Source: Methanolobus sp.
GTDB taxonomy: Archaea > Halobacteriota > Methanosarcinia > Methanosarcinales > Methanosarcinaceae
DNA length: 47,943 nucleotides
NCBI GenBank assembly: GCA_030154025.1
Contig: JASKKT010000013.1
Coordinates: 1-47,943, forward strand
Direction: 5' to 3'
The position numbers were made by a program, and so were the translations under genes. This document shows positions 1-47,943 of the stretch, in pieces. The notes beneath the pieces were generated by a model. The model was not told the DNA's origin, ran no database searches, and saw only the letters and a program-made list of their open reading frames with translations. Positions within the stretch are counted from its first letter, which is position 1; every line of letters begins with the position of its first letter.

Positions 1-813
1 GCACCTGCAATTGCAGCAGTCCTTGGAAAGCAAATCGATGCTGTTACGGTTAGCGGAGCAGAAGTATCAGCTCAAGTAAAAGCAGAAGAGATGAAAGTTT
101 TAGCGATAAACTCAAGCCCTAGAATGGAAAAAGGCAACACTGCCATGATATTGAATCCTTTTCTCGAGGGCATGAAAGAAGCAGGTGCTGAAGTAGACCT
201 GTTCTATACAAAGAAGCTCAATATCAATCCCTGCACAGGGGAATTCAATTGTTGGTTCAAGACGCCAGGGAAGTGCTATCAAAACGATGATATGCAACTG
301 CTTTACCCAAAGATAAAAGTAGCTGATGTGTTTGTTTTTGCCTCGCCGCTTTATTCTGACGGGATCAACGGTTCCATGAAGAATCTTATCGATAGGATGA
401 TTCCAGGGCTTGAACCCTTTGTGGAGTTGCGCAATGAGCGCTCTCGCCATCCTAGTCGTGAGGTTGCTGAGGACCGGAAGATGGTGCTGGTTTCAAACTG
501 TGGTTTCTGGGAGATGGACAACTTTGATCCAGTGCTTGTTCACATGAAGGCCGTTTGCAAAAATGCATCGTTCGAGTTTGCAGGGGCACTGCTGCGTCCG
601 CATGGTGAGAGTATTCCAATAATGATGCAGATGGGCGTACCGATAGACGACATCTTCGAGGCTGCAAGGGATGCAGGCCGCCAGCTTGTTAATGAAGGCA
701 GAATGTCACAGAAAACACTTGATACTGTCGGCCGTGAACTTTTGCCACGGGATATGTATGTTGGCAACTATAATCAGTACTGTGAGCAGACCTTGAATGC
801 ACTGGGGAAGTAA
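1..813 (+). CDS. Flavodoxin-fold NAD(P)H:FMN oxidoreductase, 5'-partial, possibly a fusion
   Basis: From the first in-frame ATG at 91 the protein is 240 residues with the start of an iron-sulfur flavoprotein / FMN reductase: a beta strand, then SSPR and GNT (FMN phosphate loop), and later the FASPLYSDGINGSMKNLIDR segment that packs on the flavin. A Cys-rich stretch follows beta 2 (C48, C54 and C62, in NPCTGEFNCW and PGKC), looser than the usual compact cluster motif, so an Fe-S centre is uncertain. The frame is open without a stop from base 1 to 90, and no ribosome binding site precedes the ATG at 91. The real protein therefore probably begins upstream of the window and the flavodoxin part may be its C-terminal domain. 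The electron partner is unknown. Confidence 0.75.
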   Translation, partial: APAIAAVLGKQIDAVTVSGAEVSAQVKAEEMKVLAINSSPRMEKGNTAMILNPFLEGMKEAGAEVDLFYTKKLNINPCTGEFNCWFKTPGKCYQNDDMQLLYPKIKVADVFVFASPLYSDGINGSMKNLIDRMIPGLEPFVELRNERSRHPSREVAEDRKMVLVSNCGFWEMDNFDPVLVHMKAVCKNASFEFAGALLRPHGESIPIMMQMGVPIDDIFEAARDAGRQLVNEGRMSQKTLDTVGRELLPRDMYVGNYNQYCEQTLNALGK

Positions 814-844
814 GTGATCAAGCAGAATTGCCCCTGCATCCTCA

Positions 845-1504
845 TTATACCCTGCTTGACGGGCACAGCATGTTGACCACGCAAAGCTCGCACTTTGGCT
901 TGCGTGCCACACAGATATTGCGCCCGTGCAGGATCAGTGTCATGGAGAGGGTTTCCAGGTCCTCTCTTTTTGCAATGGCCATCAGGTCTTTCTCTATCTT
1001 CTCAGGGTCCTCGTGCTGAGTGAAACCCAGATGGCGGGACAGTCGCCTGACATGCGTGTCCACTGCAATGCCCTCGATCTTACCAAAGGCCCTGGAGAGT
1101 ACAATGTTAGCGGTCTTGCGGCCGACACCGGGAAGCTGCAGCAGGCCTTCCATGGTATCCGGAACCTGGCCGCAGAAATCGGAGATCATCATGCGGGCGC
1201 TTGCGATGATGTGTCTTGCTTTCTGGTGATAGAAACCGGAGGAATATATCTCCTTTCCGAACTTGTCAGGGTCTGCAAAGGCATAGTCCTCGATCGTGCG
1301 ATACTTCTTGAAAAGGGCCTGTGTTACCTGGTTCACCTGGCGGTCTGTGGATTGGGCAGAGAGGATGGTAGCCACGAGCAGCTCCAGTGGATTGCTGAAA
1401 TGCAGGGCAGGTGCAGCGCCAGGGTACTCCTCTTTCAGGATATCGAAGATACGCTCGAAGTTTTCTGTGTTGTCAGGCACAGGCGCCGGGGTTTGAGAGA
1501 CCAT
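845..1504 (-). CDS. nth: Endonuclease III (DNA glycosylase/AP lyase)
   Basis: 219-residue base-excision-repair enzyme that removes oxidised pyrimidines and cleaves the abasic site. The helix-hairpin-helix is at about residues 124-135 (LPGVGRKTAN) with the catalytic lysine K130, and the catalytic aspartate is D149 in AVDTHVRR. The C-terminal [4Fe-4S] loop has Cys 198, 205, 208 and 214 in the canonical C-x6-C-x2-C-x5-C spacing. Length is normal for the family. It converges with the flavodoxin gene (31-base gap). A TATA-like CATATATG lies only a few bases upstream of the ATG and no Shine-Dalgarno is evident, so transcription start and translation start are not well resolved. Confidence 0.95.
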   Translation of the reverse strand: MVSQTPAPVPDNTENFERIFDILKEEYPGAAPALHFSNPLELLVATILSAQSTDRQVNQVTQALFKKYRTIEDYAFADPDKFGKEIYSSGFYHQKARHIIASARMMISDFCGQVPDTMEGLLQLPGVGRKTANIVLSRAFGKIEGIAVDTHVRRLSRHLGFTQHEDPEKIEKDLMAIAKREDLETLSMTLILHGRNICVARKPKCELCVVNMLCPSSRV

Positions 1505-1687
1505 GCATGCATATATGGAGCAATAGTTCTTATCACTTTTTCAGAACCCGTTTGCTTCCACTCGAAAATAAAATAATAATGCATCTATAGAAATACTCTT
1601 ATTTACTGACGCGAAGGCAGGACAAGCTGCAGCAATAGATGTAAAAGTAACATATATCCTGATGACAGGTAAAGAAGCAGTATAGGT

Positions 1688-1697
1688 ATAAAAAAGT
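1688..1697 (-). terminator. T-run downstream of porB
   Basis: On the minus strand, six T residues follow the porB stop by about 20 bases. Archaeal transcription often ends at such oligo-T tracts; there is no convincing hairpin. Confidence 0.3.
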
Positions 1698-1717
1698 ATA
1701 GTTGAAGAGATGGCCGC

Positions 1718-2596
1718 TCAGAGGCCAAACTCTTCAATGTTCTTGTCAGCCATAGCCTGGATCTTTGCAATCTCGTCAGCACCGCCTTCCATGGTGAAGA
1801 GATGCTTGAAGCGGCGCTGCATTTTAAGGTATTCTTCGACCGGCTTCTTATTGGCACCTATCTTGCGGACCTTGGTAACCTTGCCGTCTTCGACTTCATA
1901 CAGCGGCCAGAGCCCTGTCTGAACGGCCATCCTGGCAACCTCGACAGTCTTGGAGGTATCGAATCCCCAGCCGGTTGTGCACGGCGCATGACAGTGGATG
2001 TAGGTCGGGCCTTCGATCTCGGTGGCTTTCTTGACCTTGGCGATCATGTCCTTCGGGTATGCAAGGGAGGTTGTGGCTACATAGGGTGAGCCGTGTGCGA
2101 CCATGATCGCAGGCATGTTCTTCTTCAGCCTTGGATTACCGAATGAGACCTTACCTGCAGGACTTGTGGTCGTGGAAGCTCCGTAGGGGGTACCTGCACT
2201 TCTCTGCACACCGGTGTTCATGTAGGCTTCATTGTCAATACACACATAGGTAAAGTTGTGCCCTCTCTCAAAGGCACCGGACAGGGCCTGCAGTCCGATA
2301 TCCATGGTAGCACCGTCACCACCCATCGCAATTACCTTTGTGCCCTGTTTCCCAAGGGCCTTGAGTGCAGCCTCTATGCCCGAGGCGACAGCCCCTGCGT
2401 TCTCGAAGAGTGAGTGTATCCAGGGTACATCCCATGATGTCTCAGGGTAAGGGGTGGTCATGACTTCAAGACATCCCGTGGGGCTTACTACAATGCAGTC
2501 CTCCCCGGCACCCATCAGGGTGAACTTTGCGGCCATTGCATCACAGCAGCCTGCACATCCCCTATGTCCCGGAGCTAACAGTGATATTGATTTCAT
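1718..2596 (-). CDS. porB: Pyruvate:ferredoxin oxidoreductase (pyruvate synthase), beta subunit
   Basis: 292 residues; the thiamine-diphosphate-binding subunit of the cytoplasmic enzyme that interconverts pyruvate with acetyl-CoA, CO2 and reduced ferredoxin. The TPP/Mg motif is visible as GDGATMDIG (93-101) followed by DNEAYMNTG (121-129). Cysteines 14, 17 and 42 plus a later CHAPC cysteine match the [4Fe-4S] ligands of Por beta subunits. The ATG overlaps the porA stop as ATGA, so translation is coupled. It is the last gene of porC-porD-porA-porB. In methanogens the enzyme works mainly in the anabolic direction, feeding acetyl-CoA into pyruvate. Confidence 0.96.
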
Positions 2597-3807
2597 ACAA
2601 GTTCCTCCTTCAGGTCAGTAAACTGGCTCTCGATCTTGATACCTGATCTCATTACTTCCTCTGCATCGGAAATTATCTTCTCGATAGTGCTCATAGGCAC
2701 GTCACGGCCACCCTGCCCCATCATGTAACCGATAACAGGAACATCGATATCAGTGTTGTATAGTACGGACTTTGTCTCAATGAACAGGGCTCCGGCATTC
2801 ATACCGAGCGAGATGTTCTTGTCAAGCACGACAACGACCTTTACATCCCTGATGACATTCATAATAGCTTCTGCAGGGAAAGGCCTGAATGCCCTGACCT
2901 TGAGCAATCCTACCTTTACATTCCTCTCCCTGAGGCGGTCGATGACATCCTTGATGGTCCCGATGATGGAGCCCATTGCCATTATGATAATGTCTGCATC
3001 CTCAGTGCGGTACTCGTCGATAAGCCCTCCGAAGTGCCTGCCATACATATCATAGAACTCGTTGGCAGTATCCTCGATCTTCTTCAGGGCGTTCTGCATG
3101 GCGCGCTCCTGCTGGTACCTGAACTCCGTGTAGATGTTAGGGTCTGCGAACGCACCGAAGGTCAGGGGATTCTTAGAGTCAAGGATACGTTCCGGCCTGA
3201 ACGGTGGCAGGAACTCGTCAGTTATTTCCTGTTCAAGAAGCACCAGAGGCTCGTAGACATGTGAGAGGATGAAGCCATCCATGCAGGTCATGCATGGCAT
3301 CATGACATCCCTGTCCTCGGAGATCTTGAAAGCCTGCGCCGTCATATCGGAAACTTCCTGTATGTTCTCGGCATAGAGCTGGATCCATCCGGTATCCCTC
3401 TGGGATATTGAATCCTGATGATCGTTCCATATGTTGATAGGTGCACTGACTGCCCTGTTTGCAACGGTCATGACTATAGGTAGCCTCATACCTGCCACGT
3501 TAAACAGGACCTCGTGCATGAGCTCAAGTCCCTGGGATGTTGTGGCTGAGTAGGATCTTGCACCCACAGCTGATGATCCTACAAGAGCTGAGAGTGCTGA
3601 GAACTCTGACTCCACGTTAATGTATTCGCAGTTTGGTATCTCGCCGTCTGCCATGAACTTGGAGAGTTCCTCGACAATGTGCGTCTGCGGGGTGATCGGA
3701 TAAGCGGATATGACATTTGGCTTGCATACCCTTACTGCGTTTGCAACAGCATATGATCCTTCCACGACGACCATTTTCTGTTTGTCCATCTTGGTTTCGC
3801 GTGCCAT
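2593..3807 (-). CDS. porA: Pyruvate:ferredoxin oxidoreductase, alpha subunit
   Basis: 404 residues when started at the ATG at 3807 ([10 protein letters not shown]), which has a GGAGG ribosome binding site and overlaps the porD stop by one base (TAATG). The frame stays open upstream to 3870, but that would overlap porD and lacks a binding site. The alpha-subunit signature YPITPQT is near the N-terminus, followed by the long pyrimidine-binding domain and a transketolase C-terminal-like domain. It forms the active site together with PorB. The protein looks complete and unremarkable for the family. Confidence 0.96.
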
Positions 3808-4067
3808 TATTTCTCCTCCAGGACCATTGTAATTGCCTGCTTCGGACATTCGTTGGCACATATGCCGCATCCTTTGCAGTAATCATAATCGAATTCAAAG
3901 TAGCCATCCTCTTTTGGCAACACTGAGCTGTCAGGGCATAACAGTTCACACAGCTTGCACTTGATGCATTTGTCGTAATCGTAGACAGGCTTGAAGGTCC
4001 TCCATCCGCCGGTCTTGTTGACCCTGCTGGTGCCTGCCTCGCAAACGGCTCCGGGTACTATCTTCAC
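3807..4067 (-). CDS. porD: Pyruvate:ferredoxin oxidoreductase, delta subunit (2x[4Fe-4S] ferredoxin)
   Basis: 86-residue electron-transfer subunit. Two full CxxCxxCxxxCP motifs are visible: Cys 34/37/40/44 and Cys 64/67/70/74, for two [4Fe-4S] clusters passing electrons from the PorAB centre to ferredoxin. It starts with GTG, and this GTG overlaps the porC stop codon (GTGA); its own stop overlaps the porA start. Such tight packing implies stoichiometric translation from one mRNA. Confidence 0.95.
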
Positions 4068-4609
4068 TTCTGTCCCTCCATCATCTCATATGCTTTCATA
4101 ATTGCCTGTGCGTTCCTTTCTCCGACCTTTCCCGGGAATCTTTCCCTGACTGCTCCCATTATGGATTCCGGCCTGATCTCACCGGTAGCTCCGGCAAAGG
4201 CTCCAAGCAGCACGGTGTTGACTATTGGCATTCCTATTATGTCCAGTGCTATCTTTGTAGCATTGACGGTCATTATCTTTGCCTTTGTATCGAGCTTGAA
4301 TGTTTCCGGGTCGAAATCACTGTTAATTATGAGGGTCCCGTCATCCTTCAGGCCACTGGCCACATCGACAGACTCAAGCAGTGTCGGGTCCTGCACGATC
4401 ACATAATCGGGCTTGTATATCTGGCTCCTCAGTCTTATAGGAGCATCGCTTATCCTCGTGAAGGCCTGGACAGGTGCTCCTCTTCTTTCCACTCCGAAAG
4501 CTGGGAAAGCCTGGCTGAACTTGCCGTCCGCAAAAGCAGCAACCGCTAGAAGTTCAGCAGCAGTGACCGACCCCTGCCCTCCCCGGCCGTGTATTCTTAT
4601 TTCTTTCAT
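4064..4609 (-). CDS. porC: Pyruvate:ferredoxin oxidoreductase, gamma subunit
   Basis: 181 residues from the ATG at 4609 ([14 protein letters not shown]). An ATG five codons upstream (4624) is also in frame, but a GGAG box sits 9 bases before the inner ATG, which gives the N-terminus usual for this subunit. The GRGGQG motif near the N-terminus and the [16 protein letters not shown] segment are characteristic of the gamma domain of 2-oxoacid:ferredoxin oxidoreductases, which binds coenzyme A. First gene of the operon. Confidence 0.94.
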
Positions 4610-4705
4610 TGTAGAATTCTCCATAGTAGTATAATCAGATCAATGGTCAGGAAAGAGCGCTTTTTCAAAGGCATGCCTTTCCCAGAGTGCTGCACAATAG
4701 CAGAT

Positions 4706-4719
4706 TCTTATTTATGTGG
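4706..4719 (-). promoter_or_regulatory. Candidate TATA box for the por operon
   Basis: Minus-strand CATAAATAAG about 100 bases before porC would place transcription start near 4685, with a leader of about 75 bases. The rest of 4625-4873 holds no gene; an AT-rich stretch and a short hairpin (arms 4802-4806 and 4812-4816) are present. Identified by eye only. Confidence 0.3.
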
Positions 4720-4873
4720 CTTACTGCACACCTTTTTTCGACATCTGCCGTTAAATGCCATGTTTAATTGTGTAGAATCGATTTATCACTATTTAGTCTT
4801 TCGGTGATTTACACCGTGAATTTAATTAAAGCTTTTTTTATTGAAATCCGACTAAATTAAACCAGGAGACATT

Positions 4874-5893
4874 TCAGGATGCATCGACACACATTTCCTT
4901 TACGCTATCAATTATTCCATCAATGTCTTTTGCCTCTGCTATCCTTGTCCTGATGTGTTTGCCCCCGCGTATGCCCTTTGTGAACCACTGGGCATGCGCC
5001 CTGAGATTGACCGTGTGCGTTATACCGTAGTGTTGAAGTGATCTCATATAGGTTTCAAGATCTGCGATCCTCTGGCGGCATTCGTCATATTCCAGCAGTT
5101 TCCCGGTCTCCAGGTAATGAGAGATCCTCCTGAAGAGGAAAGGATTGCCCATTGCAGCCCTTCCTATCATTATCCCGTCACAGCCCGTGTGTTCAAGAAC
5201 ACTTGAAGCTGAAGCCTCATCAACGATATCACCGTTCGCTATCACAGGTATGGATAGCTCTTCCTTTATCCTCTTTACGTACTCGTGGTTCGCCTTCCCG
5301 GTATATTGCTGCTGCCGGGTCCTTCCATGGACAGTTATGGCGCAGGCCCCGGCTTTCTCTATGAGCCTTGCAACATGCAGCGTCCTTTCCATATCTTCCA
5401 GTACGCGTATCTTTGCTGTCACAGGTGTAGTGATAGTTTCGCAGAGCTCCCTGACTATCTCGTAAATGAGCTCAGGCGACCGTAGCAGGGCTGAGCCGAA
5501 CCCGTCCTTTACAAGCAGATGTGCCGGGCACCCGAAATTGAGATCTATCAGGTCCGGGTGATATGTCTCTTCTATAGCCAGGGCTGCCCTGGACACGATA
5601 GAAGGGGAATTCCCGAATATCTGTATCCCGAAAGGCCTCTCCTCCTCGCAGCTCAGACCCCGGTCAAAGGCCTTTGCACTCTCATAGACTAAGGCATCGG
5701 AGCTTATCATTTCCGAATACGTCATTGATGCGCCATATTTCCTGCACATGAGGCGAAAAGGCATGTTTGTCACATTTGCCATGGGAGCAAGGAAAATGTT
5801 TCCTGGGAAATGCACCTTATCTATTTTCATGAAACCCTGTTCATCCGCATTTATCTGAGATTTACCTGAGCGATTTCCTTTTACCAGCACCAT
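4874..5893 (-). CDS. tRNA-dihydrouridine synthase family protein
   Basis: FMN-dependent reductase expected to convert uridine to dihydrouridine in tRNA. The TIM barrel opens with FLAPMANVTNMPFR; the catalytic cysteine is C122 in LNFGCPA; flavin-phosphate motifs ANGDI and IGRAAMGNP lie toward the C-terminus. 339 residues from the ATG at 5893; an internal ATG (5830, MKIDKVHFPG) would give a more typical N-terminus of about 318 residues, and neither has a strong ribosome binding site. Single gene with a shared divergent upstream region. It belongs to the archaeal Dus group (COG0042); which tRNA position it modifies cannot be told. Confidence 0.9.
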   Translation of the reverse strand: MVLVKGNRSGKSQINADEQGFMKIDKVHFPGNIFLAPMANVTNMPFRLMCRKYGASMTYSEMISSDALVYESAKAFDRGLSCEEERPFGIQIFGNSPSIVSRAALAIEETYHPDLIDLNFGCPAHLLVKDGFGSALLRSPELIYEIVRELCETITTPVTAKIRVLEDMERTLHVARLIEKAGACAITVHGRTRQQQYTGKANHEYVKRIKEELSIPVIANGDIVDEASASSVLEHTGCDGIMIGRAAMGNPFLFRRISHYLETGKLLEYDECRQRIADLETYMRSLQHYGITHTVNLRAHAQWFTKGIRGGKHIRTRIAEAKDIDGIIDSVKEMCVDAS

Positions 5894-5932
5894 GATAGTA
5901 AGTATCCGGCGTTCCCTGTATCAGGGGATACT

Positions 5933-5942
5933 AATATATAAG
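5933..5942. promoter_or_regulatory. Shared divergent TATA-like element
   Basis: AATATATAAG lies between the divergent dus-type gene (start 5893) and the UPF0200 gene (start 6035). It is nearly symmetric, so it could serve either direction. For the forward gene it predicts a start near 5967 and a ~70-base leader. Confidence 0.35.
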
Positions 5943-6034
5943 TAGGATGTATGGGAAAAGACCTATACAATACATAAAGGATATCGGATAATTCTTCTTA
6001 CATCCTGATCCACAAATTATGACAGGTTAATTAA

Positions 6035-6580
6035 ATGACAAAGATCTTAGCTTTTGTAGGCATGCCGGCTTCAGGAAAGTCAGAGGCATCTTCCGTATTG
6101 CGTAGCAAGGGCATCACCGTGATAAACATGGGTGATGTGATCCGGGAAGAAGTAATGCGCAGGGGACTGGAGCCCACTGATGTGAACACAGGCGGCATCG
6201 GCACCGAGCTGCGTGAGACGGAAGGCAGGGATGCTGTAGCCAGGCGCTGTGTCCCGAAGATAAGGGCTGCGAACAAGGATCTCATTGCCATAGACGGTGT
6301 CAGGAGTGTTCCTGAGGTCGAGTGCTTCAAGAAGGCCTTCGGAGATGATTTTACACTGGTTTCCATCGATTCTGACCTTGATACGCGCTTCACACGGGTC
6401 AAAGCACGCGGCAGAAGCGATGACATGCAGGATATCAGTGCCCTGCAGGCAAGGGACGGGCGTGAGCTGGGCTGGGGCATGGGAGAGGCCATGAAAATAG
6501 CAGACCTGGTGATCACCAATAACGGCACCCTGGATGAGTTCAGGGATAAGATAGCAGCACTGGTGGAAGGAGCACAATGA
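6035..6580 (+). CDS. UPF0200 family nucleotide kinase-like protein
   Basis: 181-residue P-loop protein. Walker A is GMPASGKS at residues 9-16, followed by a kinase-like lid region rich in Arg (VKARGRSDD) and a C-terminal DLVITNNGTLDEF segment like that of dephospho-CoA kinase and adenylate-kinase-type enzymes. It matches the archaeal UPF0200 family (COG0237-related), whose substrate is not established. The stop overlaps the next start by 4 bases (ATGA), pairing it with UPF0201 as in many archaea. Dephospho-CoA kinase or another small-molecule kinase role is possible but not shown by the sequence. Confidence 0.85.
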   Translation: MTKILAFVGMPASGKSEASSVLRSKGITVINMGDVIREEVMRRGLEPTDVNTGGIGTELRETEGRDAVARRCVPKIRAANKDLIAIDGVRSVPEVECFKKAFGDDFTLVSIDSDLDTRFTRVKARGRSDDMQDISALQARDGRELGWGMGEAMKIADLVITNNGTLDEFRDKIAALVEGAQ

Positions 6581-7020
6581 TAGAGGTCGCAGTCTCAGCA
6601 AGGCTCAATCCCACCGAAGACAGGGAGATCGTACGTGCAGCAATGAAAAGGATGTTCCCGGAAAATGAGCCTGCCTATGAGGAGGTCTCCGAATTCAGTG
6701 GCATTTTTTCTTTTAAGGGGGACATACATTCTCTTGTGAACATTCACTACATGATAAGGCAGGAGCAGATAATTGACACTGCCCGCACCCAGTTATACAA
6801 AGGCATGTCAAAGAATGAGAAATCGACATCCTTTATCATCAGCAAACAGGTAGCCACCGTGGGCCGCCTGAACTTTCCTGCACAGGAGGAACCTCTGGGT
6901 TCCATAGAAATAAGCATCAGGGCCGATTCATCTGAGGAGCTTCTCAGGTTCTTTGACTGGCTGACACCTCCCACGGAGAACGGCATACCGAACTTCGAGC
7001 TTGATATCACAAGCGTATGA
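6577..7020 (+). CDS. UPF0201 family protein (predicted RNA-binding)
   Basis: 147 residues. It matches the archaeal UPF0201 family (COG1931), small alpha/beta proteins with a ribosomal-L5-like fold that have been proposed, not proven, to be linked to the exosome. Recognisable parts are the N-terminal VAVSARLNPTED, and the middle IDTARTQL followed by SFIISKQVATVGRLNF. Translationally coupled to the upstream kinase-like gene by ATGA, and 12 bases from the following TIM-barrel gene. Confidence 0.85.
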   Translation: MIEVAVSARLNPTEDREIVRAAMKRMFPENEPAYEEVSEFSGIFSFKGDIHSLVNIHYMIRQEQIIDTARTQLYKGMSKNEKSTSFIISKQVATVGRLNFPAQEEPLGSIEISIRADSSEELLRFFDWLTPPTENGIPNFELDITSV

Positions 7021-7032
7021 GGGAATGTTATC

Positions 7033-7806
7033 ATGAGGATAAGGAACCTTAGCTTCTCCACCCGTGCGGTCGTCGGCCCCTCCTTCGAATGGGTGTATGA
7101 ACTTGAGGACATTGGATACTCAGGATGGGAGATGGTCCAGGAGGGTTCCCAGTGCCTGACACCTGAGAACCTGGGATATGTCCGGGATATCCTGGAGACC
7201 ACCGGACTGCAGCTCAGTATCCACCTTCCTTTTTCCGATATGAACCTTGCAAGCCTCAACCCCGGCATACTGGCAGAAATTATGCGCCAGATGAAAAGCC
7301 ATCTGGAACTGGCATCCGGCCTTGCGGAGATAGCAGTGCTGCACCCGGGATACCTTTCACCTTATGGCGCACGGCTTCCTGATAAGTGCCTGCAGACAAG
7401 CATACGGTGCATACGGGAACTGTGCGATTTTGCAGCTGATGAGGACATGGTCATCGCCGTTGAGAACATGCCCCATGTTCCCCAGATATTCGGCAGGCAG
7501 CCGGATGAGATGCTGGACATGCTGGGACATGTGGACAGGCGGAACGCGGGCATGACCCTGGACCTGGGGCATGCCAACACCATGGGGCTTGTGGACGAGT
7601 TCCTTGGCAGGTGCCTTGACAGGGCCGTCCATATTCACATCCATGACAACCACGGCGGCCATGACGAGCACCTTCCCCTGGGAGAGGGCAGCATCGACTG
7701 GAAAAAGGTCATGGGAAAACTATCCGGTTACAAAGGCATGATGGTCACTGAAATGGGCAGCCTTGAGGAAGGCGCAAAATGCGTTGAGTTCCTGAGGAGC
7801 CTGTGA
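7033..7806 (+). CDS. Sugar phosphate isomerase/epimerase-like TIM-barrel protein
   Basis: 257 residues of the AP-endonuclease-2 / xylose-isomerase-like TIM-barrel superfamily (COG1082). Metal-ligand positions are recognisable: AVENMP (Glu), TLDLGHANTMG (Asp, His), HIHDNHGGHDEHLPLGEGSIDW (His, Asp, His) and a terminal VTEMG (Glu). GAGGG lies 8 bases before the ATG. Third gene of the UPF0200-UPF0201 operon. The superfamily includes deoxyribonuclease IV and sugar epimerases; the short length and the LGEGSIDW motif fit the epimerase/isomerase branch. Substrate unknown. Confidence 0.85.
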   Translation: MRIRNLSFSTRAVVGPSFEWVYELEDIGYSGWEMVQEGSQCLTPENLGYVRDILETTGLQLSIHLPFSDMNLASLNPGILAEIMRQMKSHLELASGLAEIAVLHPGYLSPYGARLPDKCLQTSIRCIRELCDFAADEDMVIAVENMPHVPQIFGRQPDEMLDMLGHVDRRNAGMTLDLGHANTMGLVDEFLGRCLDRAVHIHIHDNHGGHDEHLPLGEGSIDWKKVMGKLSGYKGMMVTEMGSLEEGAKCVEFLRSL

Positions 7807-7822
7807 GCAGGGTAAAAATAGA

Positions 7823-8002
7823 TCATTTATTTTCTTCTTCCAGCCGGCCGTGCCTCCGGTCAATCTCGTCCATCATGTCCAGCATCTTGCGGATGGCTGT
7901 CCTTATGGCATCTGCCTGTGACACGAATTTCTTGTCATTACCCACATGGCGGTTAAGGTCATCAAGGAGTTCCTGAGGGATATCAAGACTTACTTTTGGC
8001 AT
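7823..8002 (-). CDS. Ribbon-helix-helix (CopG/MetJ-type) regulator, 59 residues
   Basis: A short gene read from the minus strand: it starts MPKVSLDIPQELLDDLNRHV and ends with RRHGRLEEENK. A first beta strand with alternating residues (PKVSLDIP) is followed by two amphipathic helices with a turn (FVSQADAIRTAIRKML), the layout of dimeric ribbon-helix-helix DNA-binding proteins. An AGGTGAG ribosome binding site is 3-4 bases before the ATG. It converges with the TIM-barrel gene (16-base gap) and lies downstream of tRNA-Lys. Its target is unknown; self-regulation would be usual for the family. No toxin partner is adjacent. Confidence 0.8.
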   Translation of the reverse strand: MPKVSLDIPQELLDDLNRHVGNDKKFVSQADAIRTAIRKMLDMMDEIDRRHGRLEEENK

Positions 8003-8156
8003 GTTCTCACCTTTTTCAAGAAAATGAACCTACATTGGACTTATCGGATTTAATGTTTTAGAATCGCTCTCAGAACCCAAAGTAGATTACATGGAAGAAA
8101 AGTGAGGAACACTTATGACGGAATATAATGGAAATCAGAAAAAGAGAAGTTTAATG

Positions 8157-8230
8157 CGAGCCGGAAGGGATTTGAACCCTTGGCCGATGGATTAAGAGTC
8201 CATCGCTCTTCCTGGCTAAGCTACCGGCCC
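8157..8230 (-). tRNA. tRNA-Lys (anticodon CTT)
   Basis: Reads on the minus strand as a full cloverleaf: 7-bp acceptor stem (GGGCCGG with CCGGCTC, one G-T), D arm, 5-bp anticodon stem with loop CTCTTAA giving anticodon CTT, 5-bp T stem with TTCAAAT loop, discriminator G. No CCA is encoded and no intron is present. The T-rich minus-strand stretch just downstream (complement of 8134-8150) could end the transcript. Confidence 0.95.
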
Positions 8231-8274
8231 GCGCTGTGTATCTATGTGAGCGAACCTCCCATACGTACTTTCCT

Positions 8275-8284
8275 CATATATACG
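8275..8284 (-). promoter_or_regulatory. TATA box of tRNA-Lys
   Basis: Minus-strand CGTATATATG centred about 49 bases upstream of the mature 5' end, the distance expected for an archaeal tRNA promoter with a short 5' leader removed by RNase P. Confidence 0.6.
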
Positions 8285-8313
8285 TTTCGGTAGGGGGACA
8301 TGAAGCATGGATC

Positions 8314-10167
8314 TTAAACATGCTTCACCACACACTTCGACAGCCCTATGATCTCCACCATATCGCTGTTATCGGGGCTCTGCACTATCATCTGCCCTTT
8401 TTTGAGGTAGGGGATACGCTTCTCGAACTCTTTCTTGACCTTCAGTGCGCTGATAGCAGCATCGTTGCTCAGGTTCAGGATGATGCGCGTGTTGATCTGC
8501 TTGAAGACGGTATCATCAATATCCTGCGGGTCTTGGGTTATAAGGAAGAGTCCAAGCCCCTCTTTCCTGCCCTGGCGCGCGGCATCGGCAAACTTGGAAA
8601 TGAGGCGGCGGGAGTGCTCGCCTCCTGCCTGTGCAAGGTAGCGGTGTGCTTCGTCCAGTCCGAGGATGATGGGCGTGTCCTTGACGGCAGTATCTCCCGA
8701 AGTGCTGAGCTTGTTATCCACTATGGTGCTCATCAGCGTGAGGGTTATCAGGTCTCGTATGCGGGTGCTTGTGATGTACTCGGTGGGGAACACGCTTACC
8801 TGGCCGGGCTTGAATATCTGACCAAGGAGCTCGGTGATAGGCCTTGCCTGCTGGTCGAATACTCTTGCAAGGGCGCGGTTCTTTACCCTGCGGACGATAC
8901 CGTCATAGGAGGATTCGTGTATCTTGCCACTCTCCACATAGCGATCCCTCGAGGCATCGTCGTCTATGAAATCCATGAAGCCGCTGTAGGTATGCTGGCC
9001 GCTCCTCTTGAAGTAGTCGTCAAGCAGCAAATCCACACCTAGGTACTGGAGCTCGGTCATGCCCACGGGAGCGATGAGCCATGAATTGTTGCGCACCATC
9101 TCGAATGGTATGGTAAACTCTACCTGCTCGGCCCTTGACCTGCCTTTATAGGCTTCCCCGTCCACTTTTGCCACAAAGGTCCTGGTGTGCCTGCAGGCGC
9201 CGAAATTAACCTTCTCGGCCCTGAATGTGAAGTCATCCTCCGGGGTAATCTCGGAATTATCCTCAAAGAGCTGGGAATATTCATCCTGCGGGTCCATGAT
9301 AACCAGGCAGGGGTTCTTCCTCTCCTCGGAGCCCCTGAGCTTGTATCTGTTGTTCTCGCTCATGAACTGTCTCAGGATGTTCTTGGTAAGGAAGGTCTTT
9401 CCGGTACCTGTACTGCCGCAGACCAGCATGTGCCTGAATATCAGCGGGTCGCCCATGGAATAGTCGTTCCTGAGATTATAAGGGACCGTAGAAGGCACTG
9501 CATTGGTCTTTACAAGTTCCCCGCCAACGCTCAGGTGCCCCAGGAATATCCCCTCGCCGGGGATATTGAGCCCGGTCTGCAGCTTGGCCTTATCGGTTAC
9601 CGGCAGTATGGGTGTGTTGGGGCGCGGTATCCTGTCCCCCATCCTCCTTGCAAGGGAACTGCCGTTCTTCGTTCTCTGTTCGTAGAGTATGCATATGGGA
9701 TCGAGGTATGCCAGGAACTTGTAGTCCACCTCATCGGTGTCATTGAACTGTAGCATCCTGCGGGAATGGATCTCTGTGGCATCGTCCACAGCATACTCCT
9801 GGACATACTGCAGTTTCCATATCCTTGCAAAAAGGTCCTCATCCCCGTAGGGCACCAGGACGTAGGTCCCAAGGCGTACATTCCTGCGGCAGGAGGTGGT
9901 GATGTATCCGGTTATCCTTGCTCCCGTGTCGTTGATCTCCAGGGGCTCAAGGCCCGTGGTGATTATCCCAAGAGCAGCATCCAGTCCGTTATCTGTTTTC
10001 TTCGTGGTCCTCTCACCAGGTTCGTAATCCTCAAAAGGATGCTTCTTTTCCTCAGGGAGAGTATCCTTTTCACCGACGTCCGTCTCATTGGTTCTTATAA
10101 CCACCTTTGTAGTCCCGGTGCCGCTGCTGACCCTGGAAACAAAGGACAGTATGTCCTCATCTCTCAT
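8314..10167 (-). CDS. herA: HerA-type hexameric ATPase/helicase
   Basis: 617 residues from the ATG at 10167, which has GGGGTGA upstream; a GTG three codons earlier is less likely. The N-terminal part (to about 160) is a beta-rich HAS-barrel-like region, preceded by a charged segment. The FtsK/HerA ATPase core has Walker A GSTGTGKT (251-258), a following MDPQDEY strand, Walker B LGLDEAH (504-510) and the C-terminal ITQDPQDID and RQGRKEG motifs. HerA is a DNA-pumping helicase that acts with the NurA nuclease in DNA end resection. The start overlaps the nurA stop by 11 bases. No mre11 or rad50 lies nearby, unlike in many thermophiles. Confidence 0.88.
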   Translation of the reverse strand: MRDEDILSFVSRVSSGTGTTKVVIRTNETDVGEKDTLPEEKKHPFEDYEPGERTTKKTDNGLDAALGIITTGLEPLEINDTGARITGYITTSCRRNVRLGTYVLVPYGDEDLFARIWKLQYVQEYAVDDATEIHSRRMLQFNDTDEVDYKFLAYLDPICILYEQRTKNGSSLARRMGDRIPRPNTPILPVTDKAKLQTGLNIPGEGIFLGHLSVGGELVKTNAVPSTVPYNLRNDYSMGDPLIFRHMLVCGSTGTGKTFLTKNILRQFMSENNRYKLRGSEERKNPCLVIMDPQDEYSQLFEDNSEITPEDDFTFRAEKVNFGACRHTRTFVAKVDGEAYKGRSRAEQVEFTIPFEMVRNNSWLIAPVGMTELQYLGVDLLLDDYFKRSGQHTYSGFMDFIDDDASRDRYVESGKIHESSYDGIVRRVKNRALARVFDQQARPITELLGQIFKPGQVSVFPTEYITSTRIRDLITLTLMSTIVDNKLSTSGDTAVKDTPIILGLDEAHRYLAQAGGEHSRRLISKFADAARQGRKEGLGLFLITQDPQDIDDTVFKQINTRIILNLSNDAAISALKVKKEFEKRIPYLKKGQMIVQSPDNSDMVEIIGLSKCVVKHV

Positions 10168-11440
10168 CCTTTTCACCCCATCGTATTTCGTTATAGGTGG
10201 TATCTATCCTGGAATTCCTGAACCTGTCAATTATCTGGCGCCTTTCGGACAGCTGTATCTTTGCCAGTGAATCGGCCTTTGCCAGGGTCCTTGGTATGCC
10301 GTTCAGTGCCACATCATAGAGCACTTTCCTTGTGATAAGGTTCCTCATATCCTCGTCCCTGACAAGGCCGTATGGGGACTCTATCTTGAATATCGTACCC
10401 AGTGAAGGCACGAACACCATGAAGAAAGCAAGTGCATAATCTTCTGCAGGGAACCTGTGGGAGAGCCTCTCTTTCACAAGGGGGGACGTGGCGCTGAGCA
10501 TCTTCTCGTAGAACTGGTTTGGCTGCAGGAACCAGTTGGTGTAGGTTATGTGCTTCCTTGCCTCGGTGCCTCTTATGCCCGCTCTCTCGGGGGAAAGCGC
10601 ATTCTTGAAGAACTGTGCATCCAGCAGCCATGGAAGATCAAGCTGTGTTTCCTGTTTTTTAAGGGTCTGCATGACTTGCATGTCCTCGGGGTTCTTGACA
10701 AAACCGATAAGAGGCCTGCGTTTTTCCATATGGTAGTCCATGATATCGATATAGTTCTGCATGATCCTTGCACAATGATGGTCGGTACGGACCTGTATAT
10801 CCTCCGAGGGCACCACCATCCAGTACATCAGACGCTTTGGATATATGGGGCCGTCCATGATGAAGAAACCGCCATCCTCCATCCGCTCGCACATCCAGAG
10901 TATGTGCTCGGATTCGCAGAGGTACAGGGCAATGTCATGCAGCATGTCGTTGACCTTCTTGTTCAGGGTGCCCGGCGGGATACGTATTATCTTCTTGCGC
11001 CCGGCTCCCGAATCGAAATATTCCCACTCCGGTATCACGTTGATGGCTACCCTTGTACTGGCAGTGTAGGTGGCTGCCACTATGGTGCGCATGTTATGGG
11101 TCTCCAGGTTCGTGGGAGTCGATGTCATGGCGCAGTGGCAGAAATCAACGTAAAGGCCGTTATCGAATGTCCTTGCCGTGGTGCTGCCGCTGTCGCAGGC
11201 ATAGCTTATCCTGAATGGGTCCTGTGAACTTATCATTCTCTCAATGCTGGCCTTTCCTCGTTTCACTTTCCCGATGGCCTTAAGAACGATCTTCCCGTCG
11301 TAGCTGAGTTCCTTAAGCAGGTCAAGGATGTCTGATACCTGATCGGTGTCATCGCTCTCGGGATCCTCTTTCCGGAGGCAGGAATCAATACGTGACACAA
11401 GATCGTGTATCTCTTTTATGTGGACCGGCTCAAGGGTCAT
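10157..11440 (-). CDS. nurA: NurA-domain nuclease
   Basis: 427 residues. The NurA catalytic first aspartate is recognisable as ACDSGST (D83), and FFIMDGPIYPK carries the second conserved acidic position; GFVKNPED and an RHxT-like ARKHITYTNWF follow. NurA is a 5'-3' exonuclease/endonuclease, Mn-dependent, that forms a complex with the HerA ring. First gene of a two-gene operon with herA. A TATA-like minus-strand element lies about 26 bases before the ATG, so the transcript may be leaderless, consistent with absence of a ribosome binding site. Paralogues with other partners exist, so partner specificity is inferred from adjacency. Confidence 0.82.
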   Translation of the reverse strand: MTLEPVHIKEIHDLVSRIDSCLRKEDPESDDTDQVSDILDLLKELSYDGKIVLKAIGKVKRGKASIERMISSQDPFRISYACDSGSTTARTFDNGLYVDFCHCAMTSTPTNLETHNMRTIVAATYTASTRVAINVIPEWEYFDSGAGRKKIIRIPPGTLNKKVNDMLHDIALYLCESEHILWMCERMEDGGFFIMDGPIYPKRLMYWMVVPSEDIQVRTDHHCARIMQNYIDIMDYHMEKRRPLIGFVKNPEDMQVMQTLKKQETQLDLPWLLDAQFFKNALSPERAGIRGTEARKHITYTNWFLQPNQFYEKMLSATSPLVKERLSHRFPAEDYALAFFMVFVPSLGTIFKIESPYGLVRDEDMRNLITRKVLYDVALNGIPRTLAKADSLAKIQLSERRQIIDRFRNSRIDTTYNEIRWGEKDER

Positions 11441-11753
11441 GATTAGGATAGTTTCCGCGTACTATAATATTATTGTGGCCCATATTATTATTGGCCCGGC
11501 AGGTGCCTGTTTTTTTCAGATGTGATTTTCAAACAGGAGTTATAAACTTAATTTAATTTCCTTTTTACTGACGGATTTTGATTTAATCTCGTCAGGCGCG
11601 TTTATTTGAAAGCTAGTAAAGTGTACTTTACTAATCCTAAAGTTCTTTTTTTAAAAACTCTTATATAGGAACTTTGATTACATATATCAATTATAAATAC
11701 GGCTTCTATGTGTAGTTCTACAGAAGCCTCATGTGATAAAAGAGGTTGTAGTT
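11441..11753. promoter_or_regulatory. Divergent control region between nurA and the symporter gene
   Basis: No gene is seen here. On the minus strand a TATA-like ATAATATTATAG (near 11461-11472) is close enough to nurA for a leaderless start. On the plus strand TTATATAGGA (11661-11670) and TTATAAATAC (11691-11700) are candidate TATA boxes for the symporter. A palindrome and a T-run (11509-11517) are also present. Confidence 0.5.
11614..11633. promoter_or_regulatory. 20-bp palindrome, operator candidate
   Basis: Perfect 9-bp inverted repeat around a GT centre (left arm TAGTAAAGT, right arm ACTTTACTA), 28 bases upstream of the TTATATAGGA TATA-like element of the symporter gene. Spacing and symmetry suit a dimeric HTH activator or repressor. 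No regulator gene is adjacent. Confidence 0.45.
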
Positions 11754-13691
11754 ATGCAGAATTATCAGATATTCCTTGTATTGATGGCCGTCTACCTGAT
11801 CGGGTTGATATCCATCGGACTGTACTTCTCGAAAAAACAAAAGTCTGTCACTGACTTCTGGCTTGCCGGACGCAGGATAGGATCTATGGCTATTGGTTTT
11901 TCAGCGGCCTCCTCATGGATGACTGCCGGTGGGATACTTGCTGTTATCGGTCTTTACATTGTGCTGGGTATGAGTTCCATCTGGAGCTTTGTGGCTCCGA
12001 ACATCCTGGCATTGTTGCTTATTGCCCTTCTTGTGGGTAAGATCAAGCACCTGCCTGCTATCACCCAGCCGGAACTGCTTGAACAGCGGTACAGCAGTAC
12101 ACTGCGCGGCCCTGTCGCATTCATCATTGCTATTGTTATGATCCTATTCGCAGTTGCAGATATCAGGGGCCTCTCACTTGTCCTGGAGATATTCTTTGGC
12201 CTGCCTCCCATCTATGCTGCAGCAATAGTGGCTATTGCTATCTCCCTGTATGTGACCCTGGGAGGCTTTTCAGCTGTGGTCTGGACAGATATGGTCCAGT
12301 TCGTCCTGCTGTCTGTGTTTGCTCTTGCCATGGCCTTCGTTGTTGTCAGTGCAGCCACGGCAGGCACAGCGGAGATACCGGCGATTAGTGCATCCGAGCT
12401 CCTTGGGAACGTTTCTACTGACTGGTGGAACCCATTCATAATCGGCATACCTGCTGTCATGATTTTCATCTTTGCCATTATACCAGGCTGGGTGACCGAG
12501 CAGGACCCGTGGCAGAGGATATGGGCCTCCAGGGACGAGAAGTCTGCACGCAATGGTATGATCCTGGGTTCCTTCCTCATTTTCCTGGTATTTGGCGTGG
12601 CATGTACACTTATAGCCATCGGACTCAGCTATCTTTATCCTGGTATCCCTGCCTCCTTTGCAGAGATCGGTATGGGTGCCATGGCACAGGCTGAGCCGGC
12701 GCTGCTGTTCTTCGTAGTCGAGAACCTGTCACCTCTTGCACTTGGCCTGGCCGGTGTCGGGCTTGCAGCAGCTGCAATGTCCTCCGCAGATACCTTTGCA
12801 ACGTCAGGCGGTTCATGCCTTTCACGCGACATCTACCAGAGGTACATAAAACCTGATGCAACAATGAAAGAAATGATGGCTGTCAACAGGGTAAGTGTGC
12901 TGATTATAGTGCTGGCTGCAACTTTCCTCTCTTTCTATATCACAGGGATCATAGAAGCTATCCACATTGCAACTTTCATTGCCAGCGCATCCTACTTCTT
13001 CCCGCTCATGGGTGGCCTCTACTGGAAGCGTGCAACAAAGGAAGGCGCTCTGGCAGGACTTGTAGTAGGAGCTGTGGCACAGATATCGTTCACTATAATA
13101 GACTACTCAAGCACTCCCCTGCAAGCCATCGGCTTCCTCGCACCTATCAGCCCCCTGCTCTCAAACCACGGTGTTATCCTTGGTATGTTTCTCAGCGGTG
13201 TGGCCTTCTTCGGTGTATCACTGGCAACAAAGCCTTCCAGCCTTGTGAACCTGGCACCGTTCTTTGCGGACGAGGCAGAAAAGCTGGTGAAAGAAGATAT
13301 AATCGTGCAGGACTCTGACACCCAGTACAAGAAGCTCCTTGGAAGCCTTGACAAGGAAATAACCGGTGACCGTGCCAGCCTCAAGCTGAACCTGGAAGCG
13401 TCTGCAACCGTCAACTGGGACAGGTTCATAAATGAGCTCAAGTCCATCCACCCTTCCTGGGTTACACCGACCGGTGTCAATTCCGTGTACTGGCTGACAA
13501 AAGGCGACATGCTTGCATGTGTTTCCCTGAGCCGCGGACATACTGAGAAAGAGATCTGGTTCTCTTCCGAGCCAAGGACCAAAGATGTGGAAGAGGCTTC
13601 AAAGGAATTCTTCACGGCCTTTAAGCAGGTTTCTCAGGCTCTTGATAATATAGGCATCATGCTGGCACTTCCGGCACCCCAGCAAGCCTGA
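11754..13691 (+). CDS. Sodium:solute symporter (SSS family) with C-terminal soluble extension
   Basis: 645 residues from the ATG at 11754 (GAGGTT box 6 bases upstream; a GTG seven codons earlier is unlikely). About 13 hydrophobic segments span residues 1-500, with the SSS hallmarks FWLAGRRIGS near TM1-2, GGFSAVVWTDMVQF and AAMSSADTFATSGGSCLSRDIYQRY. This is the LeuT-like fold of PutP/PanF relatives that imports small solutes with Na+. Residues about 510-645 form a soluble region with DSDTQYKKLLGSLDKEI and a mixed alpha/beta tail that PutP lacks. Substrate cannot be read from sequence; an amino acid or a methylated amine/betaine are possible. Single gene with its own terminator. Confidence 0.88.
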   Translation: MQNYQIFLVLMAVYLIGLISIGLYFSKKQKSVTDFWLAGRRIGSMAIGFSAASSWMTAGGILAVIGLYIVLGMSSIWSFVAPNILALLLIALLVGKIKHLPAITQPELLEQRYSSTLRGPVAFIIAIVMILFAVADIRGLSLVLEIFFGLPPIYAAAIVAIAISLYVTLGGFSAVVWTDMVQFVLLSVFALAMAFVVVSAATAGTAEIPAISASELLGNVSTDWWNPFIIGIPAVMIFIFAIIPGWVTEQDPWQRIWASRDEKSARNGMILGSFLIFLVFGVACTLIAIGLSYLYPGIPASFAEIGMGAMAQAEPALLFFVVENLSPLALGLAGVGLAAAAMSSADTFATSGGSCLSRDIYQRYIKPDATMKEMMAVNRVSVLIIVLAATFLSFYITGIIEAIHIATFIASASYFFPLMGGLYWKRATKEGALAGLVVGAVAQISFTIIDYSSTPLQAIGFLAPISPLLSNHGVILGMFLSGVAFFGVSLATKPSSLVNLAPFFADEAEKLVKEDIIVQDSDTQYKKLLGSLDKEITGDRASLKLNLEASATVNWDRFINELKSIHPSWVTPTGVNSVYWLTKGDMLACVSLSRGHTEKEIWFSSEPRTKDVEEASKEFFTAFKQVSQALDNIGIMLALPAPQQA

Positions 13692-13718
13692 TCGGAAGAA
13701 TAGATAAAATAATTCTCT

Positions 13719-13748
13719 GCTTTGGGTCCGGACCCAAAGCCCTCTTTT
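13719..13748 (+). terminator. Hairpin terminator of the symporter gene
   Basis: Perfect 22-base palindrome at 13719-13740 (half-site GCTTTGGGTCC) followed by CCTCTTTTT, 27 bases after the stop codon. Looks like an intrinsic-type terminator. Confidence 0.6.
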
Positions 13749-13858
13749 TATGTCATCCTTTAAGGCGTTATTTTTTAAGAGATCCAATATAAAATTAATA
13801 TAAATTCTTTTCAATAACTACTTCTATTCTTATTCACATAGTACTTCCCGGTGGTATA

Positions 13859-14170
13859 ATGGAAATAAAGAATCCTTTATTTGACGAAATGGCAGATGAG
13901 CACAGTAAGGACATCCGGAACCTGCAGGAAGGGTTTGACAGACTGTCCGGTAAAGAGAAACTTGATGTGCTGGAACTACAGGACATTATGCTGCAGACTG
14001 TTTCCAGGCATAAGGATATATGCCGCCTGGAGAGCAGGCCTGCAGAAGTTTCAAGGACAGCAAATGAGATCATCTCAGGAATGTCCCCGAGATCCCTGGA
14101 CTACTCCCAGCAATGCATCAACTATTTTGTAGCAAGGATAGCTGAAAAGACCAGAATCCAAAATTTATAA
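13859..14170 (+). CDS. Small helical protein of unknown function
   Basis: 103 residues, not recognised. A GGTGG ribosome binding site lies 5 bases before the ATG. The sequence is hydrophilic and predicted all-helical with heptad-like spacing (RNLQEGFDRLSGKEKLDVLE), without cysteines outside the C-terminal half or any membrane segment. It lies 26 bases upstream of the methionine synthase gene on the same strand; the TATA-like TTTATAAG overlapping its stop codon suggests that the next gene may have its own promoter. A protein-interaction role is possible but not shown. Confidence 0.6.
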   Translation: MEIKNPLFDEMADEHSKDIRNLQEGFDRLSGKEKLDVLELQDIMLQTVSRHKDICRLESRPAEVSRTANEIISGMSPRSLDYSQQCINYFVARIAEKTRIQNL

Positions 14171-14196
14171 GTTGAAGCGCATCCTATAGCACTCTC

Positions 14197-15231
14197 ATGA
14201 CAGGGATACTTTTTGATGATATCGGCAGCTTCCCCCTTCCTCCGGGCAGGTCCAGGGAATGGATGAAGGAGGGCTTCTCCAGGGGAAAGAATGACAGGGA
14301 ACTGTTCACAGTAATAAGCGATGCTTTCAGGCAGAAGATGGAAGCAGGTGTGGATGTGCCCACCTATCCCCAGTACCAGGACATGAACGAGCAGTTCCTG
14401 TCCATTATAAGTGATCCGGCAAGATCGGAGGAGCCTTTCAAGGTGAAGCAGGATGCTGCCCGGATAATGGAACTCGAGGTCATCGAGGAGCTTGCCGGAG
14501 AGTACAGGGGGGAACATGGAAAGAAGCCGGATGTGCGTGTCTGTGTCACAGGCCCCCTGGAACTGTATCTCAAGGAGTTCGGAGGCACCGAATATACGGA
14601 TATCCTTAACCTGCTTGCAGAGAGCGTGGACCGCTTTGTCAGTAATTCCCTCTCCAATGCACGTAATTTCAATATAAGGACAGTTTCCATAGATGAGCCC
14701 AGCATCGGCATCAACCCCCAGGTGATGTTCGATAACAACGAGCTTATACACGCAATGGATGCTGCCTGCAGGTCAGCAAAGAAGGCCGGGTGTGATGTGG
14801 AGATACACCTGCACTCGCCCCTGCATTATACCCTGGCATGCCAGGCCCGCAATATAGGGGTCGTAGGTGTGGAATCGGCAGCCACTCCATCGTACCTTGA
14901 ACTGATAGACCGCAAGGAGCTTGAGGACAGTGACACCTTCCTGCGTGTCGGAATAGCCCGCACGGATATTTTCAACCTCGTGGCTGTGCTCAATGAAAAA
15001 TACAACACCAACGTCTGGAAGGACCAGACCCATATGCAGGATATCCTTGCACAGATGGAGACCCCGGAGATAATCGCAAAGAGGCTCCAGAAAGCATATT
15101 CAATCTTTGGGGAATGTATCAGGTACGCAGGTCCCGACTGCGGCCTCGGCTCATGGCCGTCCCAGGAGATGGCGTCACAACTGCTGAGGAATGTGGCAGC
15201 AGGCATGGCTGAGTTCAGGAAAGGTATGTAA
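14197..15231 (+). CDS. Core methionine synthase (MetE C-terminal-domain type, folate-independent)
   Basis: 344 residues covering only the catalytic barrel of MetE. Homocysteine-site motifs are visible: GSFPLP at the N-terminus, CVTGPLEL, and VSIDEPSIG (D166-E167). Zinc ligands by position are H204, E226 and C315 (GPDCGLGSWP); the position two after the first His is H206 rather than the usual Cys (HLH instead of HxC). The absence of the folate-binding N-terminal half means the methyl donor is probably a methyl-corrinoid protein, as for the archaeal core enzymes called MesA-C. It would make methionine from homocysteine in the cytoplasm. A uroporphyrinogen-decarboxylase-like methyltransferase is the alternative. 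A TATA-like element 30 bases upstream predicts a leaderless mRNA. Confidence 0.8.
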   Translation: MTGILFDDIGSFPLPPGRSREWMKEGFSRGKNDRELFTVISDAFRQKMEAGVDVPTYPQYQDMNEQFLSIISDPARSEEPFKVKQDAARIMELEVIEELAGEYRGEHGKKPDVRVCVTGPLELYLKEFGGTEYTDILNLLAESVDRFVSNSLSNARNFNIRTVSIDEPSIGINPQVMFDNNELIHAMDAACRSAKKAGCDVEIHLHSPLHYTLACQARNIGVVGVESAATPSYLELIDRKELEDSDTFLRVGIARTDIFNLVAVLNEKYNTNVWKDQTHMQDILAQMETPEIIAKRLQKAYSIFGECIRYAGPDCGLGSWPSQEMASQLLRNVAAGMAEFRKGM

Positions 15232-15239
15232 AAGAAAGG

Positions 15240-15261
15240 TTAGTCTCCCGAAGGAAACTAT
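15240..15261 (+). terminator. Hairpin after the methionine synthase gene
   Basis: Imperfect 8-bp stem with one mismatch (TAGTCTCC, CGAA loop, GGAAACTA) in the 44-base convergent gap, followed downstream by a T5 run. Confidence 0.35.
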
Positions 15262-15275
15262 ACCATTTGAACTTT

Positions 15276-17207
15276 TTACTGTTTATAGGAACCTGTGCCT
15301 GTCCAGTTTCCATCCATATCCGTGTAGGTGATTCCATTTACGATCACAGAATCAATGGTGAAGGTAAATGTCAGGGTGGTCCCACTCTTGTACTTCACCG
15401 AATCTGAAACCACAGTAGCCGTTCCGTCAATGCCTGTCGTTGCAGTATCTTTGTCACTTGTCGCAACGCTCCAGCGTCCGCTGACCAGTGCACCTGAAAC
15501 GGGCGAGCTGCCGGAACTCACATTGGCTGTCGCTTCCCCTCTCACGAATACATTCTTTCCTGCAGTTTTGGTTTCAGTTATCACAGTCACATCAACTTCA
15601 ATCGGCTGGAGTGTTGGGCGTTCAATGATGTTGATTGTTCCTGTGGAAGTGCCTGTTTCCCCTGAGGTGTCAGTGACTGTCAGGGTTACTGAATATGTTT
15701 TGGCTGTGTCGTAAGAGTACGTGACTATTTCAGTATTTGCATCTTCAATGTTATCGCCGTTAAAGTCCCATGAATATGTCAAGATGTCTCCGTCAGGATC
15801 CGTGGAACCTGAAGCATCAAAAGTAACGATGTCACCCACATATGCACTTGAAGGCATGTCAATCACTGCTACAGGTGCCTGGTTTCCTGCCTGTTCAAAA
15901 TATTTCAGGGCAGCATATGCGTCCACAATCCCATATCCAGAACCTGCATCCCATCCTTCTGCGTAGATGTCCCTTGCACTATCCTGGATTGCAGCTCTCA
16001 CATTATCCGGCCCAGTGACCCCGTTTGCTATGAGAAGGGCTGCGACACCTGCCACATGTGGCGTTGCCATGGATGTACCTTGGTAGAAGTAATATCCGAA
16101 GTTTGTGGGTCTGACACTGAAGGTTTGCTGCAGGATGCCATCCACATACCCGTCGCCATTCTGGTCAATAGTGGTGTCGCCGCCAGGTGCCATTATATCA
16201 AGGGCACTGCCATAATTGGAGTAGTATGCACGGGTCCCGTCGTACCTGGTCGCGCCAACGGCTATACAGTTCTCATAGGCTGCAGGATAACAGACGGTTC
16301 CCAGACCATCATTTCCGGCGGCAGCTACAATTGTAACTCCCTTTCCGTATGCATAATTGATCGCATCTTCCAGTCCGTCAGGATTCACCCCGGGAGCAAA
16401 ACTGAGGCTCATACTGATCACATCTGCATCATTGTCGGCAGCATAGGTAATCCCATCAATAAGGTATTGCAGGGTTCCGCTTCCCCTCTTGTTGAGAACC
16501 TTTACAGGCATCAAAGTACATTCATAGGCAATCCCGGCCACGCCAATCCCGTTATCGGTGGACTGAGCTATCGTACCGGCCACATGTGTACCATGCCCGT
16601 GGTCATCGTTTGCATGAGGGTCGTTATTAACGAAATCCCATCCTGCTTTAAAAGAGGTTCCTGCAAGGTCCGGAGCAAGCGCGTAAGTACCATAGTTCTC
16701 GTATGCTATTCCTGTATCCAAGACAGCCACAATAACTCTCTGGCCTGTTGAGATATCCCAGGCACGTGTAAGATTGATGCCATGTCCTGAGTGGAAGTTC
16801 CACTGGTATGCGTAATAAGGATCATTGGGAACCATAGCTGCGTGCATAATGTAATTTGGCACGGCATACTCCACGTTGGGGTTCTTGCTGTAGATCTCCA
16901 CCATCTCTTCCACTGGCTTTGTCTTCGGAATGTTCAGTTTCCTGAAGCCTGCATAGGGACTTGTGTAAGCCACTGAAGTGCCGTGCTTTGAATTCAGGGC
17001 CGAGATCTTTGCCTCGGACATCCCGGGACTGAACTTTACCAGTATCTCCCCGGGCACATATGCCTGTCCTTTGTCCAGGCCGGGAGTCTGAGACTGGACA
17101 TCACTGTCAACGCCATAGATCTGCGGCCCCACTCCAAGAGCAGGTATCATTGTTCCTGCGATCAGCATGCTGACCGCTAAAAGCTTAAGAAGTGTTTTTA
17201 CGATCAT
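15276..17207 (-). CDS. Exported subtilisin-like (S8) serine protease with PKD and C-terminal beta domain
   Basis: 643 residues from the ATG at 17207, which has GGGTGG just upstream. Order: signal peptide (about 1-30); fervidolysin-type propeptide (GEILVKFSPG to VEYAVPNY, about 50-120); S8 catalytic domain with D164 (VLDTGI), H205 (HGTHVAG), oxyanion N299 (AAAGNDG) and S379 (GTSMATPHVAG); a PKD domain (about 440-527; FDASGSTDPDGD and YSWDFNGDN); and a Thr/Ser-rich Ig-like domain at the C-terminus (about 535-643). There is no PGF-CTERM or membrane anchor at the end, so it is probably secreted. All catalytic residues are present. It stands alone with its own TATA box. Confidence 0.93.
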   Translation of the reverse strand: MIVKTLLKLLAVSMLIAGTMIPALGVGPQIYGVDSDVQSQTPGLDKGQAYVPGEILVKFSPGMSEAKISALNSKHGTSVAYTSPYAGFRKLNIPKTKPVEEMVEIYSKNPNVEYAVPNYIMHAAMVPNDPYYAYQWNFHSGHGINLTRAWDISTGQRVIVAVLDTGIAYENYGTYALAPDLAGTSFKAGWDFVNNDPHANDDHGHGTHVAGTIAQSTDNGIGVAGIAYECTLMPVKVLNKRGSGTLQYLIDGITYAADNDADVISMSLSFAPGVNPDGLEDAINYAYGKGVTIVAAAGNDGLGTVCYPAAYENCIAVGATRYDGTRAYYSNYGSALDIMAPGGDTTIDQNGDGYVDGILQQTFSVRPTNFGYYFYQGTSMATPHVAGVAALLIANGVTGPDNVRAAIQDSARDIYAEGWDAGSGYGIVDAYAALKYFEQAGNQAPVAVIDMPSSAYVGDIVTFDASGSTDPDGDILTYSWDFNGDNIEDANTEIVTYSYDTAKTYSVTLTVTDTSGETGTSTGTINIIERPTLQPIEVDVTVITETKTAGKNVFVRGEATANVSSGSSPVSGALVSGRWSVATSDKDTATTGIDGTATVVSDSVKYKSGTTLTFTFTIDSVIVNGITYTDMDGNWTGTGSYKQ

Positions 17208-17248
17208 ATCAACCACCCGTTTGATACTAATCTATGTGTTGTACAAGC

Positions 17249-17258
17249 GTATAAATAC
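17249..17258 (-). promoter_or_regulatory. TATA box of the S8 protease gene
   Basis: Symmetric GTATAAATAC about 42 bases upstream of the ATG; predicts a transcription start near 17226 and a leader of about 20 bases carrying the GGGTGG ribosome binding site. Confidence 0.55.
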
Positions 17259-17297
17259 TTCCATAGTATCTAAATTTTGAAACTGTAAAGGTTAAAC

Positions 17298-18299
17298 TTA
17301 CATCGTTCCCAGAAACCCGCCAAGTTCAAGCATCACTCTTTCAACTATCTGCAGTGTAACATAGGTCTCCATGTACGCTGCAAAGAGGAGCATAAGAAGT
17401 ATTATTGCTGACATTTTCCACAGGTACCCTGAAAGCATGTATTCCTTTGCAGTATCAAGGACAAGTGCCACGTCAGTTTTCAAATCTCCATAGCTGTTGC
17501 CAAGGAATAGTCCTTTCCGGACGATCTCTGAGGACTGGAAGCGGGCGAAGCTGTAGCCCATTGCTGCCGCAAGCAATAGCGCAGGTATTTCAATGATACC
17601 GTGGGGAACTATGGATACGACGAAGTAGCTGAGATTGTAGAACACTCCTATAAATATCCCTTTGGATCCGAACATCTCAAAGCCTGTGAGGGAGCCATTG
17701 AATATGAAAAAGGCCAGCAGTATCCCCACCAGTATGCCGTTCACTACCATTATCATAAGAGGTATCGTAAAGGGGAGCATGTATGCAAGCATCCGGTAAT
17801 CTTCCCGGCTGTAGCCGCAGTATTTCCAGACCCCCTCCTTTGGACTATTCGCATCAGTATATGGAAAACCGGCATCCATGCGATGCGCAAGCTTCTGGAG
17901 CAGCCTGTTACCAGGTACAAGCATCCTTTCAAAGTCAATGGAAAGAGAGGCATACCTGCTGTGACCTGACCGCATCCGGATATCCGATATCAGTAAGGGA
18001 TGGATGAACAGCAAGGCTCCCGTGCCCACGGATGCCATCAGGGCGGCTATGCTGTTGAAAACGAATATGGCCCACATGGGGCTGATGTACTCAGAGGCCA
18101 CAACGACCTTGGCAGTTGCTGCAGAGGCCGTGGAGACGATAGCCTCATCAACAGGTGCAGGCTCCGATGCGATCAGCATGAACGTGTAAAGGAGCATGCT
18201 GATAAGAAATGCTGTCAGCACTGACAGGACGAAAGTCTTTGATGACCACATTAAGTCCCTGTGATCGATAGCGAAGGTCTGCTTGTTGGTGGGAGACAT
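17298..18299 (-). CDS. SpoIIM (stage II sporulation protein M) family membrane protein
   Basis: 333 residues with about six hydrophobic segments: one near the N-terminus (TFVLSVLTAFLISMLLYTFM), one after the Ala/Val-rich outside loop, and four in the C-terminal half. The C-terminal half carries the SpoIIM/DUF95 signature FYNLSYFVVSIVPHGIIEIPALLLAAAMG, with the conserved PHG-E-P. In archaea such proteins have no known function; the fold may relate to ABC-2-type permeases. Soluble loop at about 115-165. No clear ribosome binding site. It is divergent from the KaiC-like gene. Confidence 0.82.
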   Translation of the reverse strand: MSPTNKQTFAIDHRDLMWSSKTFVLSVLTAFLISMLLYTFMLIASEPAPVDEAIVSTASAATAKVVVASEYISPMWAIFVFNSIAALMASVGTGALLFIHPLLISDIRMRSGHSRYASLSIDFERMLVPGNRLLQKLAHRMDAGFPYTDANSPKEGVWKYCGYSREDYRMLAYMLPFTIPLMIMVVNGILVGILLAFFIFNGSLTGFEMFGSKGIFIGVFYNLSYFVVSIVPHGIIEIPALLLAAAMGYSFARFQSSEIVRKGLFLGNSYGDLKTDVALVLDTAKEYMLSGYLWKMSAIILLMLLFAAYMETYVTLQIVERVMLELGGFLGTM

Positions 18300-18438
18300 G
18301 TACGGGTTTCAAGGAAGCCTTATATGGATATTTATTTAATTGTCTTTTTATAAAATCCAATCGATGCATTAAAATATATTGCAGTTTTATAATACTCATA
18401 AAAGTATATTATCCTACTTATATGCAGAGGTAGTATCT

Positions 18439-19182
18439 ATGAGAATACCTACAGGAATAGAAGGATTTGATGATCTGGTACAGGGGGGCCTCCTGTCCGA
18501 AAGGGTCTATGTGCTGAGCGGCCCACCTGGAAGCGGGAAGACCACTTTTGGCGTACAGTTCCTTGCCCACGGTGCTTCCAGGGGCGAGGTAGGCTTATAC
18601 ACTACACTTCTGGAGTGCCCGCAGAACATCATCAACGATATGTCCAATTATGCGATGAACATCACTTCTCTCATCAAGATGCAGAAGCTTCTTTTTGCAG
18701 ACCTTGGGCCGCGGATGGAATACGGCTATATGGATGAGATGAGCGAGTTCGTGACCACTGACTATAACGTAGGCCGGACCTCCATTGAAAGTGAGGCCCC
18801 GTCGCCGTCCATGGTGTTCAAGGAAATAGCCGCATATGTCTCCGAGTACGATGTCAAGCGCCTTGTCATTGATTCCGTGTCTGCCATAAGGTTCACTACC
18901 AACGACTTCTCCCTGCAGGAGAAGGAGATGAGCAGGTTCATACGCAACCTGAAAAAGCTTGGCTGCACCACTGTACTGCTGTCTGAAATGACTGATCCAA
19001 CTGCATATTCCACAGAGCAGTTCGCTGCGCACGGTGTGATTTTCATGCACAATTTCCTGTATGATAAGACTATGACACGGGCAATTCAGGTCATCAAGAT
19101 GCGCGGCACGAGACACGACTGCAACATGCGTTCAGTCAGCTTTAGTGAAAGAGGCCTGAGGGTCGAAGGTTATCTGGAATGA
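18439..19182 (+). CDS. KaiC-like RecA-superfamily ATPase, single domain
   Basis: 247 residues from the ATG at 18439 (GAGGTAG box); an earlier in-frame ATG at 18379 lacks one. It begins like KaiC domains (IPTGIEGFDDLVQGGLLSERVYVLSGPPGSGKT), with Walker A at 28-35, a TTLLECPQ strand, and Walker B in VKRLVIDSVSAIRF. The C-terminal part has the MRGTRHDCNMRSVSFSERGL segment typical of KaiC/GvpD-like proteins. Such archaeal single-domain KaiC homologues are signal-responsive ATPases of unknown output. It is followed after 9 bases by a small partner gene, so the two probably act together. Confidence 0.85.
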   Translation: MRIPTGIEGFDDLVQGGLLSERVYVLSGPPGSGKTTFGVQFLAHGASRGEVGLYTTLLECPQNIINDMSNYAMNITSLIKMQKLLFADLGPRMEYGYMDEMSEFVTTDYNVGRTSIESEAPSPSMVFKEIAAYVSEYDVKRLVIDSVSAIRFTTNDFSLQEKEMSRFIRNLKKLGCTTVLLSEMTDPTAYSTEQFAAHGVIFMHNFLYDKTMTRAIQVIKMRGTRHDCNMRSVSFSERGLRVEGYLE

Positions 19183-19191
19183 TGGTATCCT

Positions 19192-19707
19192 ATGGTTGCA
19201 CTATTCAAAAAAGAAAAAGAGAGCAAGGTAATATCCCAGGCAGATAGGGCTCATCTTGCTGAGGTTTCCCATAAGCTCGGGTTCGAGGTAGGCTACCACA
19301 GGCACTCGGAAATAGGCTGGGTTCAGGAACAGCTTTCCAAGCTCTACGGTTTTGCAGATGAATATGATCTCCGTGACTTTGCCCGTGAGAACTATCTCCG
19401 CGGCAAAGAGGAAGGAGCAAGGGCAAAAGAGAGGGATACAAAATCCGGCCTAAGGGGATCAGGTACTGACGGTAAAACTGAGAGCAGACCTGCAAGCGTA
19501 TCCACGGAACGCCCGGCTGCGACTGCACCGGCATCTTTCTCAGGCAGTGATTCGGGGTATACGGTGCAAAGAACCACTATCGAGACATCATCTGCAGCCA
19601 TACAGCAGCCTACTCTGGTGGATCTGCCTGAGAACGTCCGGCTCACAAAAGCTGTTGAAATTCCCTCCATGCTGGAAGGTTCCAGACAACTTCTTCCTAA
19701 AAAATAG
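19192..19707 (+). CDS. Unknown protein downstream of the KaiC-like ATPase, with disordered Ser/Thr-rich segment
   Basis: 171 residues, function not recognised. Residues 1-80 are charged and probably helical (SKVISQADRAHLAEVSHKLG, GWVQEQLSKLYGFADEYDLR). About 80-145 is low-complexity Ser/Thr/Ala/Gly, likely disordered. A conserved-looking tail follows (VRLTKAVEIPSMLEGSRQLL). No membrane segment or cysteine motif. The short gap implies co-translation with the ATPase; an adaptor or effector role is inference. Confidence 0.7.
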   Translation: MVALFKKEKESKVISQADRAHLAEVSHKLGFEVGYHRHSEIGWVQEQLSKLYGFADEYDLRDFARENYLRGKEEGARAKERDTKSGLRGSGTDGKTESRPASVSTERPAATAPASFSGSDSGYTVQRTTIETSSAAIQQPTLVDLPENVRLTKAVEIPSMLEGSRQLLPKK

Positions 19708-19764
19708 TCGAAAACAGTTCACGATAAATTCTTCACATTGATAATGGAAAACAGCTTTTAGTTT

Positions 19765-20106
19765 TTAACAATTGTTTTCTATGTGAGCCATGACGACCGG
19801 TACAAGCTGGTAGTTAGTCGGCAGGACACAGTTCCTCTGCAGGCTCAGAAGCGGTGCAGAACCGTGCAGTATGGAATACCTGAAGGATTGCATCAGGAAC
19901 TTGTTGGAAGAAGCATAGCCGATCTTGTCAACGGACGGCACGGGAATACTTGCTTCCCGGACGTTCTTCGAAAGGATAGAAAAAGGTCTGCTGCCGTGCA
20001 CCTCCGCCATCGATGTGGCCTTGAACAGCTCTCTGGCAGCAGCGGTCGAATCAACACGCCACAGCCTTTGGCGTACATTGACGATATCTCCGGCTTTAAT
20101 ATCCAT
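19765..20106 (-). pseudogene. Truncated N-terminus of an SNF2/DrmD-type helicase
   Basis: 113 residues beginning MDIKAGDIVNVRQRLWRVDS and ending soon after LQRNCVLPTNYQLVPVVMAH. This matches the N-terminal region that, in SNF2-family helicases of the DISARM DrmD type, runs directly into the ADDVGLGKT Walker A motif. Here the frame stops at the junction and the whole helicase core is missing; the sequence beyond is unrelated. The listed frame could extend three codons to a GTG at 20115. I read it as a deletion relic of a defence or DNA-remodelling gene, not a functional protein. Family recognition is from memory of the motif, not a search. Confidence 0.55.
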
Positions 20107-20471
20107 GGAGAACACGACCGTGATTCTGTTTTTGTATTTTCAGGCTGTAGATATTCTTCTCTGTAATTTGGCCTGTTCCTTTTCGTTCTTCGGTTTTTGT
20201 ACGTTATTTGCCGGACTGATGCATGAAGGAACATTAGACTGCAATATTAAATATTTTTGCTTTTTTGTTTTTCAGTTTGAGAATAGGGCCATAATTGTTT
20301 TATACATTGTCAATAATTTTCTCTTACTACATGAAAAAATGTAGCCGAAATCCAGACAGTATTAGCGATATCGTCCTGGATTTCGGAATTGCCCTGAGGC
20401 ATGGTAATGTTAGCTTTTATTGAGTTTAAGCTTTGCGTTTCTTGCCTCGGGAAAATAAATGAGGTAAAGAA
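20107..20471. other. AT-rich intergenic region with inverted repeats
   Basis: No gene is seen. It is clearly AT-rich relative to the flanking core genes. It holds the long inverted repeat listed separately and a second imperfect one (CCCTGAGGCA near 20391-20400 with TGCCTCGGG near 20443-20451), just before the phospholipase-like gene. Confidence 0.5.
20345..20386. repeat. 11-bp perfect inverted repeat, 20-base loop
   Basis: Left arm CCGAAATCCAG (20345-20355) and right arm CTGGATTTCGG (20376-20386). It lies about 85 bases upstream of the phospholipase-like gene. It could be an RNA hairpin, a regulator site or the end of a lost mobile element. Confidence 0.5.
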
Positions 20472-21611
20472 ATGAACAAAAGCAGAATGACAACGGTTTT
20501 GCTATTGCTGGCAATGCTAGTATTGAGTATGGTGTTTGTGCCACTTGTGAGTGCTCAAGAGAAGGGTACAGTGGATTCTAGTAAGACATATAAGCTTACC
20601 GGAACTGAAAAAAAGCTGATTGAAGAATACAATTTCACTGTTGAAGATATTCAATATTACAAGGACCTAGGTTTTGATGCTAAGACGATTTTGAAGACAG
20701 AATCAAAGGTTAAGTATATCGGGAGTTTACCTGCGGTTGTTCAGGAAGCACCATATCGTCCAATGTTAGTGGCAGATTCTGAGACACAAAAAGCTATTCT
20801 CGGTCATATTGATGGTTTTTCTGTGTCTGACACTGAGAAGAAGAGCATGAAAGAAGCAATGAGTGACATTTGGAGCAGAATGCCTGATGGTATTACCACT
20901 GAAGACTATTCAACACTAGAAGAAATTGGTGGTCAACTGAATTCATATCTCGGTGATAGATATTGGAAGGATGAAGTAACTGCTAAATGGACTGCAACTC
21001 CTCATGGAGATTTTATATTTCATGCAGTAATGAATGTTTATGACAATAGATACTGGGCAAATTATGCAAAGTCATATGCTGATGATCCAGATAGTATGGA
21101 TACTGGTTTCGCCAGGTATTATAATCACTTCTATCATCCGGTCTTCCCAACTGCAGGAGGGGCTCCTAATCAATGTGCATTCTATGGTGCAATTGCATTA
21201 AACTATTATACTGCTGGTGACAGTTTTAATGCATTTAAGAATCTCGGATACTCAAGTCATTATCTATCAGATGTTGGCAATCCTATGCATACAGATGGTG
21301 TTATTGATCAATATTTAGATGAAGCACCACATATAGCTTATGAGAACTATGTATACAGCAACTGGGACTATGGCTATAACTATAGATCTATTGTTTCTTC
21401 AAACACCGCGTCAAAGACCGTGACCAATCCGGTTACTGCAACAAAGAATCTGGCTGCTTATAGTAACCCTTATTACGATACACTATGGGATGAAATAACG
21501 GCCAATCCTTCTGGATTCGGTTCAGATATTGATGTAAGGTATGCTACATCTAAAGTTATAAGAGAGACGGCAAAATATAATGTAGGACTAGCAGAATATA
21601 TAAGTACTTAA
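20472..21611 (+). CDS. Exported zinc-dependent phospholipase C / S1-P1 nuclease-fold-like protein
   Basis: 379 residues with a GAGGT ribosome binding site. The N-terminus is a classical signal peptide (KSRMTTVLLLLAMLVLSMVF, cleavage near VSAQE). After a ~120-residue N-terminal region the core shows a helical pattern with TPHGDFIFHAVMN, YYNHFYHPVFPT and SSHYLSDVGNPMHT; the last is the HxxxDxxxPMH zinc motif of the phospholipase C/P1 nuclease fold. It would act outside the cell. Substrate unknown; the trinuclear zinc ligands are only partly assignable. It lies in the AT-rich patch and is followed by a hairpin terminator. Confidence 0.72.
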   Translation: MNKSRMTTVLLLLAMLVLSMVFVPLVSAQEKGTVDSSKTYKLTGTEKKLIEEYNFTVEDIQYYKDLGFDAKTILKTESKVKYIGSLPAVVQEAPYRPMLVADSETQKAILGHIDGFSVSDTEKKSMKEAMSDIWSRMPDGITTEDYSTLEEIGGQLNSYLGDRYWKDEVTAKWTATPHGDFIFHAVMNVYDNRYWANYAKSYADDPDSMDTGFARYYNHFYHPVFPTAGGAPNQCAFYGAIALNYYTAGDSFNAFKNLGYSSHYLSDVGNPMHTDGVIDQYLDEAPHIAYENYVYSNWDYGYNYRSIVSSNTASKTVTNPVTATKNLAAYSNPYYDTLWDEITANPSGFGSDIDVRYATSKVIRETAKYNVGLAEYIST

Positions 21612-21629
21612 ATTTATGAATAGTGTTAG

Positions 21630-21669
21630 TGTTTAGGTGAAAAAGCTAAACATTAACTACCATTTTTTT
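21630..21669 (+). terminator. Hairpin terminator after the phospholipase-like gene
   Basis: 7-bp perfect stem (TGTTTAG / CTAAACA, 21630-21652) with a 9-base loop, followed by a T7 run at 21663-21669. Confidence 0.5.
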
Positions 21670-21693
21670 ATAATAACCTAAGAAGGATGATGC

Positions 21694-22326
21694 ATGAAAA
21701 AAATTAATCTGAAAAAAATAGAATTATCTCTATCTTTGATCTCTTTCACGTTCTTGGCTTTATGGCTCATTGGAGCTTTATATTTGGTGGTGCTTCCTTT
21801 TGAAGGAGTTCCATTGCTTTCTTTTGAAAGTTTACAGCCTATCTATATCTTCTTAATGTATATGTTCTCCCTGATTATTCCGGTTTTTGGACTTTTAGTT
21901 TTCATGAAGGATAACAGGAAGTGTTCGCCACGATGGTATTTTGCATTTCCGTTTTTAGTCGCAATATTTTTAATGACGCTTCTTCGAGATGAGAAGTATA
22001 TGAGCATGTTCTTTGAGACATCTTACATTTTGATTTATGATGTTTCAGGCATTTTGAGTTCAAAGAAGGGACAAGCATTGATCAGTGCATTTTTTTCGTT
22101 GGCATCAGTGTTGTTCATATTATCAGTTCCAGAACGCAAAAAAGAAATAATGAAGATTTCCTATATAGTCTCTGTTATTACAACTGCTTCAGTTGTTACA
22201 TTCTATTTGGCATATTTGTTTTTTAATACTACAATAGACTTTCTATATTACGTGAACATATTGGGGGGCCTTCTTTTAGGTTTTTCTCTGTTACGAGCAT
22301 CTGTTCACTACAATACTAAAAGATAG
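21694..22326 (+). CDS. Six-segment integral membrane protein, intact member of a local paralogue family (copy 1)
   Basis: 210 residues, about six hydrophobic helices, GGATGAT ribosome binding site. Function not recognised. Marker segments shared with the two following copies: SLISFTFLALWLIGAL near the N-terminus, MYMFSLIIPVFGLLVFMKDNRK, FLVAIFLMTLLRD, SLASVLFILSVPE and a terminal GFSLLRASVHYN. No catalytic motif or charged intramembrane residue stands out. The only unbroken copy of the three; AT-rich. Confidence 0.6.
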   Translation: MKKINLKKIELSLSLISFTFLALWLIGALYLVVLPFEGVPLLSFESLQPIYIFLMYMFSLIIPVFGLLVFMKDNRKCSPRWYFAFPFLVAIFLMTLLRDEKYMSMFFETSYILIYDVSGILSSKKGQALISAFFSLASVLFILSVPERKKEIMKISYIVSVITTASVVTFYLAYLFFNTTIDFLYYVNILGGLLLGFSLLRASVHYNTKR

Positions 22327-22373
22327 TTTTTCTTGTTCTGTATGTGTACGGTATCAATTATGAGGGAGAGAAA

Positions 22374-23179
22374 ATGAAACAAAATTAAGGTTTAAGCATC
22401 ATTGGCAGTTTGATTGTATTTTTAGTTGTGATTGCATTGACTTACTTCTTTTTGGCGATATACAGTCCTGGAGCAGGCCTCTATGTATGGGCAGAGCAAC
22501 TCCCAGAGGAACCGGATAACTTTGTGGAATTGACTCAAGATCAACTGGAAAACTATCCCTATATACAGAAAGCAGTGTCCTCTCCAGGGAATGAAATCAA
22601 AGTTCCTCATGAGGATGAAGATGTTATGAAAAATCTAAATGAATTCAGCCAGATTCTGTTGAGCAATGAAATCGAATTCCTAAAGGTTGGCGATAACTAT
22701 TATGATATTCACCTTGATTGCGCAGGACCACTATTAGTTGCAATAATCTTGATAACATTGCTACAGGATAGAGGAGTTATGGATTATTTATATTCAAAGT
22801 TTTTCATAAAAACATACGATACATCTAACTTTTTGCAGAACTGTATTGTGGTAAACGTTATACAGTTGCTCTTTGCATTTTCTTCCATCCTTTTTACTCT
22901 TTCTGTCCCGGAAGAAAAGCGTGGGAAATCGATAATTCCATTTCGGATATCGGTATTCACGTTCTTCATGTCTGTCATTTTTTCAGTCGTTACTGTTTTA
23001 CTAAAACAGAACTATGCAGCTTTCATCTCGTCTGTGCAGAACAGTTCATTTACTATCTATACATACTCGGGATTTTCTTAATGGGGCTGTCACTTTTGTG
23101 GGTGGCGTTGAACTATGACAAGGATGAGAATAGAGCAGAAACTGAAGGGGCTGTTGCTAATGAAGTACATGTCTCTTAA
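22374..23179 (+). pseudogene. Second membrane-protein paralogue, chimeric and broken (copy 2)
   Basis: A GGGAG box precedes ATG 22374, but codon 5 is TAA; the same frame then runs open (GLSIIGSLIVFLVV...) to 23081. The N-terminal half is unlike copy 1: one membrane helix plus a ~75-residue outside domain (PEEPDNFVELTQDQLENYPY to NYYDIHLD). From GPLLVAIILITLLQD it matches the C-terminal half of copy 1, including FSSILFTLSVPEE. A frameshift near 23036-23045 moves the expected end (YLYILGIFLMGLSLLWVALN) into another frame ending at 23179. Two independent lesions argue for decay, unless the sequence has errors. The stop is TAA, so pyrrolysine read-through does not explain it. Confidence 0.6.
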
Positions 23180-23795
23180 AAGAACAGCCTTCTCTTTATT
23201 TTTGATATCATTTACGTTCTTAGCTGTGTGGATCCTAGGAGGAATAACCACATTCTTTTTTCCCCCTTTCATACAGAGATCCATAATTTCTCTGGAGACA
23301 TTTCAGCACGTATCTCTTGTGCTCCTATATGTGTTTTCCCTGTTCATACCCGCAGTTGGACTTTTATTTTTTATAAATGACATAAGAAAAAGTTCTTCCA
23401 GTGGTATTTTGGGATACCACTTTTTATAGCAATATTTTTGATCCCTTTTCTAAGGGACAGCATGTATATGGCATTGTTCTACAGTATTTCATTCATTCCT
23501 GCCTATGATAACTCACACTTTTTAGATTCACAGATTGGAAAAACCTTTATACAAATATTTTTCTCTCTTTCAGCTTTGCTGTTTACCTTGTCAGTACCCA
23601 CAAACCAAAAGAAAGCTGATGAGGATACCACTTATAATTGCCATAATCGCGTCTGCTTCAATTATCATTTACTGGTTAGTGGACACTCTTTCAAAGACAC
23701 ACATCTATGAAAATCAGATATTCGGTTTTTTGCATGTGTTAGGCGTTTTCTTTTTTGGATTGTCCATTATATGGGTTGCTGTTAACTATGATTAG
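23160..23795 (+). pseudogene. Third membrane-protein paralogue with two compensating frameshifts (copy 3)
   Basis: Starts at ATG 23160 (MKYMSLKRTAFSLFLISF), overlapping the restored end of copy 2. Homology to copy 1 moves from one frame to a second at the A5 run 23387-23391 (into FFQWYFGIPLFIAIFLIPFL) and to a third near the A-rich 23607-23614 (into MRIPLIIAIIASASIIIYWL). One apparent base loss plus one gain gives a restored length of 211 residues against 210 in copy 1. Both sites are at adenine runs, so sequencing error, recent mutation or slippage are all possible. Confidence 0.6.
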
Positions 23796-23840
23796 GAATG
23801 AGAGCACAGCCATACTAATGAGTATCCTCTCTCATATTTT

Positions 23841-24878
23841 TTACTGGCCGTACCCGAAAGCAATAAATCTTTGCTTGCCGTCGAGGTTTGCCAGTATGAA
23901 CCTGTCACTTTTGCTATAGGCTATTTCCTTGGTTCCTGTCAGTTCCAGCACATATTTCTTGCCGGGCTTCGCTTTTTCGGCATTCTGTCCGTCCTTTTTT
24001 ATGTTTTTCACCTTCACAGGTGCAGACTGCAGGCCGACATAGAGATGCAGCATTTCCCCTACGGTAACCTCCTTTGCCAGCTGTGATAGTGTGCATTCCA
24101 GGGTAAGGTCGGTAACGATATCTTCCTGTGCGGACAGGACAAATCCCCTGTCAATGTCCTTTGACTGCACTCCCTTGAGCGCAAGGCCGACCCGTGCACC
24201 CGCAGGAGCGGTCTTGACATCCACGTCATGCATCTGGATGGAGCGGATCTCCAGTTCCTTCTTGGCCGGATATGCCACCAGCTTATCCTTGGCATGAATG
24301 GTGCCCTGCGACAGTACTCCGAGGACGACGCAGCCTATACCGGTCACATTGAAGGACTGGTCGATAATGACCCTTGCAGGCAGGCTGTCCAGGTTCCTCT
24401 GCTCGGCGTCAACCTTGTCTCCCATGGAAAAGATGAGCTCTTTGAGCTCTTCCATGCCCTCAAAACTTGTTGTGGAAACAGTGTGGTACTGCCAGTTCTC
24501 AAGTGCGGTTCCCTTGGTGATCTTCCTGAGCTTCTCCCTCATTTCCTCAATGGCCAGTGGGTAGGAGAGGTCGGCTTTTGTCTGGACGATGATCCCGTGC
24601 CCGTATCCCAGCAGGTCAAGTGCGATGATGCATTCGGCGGCAAGGGGGTCAAGCCCCTGCGGGGGTATGCAGAGCAAGGCTATGTCTGAAAGATTAAGTG
24701 CTGTCAGGAGGGATTTGACAGAAGCGGGGTATCCGGTCGCATCGATGGTAGTGAGCACCCGGTCGTTCTTGGCATAGTCGTACATCGTGATGTCAGTAAC
24801 GCTGCCCTTTTTGCCCAGCTTCCCGGCAAGAGTGGTCTTTCCGCTCTTCTCACTTCCAATGATGGCGATCTTAGTCAT
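23841..24878 (-). CDS. Divergent EF-Tu/SelB-like GTPase
   Basis: 345 residues: a G domain of about 155 residues, then an EF-Tu domain-II-like barrel (DQSFNVTGIGCVVLGVLSQG, about 173-250) and a third beta domain. G1 is GSEKSGKT (8-15). G3 is DATGYP (46-51) in place of DxPGH, and G4 is TKAD (100-103) in place of NKxD, so nucleotide binding may be altered. It is shorter than EF-Tu, EF-1A or SelB and lacks an obvious effector loop. Last gene of an operon behind two CBS proteins and an RNA ligase. Translation-related or tRNA-binding function is inference. Confidence 0.75.
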   Translation of the reverse strand: MTKIAIIGSEKSGKTTLAGKLGKKGSVTDITMYDYAKNDRVLTTIDATGYPASVKSLLTALNLSDIALLCIPPQGLDPLAAECIIALDLLGYGHGIIVQTKADLSYPLAIEEMREKLRKITKGTALENWQYHTVSTTSFEGMEELKELIFSMGDKVDAEQRNLDSLPARVIIDQSFNVTGIGCVVLGVLSQGTIHAKDKLVAYPAKKELEIRSIQMHDVDVKTAPAGARVGLALKGVQSKDIDRGFVLSAQEDIVTDLTLECTLSQLAKEVTVGEMLHLYVGLQSAPVKVKNIKKDGQNAEKAKPGKKYVLELTGTKEIAYSKSDRFILANLDGKQRFIAFGYGQ

Positions 24879-24932
24879 ATGAGCATTCTCCGTATGGTCT
24901 TACGAATAAATGTTTTTACTTATATTTCTTTT

Positions 24933-26090
24933 TCACGACCATAGCTGGCCCTCGATTATCCCCAGGGTCTTGTCTGTTGTGCTCTTGTTCATTTTCCTTA
25001 TGTTGACCACATACTCATCCCCCACGCGCTCAGGGGTCCCGAAGATGACATCGAGGCCGAGCCTCTCAAGATACATCCTGAACATATCTATCGTGCTTTC
25101 ATCCGTGACCCTTATGCGCACATCCTCCCACAGGCGCTCACCTCCCTGGACGTGGAGGATCGATTCTCTCATGGGTCTGAGTATGCTTTCTCCAAGCCTG
25201 AGGCATCTTTCCCTGATCTCATCCTCGCTTTCGTTCCATTCCACAGACTGGAACCCCTCCCTCACGACCCGGGCAAAAAGATAATCCTTCCCGGACTCGT
25301 TATAGAACCTGAACCCGTGGCGCAGGTCGGCACAATTGCTTTGTGAGGATGTGTATTTCAATGGTTGCAATACCATGTCCGGGTCTTTGATGACAACGCC
25401 CTCATGCTCTGTTTTACCCAGTTCCACTATTATCTCCCTTATGCTGTCAGCGGCCCCGGATAATTTGAACTCCCCAAGCAGTTCCACCTGGGTGAAACCG
25501 TATTCCTCCGCGAGCTTCCTTCTATCGTGGACTGGCATCGTGCCCCCGTCTTTGTATCGGACATCAAAGACAAAGAATTCAAGTGAATCCACCCCATAGA
25601 TGTCCTTTGGCACATAAGGGTTATCAGGGCCTGCCATTTCACCATAGACCACATATTCGGGATGGTCCCTGAAAAAATCCCGCTCAAGAAGGCGGTTGGC
25701 ACGGTCGCTGGAGTAGGGGCATACGTGTCCGCTGCGTGTGAAGGCGACCAGCTTATCTTTATGCTCGATCACCCGGACATTATAGCCGTTCATCTTCTCT
25801 TCAACGATAACAGAGCTGATGCCTTCAAAGTGACTCTCAAGTGCAGGAGCCAGCATGATGGCCCTTTTGATCTTAGGGAATCCCTGGATGACCTCAAAAC
25901 CATCCTCTTTCCTGACCAGTACGCTGCCTTCGTCTATCCTTCCCACATTGGTGGTGAACCGGAAAAAGTCATCGTGACCGCCCCAGTCCTGCATTATGGC
26001 CTTCTTCTCAAGCAGCTCTGAAAATCTGGAAGGCGACATCTCAAAAGCTTCTGTCGCCTTCTCCCGGTACTCTTCGGTACTCCGGTTCAT
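24933..26090 (-). CDS. ATP-dependent RNA ligase, archaeal Rnl3 type
   Basis: 385 residues. Nucleotidyltransferase motifs in order: motif I EEKMNGYNVR with nucleophile K99; motif III VVYGEMAG (147-154); IIIa EFFVFDVR (171-178); IV HEGVVIK (229-235); V PLKY (K245). The long N- and C-terminal flanks and absence of an OB fold fit the homodimeric archaeal RNA ligases (Pab1020/MTH1221 group), which can join or circularise RNA 5'-phosphate and 3'-OH ends. Start ATG is 18 bases after the upstream CBS gene's stop. A DNA ligase is excluded by size and lack of BRCT/OB domains. Confidence 0.85.
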   Translation of the reverse strand: MNRSTEEYREKATEAFEMSPSRFSELLEKKAIMQDWGGHDDFFRFTTNVGRIDEGSVLVRKEDGFEVIQGFPKIKRAIMLAPALESHFEGISSVIVEEKMNGYNVRVIEHKDKLVAFTRSGHVCPYSSDRANRLLERDFFRDHPEYVVYGEMAGPDNPYVPKDIYGVDSLEFFVFDVRYKDGGTMPVHDRRKLAEEYGFTQVELLGEFKLSGAADSIREIIVELGKTEHEGVVIKDPDMVLQPLKYTSSQSNCADLRHGFRFYNESGKDYLFARVVREGFQSVEWNESEDEIRERCLRLGESILRPMRESILHVQGGERLWEDVRIRVTDESTIDMFRMYLERLGLDVIFGTPERVGDEYVVNIRKMNKSTTDKTLGIIEGQLWS

Positions 26091-26108
26091 AAGCCTGTTC
26101 AGGACTGT

Positions 26109-26885
26109 TTATTGTGCAAGCACGCTGACAATGTTTCTCCTTGTAACAAGCCCTACCATCTGCTCTTCCAGATTGACCACCGGCACCCCGCCAATATTCT
26201 CATCGAGCATGAGCTTTGCAACATCCTTTATCGGTGTATTGGTATAGACTGTCTTGACACCCATTTTCATTATATCTTCCACAATAAGGTTCTTGATGCG
26301 TGCATCCTGCTTGCTACCGTCCACAATATCACGGAATGAACGCATTGCTTTGGCAATATCCTTCTCGGTGATTATGCCTACGAGCTTGTCGTCTTCAACC
26401 ACGGGCACCCTGCCTATGTTATTGTCGAGCATAAGGCGCCTTACGTGGATCACACGGTCAGCAGGGCTTGCCACGATGGGATTCTTCTGCATGACTTCAG
26501 CCACGTACCCCTTCAGGTCGTTGTTCATAAGAAGCTCCGTCGGTGTTACCCATCCAAGGACCTTTTCGTTCTCGACCACTATTATCACTCCGCCGTTGCG
26601 GGCCATGAGGGTGACTACATCCGTCACCTTGGTGTCCGGCAGCACTTTCACATAGTTGTCAGAAACCGCTGTAGCAACGTGCAGGGCAGAGGCAGGCAAG
26701 CTCCCCTTCTTGCGGGTGCCGAGCTCCCTTGTGAGATTCCTCATTGTGAGCACACCCACAATCTTCTCATCGTGAGTAACAAGCAGGCGCCTTACTCCTT
26801 TCTTTTCCATTATGTCAAGTGCGTGAGAGATTGTAGCTGACTTGTCAATGTTTACAGGTTCCGTCATAATGTCCTTGACTTCCAT
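26109..26885 (-). CDS. Four-CBS-domain protein (proximal to the RNA ligase)
   Basis: 258 residues from the ATG at 26885, which has GAGGG upstream; the frame is open further to 26939 but without a better start. Four CBS repeats form two Bateman modules, seen by the repeated openings [41 protein letters not shown] and [13 protein letters not shown], with VLTMRNL / WVTPTEL / IITEKDI / LVTRRNI at the module ends. CBS pairs bind adenosine nucleotides or SAM and regulate partners. Adjacent to the RNA ligase gene in the same operon, so ATP/AMP sensing for it is a reasonable guess only. Confidence 0.88.
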
Positions 26886-26951
26886 AATTCTTCCCTCTGT
26901 ATTAAGTTCTGTATATTTTCTCATTTTTAGCTTGTTCACTTCTGCCTGTAC

Positions 26952-27794
26952 TTACTGTGCAGCCCGCAGTATATCCTTCCTGCCGATCATGCTCACGATT
27001 TCTTCCCTGTTGATAACAGGGAGGCTAATGACATGTTCTTCCAGCATAAGCTTTGCAGCATCAGTCGCCATATCGTCAACAGCTACACCGGATGGCAGCT
27101 CCATCATAATGTCCTCGGCAACCAGCGGCACATCCTTGATGTACCGGTAGGTCTTCTGGCCGGCAGGAGTGGATCTGCGTGCCATTTTTATGCTCTTTGA
27201 CTGCATATTTCCCTCGTTGTCCACCATGATGTTCAATGCCACGTTACTTGTTGTAATGATCCCCACTGCCTCATTGGAATCATCGGTGACGATCACTCTG
27301 TTGACCTCATGCTTTTCCATTTCCTGGACAACGTGGTTTATTGTGTGGTGCCTGTGGACGAAGATTATATCATCGACCATGAGATCCGAGACCCTCAGCT
27401 TGATATCCTTCTGCTGGGACACATATCTCACTATGTCTGTTCCGGTGACTATTCCCATGATATTGTCCCTTACGACCACGAGTGAGTTGATACCGTTCTC
27501 CAGCATGAGGTTGCTTGCCTGGGATATCGAGGCATCCGGATAGATCGCTATCGGGGCATCGTTCATCACCATACTGACCGGGATCTTATCTATCGGTCTT
27601 CTGCGCCACATTGGTTCTGCCTGCGCAAGTCTTCTGCTCAGGTCTGTCTTCGTGACTATGCCAACCATTTTTTCTTCCTTGGCCACCACCAGAGTGCTTA
27701 TCTTGTGCTTAAGCATCAGGTTTCTTGCATGTGCCACGTTTTCTTCCGGTGCTATGGTGAATACCGGCGAACTCATTATATCTCCAACATTCAT
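26952..27794 (-). CDS. Four-CBS-domain protein (first gene of the ligase operon)
   Basis: 280 residues with GGAGG before the ATG. Four CBS repeats open at MNVGDIMSSPVFTI, IPVSMVMNDAPIAI, RVSDLMVDDIIFV and VAEDIMMELPSGV, with ends IVTKTDL, IVTGTDI, IITTSNV and MIGRKDI. A short basic linker (SKSIKMARRSTPAG) separates the third and fourth. Its stop is 66 bases before the next CBS gene. The two four-CBS proteins are related and may form hetero-oligomers. No catalytic domain is fused. Confidence 0.88.
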   Translation of the reverse strand: MNVGDIMSSPVFTIAPEENVAHARNLMLKHKISTLVVAKEEKMVGIVTKTDLSRRLAQAEPMWRRRPIDKIPVSMVMNDAPIAIYPDASISQASNLMLENGINSLVVVRDNIMGIVTGTDIVRYVSQQKDIKLRVSDLMVDDIIFVHRHHTINHVVQEMEKHEVNRVIVTDDSNEAVGIITTSNVALNIMVDNEGNMQSKSIKMARRSTPAGQKTYRYIKDVPLVAEDIMMELPSGVAVDDMATDAAKLMLEEHVISLPVINREEIVSMIGRKDILRAAQ

Positions 27795-28512
27795 GGTTTT
27801 CCTCCATTCAAATGTTCTAGTTTTTCCTTACTCTTCCTATATTGTGCGCAAAAAACACCGCATTCTGTTTATTCATTGGGGTGCTTCCCATATTCTGTTC
27901 ATCTACCGGCAGAAGGACCCGGTCCAGCGGTTCTTTCAAAGGACCTTGCAGTTCCTTCCGGTATATTTCCTTTCTGAAGATTGTGTTTTTCTTTACAATC
28001 GGATTACCTCCGCTCTTACCATTGAACATAATAATCAGGTGTCATGAGGACTGCAGAAGATCCTGATCCCAATATCTTCGCAGTAGCTGGCATACTTTTC
28101 ATCATGCGATCCGTCTTGTTTGCTTCCTTGGTGTTGAAAGGTCCCTGATAAGGACCGGAACACTTTGTTCTCTGTACTTTTAAGCAGCCTCATCAAAACA
28201 AACTAGAGGAAATTCCTTGTCTGGCAGCTCTATTATATTTCACTGTTGTATCAGCGACAGTCCAGACACCAGATCATTCCTCAGTCCCGGTGGCCCTGAT
28301 GTTAAATGCGCTCTCATCACGCAATCGGATAATAATGCCTGTCTAAGCAGGTGCTTTCCGCAAGCACACATAACCCTGCTTTTCCTGTAAGGTCCGTAAA
28401 GCTACTTTTGATTGCTTTAAAAATCGATACATACCTTTTTTCATCATATATCGAGACAGACATCCTTCTCACCCAGCTTTCTGTGTCCTTGTTTTGACTG
28501 ACCAGCATAAAA
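27795..28512. other. Long intergenic region between CBS genes
   Basis: About 720 bases without a convincing gene. The end nearest 27794 should hold the promoter of the CBS-ligase operon; T-rich minus-strand stretches and a short GGTCC/GGACC inverted repeat (near 28140-28156) are present. It also holds a possible transposase relic and a small overlapping open frame, both listed separately with low confidence. Confidence 0.5.
28085..28240 (-). pseudogene. Possible degraded IS630-type transposase fragment
   Basis: Minus-strand translation around 28189-28215 gives EFPLVCFDEAA, like the P-V-V-C-x-D-E catalytic strand of IS630/Tc1-type transposases, followed after a stop codon by a basic stretch. 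Several stops interrupt it. The match is short and may be chance. Confidence 0.22.
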
Positions 28513-28520
28513 CTAGTCAT
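28317..28520 (-). CDS. Doubtful 67-residue ORF overlapping the CBS/zinc-ribbon gene
   Basis: ATG overlaps the upstream stop (ATGACTAG), an arrangement seen in coupled genes. The protein (MTSFMLVSQNKDTESWVRRM...) is not recognised and has no clear domain. It may equally be a chance open frame in a decaying region. Confidence 0.22.
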   Translation of the reverse strand: MTSFMLVSQNKDTESWVRRMSVSIYDEKRYVSIFKAIKSSFTDLTGKAGLCVLAESTCLDRHYYPIA

Positions 28521-29121
28521 AGTAACCTTCTTCTTCACTGCAGTCCTCGCACAGATTAAGTCCGTTGACCTCTGTCAGGTTATCTGACAGGGCACCGCAG
28601 CGTTGGCATATGCCACGTTCCACATCGGTTTCCTTCAGGAAATCTCCCTCCAGGTGCAATTCTATCAGGTTCTGGAGGATGGTGTTCAGTCCCGGGGAGA
28701 TTGCCATGATATCCCTGTAGGTTATCATTCCCAGGATGGCATTGCCATCCATCACTGCAAGCCTGCGTATATCCGACTTGACCATGAGTTCGGCTGCTTC
28801 GATTATTCCTGTGGAGGGCCTGATGGCTATTATCGGGGATGACATGATCTCCATTGCAGACATCTCTCCGGGAAGCCTGTTCTTTGCAACAGTCTTGGAG
28901 ACGATATCCTTCTCGGTGATTATGCCGGCAGTGTCACCGTTATCGACCACGATCACGCTGTCTGCATTACGGTCAGTCATCTCCCTGGCAACTTCAAGTA
29001 CGGTAGCGTCAGCATCCACGACAAAGATATCCCTTGTCATCAGTTCTTTGACAGACATCTCGTTCTGTATCTCTTTTATCGAAACGTCGGTTTCAAGATC
29101 CCTCTGCTCGTTCACGACCAT
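28513..29121 (-). CDS. Two-CBS-domain protein with C-terminal zinc ribbon
   Basis: 202 residues. The first CBS begins EMSVKELMTRDIFVV and ends GIITEKDI; the second begins MSAMEIMSSPIIAI and ends MITYRDIM. The C-terminal ~40 residues carry CQRCG and LCEDC, a four-cysteine zinc ribbon likely to bind nucleic acid or protein. Together they suggest a nucleotide-sensing regulator. It lies 155 bases downstream of the RPA gene on the same strand, so co-transcription is uncertain. Confidence 0.85.
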   Translation of the reverse strand: MVVNEQRDLETDVSIKEIQNEMSVKELMTRDIFVVDADATVLEVAREMTDRNADSVIVVDNGDTAGIITEKDIVSKTVAKNRLPGEMSAMEIMSSPIIAIRPSTGIIEAAELMVKSDIRRLAVMDGNAILGMITYRDIMAISPGLNTILQNLIELHLEGDFLKETDVERGICQRCGALSDNLTEVNGLNLCEDCSEEEGYYD

Positions 29122-29276
29122 ACCTTCCTTTTAAGCCAGAAGTTAAGAATAGGTCACTTAGTCCACAGTTAAAATGTTGACTTGATTGTATTTATAGATG
29201 TTTGTGCAATTGTTTACATGCCAAAAGGAATGAAAAAGAGAAAAGGCCAGCAGCTATTACCCTTAACAGCGGCTGT

Positions 29277-30419
29277 TCAGAGAACAACTATCCTTGTCCT
29301 GTTCCCTGCGCTGAGTTCGATCTCGTCATTGAACCCTGACTTTGAGAAGGCATCGATTATCTCTACTTCGGTATCGATATCTACCTCATCTATAAGGCCT
29401 GCATGCTCACCCCAGAGAGCTATCCTTATCCTGCCCGTATCGTCAGAAACATAGATGTTGGAGACACTATTCTCAGTGCCGTCGTCGCGGGTGAAGTCAT
29501 GGCGCCCCCCTATGCCGGAAACGGATCCCTTGATGGAGTATGATTCCCCGGGGATGATATCGGAAATGGGGGTAAAGTTCTCGGAGTATGTGACCTCCTT
29601 GTCTGTCTTTTTCACAATGGTGCGGTTACCCACCTGCACCTCCACCTGCTGGCTGAAGTTGTTCTCCCTGGCGTAGGCATTGATGATCTCAATGGAATCA
29701 TTGATCTTTAAACCCGATAGCAGGTCGGTCTTCTCGTCCCAGAGGGTGACCCTGATCTTCCCGGTATCGTCACCCACGGTTATATTGGTGACCCTGCCGG
29801 TGGAGCCATCCTTACGGTTGAATGTCCTGATGTCGGCAATGTCCAGCACCCTTGCCCTGAGATTAAGGTCGCCCATACCGTTCTTTATGTCGCTTATCTT
29901 TGTGGAGGCAACAGAGGCCTCAACCTTCTCATCTGTCTCGCACAGCACTCCGTTGTTGCCGACATTCACTTCAACACCGGAATAGCCTTCCTTCACATAG
30001 CCGCTGATCTGGAATGTCTGCCCGACCGTTATATCCCCTGTCTTTACAAGGTCTGCCTTGTCATCCCAGAGGGTCAGGCGTATGGAGCCTGTCTCATCCG
30101 CGACGATGAGGTTTGCAACCCTCCCGATGGTCCCGTCATTGCGGTTGAACTCCTTGGCAGGGAACACGGTCATGACCTTGGCGATAAGCCTCACATTGCC
30201 TGTACCCGGGGCGATATCTGCTACCTTGTGGACTTCATTCCCGGCACCCTCGCCCGTATCGCCAGCCCCGAGGTCATGGGCAACGAGCATTGCGGCAGTC
30301 CTGTTGTCGCAAAGCCCTCCCATCTGGTTCACTTTTTCCCCTACCCTTTCCAGGAAATCCTCCTGCCTGATAATTCCGCTGAGCTTTTGCTTTTTGTAAA
30401 TTTCTATAATTTCGTCCAT
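29277..30419 (-). CDS. Replication protein A, three OB folds (single-stranded DNA-binding)
   Basis: 380 residues from the ATG at 30419 (MDEIIEIYKK); an upstream in-frame start at 30452 is less plausible. After a ~65-residue helical N-terminus come three OB folds at about 65-165, 175-270 and 285-380, each with the repeated pattern DGTIGRVANLIVADETGSIR, DGSTGRVTNITVGDDTGKIR or DGTENSVSNIYVSDDTGRIR, and the LTLWDDKADL-type strand. No zinc finger is present. Archaeal RPAs of this kind protect single-stranded DNA in replication and repair. Its upstream region is shared divergently with kptA. Confidence 0.92.
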   Translation of the reverse strand: MDEIIEIYKKQKLSGIIRQEDFLERVGEKVNQMGGLCDNRTAAMLVAHDLGAGDTGEGAGNEVHKVADIAPGTGNVRLIAKVMTVFPAKEFNRNDGTIGRVANLIVADETGSIRLTLWDDKADLVKTGDITVGQTFQISGYVKEGYSGVEVNVGNNGVLCETDEKVEASVASTKISDIKNGMGDLNLRARVLDIADIRTFNRKDGSTGRVTNITVGDDTGKIRVTLWDEKTDLLSGLKINDSIEIINAYARENNFSQQVEVQVGNRTIVKKTDKEVTYSENFTPISDIIPGESYSIKGSVSGIGGRHDFTRDDGTENSVSNIYVSDDTGRIRIALWGEHAGLIDEVDIDTEVEIIDAFSKSGFNDEIELSAGNRTRIVVL

Positions 30420-30561
30420 GATAATACCTGAAAGACTTAGATGTACGACCAATCTTAAATCATTTGTTCTTTACTGCGGGCACCGCCAGGTTTATGTGAA
30501 CCGCTCATGTGACTTCATTTAGACAACTTATATTAATTATAACATATATCTGAAAGATATC

Positions 30562-31197
30562 ATGATCCGTAAATGTTTACAGCATGGGTACTTCAGGGGT
30601 GAGGTCTGCCCTGAATGCGGCGAAGAAGGACGTTATGTGCTGGATGATGACCGGGAAGAGAGGCTTGGAAGATTCATTTCCGGTGCACTGAGGCACTTCC
30701 CGGAGGATGTTGGCCTGGAAATGGGCCCTCAGGGATGGGTGGATGTGGATGTGCTCTGCGATATTATGAAGAAGCGGTATAAATGGGGCACCATGGAGCG
30801 CCTTGTATCTCTGGTGGAGTCTGATGTCAAAGGCCGCTACGAGATAGACGGGTCTTTCATGAGGGCGCGTTACGGCCACTCCGTGGACGTGGACCTGGTA
30901 TCCGATTATCCCGAGAATGAACTCCCGTACCTCTACTATGGCGTAAGCCAGGAAGAAGCGGACATGCTACTTGAAAATGGCATCACTCCCATCAGGCAGT
31001 GCTACGTGCACCTGAGCACCTCCCTGGAGAAGGCCATGCAGGCAGCTTCCATCCACACTGAGAACCCGGTCATCTTTGAGATCGATGCCGCAGCGGCGCA
31101 GGATGACGGGATCGATATTGTGGTTGTCAACGAGGATATCGTACTTGCAAAGAGCATCCCTTCGGAGTACATCAGTATAGCCGATACTCAGGAATGA
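30562..31197 (+). CDS. kptA: RNA 2'-phosphotransferase (Tpt1/KptA)
   Basis: 211 residues. An N-terminal zinc-finger-like unit (C5, H8, C16, C19) precedes the KptA domain: ISGALRHFPEDVGL (about 40-52) with the conserved Arg-His, the winged-helix lobe, then MRARYGHSVDVDL (100-112) and YYGVSQEEADMLLENGI (125-141) of the NAD-binding ART-like lobe. It transfers an internal 2'-phosphate from RNA to NAD+, releasing ADP-ribose 1'',2''-cyclic phosphate. Archaeal tRNA splicing by RtcB does not leave a 2'-phosphate, so the natural substrate is an open question. It converges with rtcA with no gap. Confidence 0.93.
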   Translation: MIRKCLQHGYFRGEVCPECGEEGRYVLDDDREERLGRFISGALRHFPEDVGLEMGPQGWVDVDVLCDIMKKRYKWGTMERLVSLVESDVKGRYEIDGSFMRARYGHSVDVDLVSDYPENELPYLYYGVSQEEADMLLENGITPIRQCYVHLSTSLEKAMQAASIHTENPVIFEIDAAAAQDDGIDIVVVNEDIVLAKSIPSEYISIADTQE

Positions 31198-32193
31198 TCA
31201 GCGCACATGGATCTCCACTAACCCATTCCTTTTTTCCGTACCGAACTTCACATCCAGGAACTGCTCGGTGACCCATATGTTGGTGCTTGTGTGTTCTGTA
31301 AGTCCGACAGTTGTGAACGAGCCGCTGCCTGCAAGTCCCAGGAACGGTATTAACTGGTCCGCAAGATGCTGGTCCACAGCAGCATCAGATCGGAGGTCCT
31401 GCAACATTTCCCCGGCAGCCACGGCGCCTACCTTCTCTGCCGGAAGCCCTCTTTTCCCGATGGATACGGCACCCTTGAATCCTGACCAGAGGTTTATCCC
31501 GCTTCCAGTGGAAACATCCTGTGTGACCTCGGTTCCTATCTCGCACTCATATCCTTTCCTTTCCAGGATCTCCTGTGCAGATGAAGCCTGCCTCTGCGCC
31601 ACATGTTCGGGTAGCCTGGAACTGTGCGAGATGCCCGAAACGATCCCGTCCTCTCTGGTGTAATCATACGCAGTAAGTCCGGATGGCTCAATGGATAGTT
31701 CGATAAGCCCTCCTCCCCGGGGGTAGTAACCCCTGGAAATCGTTTTCAGGTGGGCCCTGTAGCCCATTCTGGACAGGGCCCTGAAAGTCACATTCTCAAG
31801 ATAGTCCGTGCTGGGAGACCATATGACATCGGTCCCTCCTTTTATCCTCAGGCTGACATTCCCGCTGGCATGGGCGGCTGCAGGCATGATGCACTGTATG
31901 AGCAGGGGTATGCTTCCTGCCGTTCCGATGTCTATTTCGGCGTTTAACCCCTTTATTTCCACTGGAGAGAACCGTATCTCAGTGGATCCCGGGAAGAGCC
32001 CCTCCACCTGCGCATCACACATGAGGGCCGCTGTCTCTATCGAGGTGAGATGCTGGGTCTTGAGTCCCGGCTGGGGCCTTGCCTTGCGTATGTTCTTGAT
32101 GGTCACTTCCTCTTTGATCACTGCCGAGAGGGAGACTGCAGTCCGCAGTATCTGTCCTCCTCCCTCCCCATATGAACCGTCAATGGTTATCAT
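31198..32193 (-). CDS. rtcA: RNA 3'-terminal phosphate cyclase
   Basis: 331 residues. The family opening IDGSYGEGGGQILRTAVSLS is followed by KARPQPGLKTQHL, and the catalytic histidine is H301 in EHTSTNIWV. RtcA uses ATP to convert RNA 3'-phosphate to a 2',3'-cyclic phosphate and can also adenylate 5'-phosphate ends. The start overlaps the end of the flavoprotein gene by 4 bases, so it is translated second in that operon. The stop abuts the kptA stop (TGATCA). Full length; all key motifs present. Confidence 0.94.
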   Translation of the reverse strand: MITIDGSYGEGGGQILRTAVSLSAVIKEEVTIKNIRKARPQPGLKTQHLTSIETAALMCDAQVEGLFPGSTEIRFSPVEIKGLNAEIDIGTAGSIPLLIQCIMPAAAHASGNVSLRIKGGTDVIWSPSTDYLENVTFRALSRMGYRAHLKTISRGYYPRGGGLIELSIEPSGLTAYDYTREDGIVSGISHSSRLPEHVAQRQASSAQEILERKGYECEIGTEVTQDVSTGSGINLWSGFKGAVSIGKRGLPAEKVGAVAAGEMLQDLRSDAAVDQHLADQLIPFLGLAGSGSFTTVGLTEHTSTNIWVTEQFLDVKFGTEKRNGLVEIHVR

Positions 32194-33566
32194 TTCCGGA
32201 CCTTCGTCATCTTCCTGAGTGCACCTTTTGCTGCGTAGGTGAGCGGATCGACAAGTGTTCCCACAGGCGGTGTATAGCAGGTTTCCAGCTCAAGGAGCTC
32301 TTCCACAGTGGCTCTTTTGCTGATGGCAAGGGAAAGTGCGTCAATCCTCTCTTTGACGCCCTTGCCACCGATCACCTGCGCACCCACAAGGACCCTGTCG
32401 CTGAAAAGAAGCTTGATGTAAAGCTGGGTTGAGCCGGGGTAGTATCCTGCACGGGTGGTGCCGGTTGCAAGGCCGCTCACGATCTCTATTCCGTTGAGGC
32501 TGGCAAGCCTGCTTGTAATTCCCACGGTGCCCACTTCAAGTTCCCCGATGACAGCGACCCAGGGACTGATCACAGGGCCGAAGCTGTTCTCCTTGGAGAT
32601 GAGATTGTCCCGTATCACTCCTGCCATCCTTCTTGCCGTGCTTGCAAGCTGGCTCAAAATGGGCCGGCCTGTTATGCGATCCTGCAGTTCCACGCATTCT
32701 CCTCCGCAGTAGACCTCAGGGTCGAAAGTCCCGTCAGCAAGCTTTGCCTGCAGGTTCTCGTTGACGATGACCCCTCCCGTGGGACCAATCTGTATCCCCG
32801 CATCTGCTGCAAGCTGTGTCTCGGGATTCACTCCTGTGGATACTATTACAAGGTCGGCAGGGAAATCCTTCCCCTCTATGGTCACGGAACTGACACTGCC
32901 ATCTCCCCTGATGGCTTCAGGGGCATAGCCGGTGAGTATTCCTGTTCCCATGGACTCAAGGTGCTCCCTGACTATATCTGCCATATCCGGGTCGATATTA
33001 TGCGATAGCAATGAATCGCTGCGACTGACCAGCAGCGTCTTTAACCCTTTTTTGGAGCATGCGGCAGCAAGCTCGGCACCTATGGGTCCCCCGCCTACTA
33101 TCACTACACTGGATGCTTTCTGCAGGGAACTTTCAAGCCTGATGCCATCACTAAGGGTACGTACAGTGAAGACGTTCTCCAGTGCAGCTCCCGGCCGGAG
33201 TTCCTCAGGGACCGAGGGTGTGCTGCCTGTGGCGATCACAAGCCTGTCGAAGCTGTACTCTTTTCCCTCAGCGATCACCGTGCGCTTGCCCAGGTCTATG
33301 GACTGGACGGTAGTACCGGTCCGCAGGTCTATTCCCGCTTCCTCGAAGAATTCCTTGTCCCGCAGAAGGAGGGAGTTGAAATCTTTAATGTTCCCTGCTA
33401 TTACAAAAGGTATGCCGCACTGGCTGTAGGATGCATGGGAATCCGAAGAGAACACAAGGACATCGTAGTTGCTGTGACGCCTCACGCTTGTTGCCACTGC
33501 CAGTCCCACTGCTCCTCCGCCTACGATGATAAGCTTTTTCCTGTGGTTTGGATCTCTGTTGTTCAT
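32190..33566 (-). CDS. FAD-dependent CoA-disulfide reductase / NADH oxidase-like protein
   Basis: 458 residues of the pyridine nucleotide-disulfide oxidoreductase family. FAD motif VGGGAVGLAVA near 15-25; single redox cysteine C50 in SYSQCGIPFVI as in CoA-disulfide reductase and NADH oxidase; NAD(P) motif VIVGGGPIGAELAAA at about 154; C-terminal dimerisation domain with YYPGSTQLYIKLLF. The cofactor could be reduced by NAD(P)H, substrate CoA-S-S-CoA, polysulfide or oxygen. Coupled to rtcA by ATGA overlap, an unusual partnership. No rhodanese domain is fused. Confidence 0.85.
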   Translation of the reverse strand: MNNRDPNHRKKLIIVGGGAVGLAVATSVRRHSNYDVLVFSSDSHASYSQCGIPFVIAGNIKDFNSLLLRDKEFFEEAGIDLRTGTTVQSIDLGKRTVIAEGKEYSFDRLVIATGSTPSVPEELRPGAALENVFTVRTLSDGIRLESSLQKASSVVIVGGGPIGAELAAACSKKGLKTLLVSRSDSLLSHNIDPDMADIVREHLESMGTGILTGYAPEAIRGDGSVSSVTIEGKDFPADLVIVSTGVNPETQLAADAGIQIGPTGGVIVNENLQAKLADGTFDPEVYCGGECVELQDRITGRPILSQLASTARRMAGVIRDNLISKENSFGPVISPWVAVIGELEVGTVGITSRLASLNGIEIVSGLATGTTRAGYYPGSTQLYIKLLFSDRVLVGAQVIGGKGVKERIDALSLAISKRATVEELLELETCYTPPVGTLVDPLTYAAKGALRKMTKVRK

Positions 33567-34249
33567 ATTATCACAAAGGCAGTTAATTTATATGATAGTT
33601 CCTTGCCACAGAGCTTTCTTCGGGATAAAGGAACTGCAATGGTGAAAACTAACTCCAGTTTACTTGTGTTCTCTTTCAAGGCCTGTTCATCCTTGTAACC
33701 CATAAGTTTATAAGAGTTTGAAATCTATTACTTTATGTAACCATCAAGCGATGGTTATAATCATGCTTGAAATTCGATCAAGATCACTGAAATGCTCCTA
33801 TGCAACGGGCGTTTCCACTAATGCAAATATAGTTTAATCATAATCCTTATTCATTACATGTAAAACCTATCTCACAGATAAAGGAGTAACGGAAAACAAA
33901 GGTACAAGGTAGAAAAAAATAGAACTGGGAATCAGATGAGGGATTTGGAAAACTGCTAATCATGTCTGCCGGAATATGTTTGAGTGCTCAGAGCAAAGGG
34001 CAAACGCCCGCGGGAAATTGCTTGCTGCATATTGGTATGCTTGTTAGTGGATGTAGTTTTACGATAATACATAACGCTGCATTTTATAAGTCCTAATTTA
34101 TATTTTAAATGAGGACAGTCCTTCCTGGTATCATGGCTGCCTGTACTGCATACATGTGATGTTGGGGTAGTTTACTATTTTTGCATTGGGATGAAGGCTT
34201 GAGAGGCTTTCAACTATATGACATCATCACAAACTTTAGGAGAATCCAA
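33567..34249. promoter_or_regulatory. Long divergent intergenic region upstream of dnaG
   Basis: About 680 bases with no gene seen. A minus-strand TATA-like element near 33580-33592 fits the flavoprotein gene. A hairpin with 8-bp arms (33738-33745 and 33750-33757, AAGC loop) and a GGGC/GCCC hairpin at 33998-34009 are visible. Plus-strand TATA-like stretches at 34084-34115 (TTTATAAG, TTTATATTTTAAA) would serve dnaG. A small RNA is possible but unproven. Confidence 0.4.
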
Positions 34250-35755
34250 ATGCAAAATGCAGATACTACAAAATATATAATTCATTCCAAGATAAGCGCT
34301 GAAGGAATAATCGAACGCCCCGACATAGTGGGTGCTATCTTCGGCCAGACGGAAGGGCTGCTTGGTTCTGACCTTGACCTGCGCGACCTCCAGAAGACAG
34401 GCAGGATAGGAAGGATCGAGGTTGTGGTAAGCGCCAAGAACGGTAAGACCAAGGGAACTATCCTTATCCCTTCAAGCCTTGACAAGGTCGAGACATCCAT
34501 CCTGGCAGCTTCACTTGAGACCATCGACCGGGTGGGTCCCTGCAGCGCAAAGATAGAGATTACCCAGATGGAGGACGTCAGGGCAACCAAGAGGCAGCAG
34601 ATCATTGAAAGGGCAAAGTTCATCCTTACAGGCATGTTCGACGAGAACCTGCCGGAGTCCCAGGAGATCGCAGACCAGGTACGCCAGTCTGTCAGGGTAG
34701 AGGAGATGCAATACTTCGGTAAGAACAAGATCCCGTGCGGTCCTGCAGTATTCGATTCCGATGCTATCATCGTTGTTGAGGGGCGCGCAGATGTGCTGAA
34801 CCTTCTCCGTTACGGTATCAAGAACACGATCTGTGTTGGAGGCACCAACGTTCCTCCGGAGGTTGCCGAGCTGACCAAGAAGAAAGACACAGTGACTGTG
34901 TTCACGGACGGCGACCGCGGAGGCGAGCTCATTGTCAAGGAACTTGTCCAGGTAGCCAACGTTGACTACATTGCCCGTGCCCCTGATGGAAAGAGCGTCG
35001 AGGATCTTGTGCAGAAGGAAGTTGTCAGGGCTCTGCGCCAGAAGGTGCCTGTGGAGCAGGTGCTCGACAAATACAGCATCAGGGTTTCCGAATCAGAGAA
35101 TGGCTCCCGGGTGACACGTGTGCCCAAGAACAAGGAAAGAAGGGCAAGGATCCCCGCTCCTGAAATAGCAAGGGTGGCTCCCGAGGTAAAGAGGCTTATC
35201 CCTTCGAAAGTCCAGGCAGGTGAAAAGGAAGCCTCTGCCGAGATGGATGAAGACAAAGCAAGGCAGCCCCGGGAAAGGACTTCCGGCGAGAGGCCGCAGC
35301 AGCCCCGGGAAAGGGTCCAGTCCCGCGAGAGAACTTCCGGCGAGAGGCAGCAGCCCCGGGAAAGGGCACAGTCCCGTGACAGATTCCAGTCCCGCGATAA
35401 GCCACAGTCAAAGGCGGAAGCTGAGCCTGAAGTGAGCAGGCCTGAGATCGCAAGCAAGCCTTCTCCTGTAAGCAGCAAGTTCAAGCCCCATGCAAATGAC
35501 CTTATCGGCACATTCAGTGCCCGCTTCCTTGATGCAAAGGACAAGGTCGTCAATGAGACTGCCGTCAGGGATCTTGTGACAACTCTCAAGGACTATCAGG
35601 ATGAGGTAAAAACAGTTGTCTTTGATGGCGTTGTTACGCAAAGGATACTGGACATCGCAGCTGACAAGGGGATTGAGAACCTTGTGGGCGCGAAGGTCGG
35701 AAGCGTCACCAAAAGGCCCGCATCCGTAAAGATATTCACTGCAGACGCCCTGTGA
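34250..35755 (+). CDS. dnaG: Archaeal DnaG (TOPRIM primase-like, exosome-associated)
   Basis: 501 residues from the ATG at 34250, which has GGAG 9-10 bases upstream; the longer frame from 34181 has no binding site. N-terminal archaeal DnaG domain (residues 1-165), TOPRIM core with VVEGRADV (E177) and FTDGDRGG (D220, D222), then an Arg/Ser/Gln/Pro-rich repeated linker (about 339-390) and a conserved C-terminal domain (from about 415, [14 protein letters not shown]). Archaeal DnaG is found in the exosome, where it helps bind poly(A) RNA, and shows primase activity in some species. The linker is unusually long and repetitive. Confidence 0.94.
35264..35404 (+). repeat. Coding tandem repeat in the dnaG linker
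   Basis: Three copies of CAGCCCCGGGAAAGG start at 35264, 35300 and 35351, interleaved with ACTTCCGGCGAGAGG copies and CAGTCCCG(C/T)GA copies. They encode [10 protein letters not shown] / [10 protein letters not shown] / [10 protein letters not shown]-type units. The irregular spacing (36 then 51 bases) suggests expansion and contraction by recombination or slippage. Confidence 0.75.
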
Positions 35756-35765
35756 TTTTAATTAA

Positions 35766-35800
35766 TGGTGTCGCGGAGTGGCACCAAAATCTTTATTTAT
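35766..35800 (+). terminator. Hairpin and T-rich tract after dnaG
   Basis: Stem GGTGTC / GGCACC with one G-T pair (35767-35785), then a T-rich stretch to 35804. Confidence 0.45.
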
Positions 35801-36017
35801 TTTTAATGTTATTATTTATGCAGTAATCGTTGCAGGCTTATTCCTCATCATTAATCGTTTTCTTTTTTCAGATGTGTTTATATCTCTCATGCTAGGAATT
35901 TTGCTTCCGGGAAAATGTCTTTATTTCCTATATTGTAAATATAGTCGGTTATAACTTTATACTGTGCTGGATGCACAGGATTGTGTTCCTAAAGGTTGGT
36001 ACTATAGGTTGGTTGGT

Positions 36018-36302
36018 ATGCACAAGGATGAGTTGATACAATTACACACTTTAATGGCTCAGATAAAAAGGCATTTTGAGTACATGGGTATGGATTACGA
36101 GTTCCGTCACTATAATTCGCTGGCGATAAGCCCGCTGCACGTCCACAGGAGCAAGGCTGAACACAAGCAAGCGATATTTGTTCTCGGTAACGATCTGGCT
36201 TCCATCATCTCAAAGGATGAACTGTCAGGTGTGGCACGCACTTCCACGAGGATGCAGGAATTTGCCCAGAGGGTTGGCAGCAGGAGCATCAAAAGCACAT
36301 AG
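36018..36302 (+). CDS. UPF0058 family small protein
   Basis: 94 residues from the ATG at 36018 (MHKDELIQLHTLMAQIKRHF); the frame open from 35964 would add 18 residues unlike the family. It matches archaeal UPF0058: two or three helices, with a Lys/Glu-rich centre and AEHKQAIFVLGNDLASIIS. Function unknown. A TATA-like TTATAACTTTATAC near 35949 fits a separate promoter. It converges with the acetyltransferase gene with only a 3-base gap. Confidence 0.78.
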   Translation: MHKDELIQLHTLMAQIKRHFEYMGMDYEFRHYNSLAISPLHVHRSKAEHKQAIFVLGNDLASIISKDELSGVARTSTRMQEFAQRVGSRSIKST

Positions 36303-36305
36303 ATG

Positions 36306-36827
36306 TCAAATGATATCTTCCAGGCGATAAGCAGGCATCATGGCAGTGCCTTGCATCTTGCTCAGGAGCTCATCCACTGCAGTACTCACAACGGGATAGA
36401 GCCGCATTTTCATGATGATGCCATCCTCGCCGTCTGAATAGTAGCCACTATGGATCCAGCAGGAGATGAATCCCGTCTTCTGATAGAGCCTCTGCGCTTC
36501 ACGATTACTTAGTCTTACTTCCAGGCTTGCAATGGAAAGCAGTTTTTTCCTGAAGACACTGATGATGGCCTCAAGCAGGTGAGTGCCGATGCCATAGCCT
36601 CTGTACCGTTCCTTTACAGCAAGTGAGAATATTCTCCCCTCTTCACCGGATACCTGATAGCCGACCACAAAGCCGGTTATACGGCCCTTCTCCTCAGCCA
36701 CAAGGAAGGAATCGCTGTTCATCTCATAGAAGTTCATATAGATGAACGGATTATGCTCTGCAAAGGCTTCGGCTTCTATCTCAAGTACGTCCCCGAAGTC
36801 GCCAGGCTCAAAAGGTCTGATGATCAT
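36306..36827 (-). CDS. GNAT-family N-acetyltransferase
   Basis: 173 residues. The acetyl-CoA pyrophosphate loop is RYRGYGIG in motif A after IFSLAVKE; motif B is ASLEVRLSNREAQRLYQKTGF, which resembles RimI/Ard1 protein N-terminal acetyltransferases. A C-terminal extension of about 30 residues (STAVDELLSKMQGTAM...) follows the core. It would transfer acetyl groups to protein N-termini or small amines; substrate unknown. It lies 33 bases downstream of arcS on the same strand and could be co-transcribed. Confidence 0.82.
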   Translation of the reverse strand: MIIRPFEPGDFGDVLEIEAEAFAEHNPFIYMNFYEMNSDSFLVAEEKGRITGFVVGYQVSGEEGRIFSLAVKERYRGYGIGTHLLEAIISVFRKKLLSIASLEVRLSNREAQRLYQKTGFISCWIHSGYYSDGEDGIIMKMRLYPVVSTAVDELLSKMQGTAMMPAYRLEDII

Positions 36828-36860
36828 TTCCCTGTGTGATCTCCTCTCATATTTCTGTCT

Positions 36861-38699
36861 TTAAACCTTTTTAACATGGCGCAGGTCTATAGCAACCCCT
36901 CTTCCTGACAGCTGCATCTCTCTGCCGCTCATCACGGCTCTGCCCACGCACAGGGCTTTTTCTCCGCGTACGAACACTTCATCCCCGGGCCTTATGGAAG
37001 TATCTGCGCTGACAACTCCGGGAGCCAGCAGGGAGCCTCTTGGCACAAAATCATCTATGTTCACAAGATATTTACCTAAGGGTGCCAGAAGCTCAGCCCC
37101 CTCAATGGTGACAGCAAGCGTGCCGTACTGGGGAACAAGGGTTGTGAGCTGCTTCTTTCCCGAGAACACCTGGTACTTGGGATAAGGCCCCTTGATGACA
37201 GAGCCTTCCGGTACCAATATCTCACCCGCCCCTCTGCCGAACTGGTAATCAGCGATACAGCGCATGACATCCTTCTTCCTTTCCTCGACGTTGCGTGACT
37301 TTCCACCGCTGTGATTATCCACTTCCTCCTTAAGTTTCCTGAGGGCCTCATGGGATGTTACGTTACCGGAGCCGGTGAATATCATCCCGATACCAAGCCT
37401 TTGCGAGACAGTTTCGCATATCTCCCTGTAGGCATCCTCGACATGGGCGATGATAGTTGTATATCTGTTCTTCACCAGATATCTCTCAAGGCATCCTGCC
37501 ACCCATTCCCTTTCCTGCGCGTCCCAGTGTCCTGTGACAGCCGTATCATAATGTGCTGCCGGGTATGTAAGTTCCAGCTCCCGGGGAACGATGCCTATGG
37601 GTGATGTGATTATGAGCTCATGCACATACCTGCGGTTACTTCCGATGGCGTTGATGAACTTCCAGTGGGAGTTTGAAACGGAATAGGGCTTTTTCGCCGA
37701 GCAGGGCAGCAGTACGAGCACATCAGCTTCGGGAGGTGTATATCTTTCAAGGACCCTTTCTGCAAAGCGCACAATCTCAACCCTTGACTGGGACTCAGTG
37801 CTGTTTGCCAGCATCTCATTGGACCTGGCAATGGGATTCTTTTCCTCGATGTAGTTATATTCACTGTCAGCAAGCCTCAGGAGTGCGGTGAGCCAGGGGC
37901 GCGTCCTGCACTGTCCCTCAACATACTCCCGCAATGTGCCTGCCCGTATCTTTTCCCTGACAAGGGCAAGTTCGCTTTCCAGTACATTGAGGTTATGCCT
38001 TTCGAGGATTTTTGCCCTCTTCCTTCTATCAGATCCCCTGAGCTCTTCCACACTGGTGCTTGCGCAGGCCTCACACCTGCAGGGCAGTTCGGCAAGGGAA
38101 TCCAGGTAAAGCCTGCCTGCGGATGTCAGGTAAATATCACTGTGTGCGGCGATTATGGCTCTGGTGTTGTCCAGGACGTCCACACCAAGGTAGACAAGCA
38201 TCGCAATGTTCTCCGGCAGCGATATGGCCGGCGCATAGACCGCAGTGTCAGGAGGGACATTTTCTTTCATCTCAAGCAGGGTATTGAAGAAGCGCCTTGC
38301 GTTGTTCTCAAGGCATCCCGCGCCCTCCATTACGTACAGGTCGCAGGGCCTGACCTTTTTCAGATGCCTGTAGACCGAGCCAGTGGGGCCGGATATGTCC
38401 ATATCGGGATCAAGCTTTTCAGAAGCTGCTATCTCATCCGGGACCTCGGGCGGGAACGACAGGTGGGGAAGGATCACAAGCGAGTCCTCTCCTGTGATGC
38501 TGCGAATTCTGGCAAGCTCCTCTCTGGCGGCTTCTGCGGAGCCGGGCCTCCAGAGGGAACCTGCATCTATGACAGGGCTTTCCGTGGAACCAAGGGTCCG
38601 GCTGTCCAGTATGAAAGGTGTCTGGATGGTCCTGCCAAGCAGCAGTTTACCTATCCTTGCAGCGCCGTCACGCTGCTGTACCTCAAAGTATCGTGTCAT
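36861..38699 (-). CDS. arcS: Archaeosine synthase (ArcS/TgtA2)
   Basis: 612 residues. It makes archaeosine (G+15) in tRNA by modifying preQ0 inserted by TgtA. TGT-like N-terminal barrel (FILDSRTLGSTESP, VYAPAIS, DVLDNTR); zinc-site cysteines C207, C209, C212; the ArcS-specific PCSAKKPYS motif (332-340) in the DUF5591 region; a C-terminal PUA domain (about 535-612) ending RGVAIDLRHVKK. The TGT active-site pattern of true TgtA is not preserved, as expected for ArcS. Full length. Confidence 0.92.
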   Translation of the reverse strand: MTRYFEVQQRDGAARIGKLLLGRTIQTPFILDSRTLGSTESPVIDAGSLWRPGSAEAAREELARIRSITGEDSLVILPHLSFPPEVPDEIAASEKLDPDMDISGPTGSVYRHLKKVRPCDLYVMEGAGCLENNARRFFNTLLEMKENVPPDTAVYAPAISLPENIAMLVYLGVDVLDNTRAIIAAHSDIYLTSAGRLYLDSLAELPCRCEACASTSVEELRGSDRRKRAKILERHNLNVLESELALVREKIRAGTLREYVEGQCRTRPWLTALLRLADSEYNYIEEKNPIARSNEMLANSTESQSRVEIVRFAERVLERYTPPEADVLVLLPCSAKKPYSVSNSHWKFINAIGSNRRYVHELIITSPIGIVPRELELTYPAAHYDTAVTGHWDAQEREWVAGCLERYLVKNRYTTIIAHVEDAYREICETVSQRLGIGMIFTGSGNVTSHEALRKLKEEVDNHSGGKSRNVEERKKDVMRCIADYQFGRGAGEILVPEGSVIKGPYPKYQVFSGKKQLTTLVPQYGTLAVTIEGAELLAPLGKYLVNIDDFVPRGSLLAPGVVSADTSIRPGDEVFVRGEKALCVGRAVMSGREMQLSGRGVAIDLRHVKKV

Positions 38700-38783
38700 T
38701 GCTGCCTAATGGGTGTGGATAGATGTAAAGTTTTGCATTCACCAATAGATTTAAATCCTTCAAACTTAGTAAAAAGTGATTTC

Positions 38784-40166
38784 ATGCAAAAGACCGATCT
38801 ACTGGACAAACTGCAGGAGATTGTCGGGAAAGAGAGAGTTTCCACATCTGCTGCCGAACTTTACTGTTACTCCTTCGATGCCTCCCAGGTAAGGGGGATG
38901 CCTGAATTCGTCATCAGGCCAGTCAGCACTGCACAGGTGGCAGACGTTGTGAGACTTGCCTGGGAAAAAGGGATACCTGTCACGGCAAGAGGCGCCGGTA
39001 CCGGTCTTGCGGGCGGTTCCGTGCCTGTGGAAGGCGGTATTGTGCTTGATATGTCTTCCATGAACAGGATAATTGAGATGGATCTTGATAATCTCCAGGT
39101 GGTAGTGGAGCCGGGCATTGTCCAGGAGAAGCTCAATCTTGCCCTTGAGCCCTACGGTTTCTTCTTCCCGCCTGACCCCGGAAGCTCTGCAATGTGCACC
39201 CTGGGCGGCCTTATAGCAAATAACGGTAGTGGTATGCGTTCAGTCAAATACGGGACCACGAGGAACTATGTGCTCGGCCTTGAAGTGGTGCTTGCTGACG
39301 GTACTGTGATCAACACCGGCTCAAAGACCATCAAGTCAGTGGCCGGCTACTCCCTGACCGATCTCTTTGTCGGCTCCGAGGGAACGCTGGGAATCGTGAC
39401 AAAGGCGATACTGAAAGTGCGTGCCCTTCCCAGGGAGCGTTCTGTGCTGCTTGCTTCCTTCGAGAACCCCGAGCTTGCAGGAAAGGCGGTGGTGAAGGTT
39501 CTGTCTTCCGGGATCGTCCCTTCTGCATGTGAGATCCTTGACAGTAATATTATAGATGCCATAAACACCTACGATCCCAAGGTAGGTCTCCCCAGGGCAG
39601 GAGCTATCCTGATGTTCGAGGTGGACGGGACAGAGAGCGCCGTGCGCGAAGGTATTTCCATGATAGAGGACGCCTGCAGTTCCCTGGCAACCGGCATCAG
39701 GGCCGCGACAAACAAGAAGGAGAGGGAAGAGATCTGGGCCGCAAGAAGGCTTGTAGGTGCCGCTGTTTCAAGACTGCACCCCATGCGCACCCGCGTATAC
39801 GTGGGTGAGGATATAGGCGTCCCCATCAAGGAGATCCCCAGGATGCTGCACAAGGTAAGCGAGATATCGGAGGAGTTCGACATACCCATCATGACCTACG
39901 GGCACATCGGTGATGGGAACCTGCACACAGGAATGTGCATCGATGTGCTTGACGACAAGGACTGGGAGAAACTGAACAAGGCCGCCGATAAGATACACCG
40001 CACAGCTATCTCTATAGGAGGCACCGTGACCGCAGAACACGGGGTAGGCGGTGCGAGGGCGGAGTACCTCGAACTGGAGCTTGGCAAAGCCCTTGATGTT
40101 ATGATACTGATCAAAAAGGCACTTGACCCCAAGGGGATACTCAATCCCGGGAAGATGGGGGTATGA
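38784..40166 (+). CDS. glcD: FAD-linked 2-hydroxyacid oxidase (glycolate / D-lactate dehydrogenase subunit)
   Basis: 460 residues from ATG 38784, preceded by AGTGAT; the same frame is open far upstream only because it runs antisense to arcS. FAD-binding PCMH domain with ARGAGTGLAGGSVPVEGG (about 75-92) and PDPGSSAMCTLGGLIANNGSG; C-terminal FAD-oxidase domain with YGHIGDGNLH and GTVTAEHGVGGARAEYL. The family oxidises glycolate or D-lactate, passing electrons to an Fe-S partner, here the next gene. In methanogens the role and direction are unclear; D-lactate is the commonest candidate. Confidence 0.9.
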   Translation: MQKTDLLDKLQEIVGKERVSTSAAELYCYSFDASQVRGMPEFVIRPVSTAQVADVVRLAWEKGIPVTARGAGTGLAGGSVPVEGGIVLDMSSMNRIIEMDLDNLQVVVEPGIVQEKLNLALEPYGFFFPPDPGSSAMCTLGGLIANNGSGMRSVKYGTTRNYVLGLEVVLADGTVINTGSKTIKSVAGYSLTDLFVGSEGTLGIVTKAILKVRALPRERSVLLASFENPELAGKAVVKVLSSGIVPSACEILDSNIIDAINTYDPKVGLPRAGAILMFEVDGTESAVREGISMIEDACSSLATGIRAATNKKEREEIWAARRLVGAAVSRLHPMRTRVYVGEDIGVPIKEIPRMLHKVSEISEEFDIPIMTYGHIGDGNLHTGMCIDVLDDKDWEKLNKAADKIHRTAISIGGTVTAEHGVGGARAEYLELELGKALDVMILIKKALDPKGILNPGKMGV

Positions 40167-41227
40167 GAATGCTGGAATCCGATATGCGGTCCATACTGAA
40201 ATGTGTTCGCTGCGGAACCTGCCGCTCGGTATGTCCGATATTCGATGTGGTGGGCTGGGAGTCATCAAGCTCCCGCGGGCGCATGCTTGTGGCCCACGGC
40301 GTTTCCCAGGGACTTGAAGTGGACGAGGGCGTGCTCAACAGCCTGAACACGTGCACCACCTGCGGGATCTGCGAGCAGCTGTGTCCCTCCGGTGCGGCTC
40401 CCCCTAAGGTAGTGGAGAACACAAGGCACCAGCTGGTGCTGCAGGGCAAGATGACCCAGGCACAGAAGGATATAGCATCCAGGGCGAACGAGCTTGGCAA
40501 TACCCTTGGCGAGACCGGAGAGCGCATGGCATGGCTTGGGGAGTCCGCAAAGGATGTCAGGGAGAAGGCTGATTATGTGTATTTCGCAGGCTGCCTGGGT
40601 TCCTACCGTTATCCTGAGCTTGCCAGACGCACTTTCGATATTCTGAAGAGGTTCGGCGTGACCGTGCTCAAGGATGAGGTATGCTGCGGCTCCCCTCTCC
40701 TGAGAACCGGATCCGATCCCATGGAACTGGTCTCAAGGAACCTGGAGCAGATCAGGGCAACAGGCGCCCATACAATAATCACCGGATGTGCAGGCTGTTA
40801 TACAACCCTGAAGAATGATTATCCCGGAGATCTGAAAGTTGTGCACGTTTCCGAGTTCCTTGCAGACCGCCTGGCTGAGATGGACCTGAAGAAACTGGAC
40901 CTGAAAGTATCCTACCATGACCCGTGCCACCTGGGAAGGTGCAATGGTGTCTTTGACGCGCCCAGGAATATCATCACCAGCATCTGCGACCTTAAAGAGA
41001 TGAAGAACATCCGTGAGAAGTCCAGGTGCTGCGGTGCAGGCGGAGGCGTGCTTAAAGGTTATCCCGAGCTATCCCAGGAACTGGCAAAGAGGCGTGTCGG
41101 GGATATTCCCGAGGGAGTCGACTACCTGGTCACATCATGCCCCCTGTGCAGGACAAACCTCAAGCGTGGCGGCCCGGAAGTGGAAGTACTGGATATCATC
41201 GACCTGATGGAAATGGCGATGGAATAG
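40163..41227 (+). CDS. Fe-S oxidoreductase with two [4Fe-4S] and two CCG domains (GlcF type)
   Basis: 354 residues. Cys 14/17/20/24 and 64/67/70/74 form two ferredoxin clusters, followed by two cysteine-rich CCG domains (VCCGSP and SRCCGAGGGVLKGYP), as in GlcF, LutA and heterodisulfide reductase subunit D. It overlaps glcD by 4 bases (ATGA), so the two form one complex: the flavin subunit oxidises the hydroxyacid and this one carries electrons on. The final acceptor (methanophenazine, ferredoxin or CoM-S-S-CoB-like disulfide) is not evident. Confidence 0.88.
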   Translation: MRMLESDMRSILKCVRCGTCRSVCPIFDVVGWESSSSRGRMLVAHGVSQGLEVDEGVLNSLNTCTTCGICEQLCPSGAAPPKVVENTRHQLVLQGKMTQAQKDIASRANELGNTLGETGERMAWLGESAKDVREKADYVYFAGCLGSYRYPELARRTFDILKRFGVTVLKDEVCCGSPLLRTGSDPMELVSRNLEQIRATGAHTIITGCAGCYTTLKNDYPGDLKVVHVSEFLADRLAEMDLKKLDLKVSYHDPCHLGRCNGVFDAPRNIITSICDLKEMKNIREKSRCCGAGGGVLKGYPELSQELAKRRVGDIPEGVDYLVTSCPLCRTNLKRGGPEVEVLDIIDLMEMAME

Positions 41228-41292
41228 TCCTTCACTTTTTATTTTTATTCCCTCGGACCTGCTCTGTTACAGGTTCGTAATTTGCTTTATGG

Positions 41293-42222
41293 TCAGCTTC
41301 TTTTCCACTTTACACCAATGAGAAAAGCCGCAGCAGCGATCAGTATTCCAAATCCAGGCATCGAAGCCACAGGTTCCGTATCATCCGCGGAAGTGTCTTC
41401 TTCCTCCTCAGAATTTTGAGGAGCGTTCATTTGCTCTTCTTCTTCGTTTGTCTGCCTGTAGGATTCCATCAGTTCGTCATAGCCCTTAAATTCTGCACTC
41501 TCTTCCACCGTTTCCTCATATCCGTTCAACTGGCGCAGCTCGGTGTAATTTACGTTAAGCCTGTTGGTGACGAGCGTTGTCGGATATAGCCCGCCCTGAA
41601 TGTCAGCTCCCAGGACGTCGTAGACTATGGAAGAACCATCCTCTGACCAGTAGACCCCATACATCTGTGAGCGGCTCCATTCCATTGAAGTGTTCTTCGT
41701 GCTTTCCAGGTAGAAAGGAAGAAGTTCCCTGTGTATCAGCTTATTCGTATCCACTGACATGATGTCAATGGCGTACTGGCCGTTCCTGCCGTCTCCAAGA
41801 TGAACGATCCTTGGCGCAGCGTACATCTTACTATCCGGGGAAAATGCAACCGCATAGCAGCCCATAGTGCTGATGTCCCTTAGTCTCATTTCCCTGGGCT
41901 TTGCCGTACTGTTCAGGGCATAATCCTCGATCCCCATCTCGGAACTGACAGCGAACACCTTCAGGTATATGGAGCAATTACCGTCAGGGCTGACGGTCTT
42001 CATTGGCTTGAGCTCGTCATTCAGTTGCACCATTGAATGATTCCCGTCCTCGCTCTCCCTGGCCATCTGGTGCATCGCTACGCTTTCCGGATTAGTGTAT
42101 GAGACCGAATAGAACTCTTCATCCCCTATGTTCTCGTCTATACTCGTAACCGGACTCCCGCTTGCGAAAGAGGTCGAAATTACTATAAAAACAAAGCTAA
42201 GTATCGCCACAATCAGATTCAT
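41293..42222 (-). CDS. Surface protein with signal peptide and PGF-CTERM anchor
   Basis: 309 residues. N-terminal signal (NLIVAILSFVFIVISTSFA); a mid-region with beta-propeller-like strands (SPDGNCSIYLKVF, AVAFSPDSKMYAAP, AIDIMSVDTNKLI); an acidic Glu/Asn-rich spacer; and a C-terminal tripartite PGF-CTERM signal: MPGFG, a hydrophobic helix and KWKRS. That signal is processed by archaeosortase A with lipid anchoring. The protein is displayed outside the membrane. Function unknown. Its own promoter lies upstream, where two GTACAAT repeats flank a CACGTG. Confidence 0.8.
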   Translation of the reverse strand: MNLIVAILSFVFIVISTSFASGSPVTSIDENIGDEEFYSVSYTNPESVAMHQMARESEDGNHSMVQLNDELKPMKTVSPDGNCSIYLKVFAVSSEMGIEDYALNSTAKPREMRLRDISTMGCYAVAFSPDSKMYAAPRIVHLGDGRNGQYAIDIMSVDTNKLIHRELLPFYLESTKNTSMEWSRSQMYGVYWSEDGSSIVYDVLGADIQGGLYPTTLVTNRLNVNYTELRQLNGYEETVEESAEFKGYDELMESYRQTNEEEEQMNAPQNSEEEEDTSADDTEPVASMPGFGILIAAAAFLIGVKWKRS

Positions 42223-42386
42223 GCATACCTCCCACTAATAGTACAATCCCACGTGTACAATGTTAGATTGTGCCAATATCTTAAAAGATTAACTATCTTT
42301 TTCCTATCTATTTAAGCACTGCTGTAATTTTATTCCCAACTCATTAAACTCCTGATTCCCGGCACCAGTTCGGCAGCTTGTGTAAA

Positions 42387-44261
42387 TTACCATCCGCTCT
42401 TCTTTTTCCTGTCCGTGCTCCTTGGTATGAGACAGTTCCAGGTGCTGCCCACAAGATCCAGCCTTCCTGCGCGCTTCAGTCCCTCGTAGACAAGCGCATG
42501 ATTGCCCGGCTCTCTGTAGTGGAGCATGGCACGCTGGATGTTCTTCTCCTTGGGAGTTGTGGCAACATAGACCCTCTTGCCTGTGAAGGGGTCCATGCCC
42601 GTGTGGAACATGCAGGTGGCGGCTGTCATGGGAGTGGGGGTGAAGTCCTGTACCTGTTTGGTGTACCTGCCTGTATCACGGATATATTCGGCCGTAGCTA
42701 TCATATCCTCAATGGTGCATCCAGGATGGCCTGATATGAGGAAGGCCACAAGGTACTGGTCCTTACCAAGCCGTTTATTGATCTCCCTGTACTTCTGCTC
42801 GAATCTCTCAAAGGTCTTCCTGTCGGGCTTTTTCATAACGGCAGTGACCCTGTCCGAATAGTGCTCGGGAGCGACCTTAAGCTGGCCACTGACGTGGTGG
42901 GCGCACAGTTCCTCCATGTACTGCTCGTCAAGCAGTGCCAGGTCGTAGCGCACTCCATAGCCTACGAAGACCTTTTCTATCCCCGGAAGTTCCCTGAGCC
43001 TCTGCATCAGCTCTATCAGCTTGCTGTGGCTGGTGTTCATGGACGGGCAGACCTGCGGGTAAAGGCAGAGCCTGTTCCTGCATGCTCCTGTTGTCTCCCA
43101 CTTCCTGCAGTCCATGCCATACATGTTTGCCGAGGGGCCGCCAAGTCCGTTTATGGTACCATTGAACCCTTTGATATCCCTGAAGCTCCCGGCTTCCCTC
43201 AATATTGACTCGATGCTGCGGCTGCGTATCATACGTCCCTGGTGCATGACTATGGCACAGAACGAGCATGAACCGAAACATCCCCTGTGGGTGGTGATGG
43301 AGAACCTTACCATGTCCAGGGCCGGCACTTTTTCTCGATAGGAAGGGTGGGCTTCCCTGGTAAAGGGCAATTCGTACACATGGTCGAGCTCTTCTGTGCT
43401 CAGGGGGCGCATGGGCTTGTTCTGCACCACCACGGTCTTCGGGTGCACCTGGAGGATCCCGCGCCCGCAGACAGGGTCCTGTTCCTCGATGATGGTCCTG
43501 AAGGCTTTTGCATAGAGCGCTTTGTCCTGAGAGACTTCCGTATAGGGAGGAACTTCCAGGTATGCGCCCAGAAGCTCATCCTTTTTCTCCTTCCATGTCC
43601 TGATATCCATTTTCCAGACTGTGCCGTCGATGTCCGTCACCTGGCCGGCAGGTATGCCGCTCTTCAGTCTGTCTGCGATGGCAAGCATCTGCAGCTCTCC
43701 CATGCCGTAGACCAGCAGGTCGGCGGGGGCATCGGCCAGGATGGACTGGCGCACCTTGTCGGACCAGTAATCATACTGGGCAAAGCGGCGCAGGGAGGCT
43801 TCGATACCTCCTATGATGACCGGCACATCCGGGTAGGCCTCCTTGAGCCTGTTGGTGTAGACGATGCATGCCCTGTTGGGCCTGAGGCCGGTCTTGTTAC
43901 CGGGAGAATATGCATCCTCATGACGCAGGCGCTTTGAGGGCGTGTAGTTGCTTACCATGGAGTCCGTGTTCCCGGCGCTTACGGCAAAGCACAGGCGGGG
44001 CTTACCCAGCTTTGTGAAGTCTGCGGTGTTATCCCATGCAGGCTGCGCGATAACGCCCACCCTGTACCCGGCGTCCTCGAGCACCCTCCCGATGACACTG
44101 GTACCGAATCCGGGATGGTCCACGTATGCATCCCCTGTGACGATGATGATATCAAGCTCTTCCCAGCCTTTCTTCCCCGCCTCCTCAAGGCTCATGGGGA
44201 GGAATCTGGGGTCGTTACGTGAAGAAATACTTTTTCCTGCTTTTCTGTCTTTTCTTGCCAT
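42387..44261 (-). CDS. YgiQ-family radical SAM protein
   Basis: 624 residues. The radical SAM cluster motif is CFGSCSFC (C328, C332, C335). The N-terminal region is cobalamin-binding-like (DIIIVTGDAYVDHPGFGTSVIGR); the C-terminus is the YgiQ-specific DUF3362-like part (FTPTPMTAATCMFHTGMDPFTGKRVYVA). Members are common in bacteria and methanogens; the reaction is unknown. It stands downstream of the MBL-fold gene on the same strand with a ~27-base gap. Confidence 0.9.
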   Translation of the reverse strand: MARKDRKAGKSISSRNDPRFLPMSLEEAGKKGWEELDIIIVTGDAYVDHPGFGTSVIGRVLEDAGYRVGVIAQPAWDNTADFTKLGKPRLCFAVSAGNTDSMVSNYTPSKRLRHEDAYSPGNKTGLRPNRACIVYTNRLKEAYPDVPVIIGGIEASLRRFAQYDYWSDKVRQSILADAPADLLVYGMGELQMLAIADRLKSGIPAGQVTDIDGTVWKMDIRTWKEKKDELLGAYLEVPPYTEVSQDKALYAKAFRTIIEEQDPVCGRGILQVHPKTVVVQNKPMRPLSTEELDHVYELPFTREAHPSYREKVPALDMVRFSITTHRGCFGSCSFCAIVMHQGRMIRSRSIESILREAGSFRDIKGFNGTINGLGGPSANMYGMDCRKWETTGACRNRLCLYPQVCPSMNTSHSKLIELMQRLRELPGIEKVFVGYGVRYDLALLDEQYMEELCAHHVSGQLKVAPEHYSDRVTAVMKKPDRKTFERFEQKYREINKRLGKDQYLVAFLISGHPGCTIEDMIATAEYIRDTGRYTKQVQDFTPTPMTAATCMFHTGMDPFTGKRVYVATTPKEKNIQRAMLHYREPGNHALVYEGLKRAGRLDLVGSTWNCLIPRSTDRKKKSGW

Positions 44262-44288
44262 GATGTATCTGCTATGAATTCAATATGA

Positions 44289-44930
44289 TCAGAATCTCAA
44301 AAAGCCCCTGGACATGCTCAGTGACATCCCTATCTGCCTGTTCACGTTCTCAGATGTGATATTGCCGTGTCCGGGGTAAAGTGTCTTTATGTCCAGTGCT
44401 GCGAGCTTGCTTATGGATGCAGTCAGCGCGGCAGGGCTGCCTCCCTCAAAGTCAGTGCGCCCTATGCTGCCATTGGGGAATACCGTGTCCCCTGAGAAGA
44501 GGCTTTTTGAAACTGGCTCATAGAGGCAGATACCGCCTGGCGTATGGCCGGGCGTGTGTATGACTTCCAGTTCCTCGTCCTCTCCTATCCTGATCCTCTG
44601 CCCGTCCTCAAGAAGCATATCAGGTTCAAACTGCGGTGTCCTGCGGCCGAAGAGGGACGCGGCACTGATCCCGTCATCTTTGAGCAGGGGGGCGTCCTCC
44701 CTGTGGATAGCTACACGGGCGCCGCTCTTTTCTGCAATCTCTTCCGCAGCAGCGGTATGATCGATGTGGCAATGGGTAAGTATGATCAGCTCCAGGTCCC
44801 TGATATCAATGCTCTTCTCAATGGCCGCTATGAGTGCTGATGTATTGATGCCGGTGTCCACAAGCACTTTCCCGTTGATGAGATATGAATTGGCATCATA
44901 GAGGCCTGCGTTGAAATGTCTGACTTGCAT
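44289..44930 (-). CDS. Metallo-beta-lactamase-fold hydrolase (glyoxalase II-like)
   Basis: 213 residues from the ATG at 44930 (MQVRHFNAGLYD, AGGA box upstream); an earlier frame start at 45008 adds an unlike 26 residues. Metal motif THCHIDH (H53, H55, D57, H58), then HTPGHTPGG, FSGDTVF and a terminal LYPGHGN. These give the dizinc site of glyoxalase II-like thioesterases and related MBL enzymes. Substrate not defined. It could be co-transcribed with the YgiQ-like gene. Confidence 0.85.
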   Translation of the reverse strand: MQVRHFNAGLYDANSYLINGKVLVDTGINTSALIAAIEKSIDIRDLELIILTHCHIDHTAAAEEIAEKSGARVAIHREDAPLLKDDGISAASLFGRRTPQFEPDMLLEDGQRIRIGEDEELEVIHTPGHTPGGICLYEPVSKSLFSGDTVFPNGSIGRTDFEGGSPAALTASISKLAALDIKTLYPGHGNITSENVNRQIGMSLSMSRGFLRF

Positions 44931-45019
44931 GTTTTCCTGAACTCCTGAATAGTTTGATGAGTCGATGATATTTGCTTGACGAATAGATGATCTCTGATGG
45001 TCGTGCATGGATACGTTGT

Positions 45020-45778
45020 TCAGATGCCAAACACCCTGCGGGTATTTTTCATTGTCGTTTCGGCAACTTCGGATACTTCTATTCCTTTAAGGGCTGCTAT
45101 CTGTGGCACTGAATCAGCCACGAATGCAGGCTCGTTCCTGCCCTTCCTCGGGGACAGGTAAGGGCTGTCTGTCTCTATGAGCATGTTCTCAAGGGGCAGG
45201 TGCTTTGCTATTGACTGGTGATGCTCTGAGAAGCACACCAGGGTGGGAATTGATACAATGTGGCCTGCGTCCACTATCTGCTGCATGGTCTCAAGGGAAC
45301 CCCCATAGCAATGGAACACAACCGTATCGAGATCACGGCTGAGCTGCAGGGCCATATCCTCGGCTTCCCTGCCGTGGATCACAAGCGGCTTGCCGTACTT
45401 GCGGGCTATTTCGATGACCTTCTGGAAAACCTCTATCTGTCTCTGGCGGCCGGTCTCCGTTTCACAGTAGTGGAAATCAAGCCCCGCCTCTCCCACGCCC
45501 ACGGCCCTGTCAATATTCCTCTCTATCTGGGAAAGTATCTGGCTTATCTTCTCCTCACTGGCGTGCGGGACTATCTGCGGGCCGAGTCCCAGGGTGGCAT
45601 GGATGAAGTCGTACCTGCGCGCAAGCTCAAGGGAGGCTGCGTTGGTGCTGTAATCTATTCCTGAGTTGATCATCCGGATAACCCCTGACTGCCTTGCCCT
45701 TTCGATGGCCTCCTTACGGTCCCTGTCGAACCTGGGAAAGTCAAGATGGCAGTGGGAATCGATTATATCATATTGCAT
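45020..45778 (-). CDS. tatD: TatD-family metal-dependent DNase/hydrolase
   Basis: 252 residues. TIM barrel amidohydrolase with IDSHCHLDF (H9, H11) at the N-terminus, VGEAGLDFHYCE (Glu), VIHGREAED (His), VVFHCYGG (His) and the terminal IETDSPYLSPRKGR (Asp). All family metal ligands are present. TatD proteins are 3'-5' exonucleases for DNA repair and turnover. A strong hairpin terminator lies between leuA and this gene. Confidence 0.9.
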   Translation of the reverse strand: MQYDIIDSHCHLDFPRFDRDRKEAIERARQSGVIRMINSGIDYSTNAASLELARRYDFIHATLGLGPQIVPHASEEKISQILSQIERNIDRAVGVGEAGLDFHYCETETGRQRQIEVFQKVIEIARKYGKPLVIHGREAEDMALQLSRDLDTVVFHCYGGSLETMQQIVDAGHIVSIPTLVCFSEHHQSIAKHLPLENMLIETDSPYLSPRKGRNEPAFVADSVPQIAALKGIEVSEVAETTMKNTRRVFGI

Positions 45779-45842
45779 ATAGAAGCCTCCGATGTGTGTG
45801 CCTTGCAGGGAAAGTATCTCTGCTGATACAACTGGCCAGCAT

Positions 45843-45892
45843 AAAAAAGTACAATTACTCTTATCCTTAAGGCTTTTCCGGGATAAGAGTAA
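45843..45892 (-). terminator. Hairpin terminator of leuA
   Basis: 12-bp perfect inverted repeat (45855-45866 with 45881-45892; minus-strand arms TTACTCTTATCC and GGATAAGAGTAA, loop 14), followed on the minus strand by a T6 run at 45849-45844. Located between leuA and tatD. Confidence 0.65.
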
Positions 45893-45911
45893 ACTTCAAT
45901 TGCTCTGCAGC

Positions 45912-47434
45912 TTATTGCATGCTCCAGAGCTTTTTCTTTTCGAGCAGGAGGTTGATGGCTGTGACAAGCGCATCCACCGAGGCCGTTACGATATCTGCAC
46001 TGGCGGAATGTGCCGTTACCACACGTCCTTCCTCGTCCTCCACACCTATGGTGACCTCGGCAAGGGCATCGCTGCCGCCCGTGATGGCCTCTATCCTGAA
46101 ATCGCGGATCTTGATCCTGGTATAGCCGTTGAGCATACTGCCTACAGCCTTGAGTGAGGCGTCAATGGGGCCCACACCGAAGTTCGAGGCTGTCACTTCC
46201 TGGTCACCTACGATAGCCCTCACGACAGCTGTGGGTGTTGTGAGGTTGCTTGTCATTACCGAGAACTCCTTGAGCTTGATGGTCTCATGCCCGAGGTTCT
46301 TGCCAAGGACTGCCGAGGCCACAGCATGGAGATCAGCATCGCATATGCGCTTTCCGCGGTTTGCGATAGTCTTTATCCTGCTGAGTATCTCATCAAGCTG
46401 CTCTTCAGTGGGCTGGATGCCAATCTCACTCAGGGACTGCTTGACCGCGTGCTTGCCTGCATGCTTGCCGAGCACTATGCGTCTCCTGTGACCGACCATT
46501 TCAGGGGTCATGATGCCAGGCTCGAAGGTGTCGGCCTTCTCAAGGACACCGTGGGTGTGTATGCCGGACTCGTGAGCGAATGCATTGTCCCCGACGATGG
46601 GAGTGTTTGGGGGCATGTGTATGCCTGTGAAATTCTCCACCATCTTGGAGGTCTCGAGCAGGTACTCCGTGTTGATATTCGTCTTTACTCCGTATATGGA
46701 CTGGAGGCACATCACGACCTGAGCGAGGTTCGCATTGCCTGCACGCTCGCCAATCCCGTTGACGGTCACCTGCACCTGGCTTGCGCCGGCCTCAACCGCC
46801 ATAAGGCTGTTAGCGACTGCAATACCGAAGTCGTTGTGGCAGTGAACGTCAATGGGGATATTGACATTGCTGTGTACCTGGCTGATAAGCCGGTACATGC
46901 CGGACGGTGACATCACGCCCACGGTATCGGGGACATTGATGATGTCGCACCCGGCTCCCTCGACGGCTTTGAACACTTCTACGAGGTAGTCAAGATCGGT
47001 CCTGGTAGCATCCATGGCAGAGAACATGCATTTCGCGCCGTGGTCCTTGATGTATTCCACGGCATTCACGGCCATGCTGATGACCTCTTCGCGGGTCTTT
47101 TTTATGGTGTGTATCCTCTGGATGTCGGATGTCGAGACAAAGGTATGCACCATGTCCACACCACAGTCGATACATGCGTCAAGGTCTTTTTGCAGTACGC
47201 GGGCAAGACCACAGACATCAAGACTAAGTCCTTCGCTGGCAATAGCTCTTACATTCTGCTTTTCCCCTTCTGACGAGATGGGGAATCCGGCCTCAAGAAC
47301 GTCCACTCCGAGTTTGTCGAGTTGCCGTGCAATCTTGAGTTTTTGCTCATTGGTAAGGGATACGCCAGGTGTTTGTTCACCGTCGCGCAGTGTCGTATCA
47401 AAAATAGTCTTATGTTTGCCTATAAGCGGTTCAT
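45912..47434 (-). CDS. leuA: 2-isopropylmalate synthase / (R)-citramalate synthase family, start anomalous
   Basis: About 507 residues if the start is restored. Acyltransferase barrel with [18 protein letters not shown] and [11 protein letters not shown], then the regulatory LeuA-dimer domain ([31 protein letters not shown]). [10 protein letters not shown] resembles leucine-type synthases more than CimA, but both are possible. The first canonical start in frame is the GTG at 47309, which would drop the catalytic [17 protein letters not shown] segment; that segment is encoded in frame back to 47423, yet no ATG, GTG or TTG precedes it before an in-frame stop. An ATG at 47434 reads MNRL then TAG; a -1 shift at TTA joins it to [15 protein letters not shown] box and a 6-bp hairpin lie just upstream. 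Confidence 0.82.
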
Positions 47435-47500
47435 CGCTGTAAAAAGCGATCCCTCAGTTGTACGGTTGGATTCATGTTAATCATTCCGGCTTGTAATTTA

Positions 47501-47510
47501 TCATATAAAA
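47501..47510 (-). promoter_or_regulatory. TATA box of leuA
   Basis: Minus-strand TTTTATATGA about 70 bases upstream of the ATG at 47434; predicts a start near 47477 and a ~43-base leader. Confidence 0.5.
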
Positions 47511-47575
47511 ATCTACCCTAATGTATTTAGGTCTGCTTGTGCTTGCCAGGATCCTGTCCGGTGTCCATGGACAAG

Positions 47576-47587
47576 ACTTTTATACGA
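47576..47587 (+). promoter_or_regulatory. Tandem stable-RNA promoter P1 (TATA)
   Basis: TTTTATACGAGC followed by CATGTG. First of three similar plus-strand elements. No protein gene is convincing between here and the window end. Confidence 0.45.
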
Positions 47588-47731
47588 GCATGTGCTTTAG
47601 GAGCTGCTCTCAATGACGTGATCGATGCGGCGTTGCGCCGATATCCTTCCCATGGGAGGCCTCTCTTAAAGGGAGAGGTAAAATCCTTTCAAAGGCTCTC
47701 AATATCTGCCTTCGGCCAGTTGTGGTCGCAA

Positions 47732-47779
47732 GGTATAAATACTAAGATTGCCATGTAAGGAGTCCTCGCAAGCTGCGGG
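47732..47779 (+). promoter_or_regulatory. Tandem stable-RNA promoter P2 (TATA and initiation region)
   Basis: GTATAAATAC, then GCCATGTAAGGAGTCCTCGC about 17 bases on. The downstream block is nearly identical to that of P3. Confidence 0.55.
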
Positions 47780-47836
47780 GAAAATGCGCTGTGAAATGCT
47801 TGCCATCGTTGCAATCGATCTTCAAGGGTCGGTATG

Positions 47837-47883
47837 CTTATATACGATAAAAGCCATGTAGCAGTCCTCGCGCAATGCGCGAA
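47837..47883 (+). promoter_or_regulatory. Tandem stable-RNA promoter P3 (TATA and initiation region)
   Basis: CTTATATACG, then GCCATGTAGCAGTCCTCGC, as in P2. The transcript would run into a GC-rich leader and the hairpin at 47913-47937, toward a gene beyond the window, most plausibly 16S rRNA. Confidence 0.55.
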
Positions 47884-47912
47884 AACAATTACAATCACCG
47901 CCTAATAAGTGG

Positions 47913-47937
47913 GGACAGGAGCTAAGTAATCCTGTCC
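47913..47937 (+). other. 8-bp hairpin in the putative rRNA leader
   Basis: GGACAGGA, nine-base loop, TCCTGTCC. The motif ATCCTGTCCG recurs at 47551-47560, upstream of P1. It may be a processing or anti-termination element of the leader. Confidence 0.45.
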
Positions 47938-47943
47938 GACGTT

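Follow-up and report, generated by a model that had tools for sequence, protein, structure and literature searches.

A MesC-type core methionine synthase with His-x-His at the predicted zinc site in a Methanolobus-like genome

The sections of Price et al. 2021 (PMC7857596) drawn on here define four families of core methionine synthase, one of which, MesC, is exemplified by the Methanosarcina acetivorans protein MA_0053 (Q8TUL3). As set out there, residues 204, 206, 225 and 314 of this protein are predicted to bind zinc and residues 11, 59 and 166 to bind homocysteine, with His found in place of Cys643 in most MesC proteins and Tyr in two Methanosarcina copies, and a corrinoid iron-sulfur protein of the CdhDE type is predicted to be the methyl donor. 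The portions of the literature covered by our search (PMC7857596, PMC7005905 and PMC13059711 among them) contain no assay of any MesC protein.

Here, we analyse a gene of this family at 14197-15231 of the window, by which we mean the whole 47,943-nucleotide stretch of DNA studied, from a genome with Methanolobus relatives. The gene and the codons of its predicted active site are as follows.

14197..15231, + strand: MesC-type core methionine synthase (P0001), 344 aa, ATG start
14227..14229, + strand: S11 codon, predicted homocysteine carboxyl contact (MetE Ser433), aligned with the MetE Ser; role as given in the cited sections of Price et al. 2021 (PMC7857596)
14371..14373, + strand: Q59 codon, predicted contact to the homocysteine amino group (position of MetE Glu484; MesA and MesC have Gln); role from the same sections (PMC7857596)
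14692..14694, + strand: D166 codon, predicted homocysteine amino contact (MetE Asp599), aligned with the MetE Asp
14806..14814, + strand: H204-L205-H206 codons (cac ctg cac), HxH standing for MetE HxC, predicted zinc ligands; register H204 = His618 and H206 = Cys620 of T. maritima MetE
14872..14874, + strand: E226 codon, predicted zinc ligand (MetE Glu642 in T. maritima, Glu665 in E. coli), opposite the MetE Glu in 8 of 8 MAFFT runs
15139..15141, + strand: C315 codon, predicted zinc ligand (MetE Cys704 in T. maritima, Cys726 in E. coli), in a PDCG motif common to MetE

The encoded protein is an ordinary member of the published MesC family. It matches the NCBIfam methionine synthase model NF004712 (PRK06052.1) with a score of 541.7 bits (cut-off 387) over residues 1-342 of 344, and it agrees with MA_0053, as described in the sections cited, in length and in S11, Q59, D166, the HxH motif and the zinc Glu and Cys, with E226 and C315 offset by one residue, after the HxH motif, from positions 225 and 314 of the M. 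acetivorans protein. The original prediction had placed H204-L-H206, E226 and C315 at the MetE HxC, Glu and Cys positions and had described the folate domain as missing; the translation bears out the residues and their coordinates, and the whole 344-aa protein forms one barrel in the AlphaFold2 model, leaving no folate barrel. A Pfam scan of the protein gave no domain at E≤0.001, and thus neither PF01717 nor PF02574. The protein accordingly falls outside three related groups, namely MetE, which has two barrels and is marked by an N-terminal folate barrel, MesA, which is marked by HxC and PF01717 (here HxH, with Pfam silent at E≤0.001), and MetH, whose PF02574 homocysteine domain is found in neither the protein nor the genome. 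Its placement in MesC draws on the full-length NF004712 match, the zinc and homocysteine residues, the presence of an acetyl-CoA-pathway corrinoid protein in an anaerobic archaeon and a separate clade. Compared with published MesC we see no notable difference, and the gene adds to the family one new member sequence, taken from a Methanolobus-like organism's genome.

The full-length model (pLDDT 91.3) has the fold of the MetE C-terminal barrel. Its top structural match is the MesD structure 3RPD (Z 26.3, rmsd 3.1 Å, 290 residues aligned), and T. maritima MetE with zinc and homocysteine bound (1XDJ) matches at Z 26.2 (rmsd 2.9, 291 aligned); the likeness to the MetE C-terminal barrel (1XDJ, 1U1H) and to MesD covers both the fold (Z about 25-26) and the layout of the zinc and homocysteine residues. 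Unlike this protein, MetE has a further N-terminal barrel, and the protein departs from MetE in having His for the first zinc Cys, Gln for Glu484 and a predicted corrinoid donor. With MesA, the PF01717 core synthases of methanogens, it shares the single barrel, the Gln at the Glu484 position and the zinc Glu and Cys, but it differs in having HxH for HxC and in occupying a separate tree branch. At the level of fold, it also resembles uroporphyrinogen decarboxylase and the Methanosarcina mazei methyltransferase 4AY7, which are TIM barrels that match at Z 18-20 (20.2 for the first uroporphyrinogen decarboxylase row), below MetE and MesD. Sequence searches of the PDB gave no match at E≤0.01 by direct phmmer and a best E of 0.01 with a profile.

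Judging from the sequences of its relatives, the HxH motif is not a chance feature of this gene. From 250 BLAST hits, removal of 35 identical sequences left 215 distinct MesC sequences, in which H204, Q59, D166 and E226 are invariant (each 215/215), C315 is present in all 213 that reach it (the other two being truncated) and S11 in all 214 (one truncated), while position 206 is occupied by His (206 sequences) or Tyr (9). The loci of 119 of these sequences, from 113 of the 181 MesC genomes described below, were found by the family model or by place, and they read HLHEC (108), HMHEC (1), HLYEC (7) and HVYEC (2), with one truncated; the remaining 96 are biased, because the second peptide pattern of their search contained HLH. 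The motif is moreover a known family signature, published and family-wide, as Price et al. 2021 (PMC7857596) give His for Cys643 in most MesC in the sections cited. The proposal that His had replaced the zinc Cys stands in so far as H206 lies at the Cys position in structural comparison, but not as a peculiarity of this gene, the family rule having been in print since 2021. The nine Tyr-bearing copies (L185-L191, L193, L194) come from nine Methanosarcina-type genomes of genera g6 and g7 and represent one paralogue, about 46-48% identical to the protein studied here; L185 and L190, both read full-length, differ further by DEI in place of DEP and NPDCG in place of GPDCG. Gene surroundings vary among the nine.

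The genome is 99.77% complete and holds one MesC copy. A canonical MetE or MetH paralogue was sought in it and none was found: PF01717 (MetE-type) gave nothing over its cut-off and a single sub-threshold match at 14.3 bits, and PF02574 (MetH-type) gave no match, these two models being the scope of the searches, with MesB (DET0516 type) outside it and very divergent forms invisible to PF01717, since that model misses MesC itself. Across 392 genomes of the phylum, MesC (counted at E≤1e-10, weaker matches excluded) occurs in 181 and PF01717 synthases in 195, with both in 8 and neither in 24, so that the two are nearly mutually exclusive. Five of the genomes with both belong to family f8 (G141, G146, G178, G301, G306), and their PF01717 proteins look like split MetE; the other three belong to f9 (G113, G142, G194), and theirs show HVC, with Asn in place of the Asp predicted to contact homocysteine. 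The present genome resembles other MesC genomes in its Methanosarcinales lineage, in yielding no other synthase type and in carrying CdhDE. The family model, the fold, the active-site residues, this phyletic pattern and the lack of any other tested synthase in the genome thus support the earlier reading of the protein as a core methionine synthase of MesC-like type that draws on a corrinoid donor.

We consider it very probable that this gene is the MesC of its genome and that it acts by zinc-thiolate methylation of homocysteine, its likely function being to convert homocysteine to methionine with the methyl group supplied by a corrinoid protein. Homocysteine would be bound at the mouth of the single MetE-type TIM barrel by S11, Q59 and D166, and its thiol would be activated as a thiolate of a zinc ion putatively held by H204, H206, E226 and C315; as H206 stands for Cys, the zinc sphere would comprise two His, one Glu and one Cys, as against one His, one Glu and two Cys. 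Methionine would then form by attack of the thiolate on the methyl group carried by a second, methyl-corrinoid protein, for which the corrinoid iron-sulfur protein of the acetyl-CoA pathway, CdhD/CdhE, is the likeliest candidate. The genome has two CdhD-family genes (on C15), and it also has one MtrA and nine B12-binding domains, which fits the possible, if less probable, case that MtrA or a methylotrophic corrinoid protein serves in place of CdhDE, with the chemistry otherwise unchanged. Four of the 181 MesC genomes have no CdhD-family match (G231, 99% complete, and G229, G262 and G282, 78-80%), which also favours such a donor; the match is present in the other 177, which speaks for CdhDE, except that this co-occurrence follows lineage and so is not independent evidence on the donor, and a CdhDE-type protein is the donor predicted in the cited sections of Price et al. 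2021 (PMC7857596).

The neighbours of mesC fit a role in amino-acid metabolism, and none of them names the donor. Two lie upstream in the window.

11733..13691, + strand: sodium:solute symporter (SSF), PF00474 at 121.3 bits
13859..14170, + strand: 103-aa ORF next upstream of mesC (gap of 26 bases), unmatched in Pfam and NCBIfam at E≤0.001

The symporter lies upstream of MesC in 7 related loci, where it is 72-97% identical, and the fast-evolving 103-aa ORF has BLAST hits upstream of MesC in same-genus loci and in L039; both are kept in close relatives only, and neither was retained as a functional partner. A subtilase with a PKD domain (PF00082, PF18911) at 15276-17216 on the - strand is convergent with mesC. 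Further afield, in family f5, mesC is immediately preceded by a threonine synthase gene (PF14821, PF00291) in all 10 genomes read out of the 14 that have MesC (threonine synthase-mesC loci L046, L047, L072, L157, L168, L181, L182, L202-L204 and L212), and in f8, where 46 genomes have MesC, it is immediately followed, and often overlapped, by a MarC membrane protein gene in 27 of the 28 genomes read (L048-L051 and others), the 28th being cut by a contig end; both counts were made by hand. No CdhDE gene was recognised beside mesC in the flanks examined, in which part of the ORFs were run against Pfam. ORFs of about 210 aa that follow mesC in several distant loci were considered as dedicated corrinoid proteins and discarded, being MarC, HAD hydrolase and amino-acid-kinase-like proteins by Pfam or by eye, and an RNA switch upstream of mesC was likewise set aside, an Rfam scan of the window at the gathering score giving one tRNA only.

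The part played by H206 depends on how the motif is registered against MetE: the string is IHTHMC in A. thaliana MetE, IHAHMC in T. maritima MetE and IHLHSP in MesC. MetE IH(A/T)HMC can be paired with the MesC string as IHxH, and hhalign against MetE-type profiles and seven of eight MAFFT runs do so, placing H206 opposite the MetE zinc His and the Cys onto P208; the sole run to put H204 on the zinc His was that with a raised gap penalty, and the runs included two wrong-frame MesA ORFs (L230, L243), chosen by length. On such a register, which we regard as distinctly unlikely, H206 would correspond to MetE His641 and P208 to the Cys position, zinc would be bound by H206, E226 and C315, perhaps with water or H204, and the Cys ligand would have been lost rather than swapped. 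Because the sequence aligners pair H206, not H204, with the zinc His, residues 199-344 were predicted alone (pLDDT 91.8) and structurally aligned. Residue 1 of this fragment pairs with residue 613 of T. maritima MetE in 6 of 6 rows among the matches listed, with 642 of the A. thaliana enzyme and with 652 in four C. albicans rows (C-terminal barrel), three further C. albicans rows and one S. mutans row being unused as they matched the other barrel. A gapless reading gives H204 = His618 and H206 = Cys620 in T. maritima, both described as zinc ligands in the part of PMC539065 cited, and, by the printed sequence, H204 = H647 and H206 = C649 in A. thaliana; this register is read from a predicted model by taking the residue pair at which each row begins and supposing eight residues to align gap-free, and the structural Z values of the fragment are modest (5-9). 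A Foldseek search with the same fragment returned nothing at E≤0.001, with MetE and MesD rows heading its list. Two sequence comparisons also weigh against H206 as the counterpart of the zinc His: a relative with HPH, described below, aligns unambiguously with MesA HxC when the correct-frame L230 and L243 rows are used, and its His pair falls on H204/H206 in the MesC profile, and outside one paralogue H206 is invariant to the same degree as H204. The modelled alignment thus upholds the published assignment of H204 to the His and H206 to the Cys position, with no zinc Cys elsewhere in the motif in this register, and it disfavours the suggestion, made beforehand, that H206 is not a ligand.

That the gene is instead a paralogue methylating another thiol, as had also been raised, is highly improbable and finds no support in the genome, for while HxH in place of HxC, the purely predicted function of the family and the divergent MesC copies of Methanosarcina-type genomes would suit a new substrate, MesC is single-copy here with no second synthase among the types tested, the homocysteine-contact residues are invariant and threonine synthase adjoins mesC in f5.

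A His pair at the zinc motif is also found outside MesC. The archaeal genus g21 (family f6) has a MesA-like PF01717 protein with H-P-H exactly at HxC in 6/6 full-length copies from six genomes (L248-L253, for example P0002 at G021:C34:80918-81865), a seventh copy being truncated before the motif. Among MesA, MesB and MesD, the cited sections of Price et al. 2021 (PMC7857596) give zinc-motif exceptions for MesB only, from which we take the HPH group to be absent from that paper, the one used for comparison. Identity of the HPH protein to the MesA proteins compared does not exceed 42-44%, and its genomes encode another PF01717 protein, which lacks the zinc residues. The call for a phylogeny is answered by a tree of 76 rows, which leaves out two fragments, one near-copy (L249) and eight rows that either lack the zinc motif or belong to the partner domain of split MetE: MesC (29 rows) forms a clade apart from MesA and split MetE on a branch supported at 100/100, and HPH falls within MesA at 98/92. 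An AU test did not reject the grouping of HPH with MesC (p 0.46, a difference of 0.79 log units). Five HPH rows score 60.6-68.3 bits against the MesC profile and the rest at most 43.2, apart from the HxC MesA row L256 at 63.4, on account of which this score fails to single out HPH. With the tree placing HPH in MesA and the AU test at p 0.46 for HPH with MesC, we do not treat it as a proven link to MesC; it is possibly one between MesA and MesC. A broader and rather doubtful idea is that His for the first zinc Cys constitutes a zinc-site type of its own, which would have arisen in the MesA/MesC line once, with HPH as a surviving link, or twice, and which may adapt the activation of the thiol to corrinoid donors; the HxY paralogue of Methanosarcina could have gone beyond this, to a different donor or substrate.

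In this archaeon, as in many of its methane-cycling relatives, no type of methionine synthase was detected other than MesC, the function of which is predicted. For bioinorganic chemistry, the exchange of Cys for His at the zinc site of a thiol-activating enzyme poses a plain question, and the single-copy gene described here is a cleaner test case for it than the multi-copy genes of Methanosarcina.
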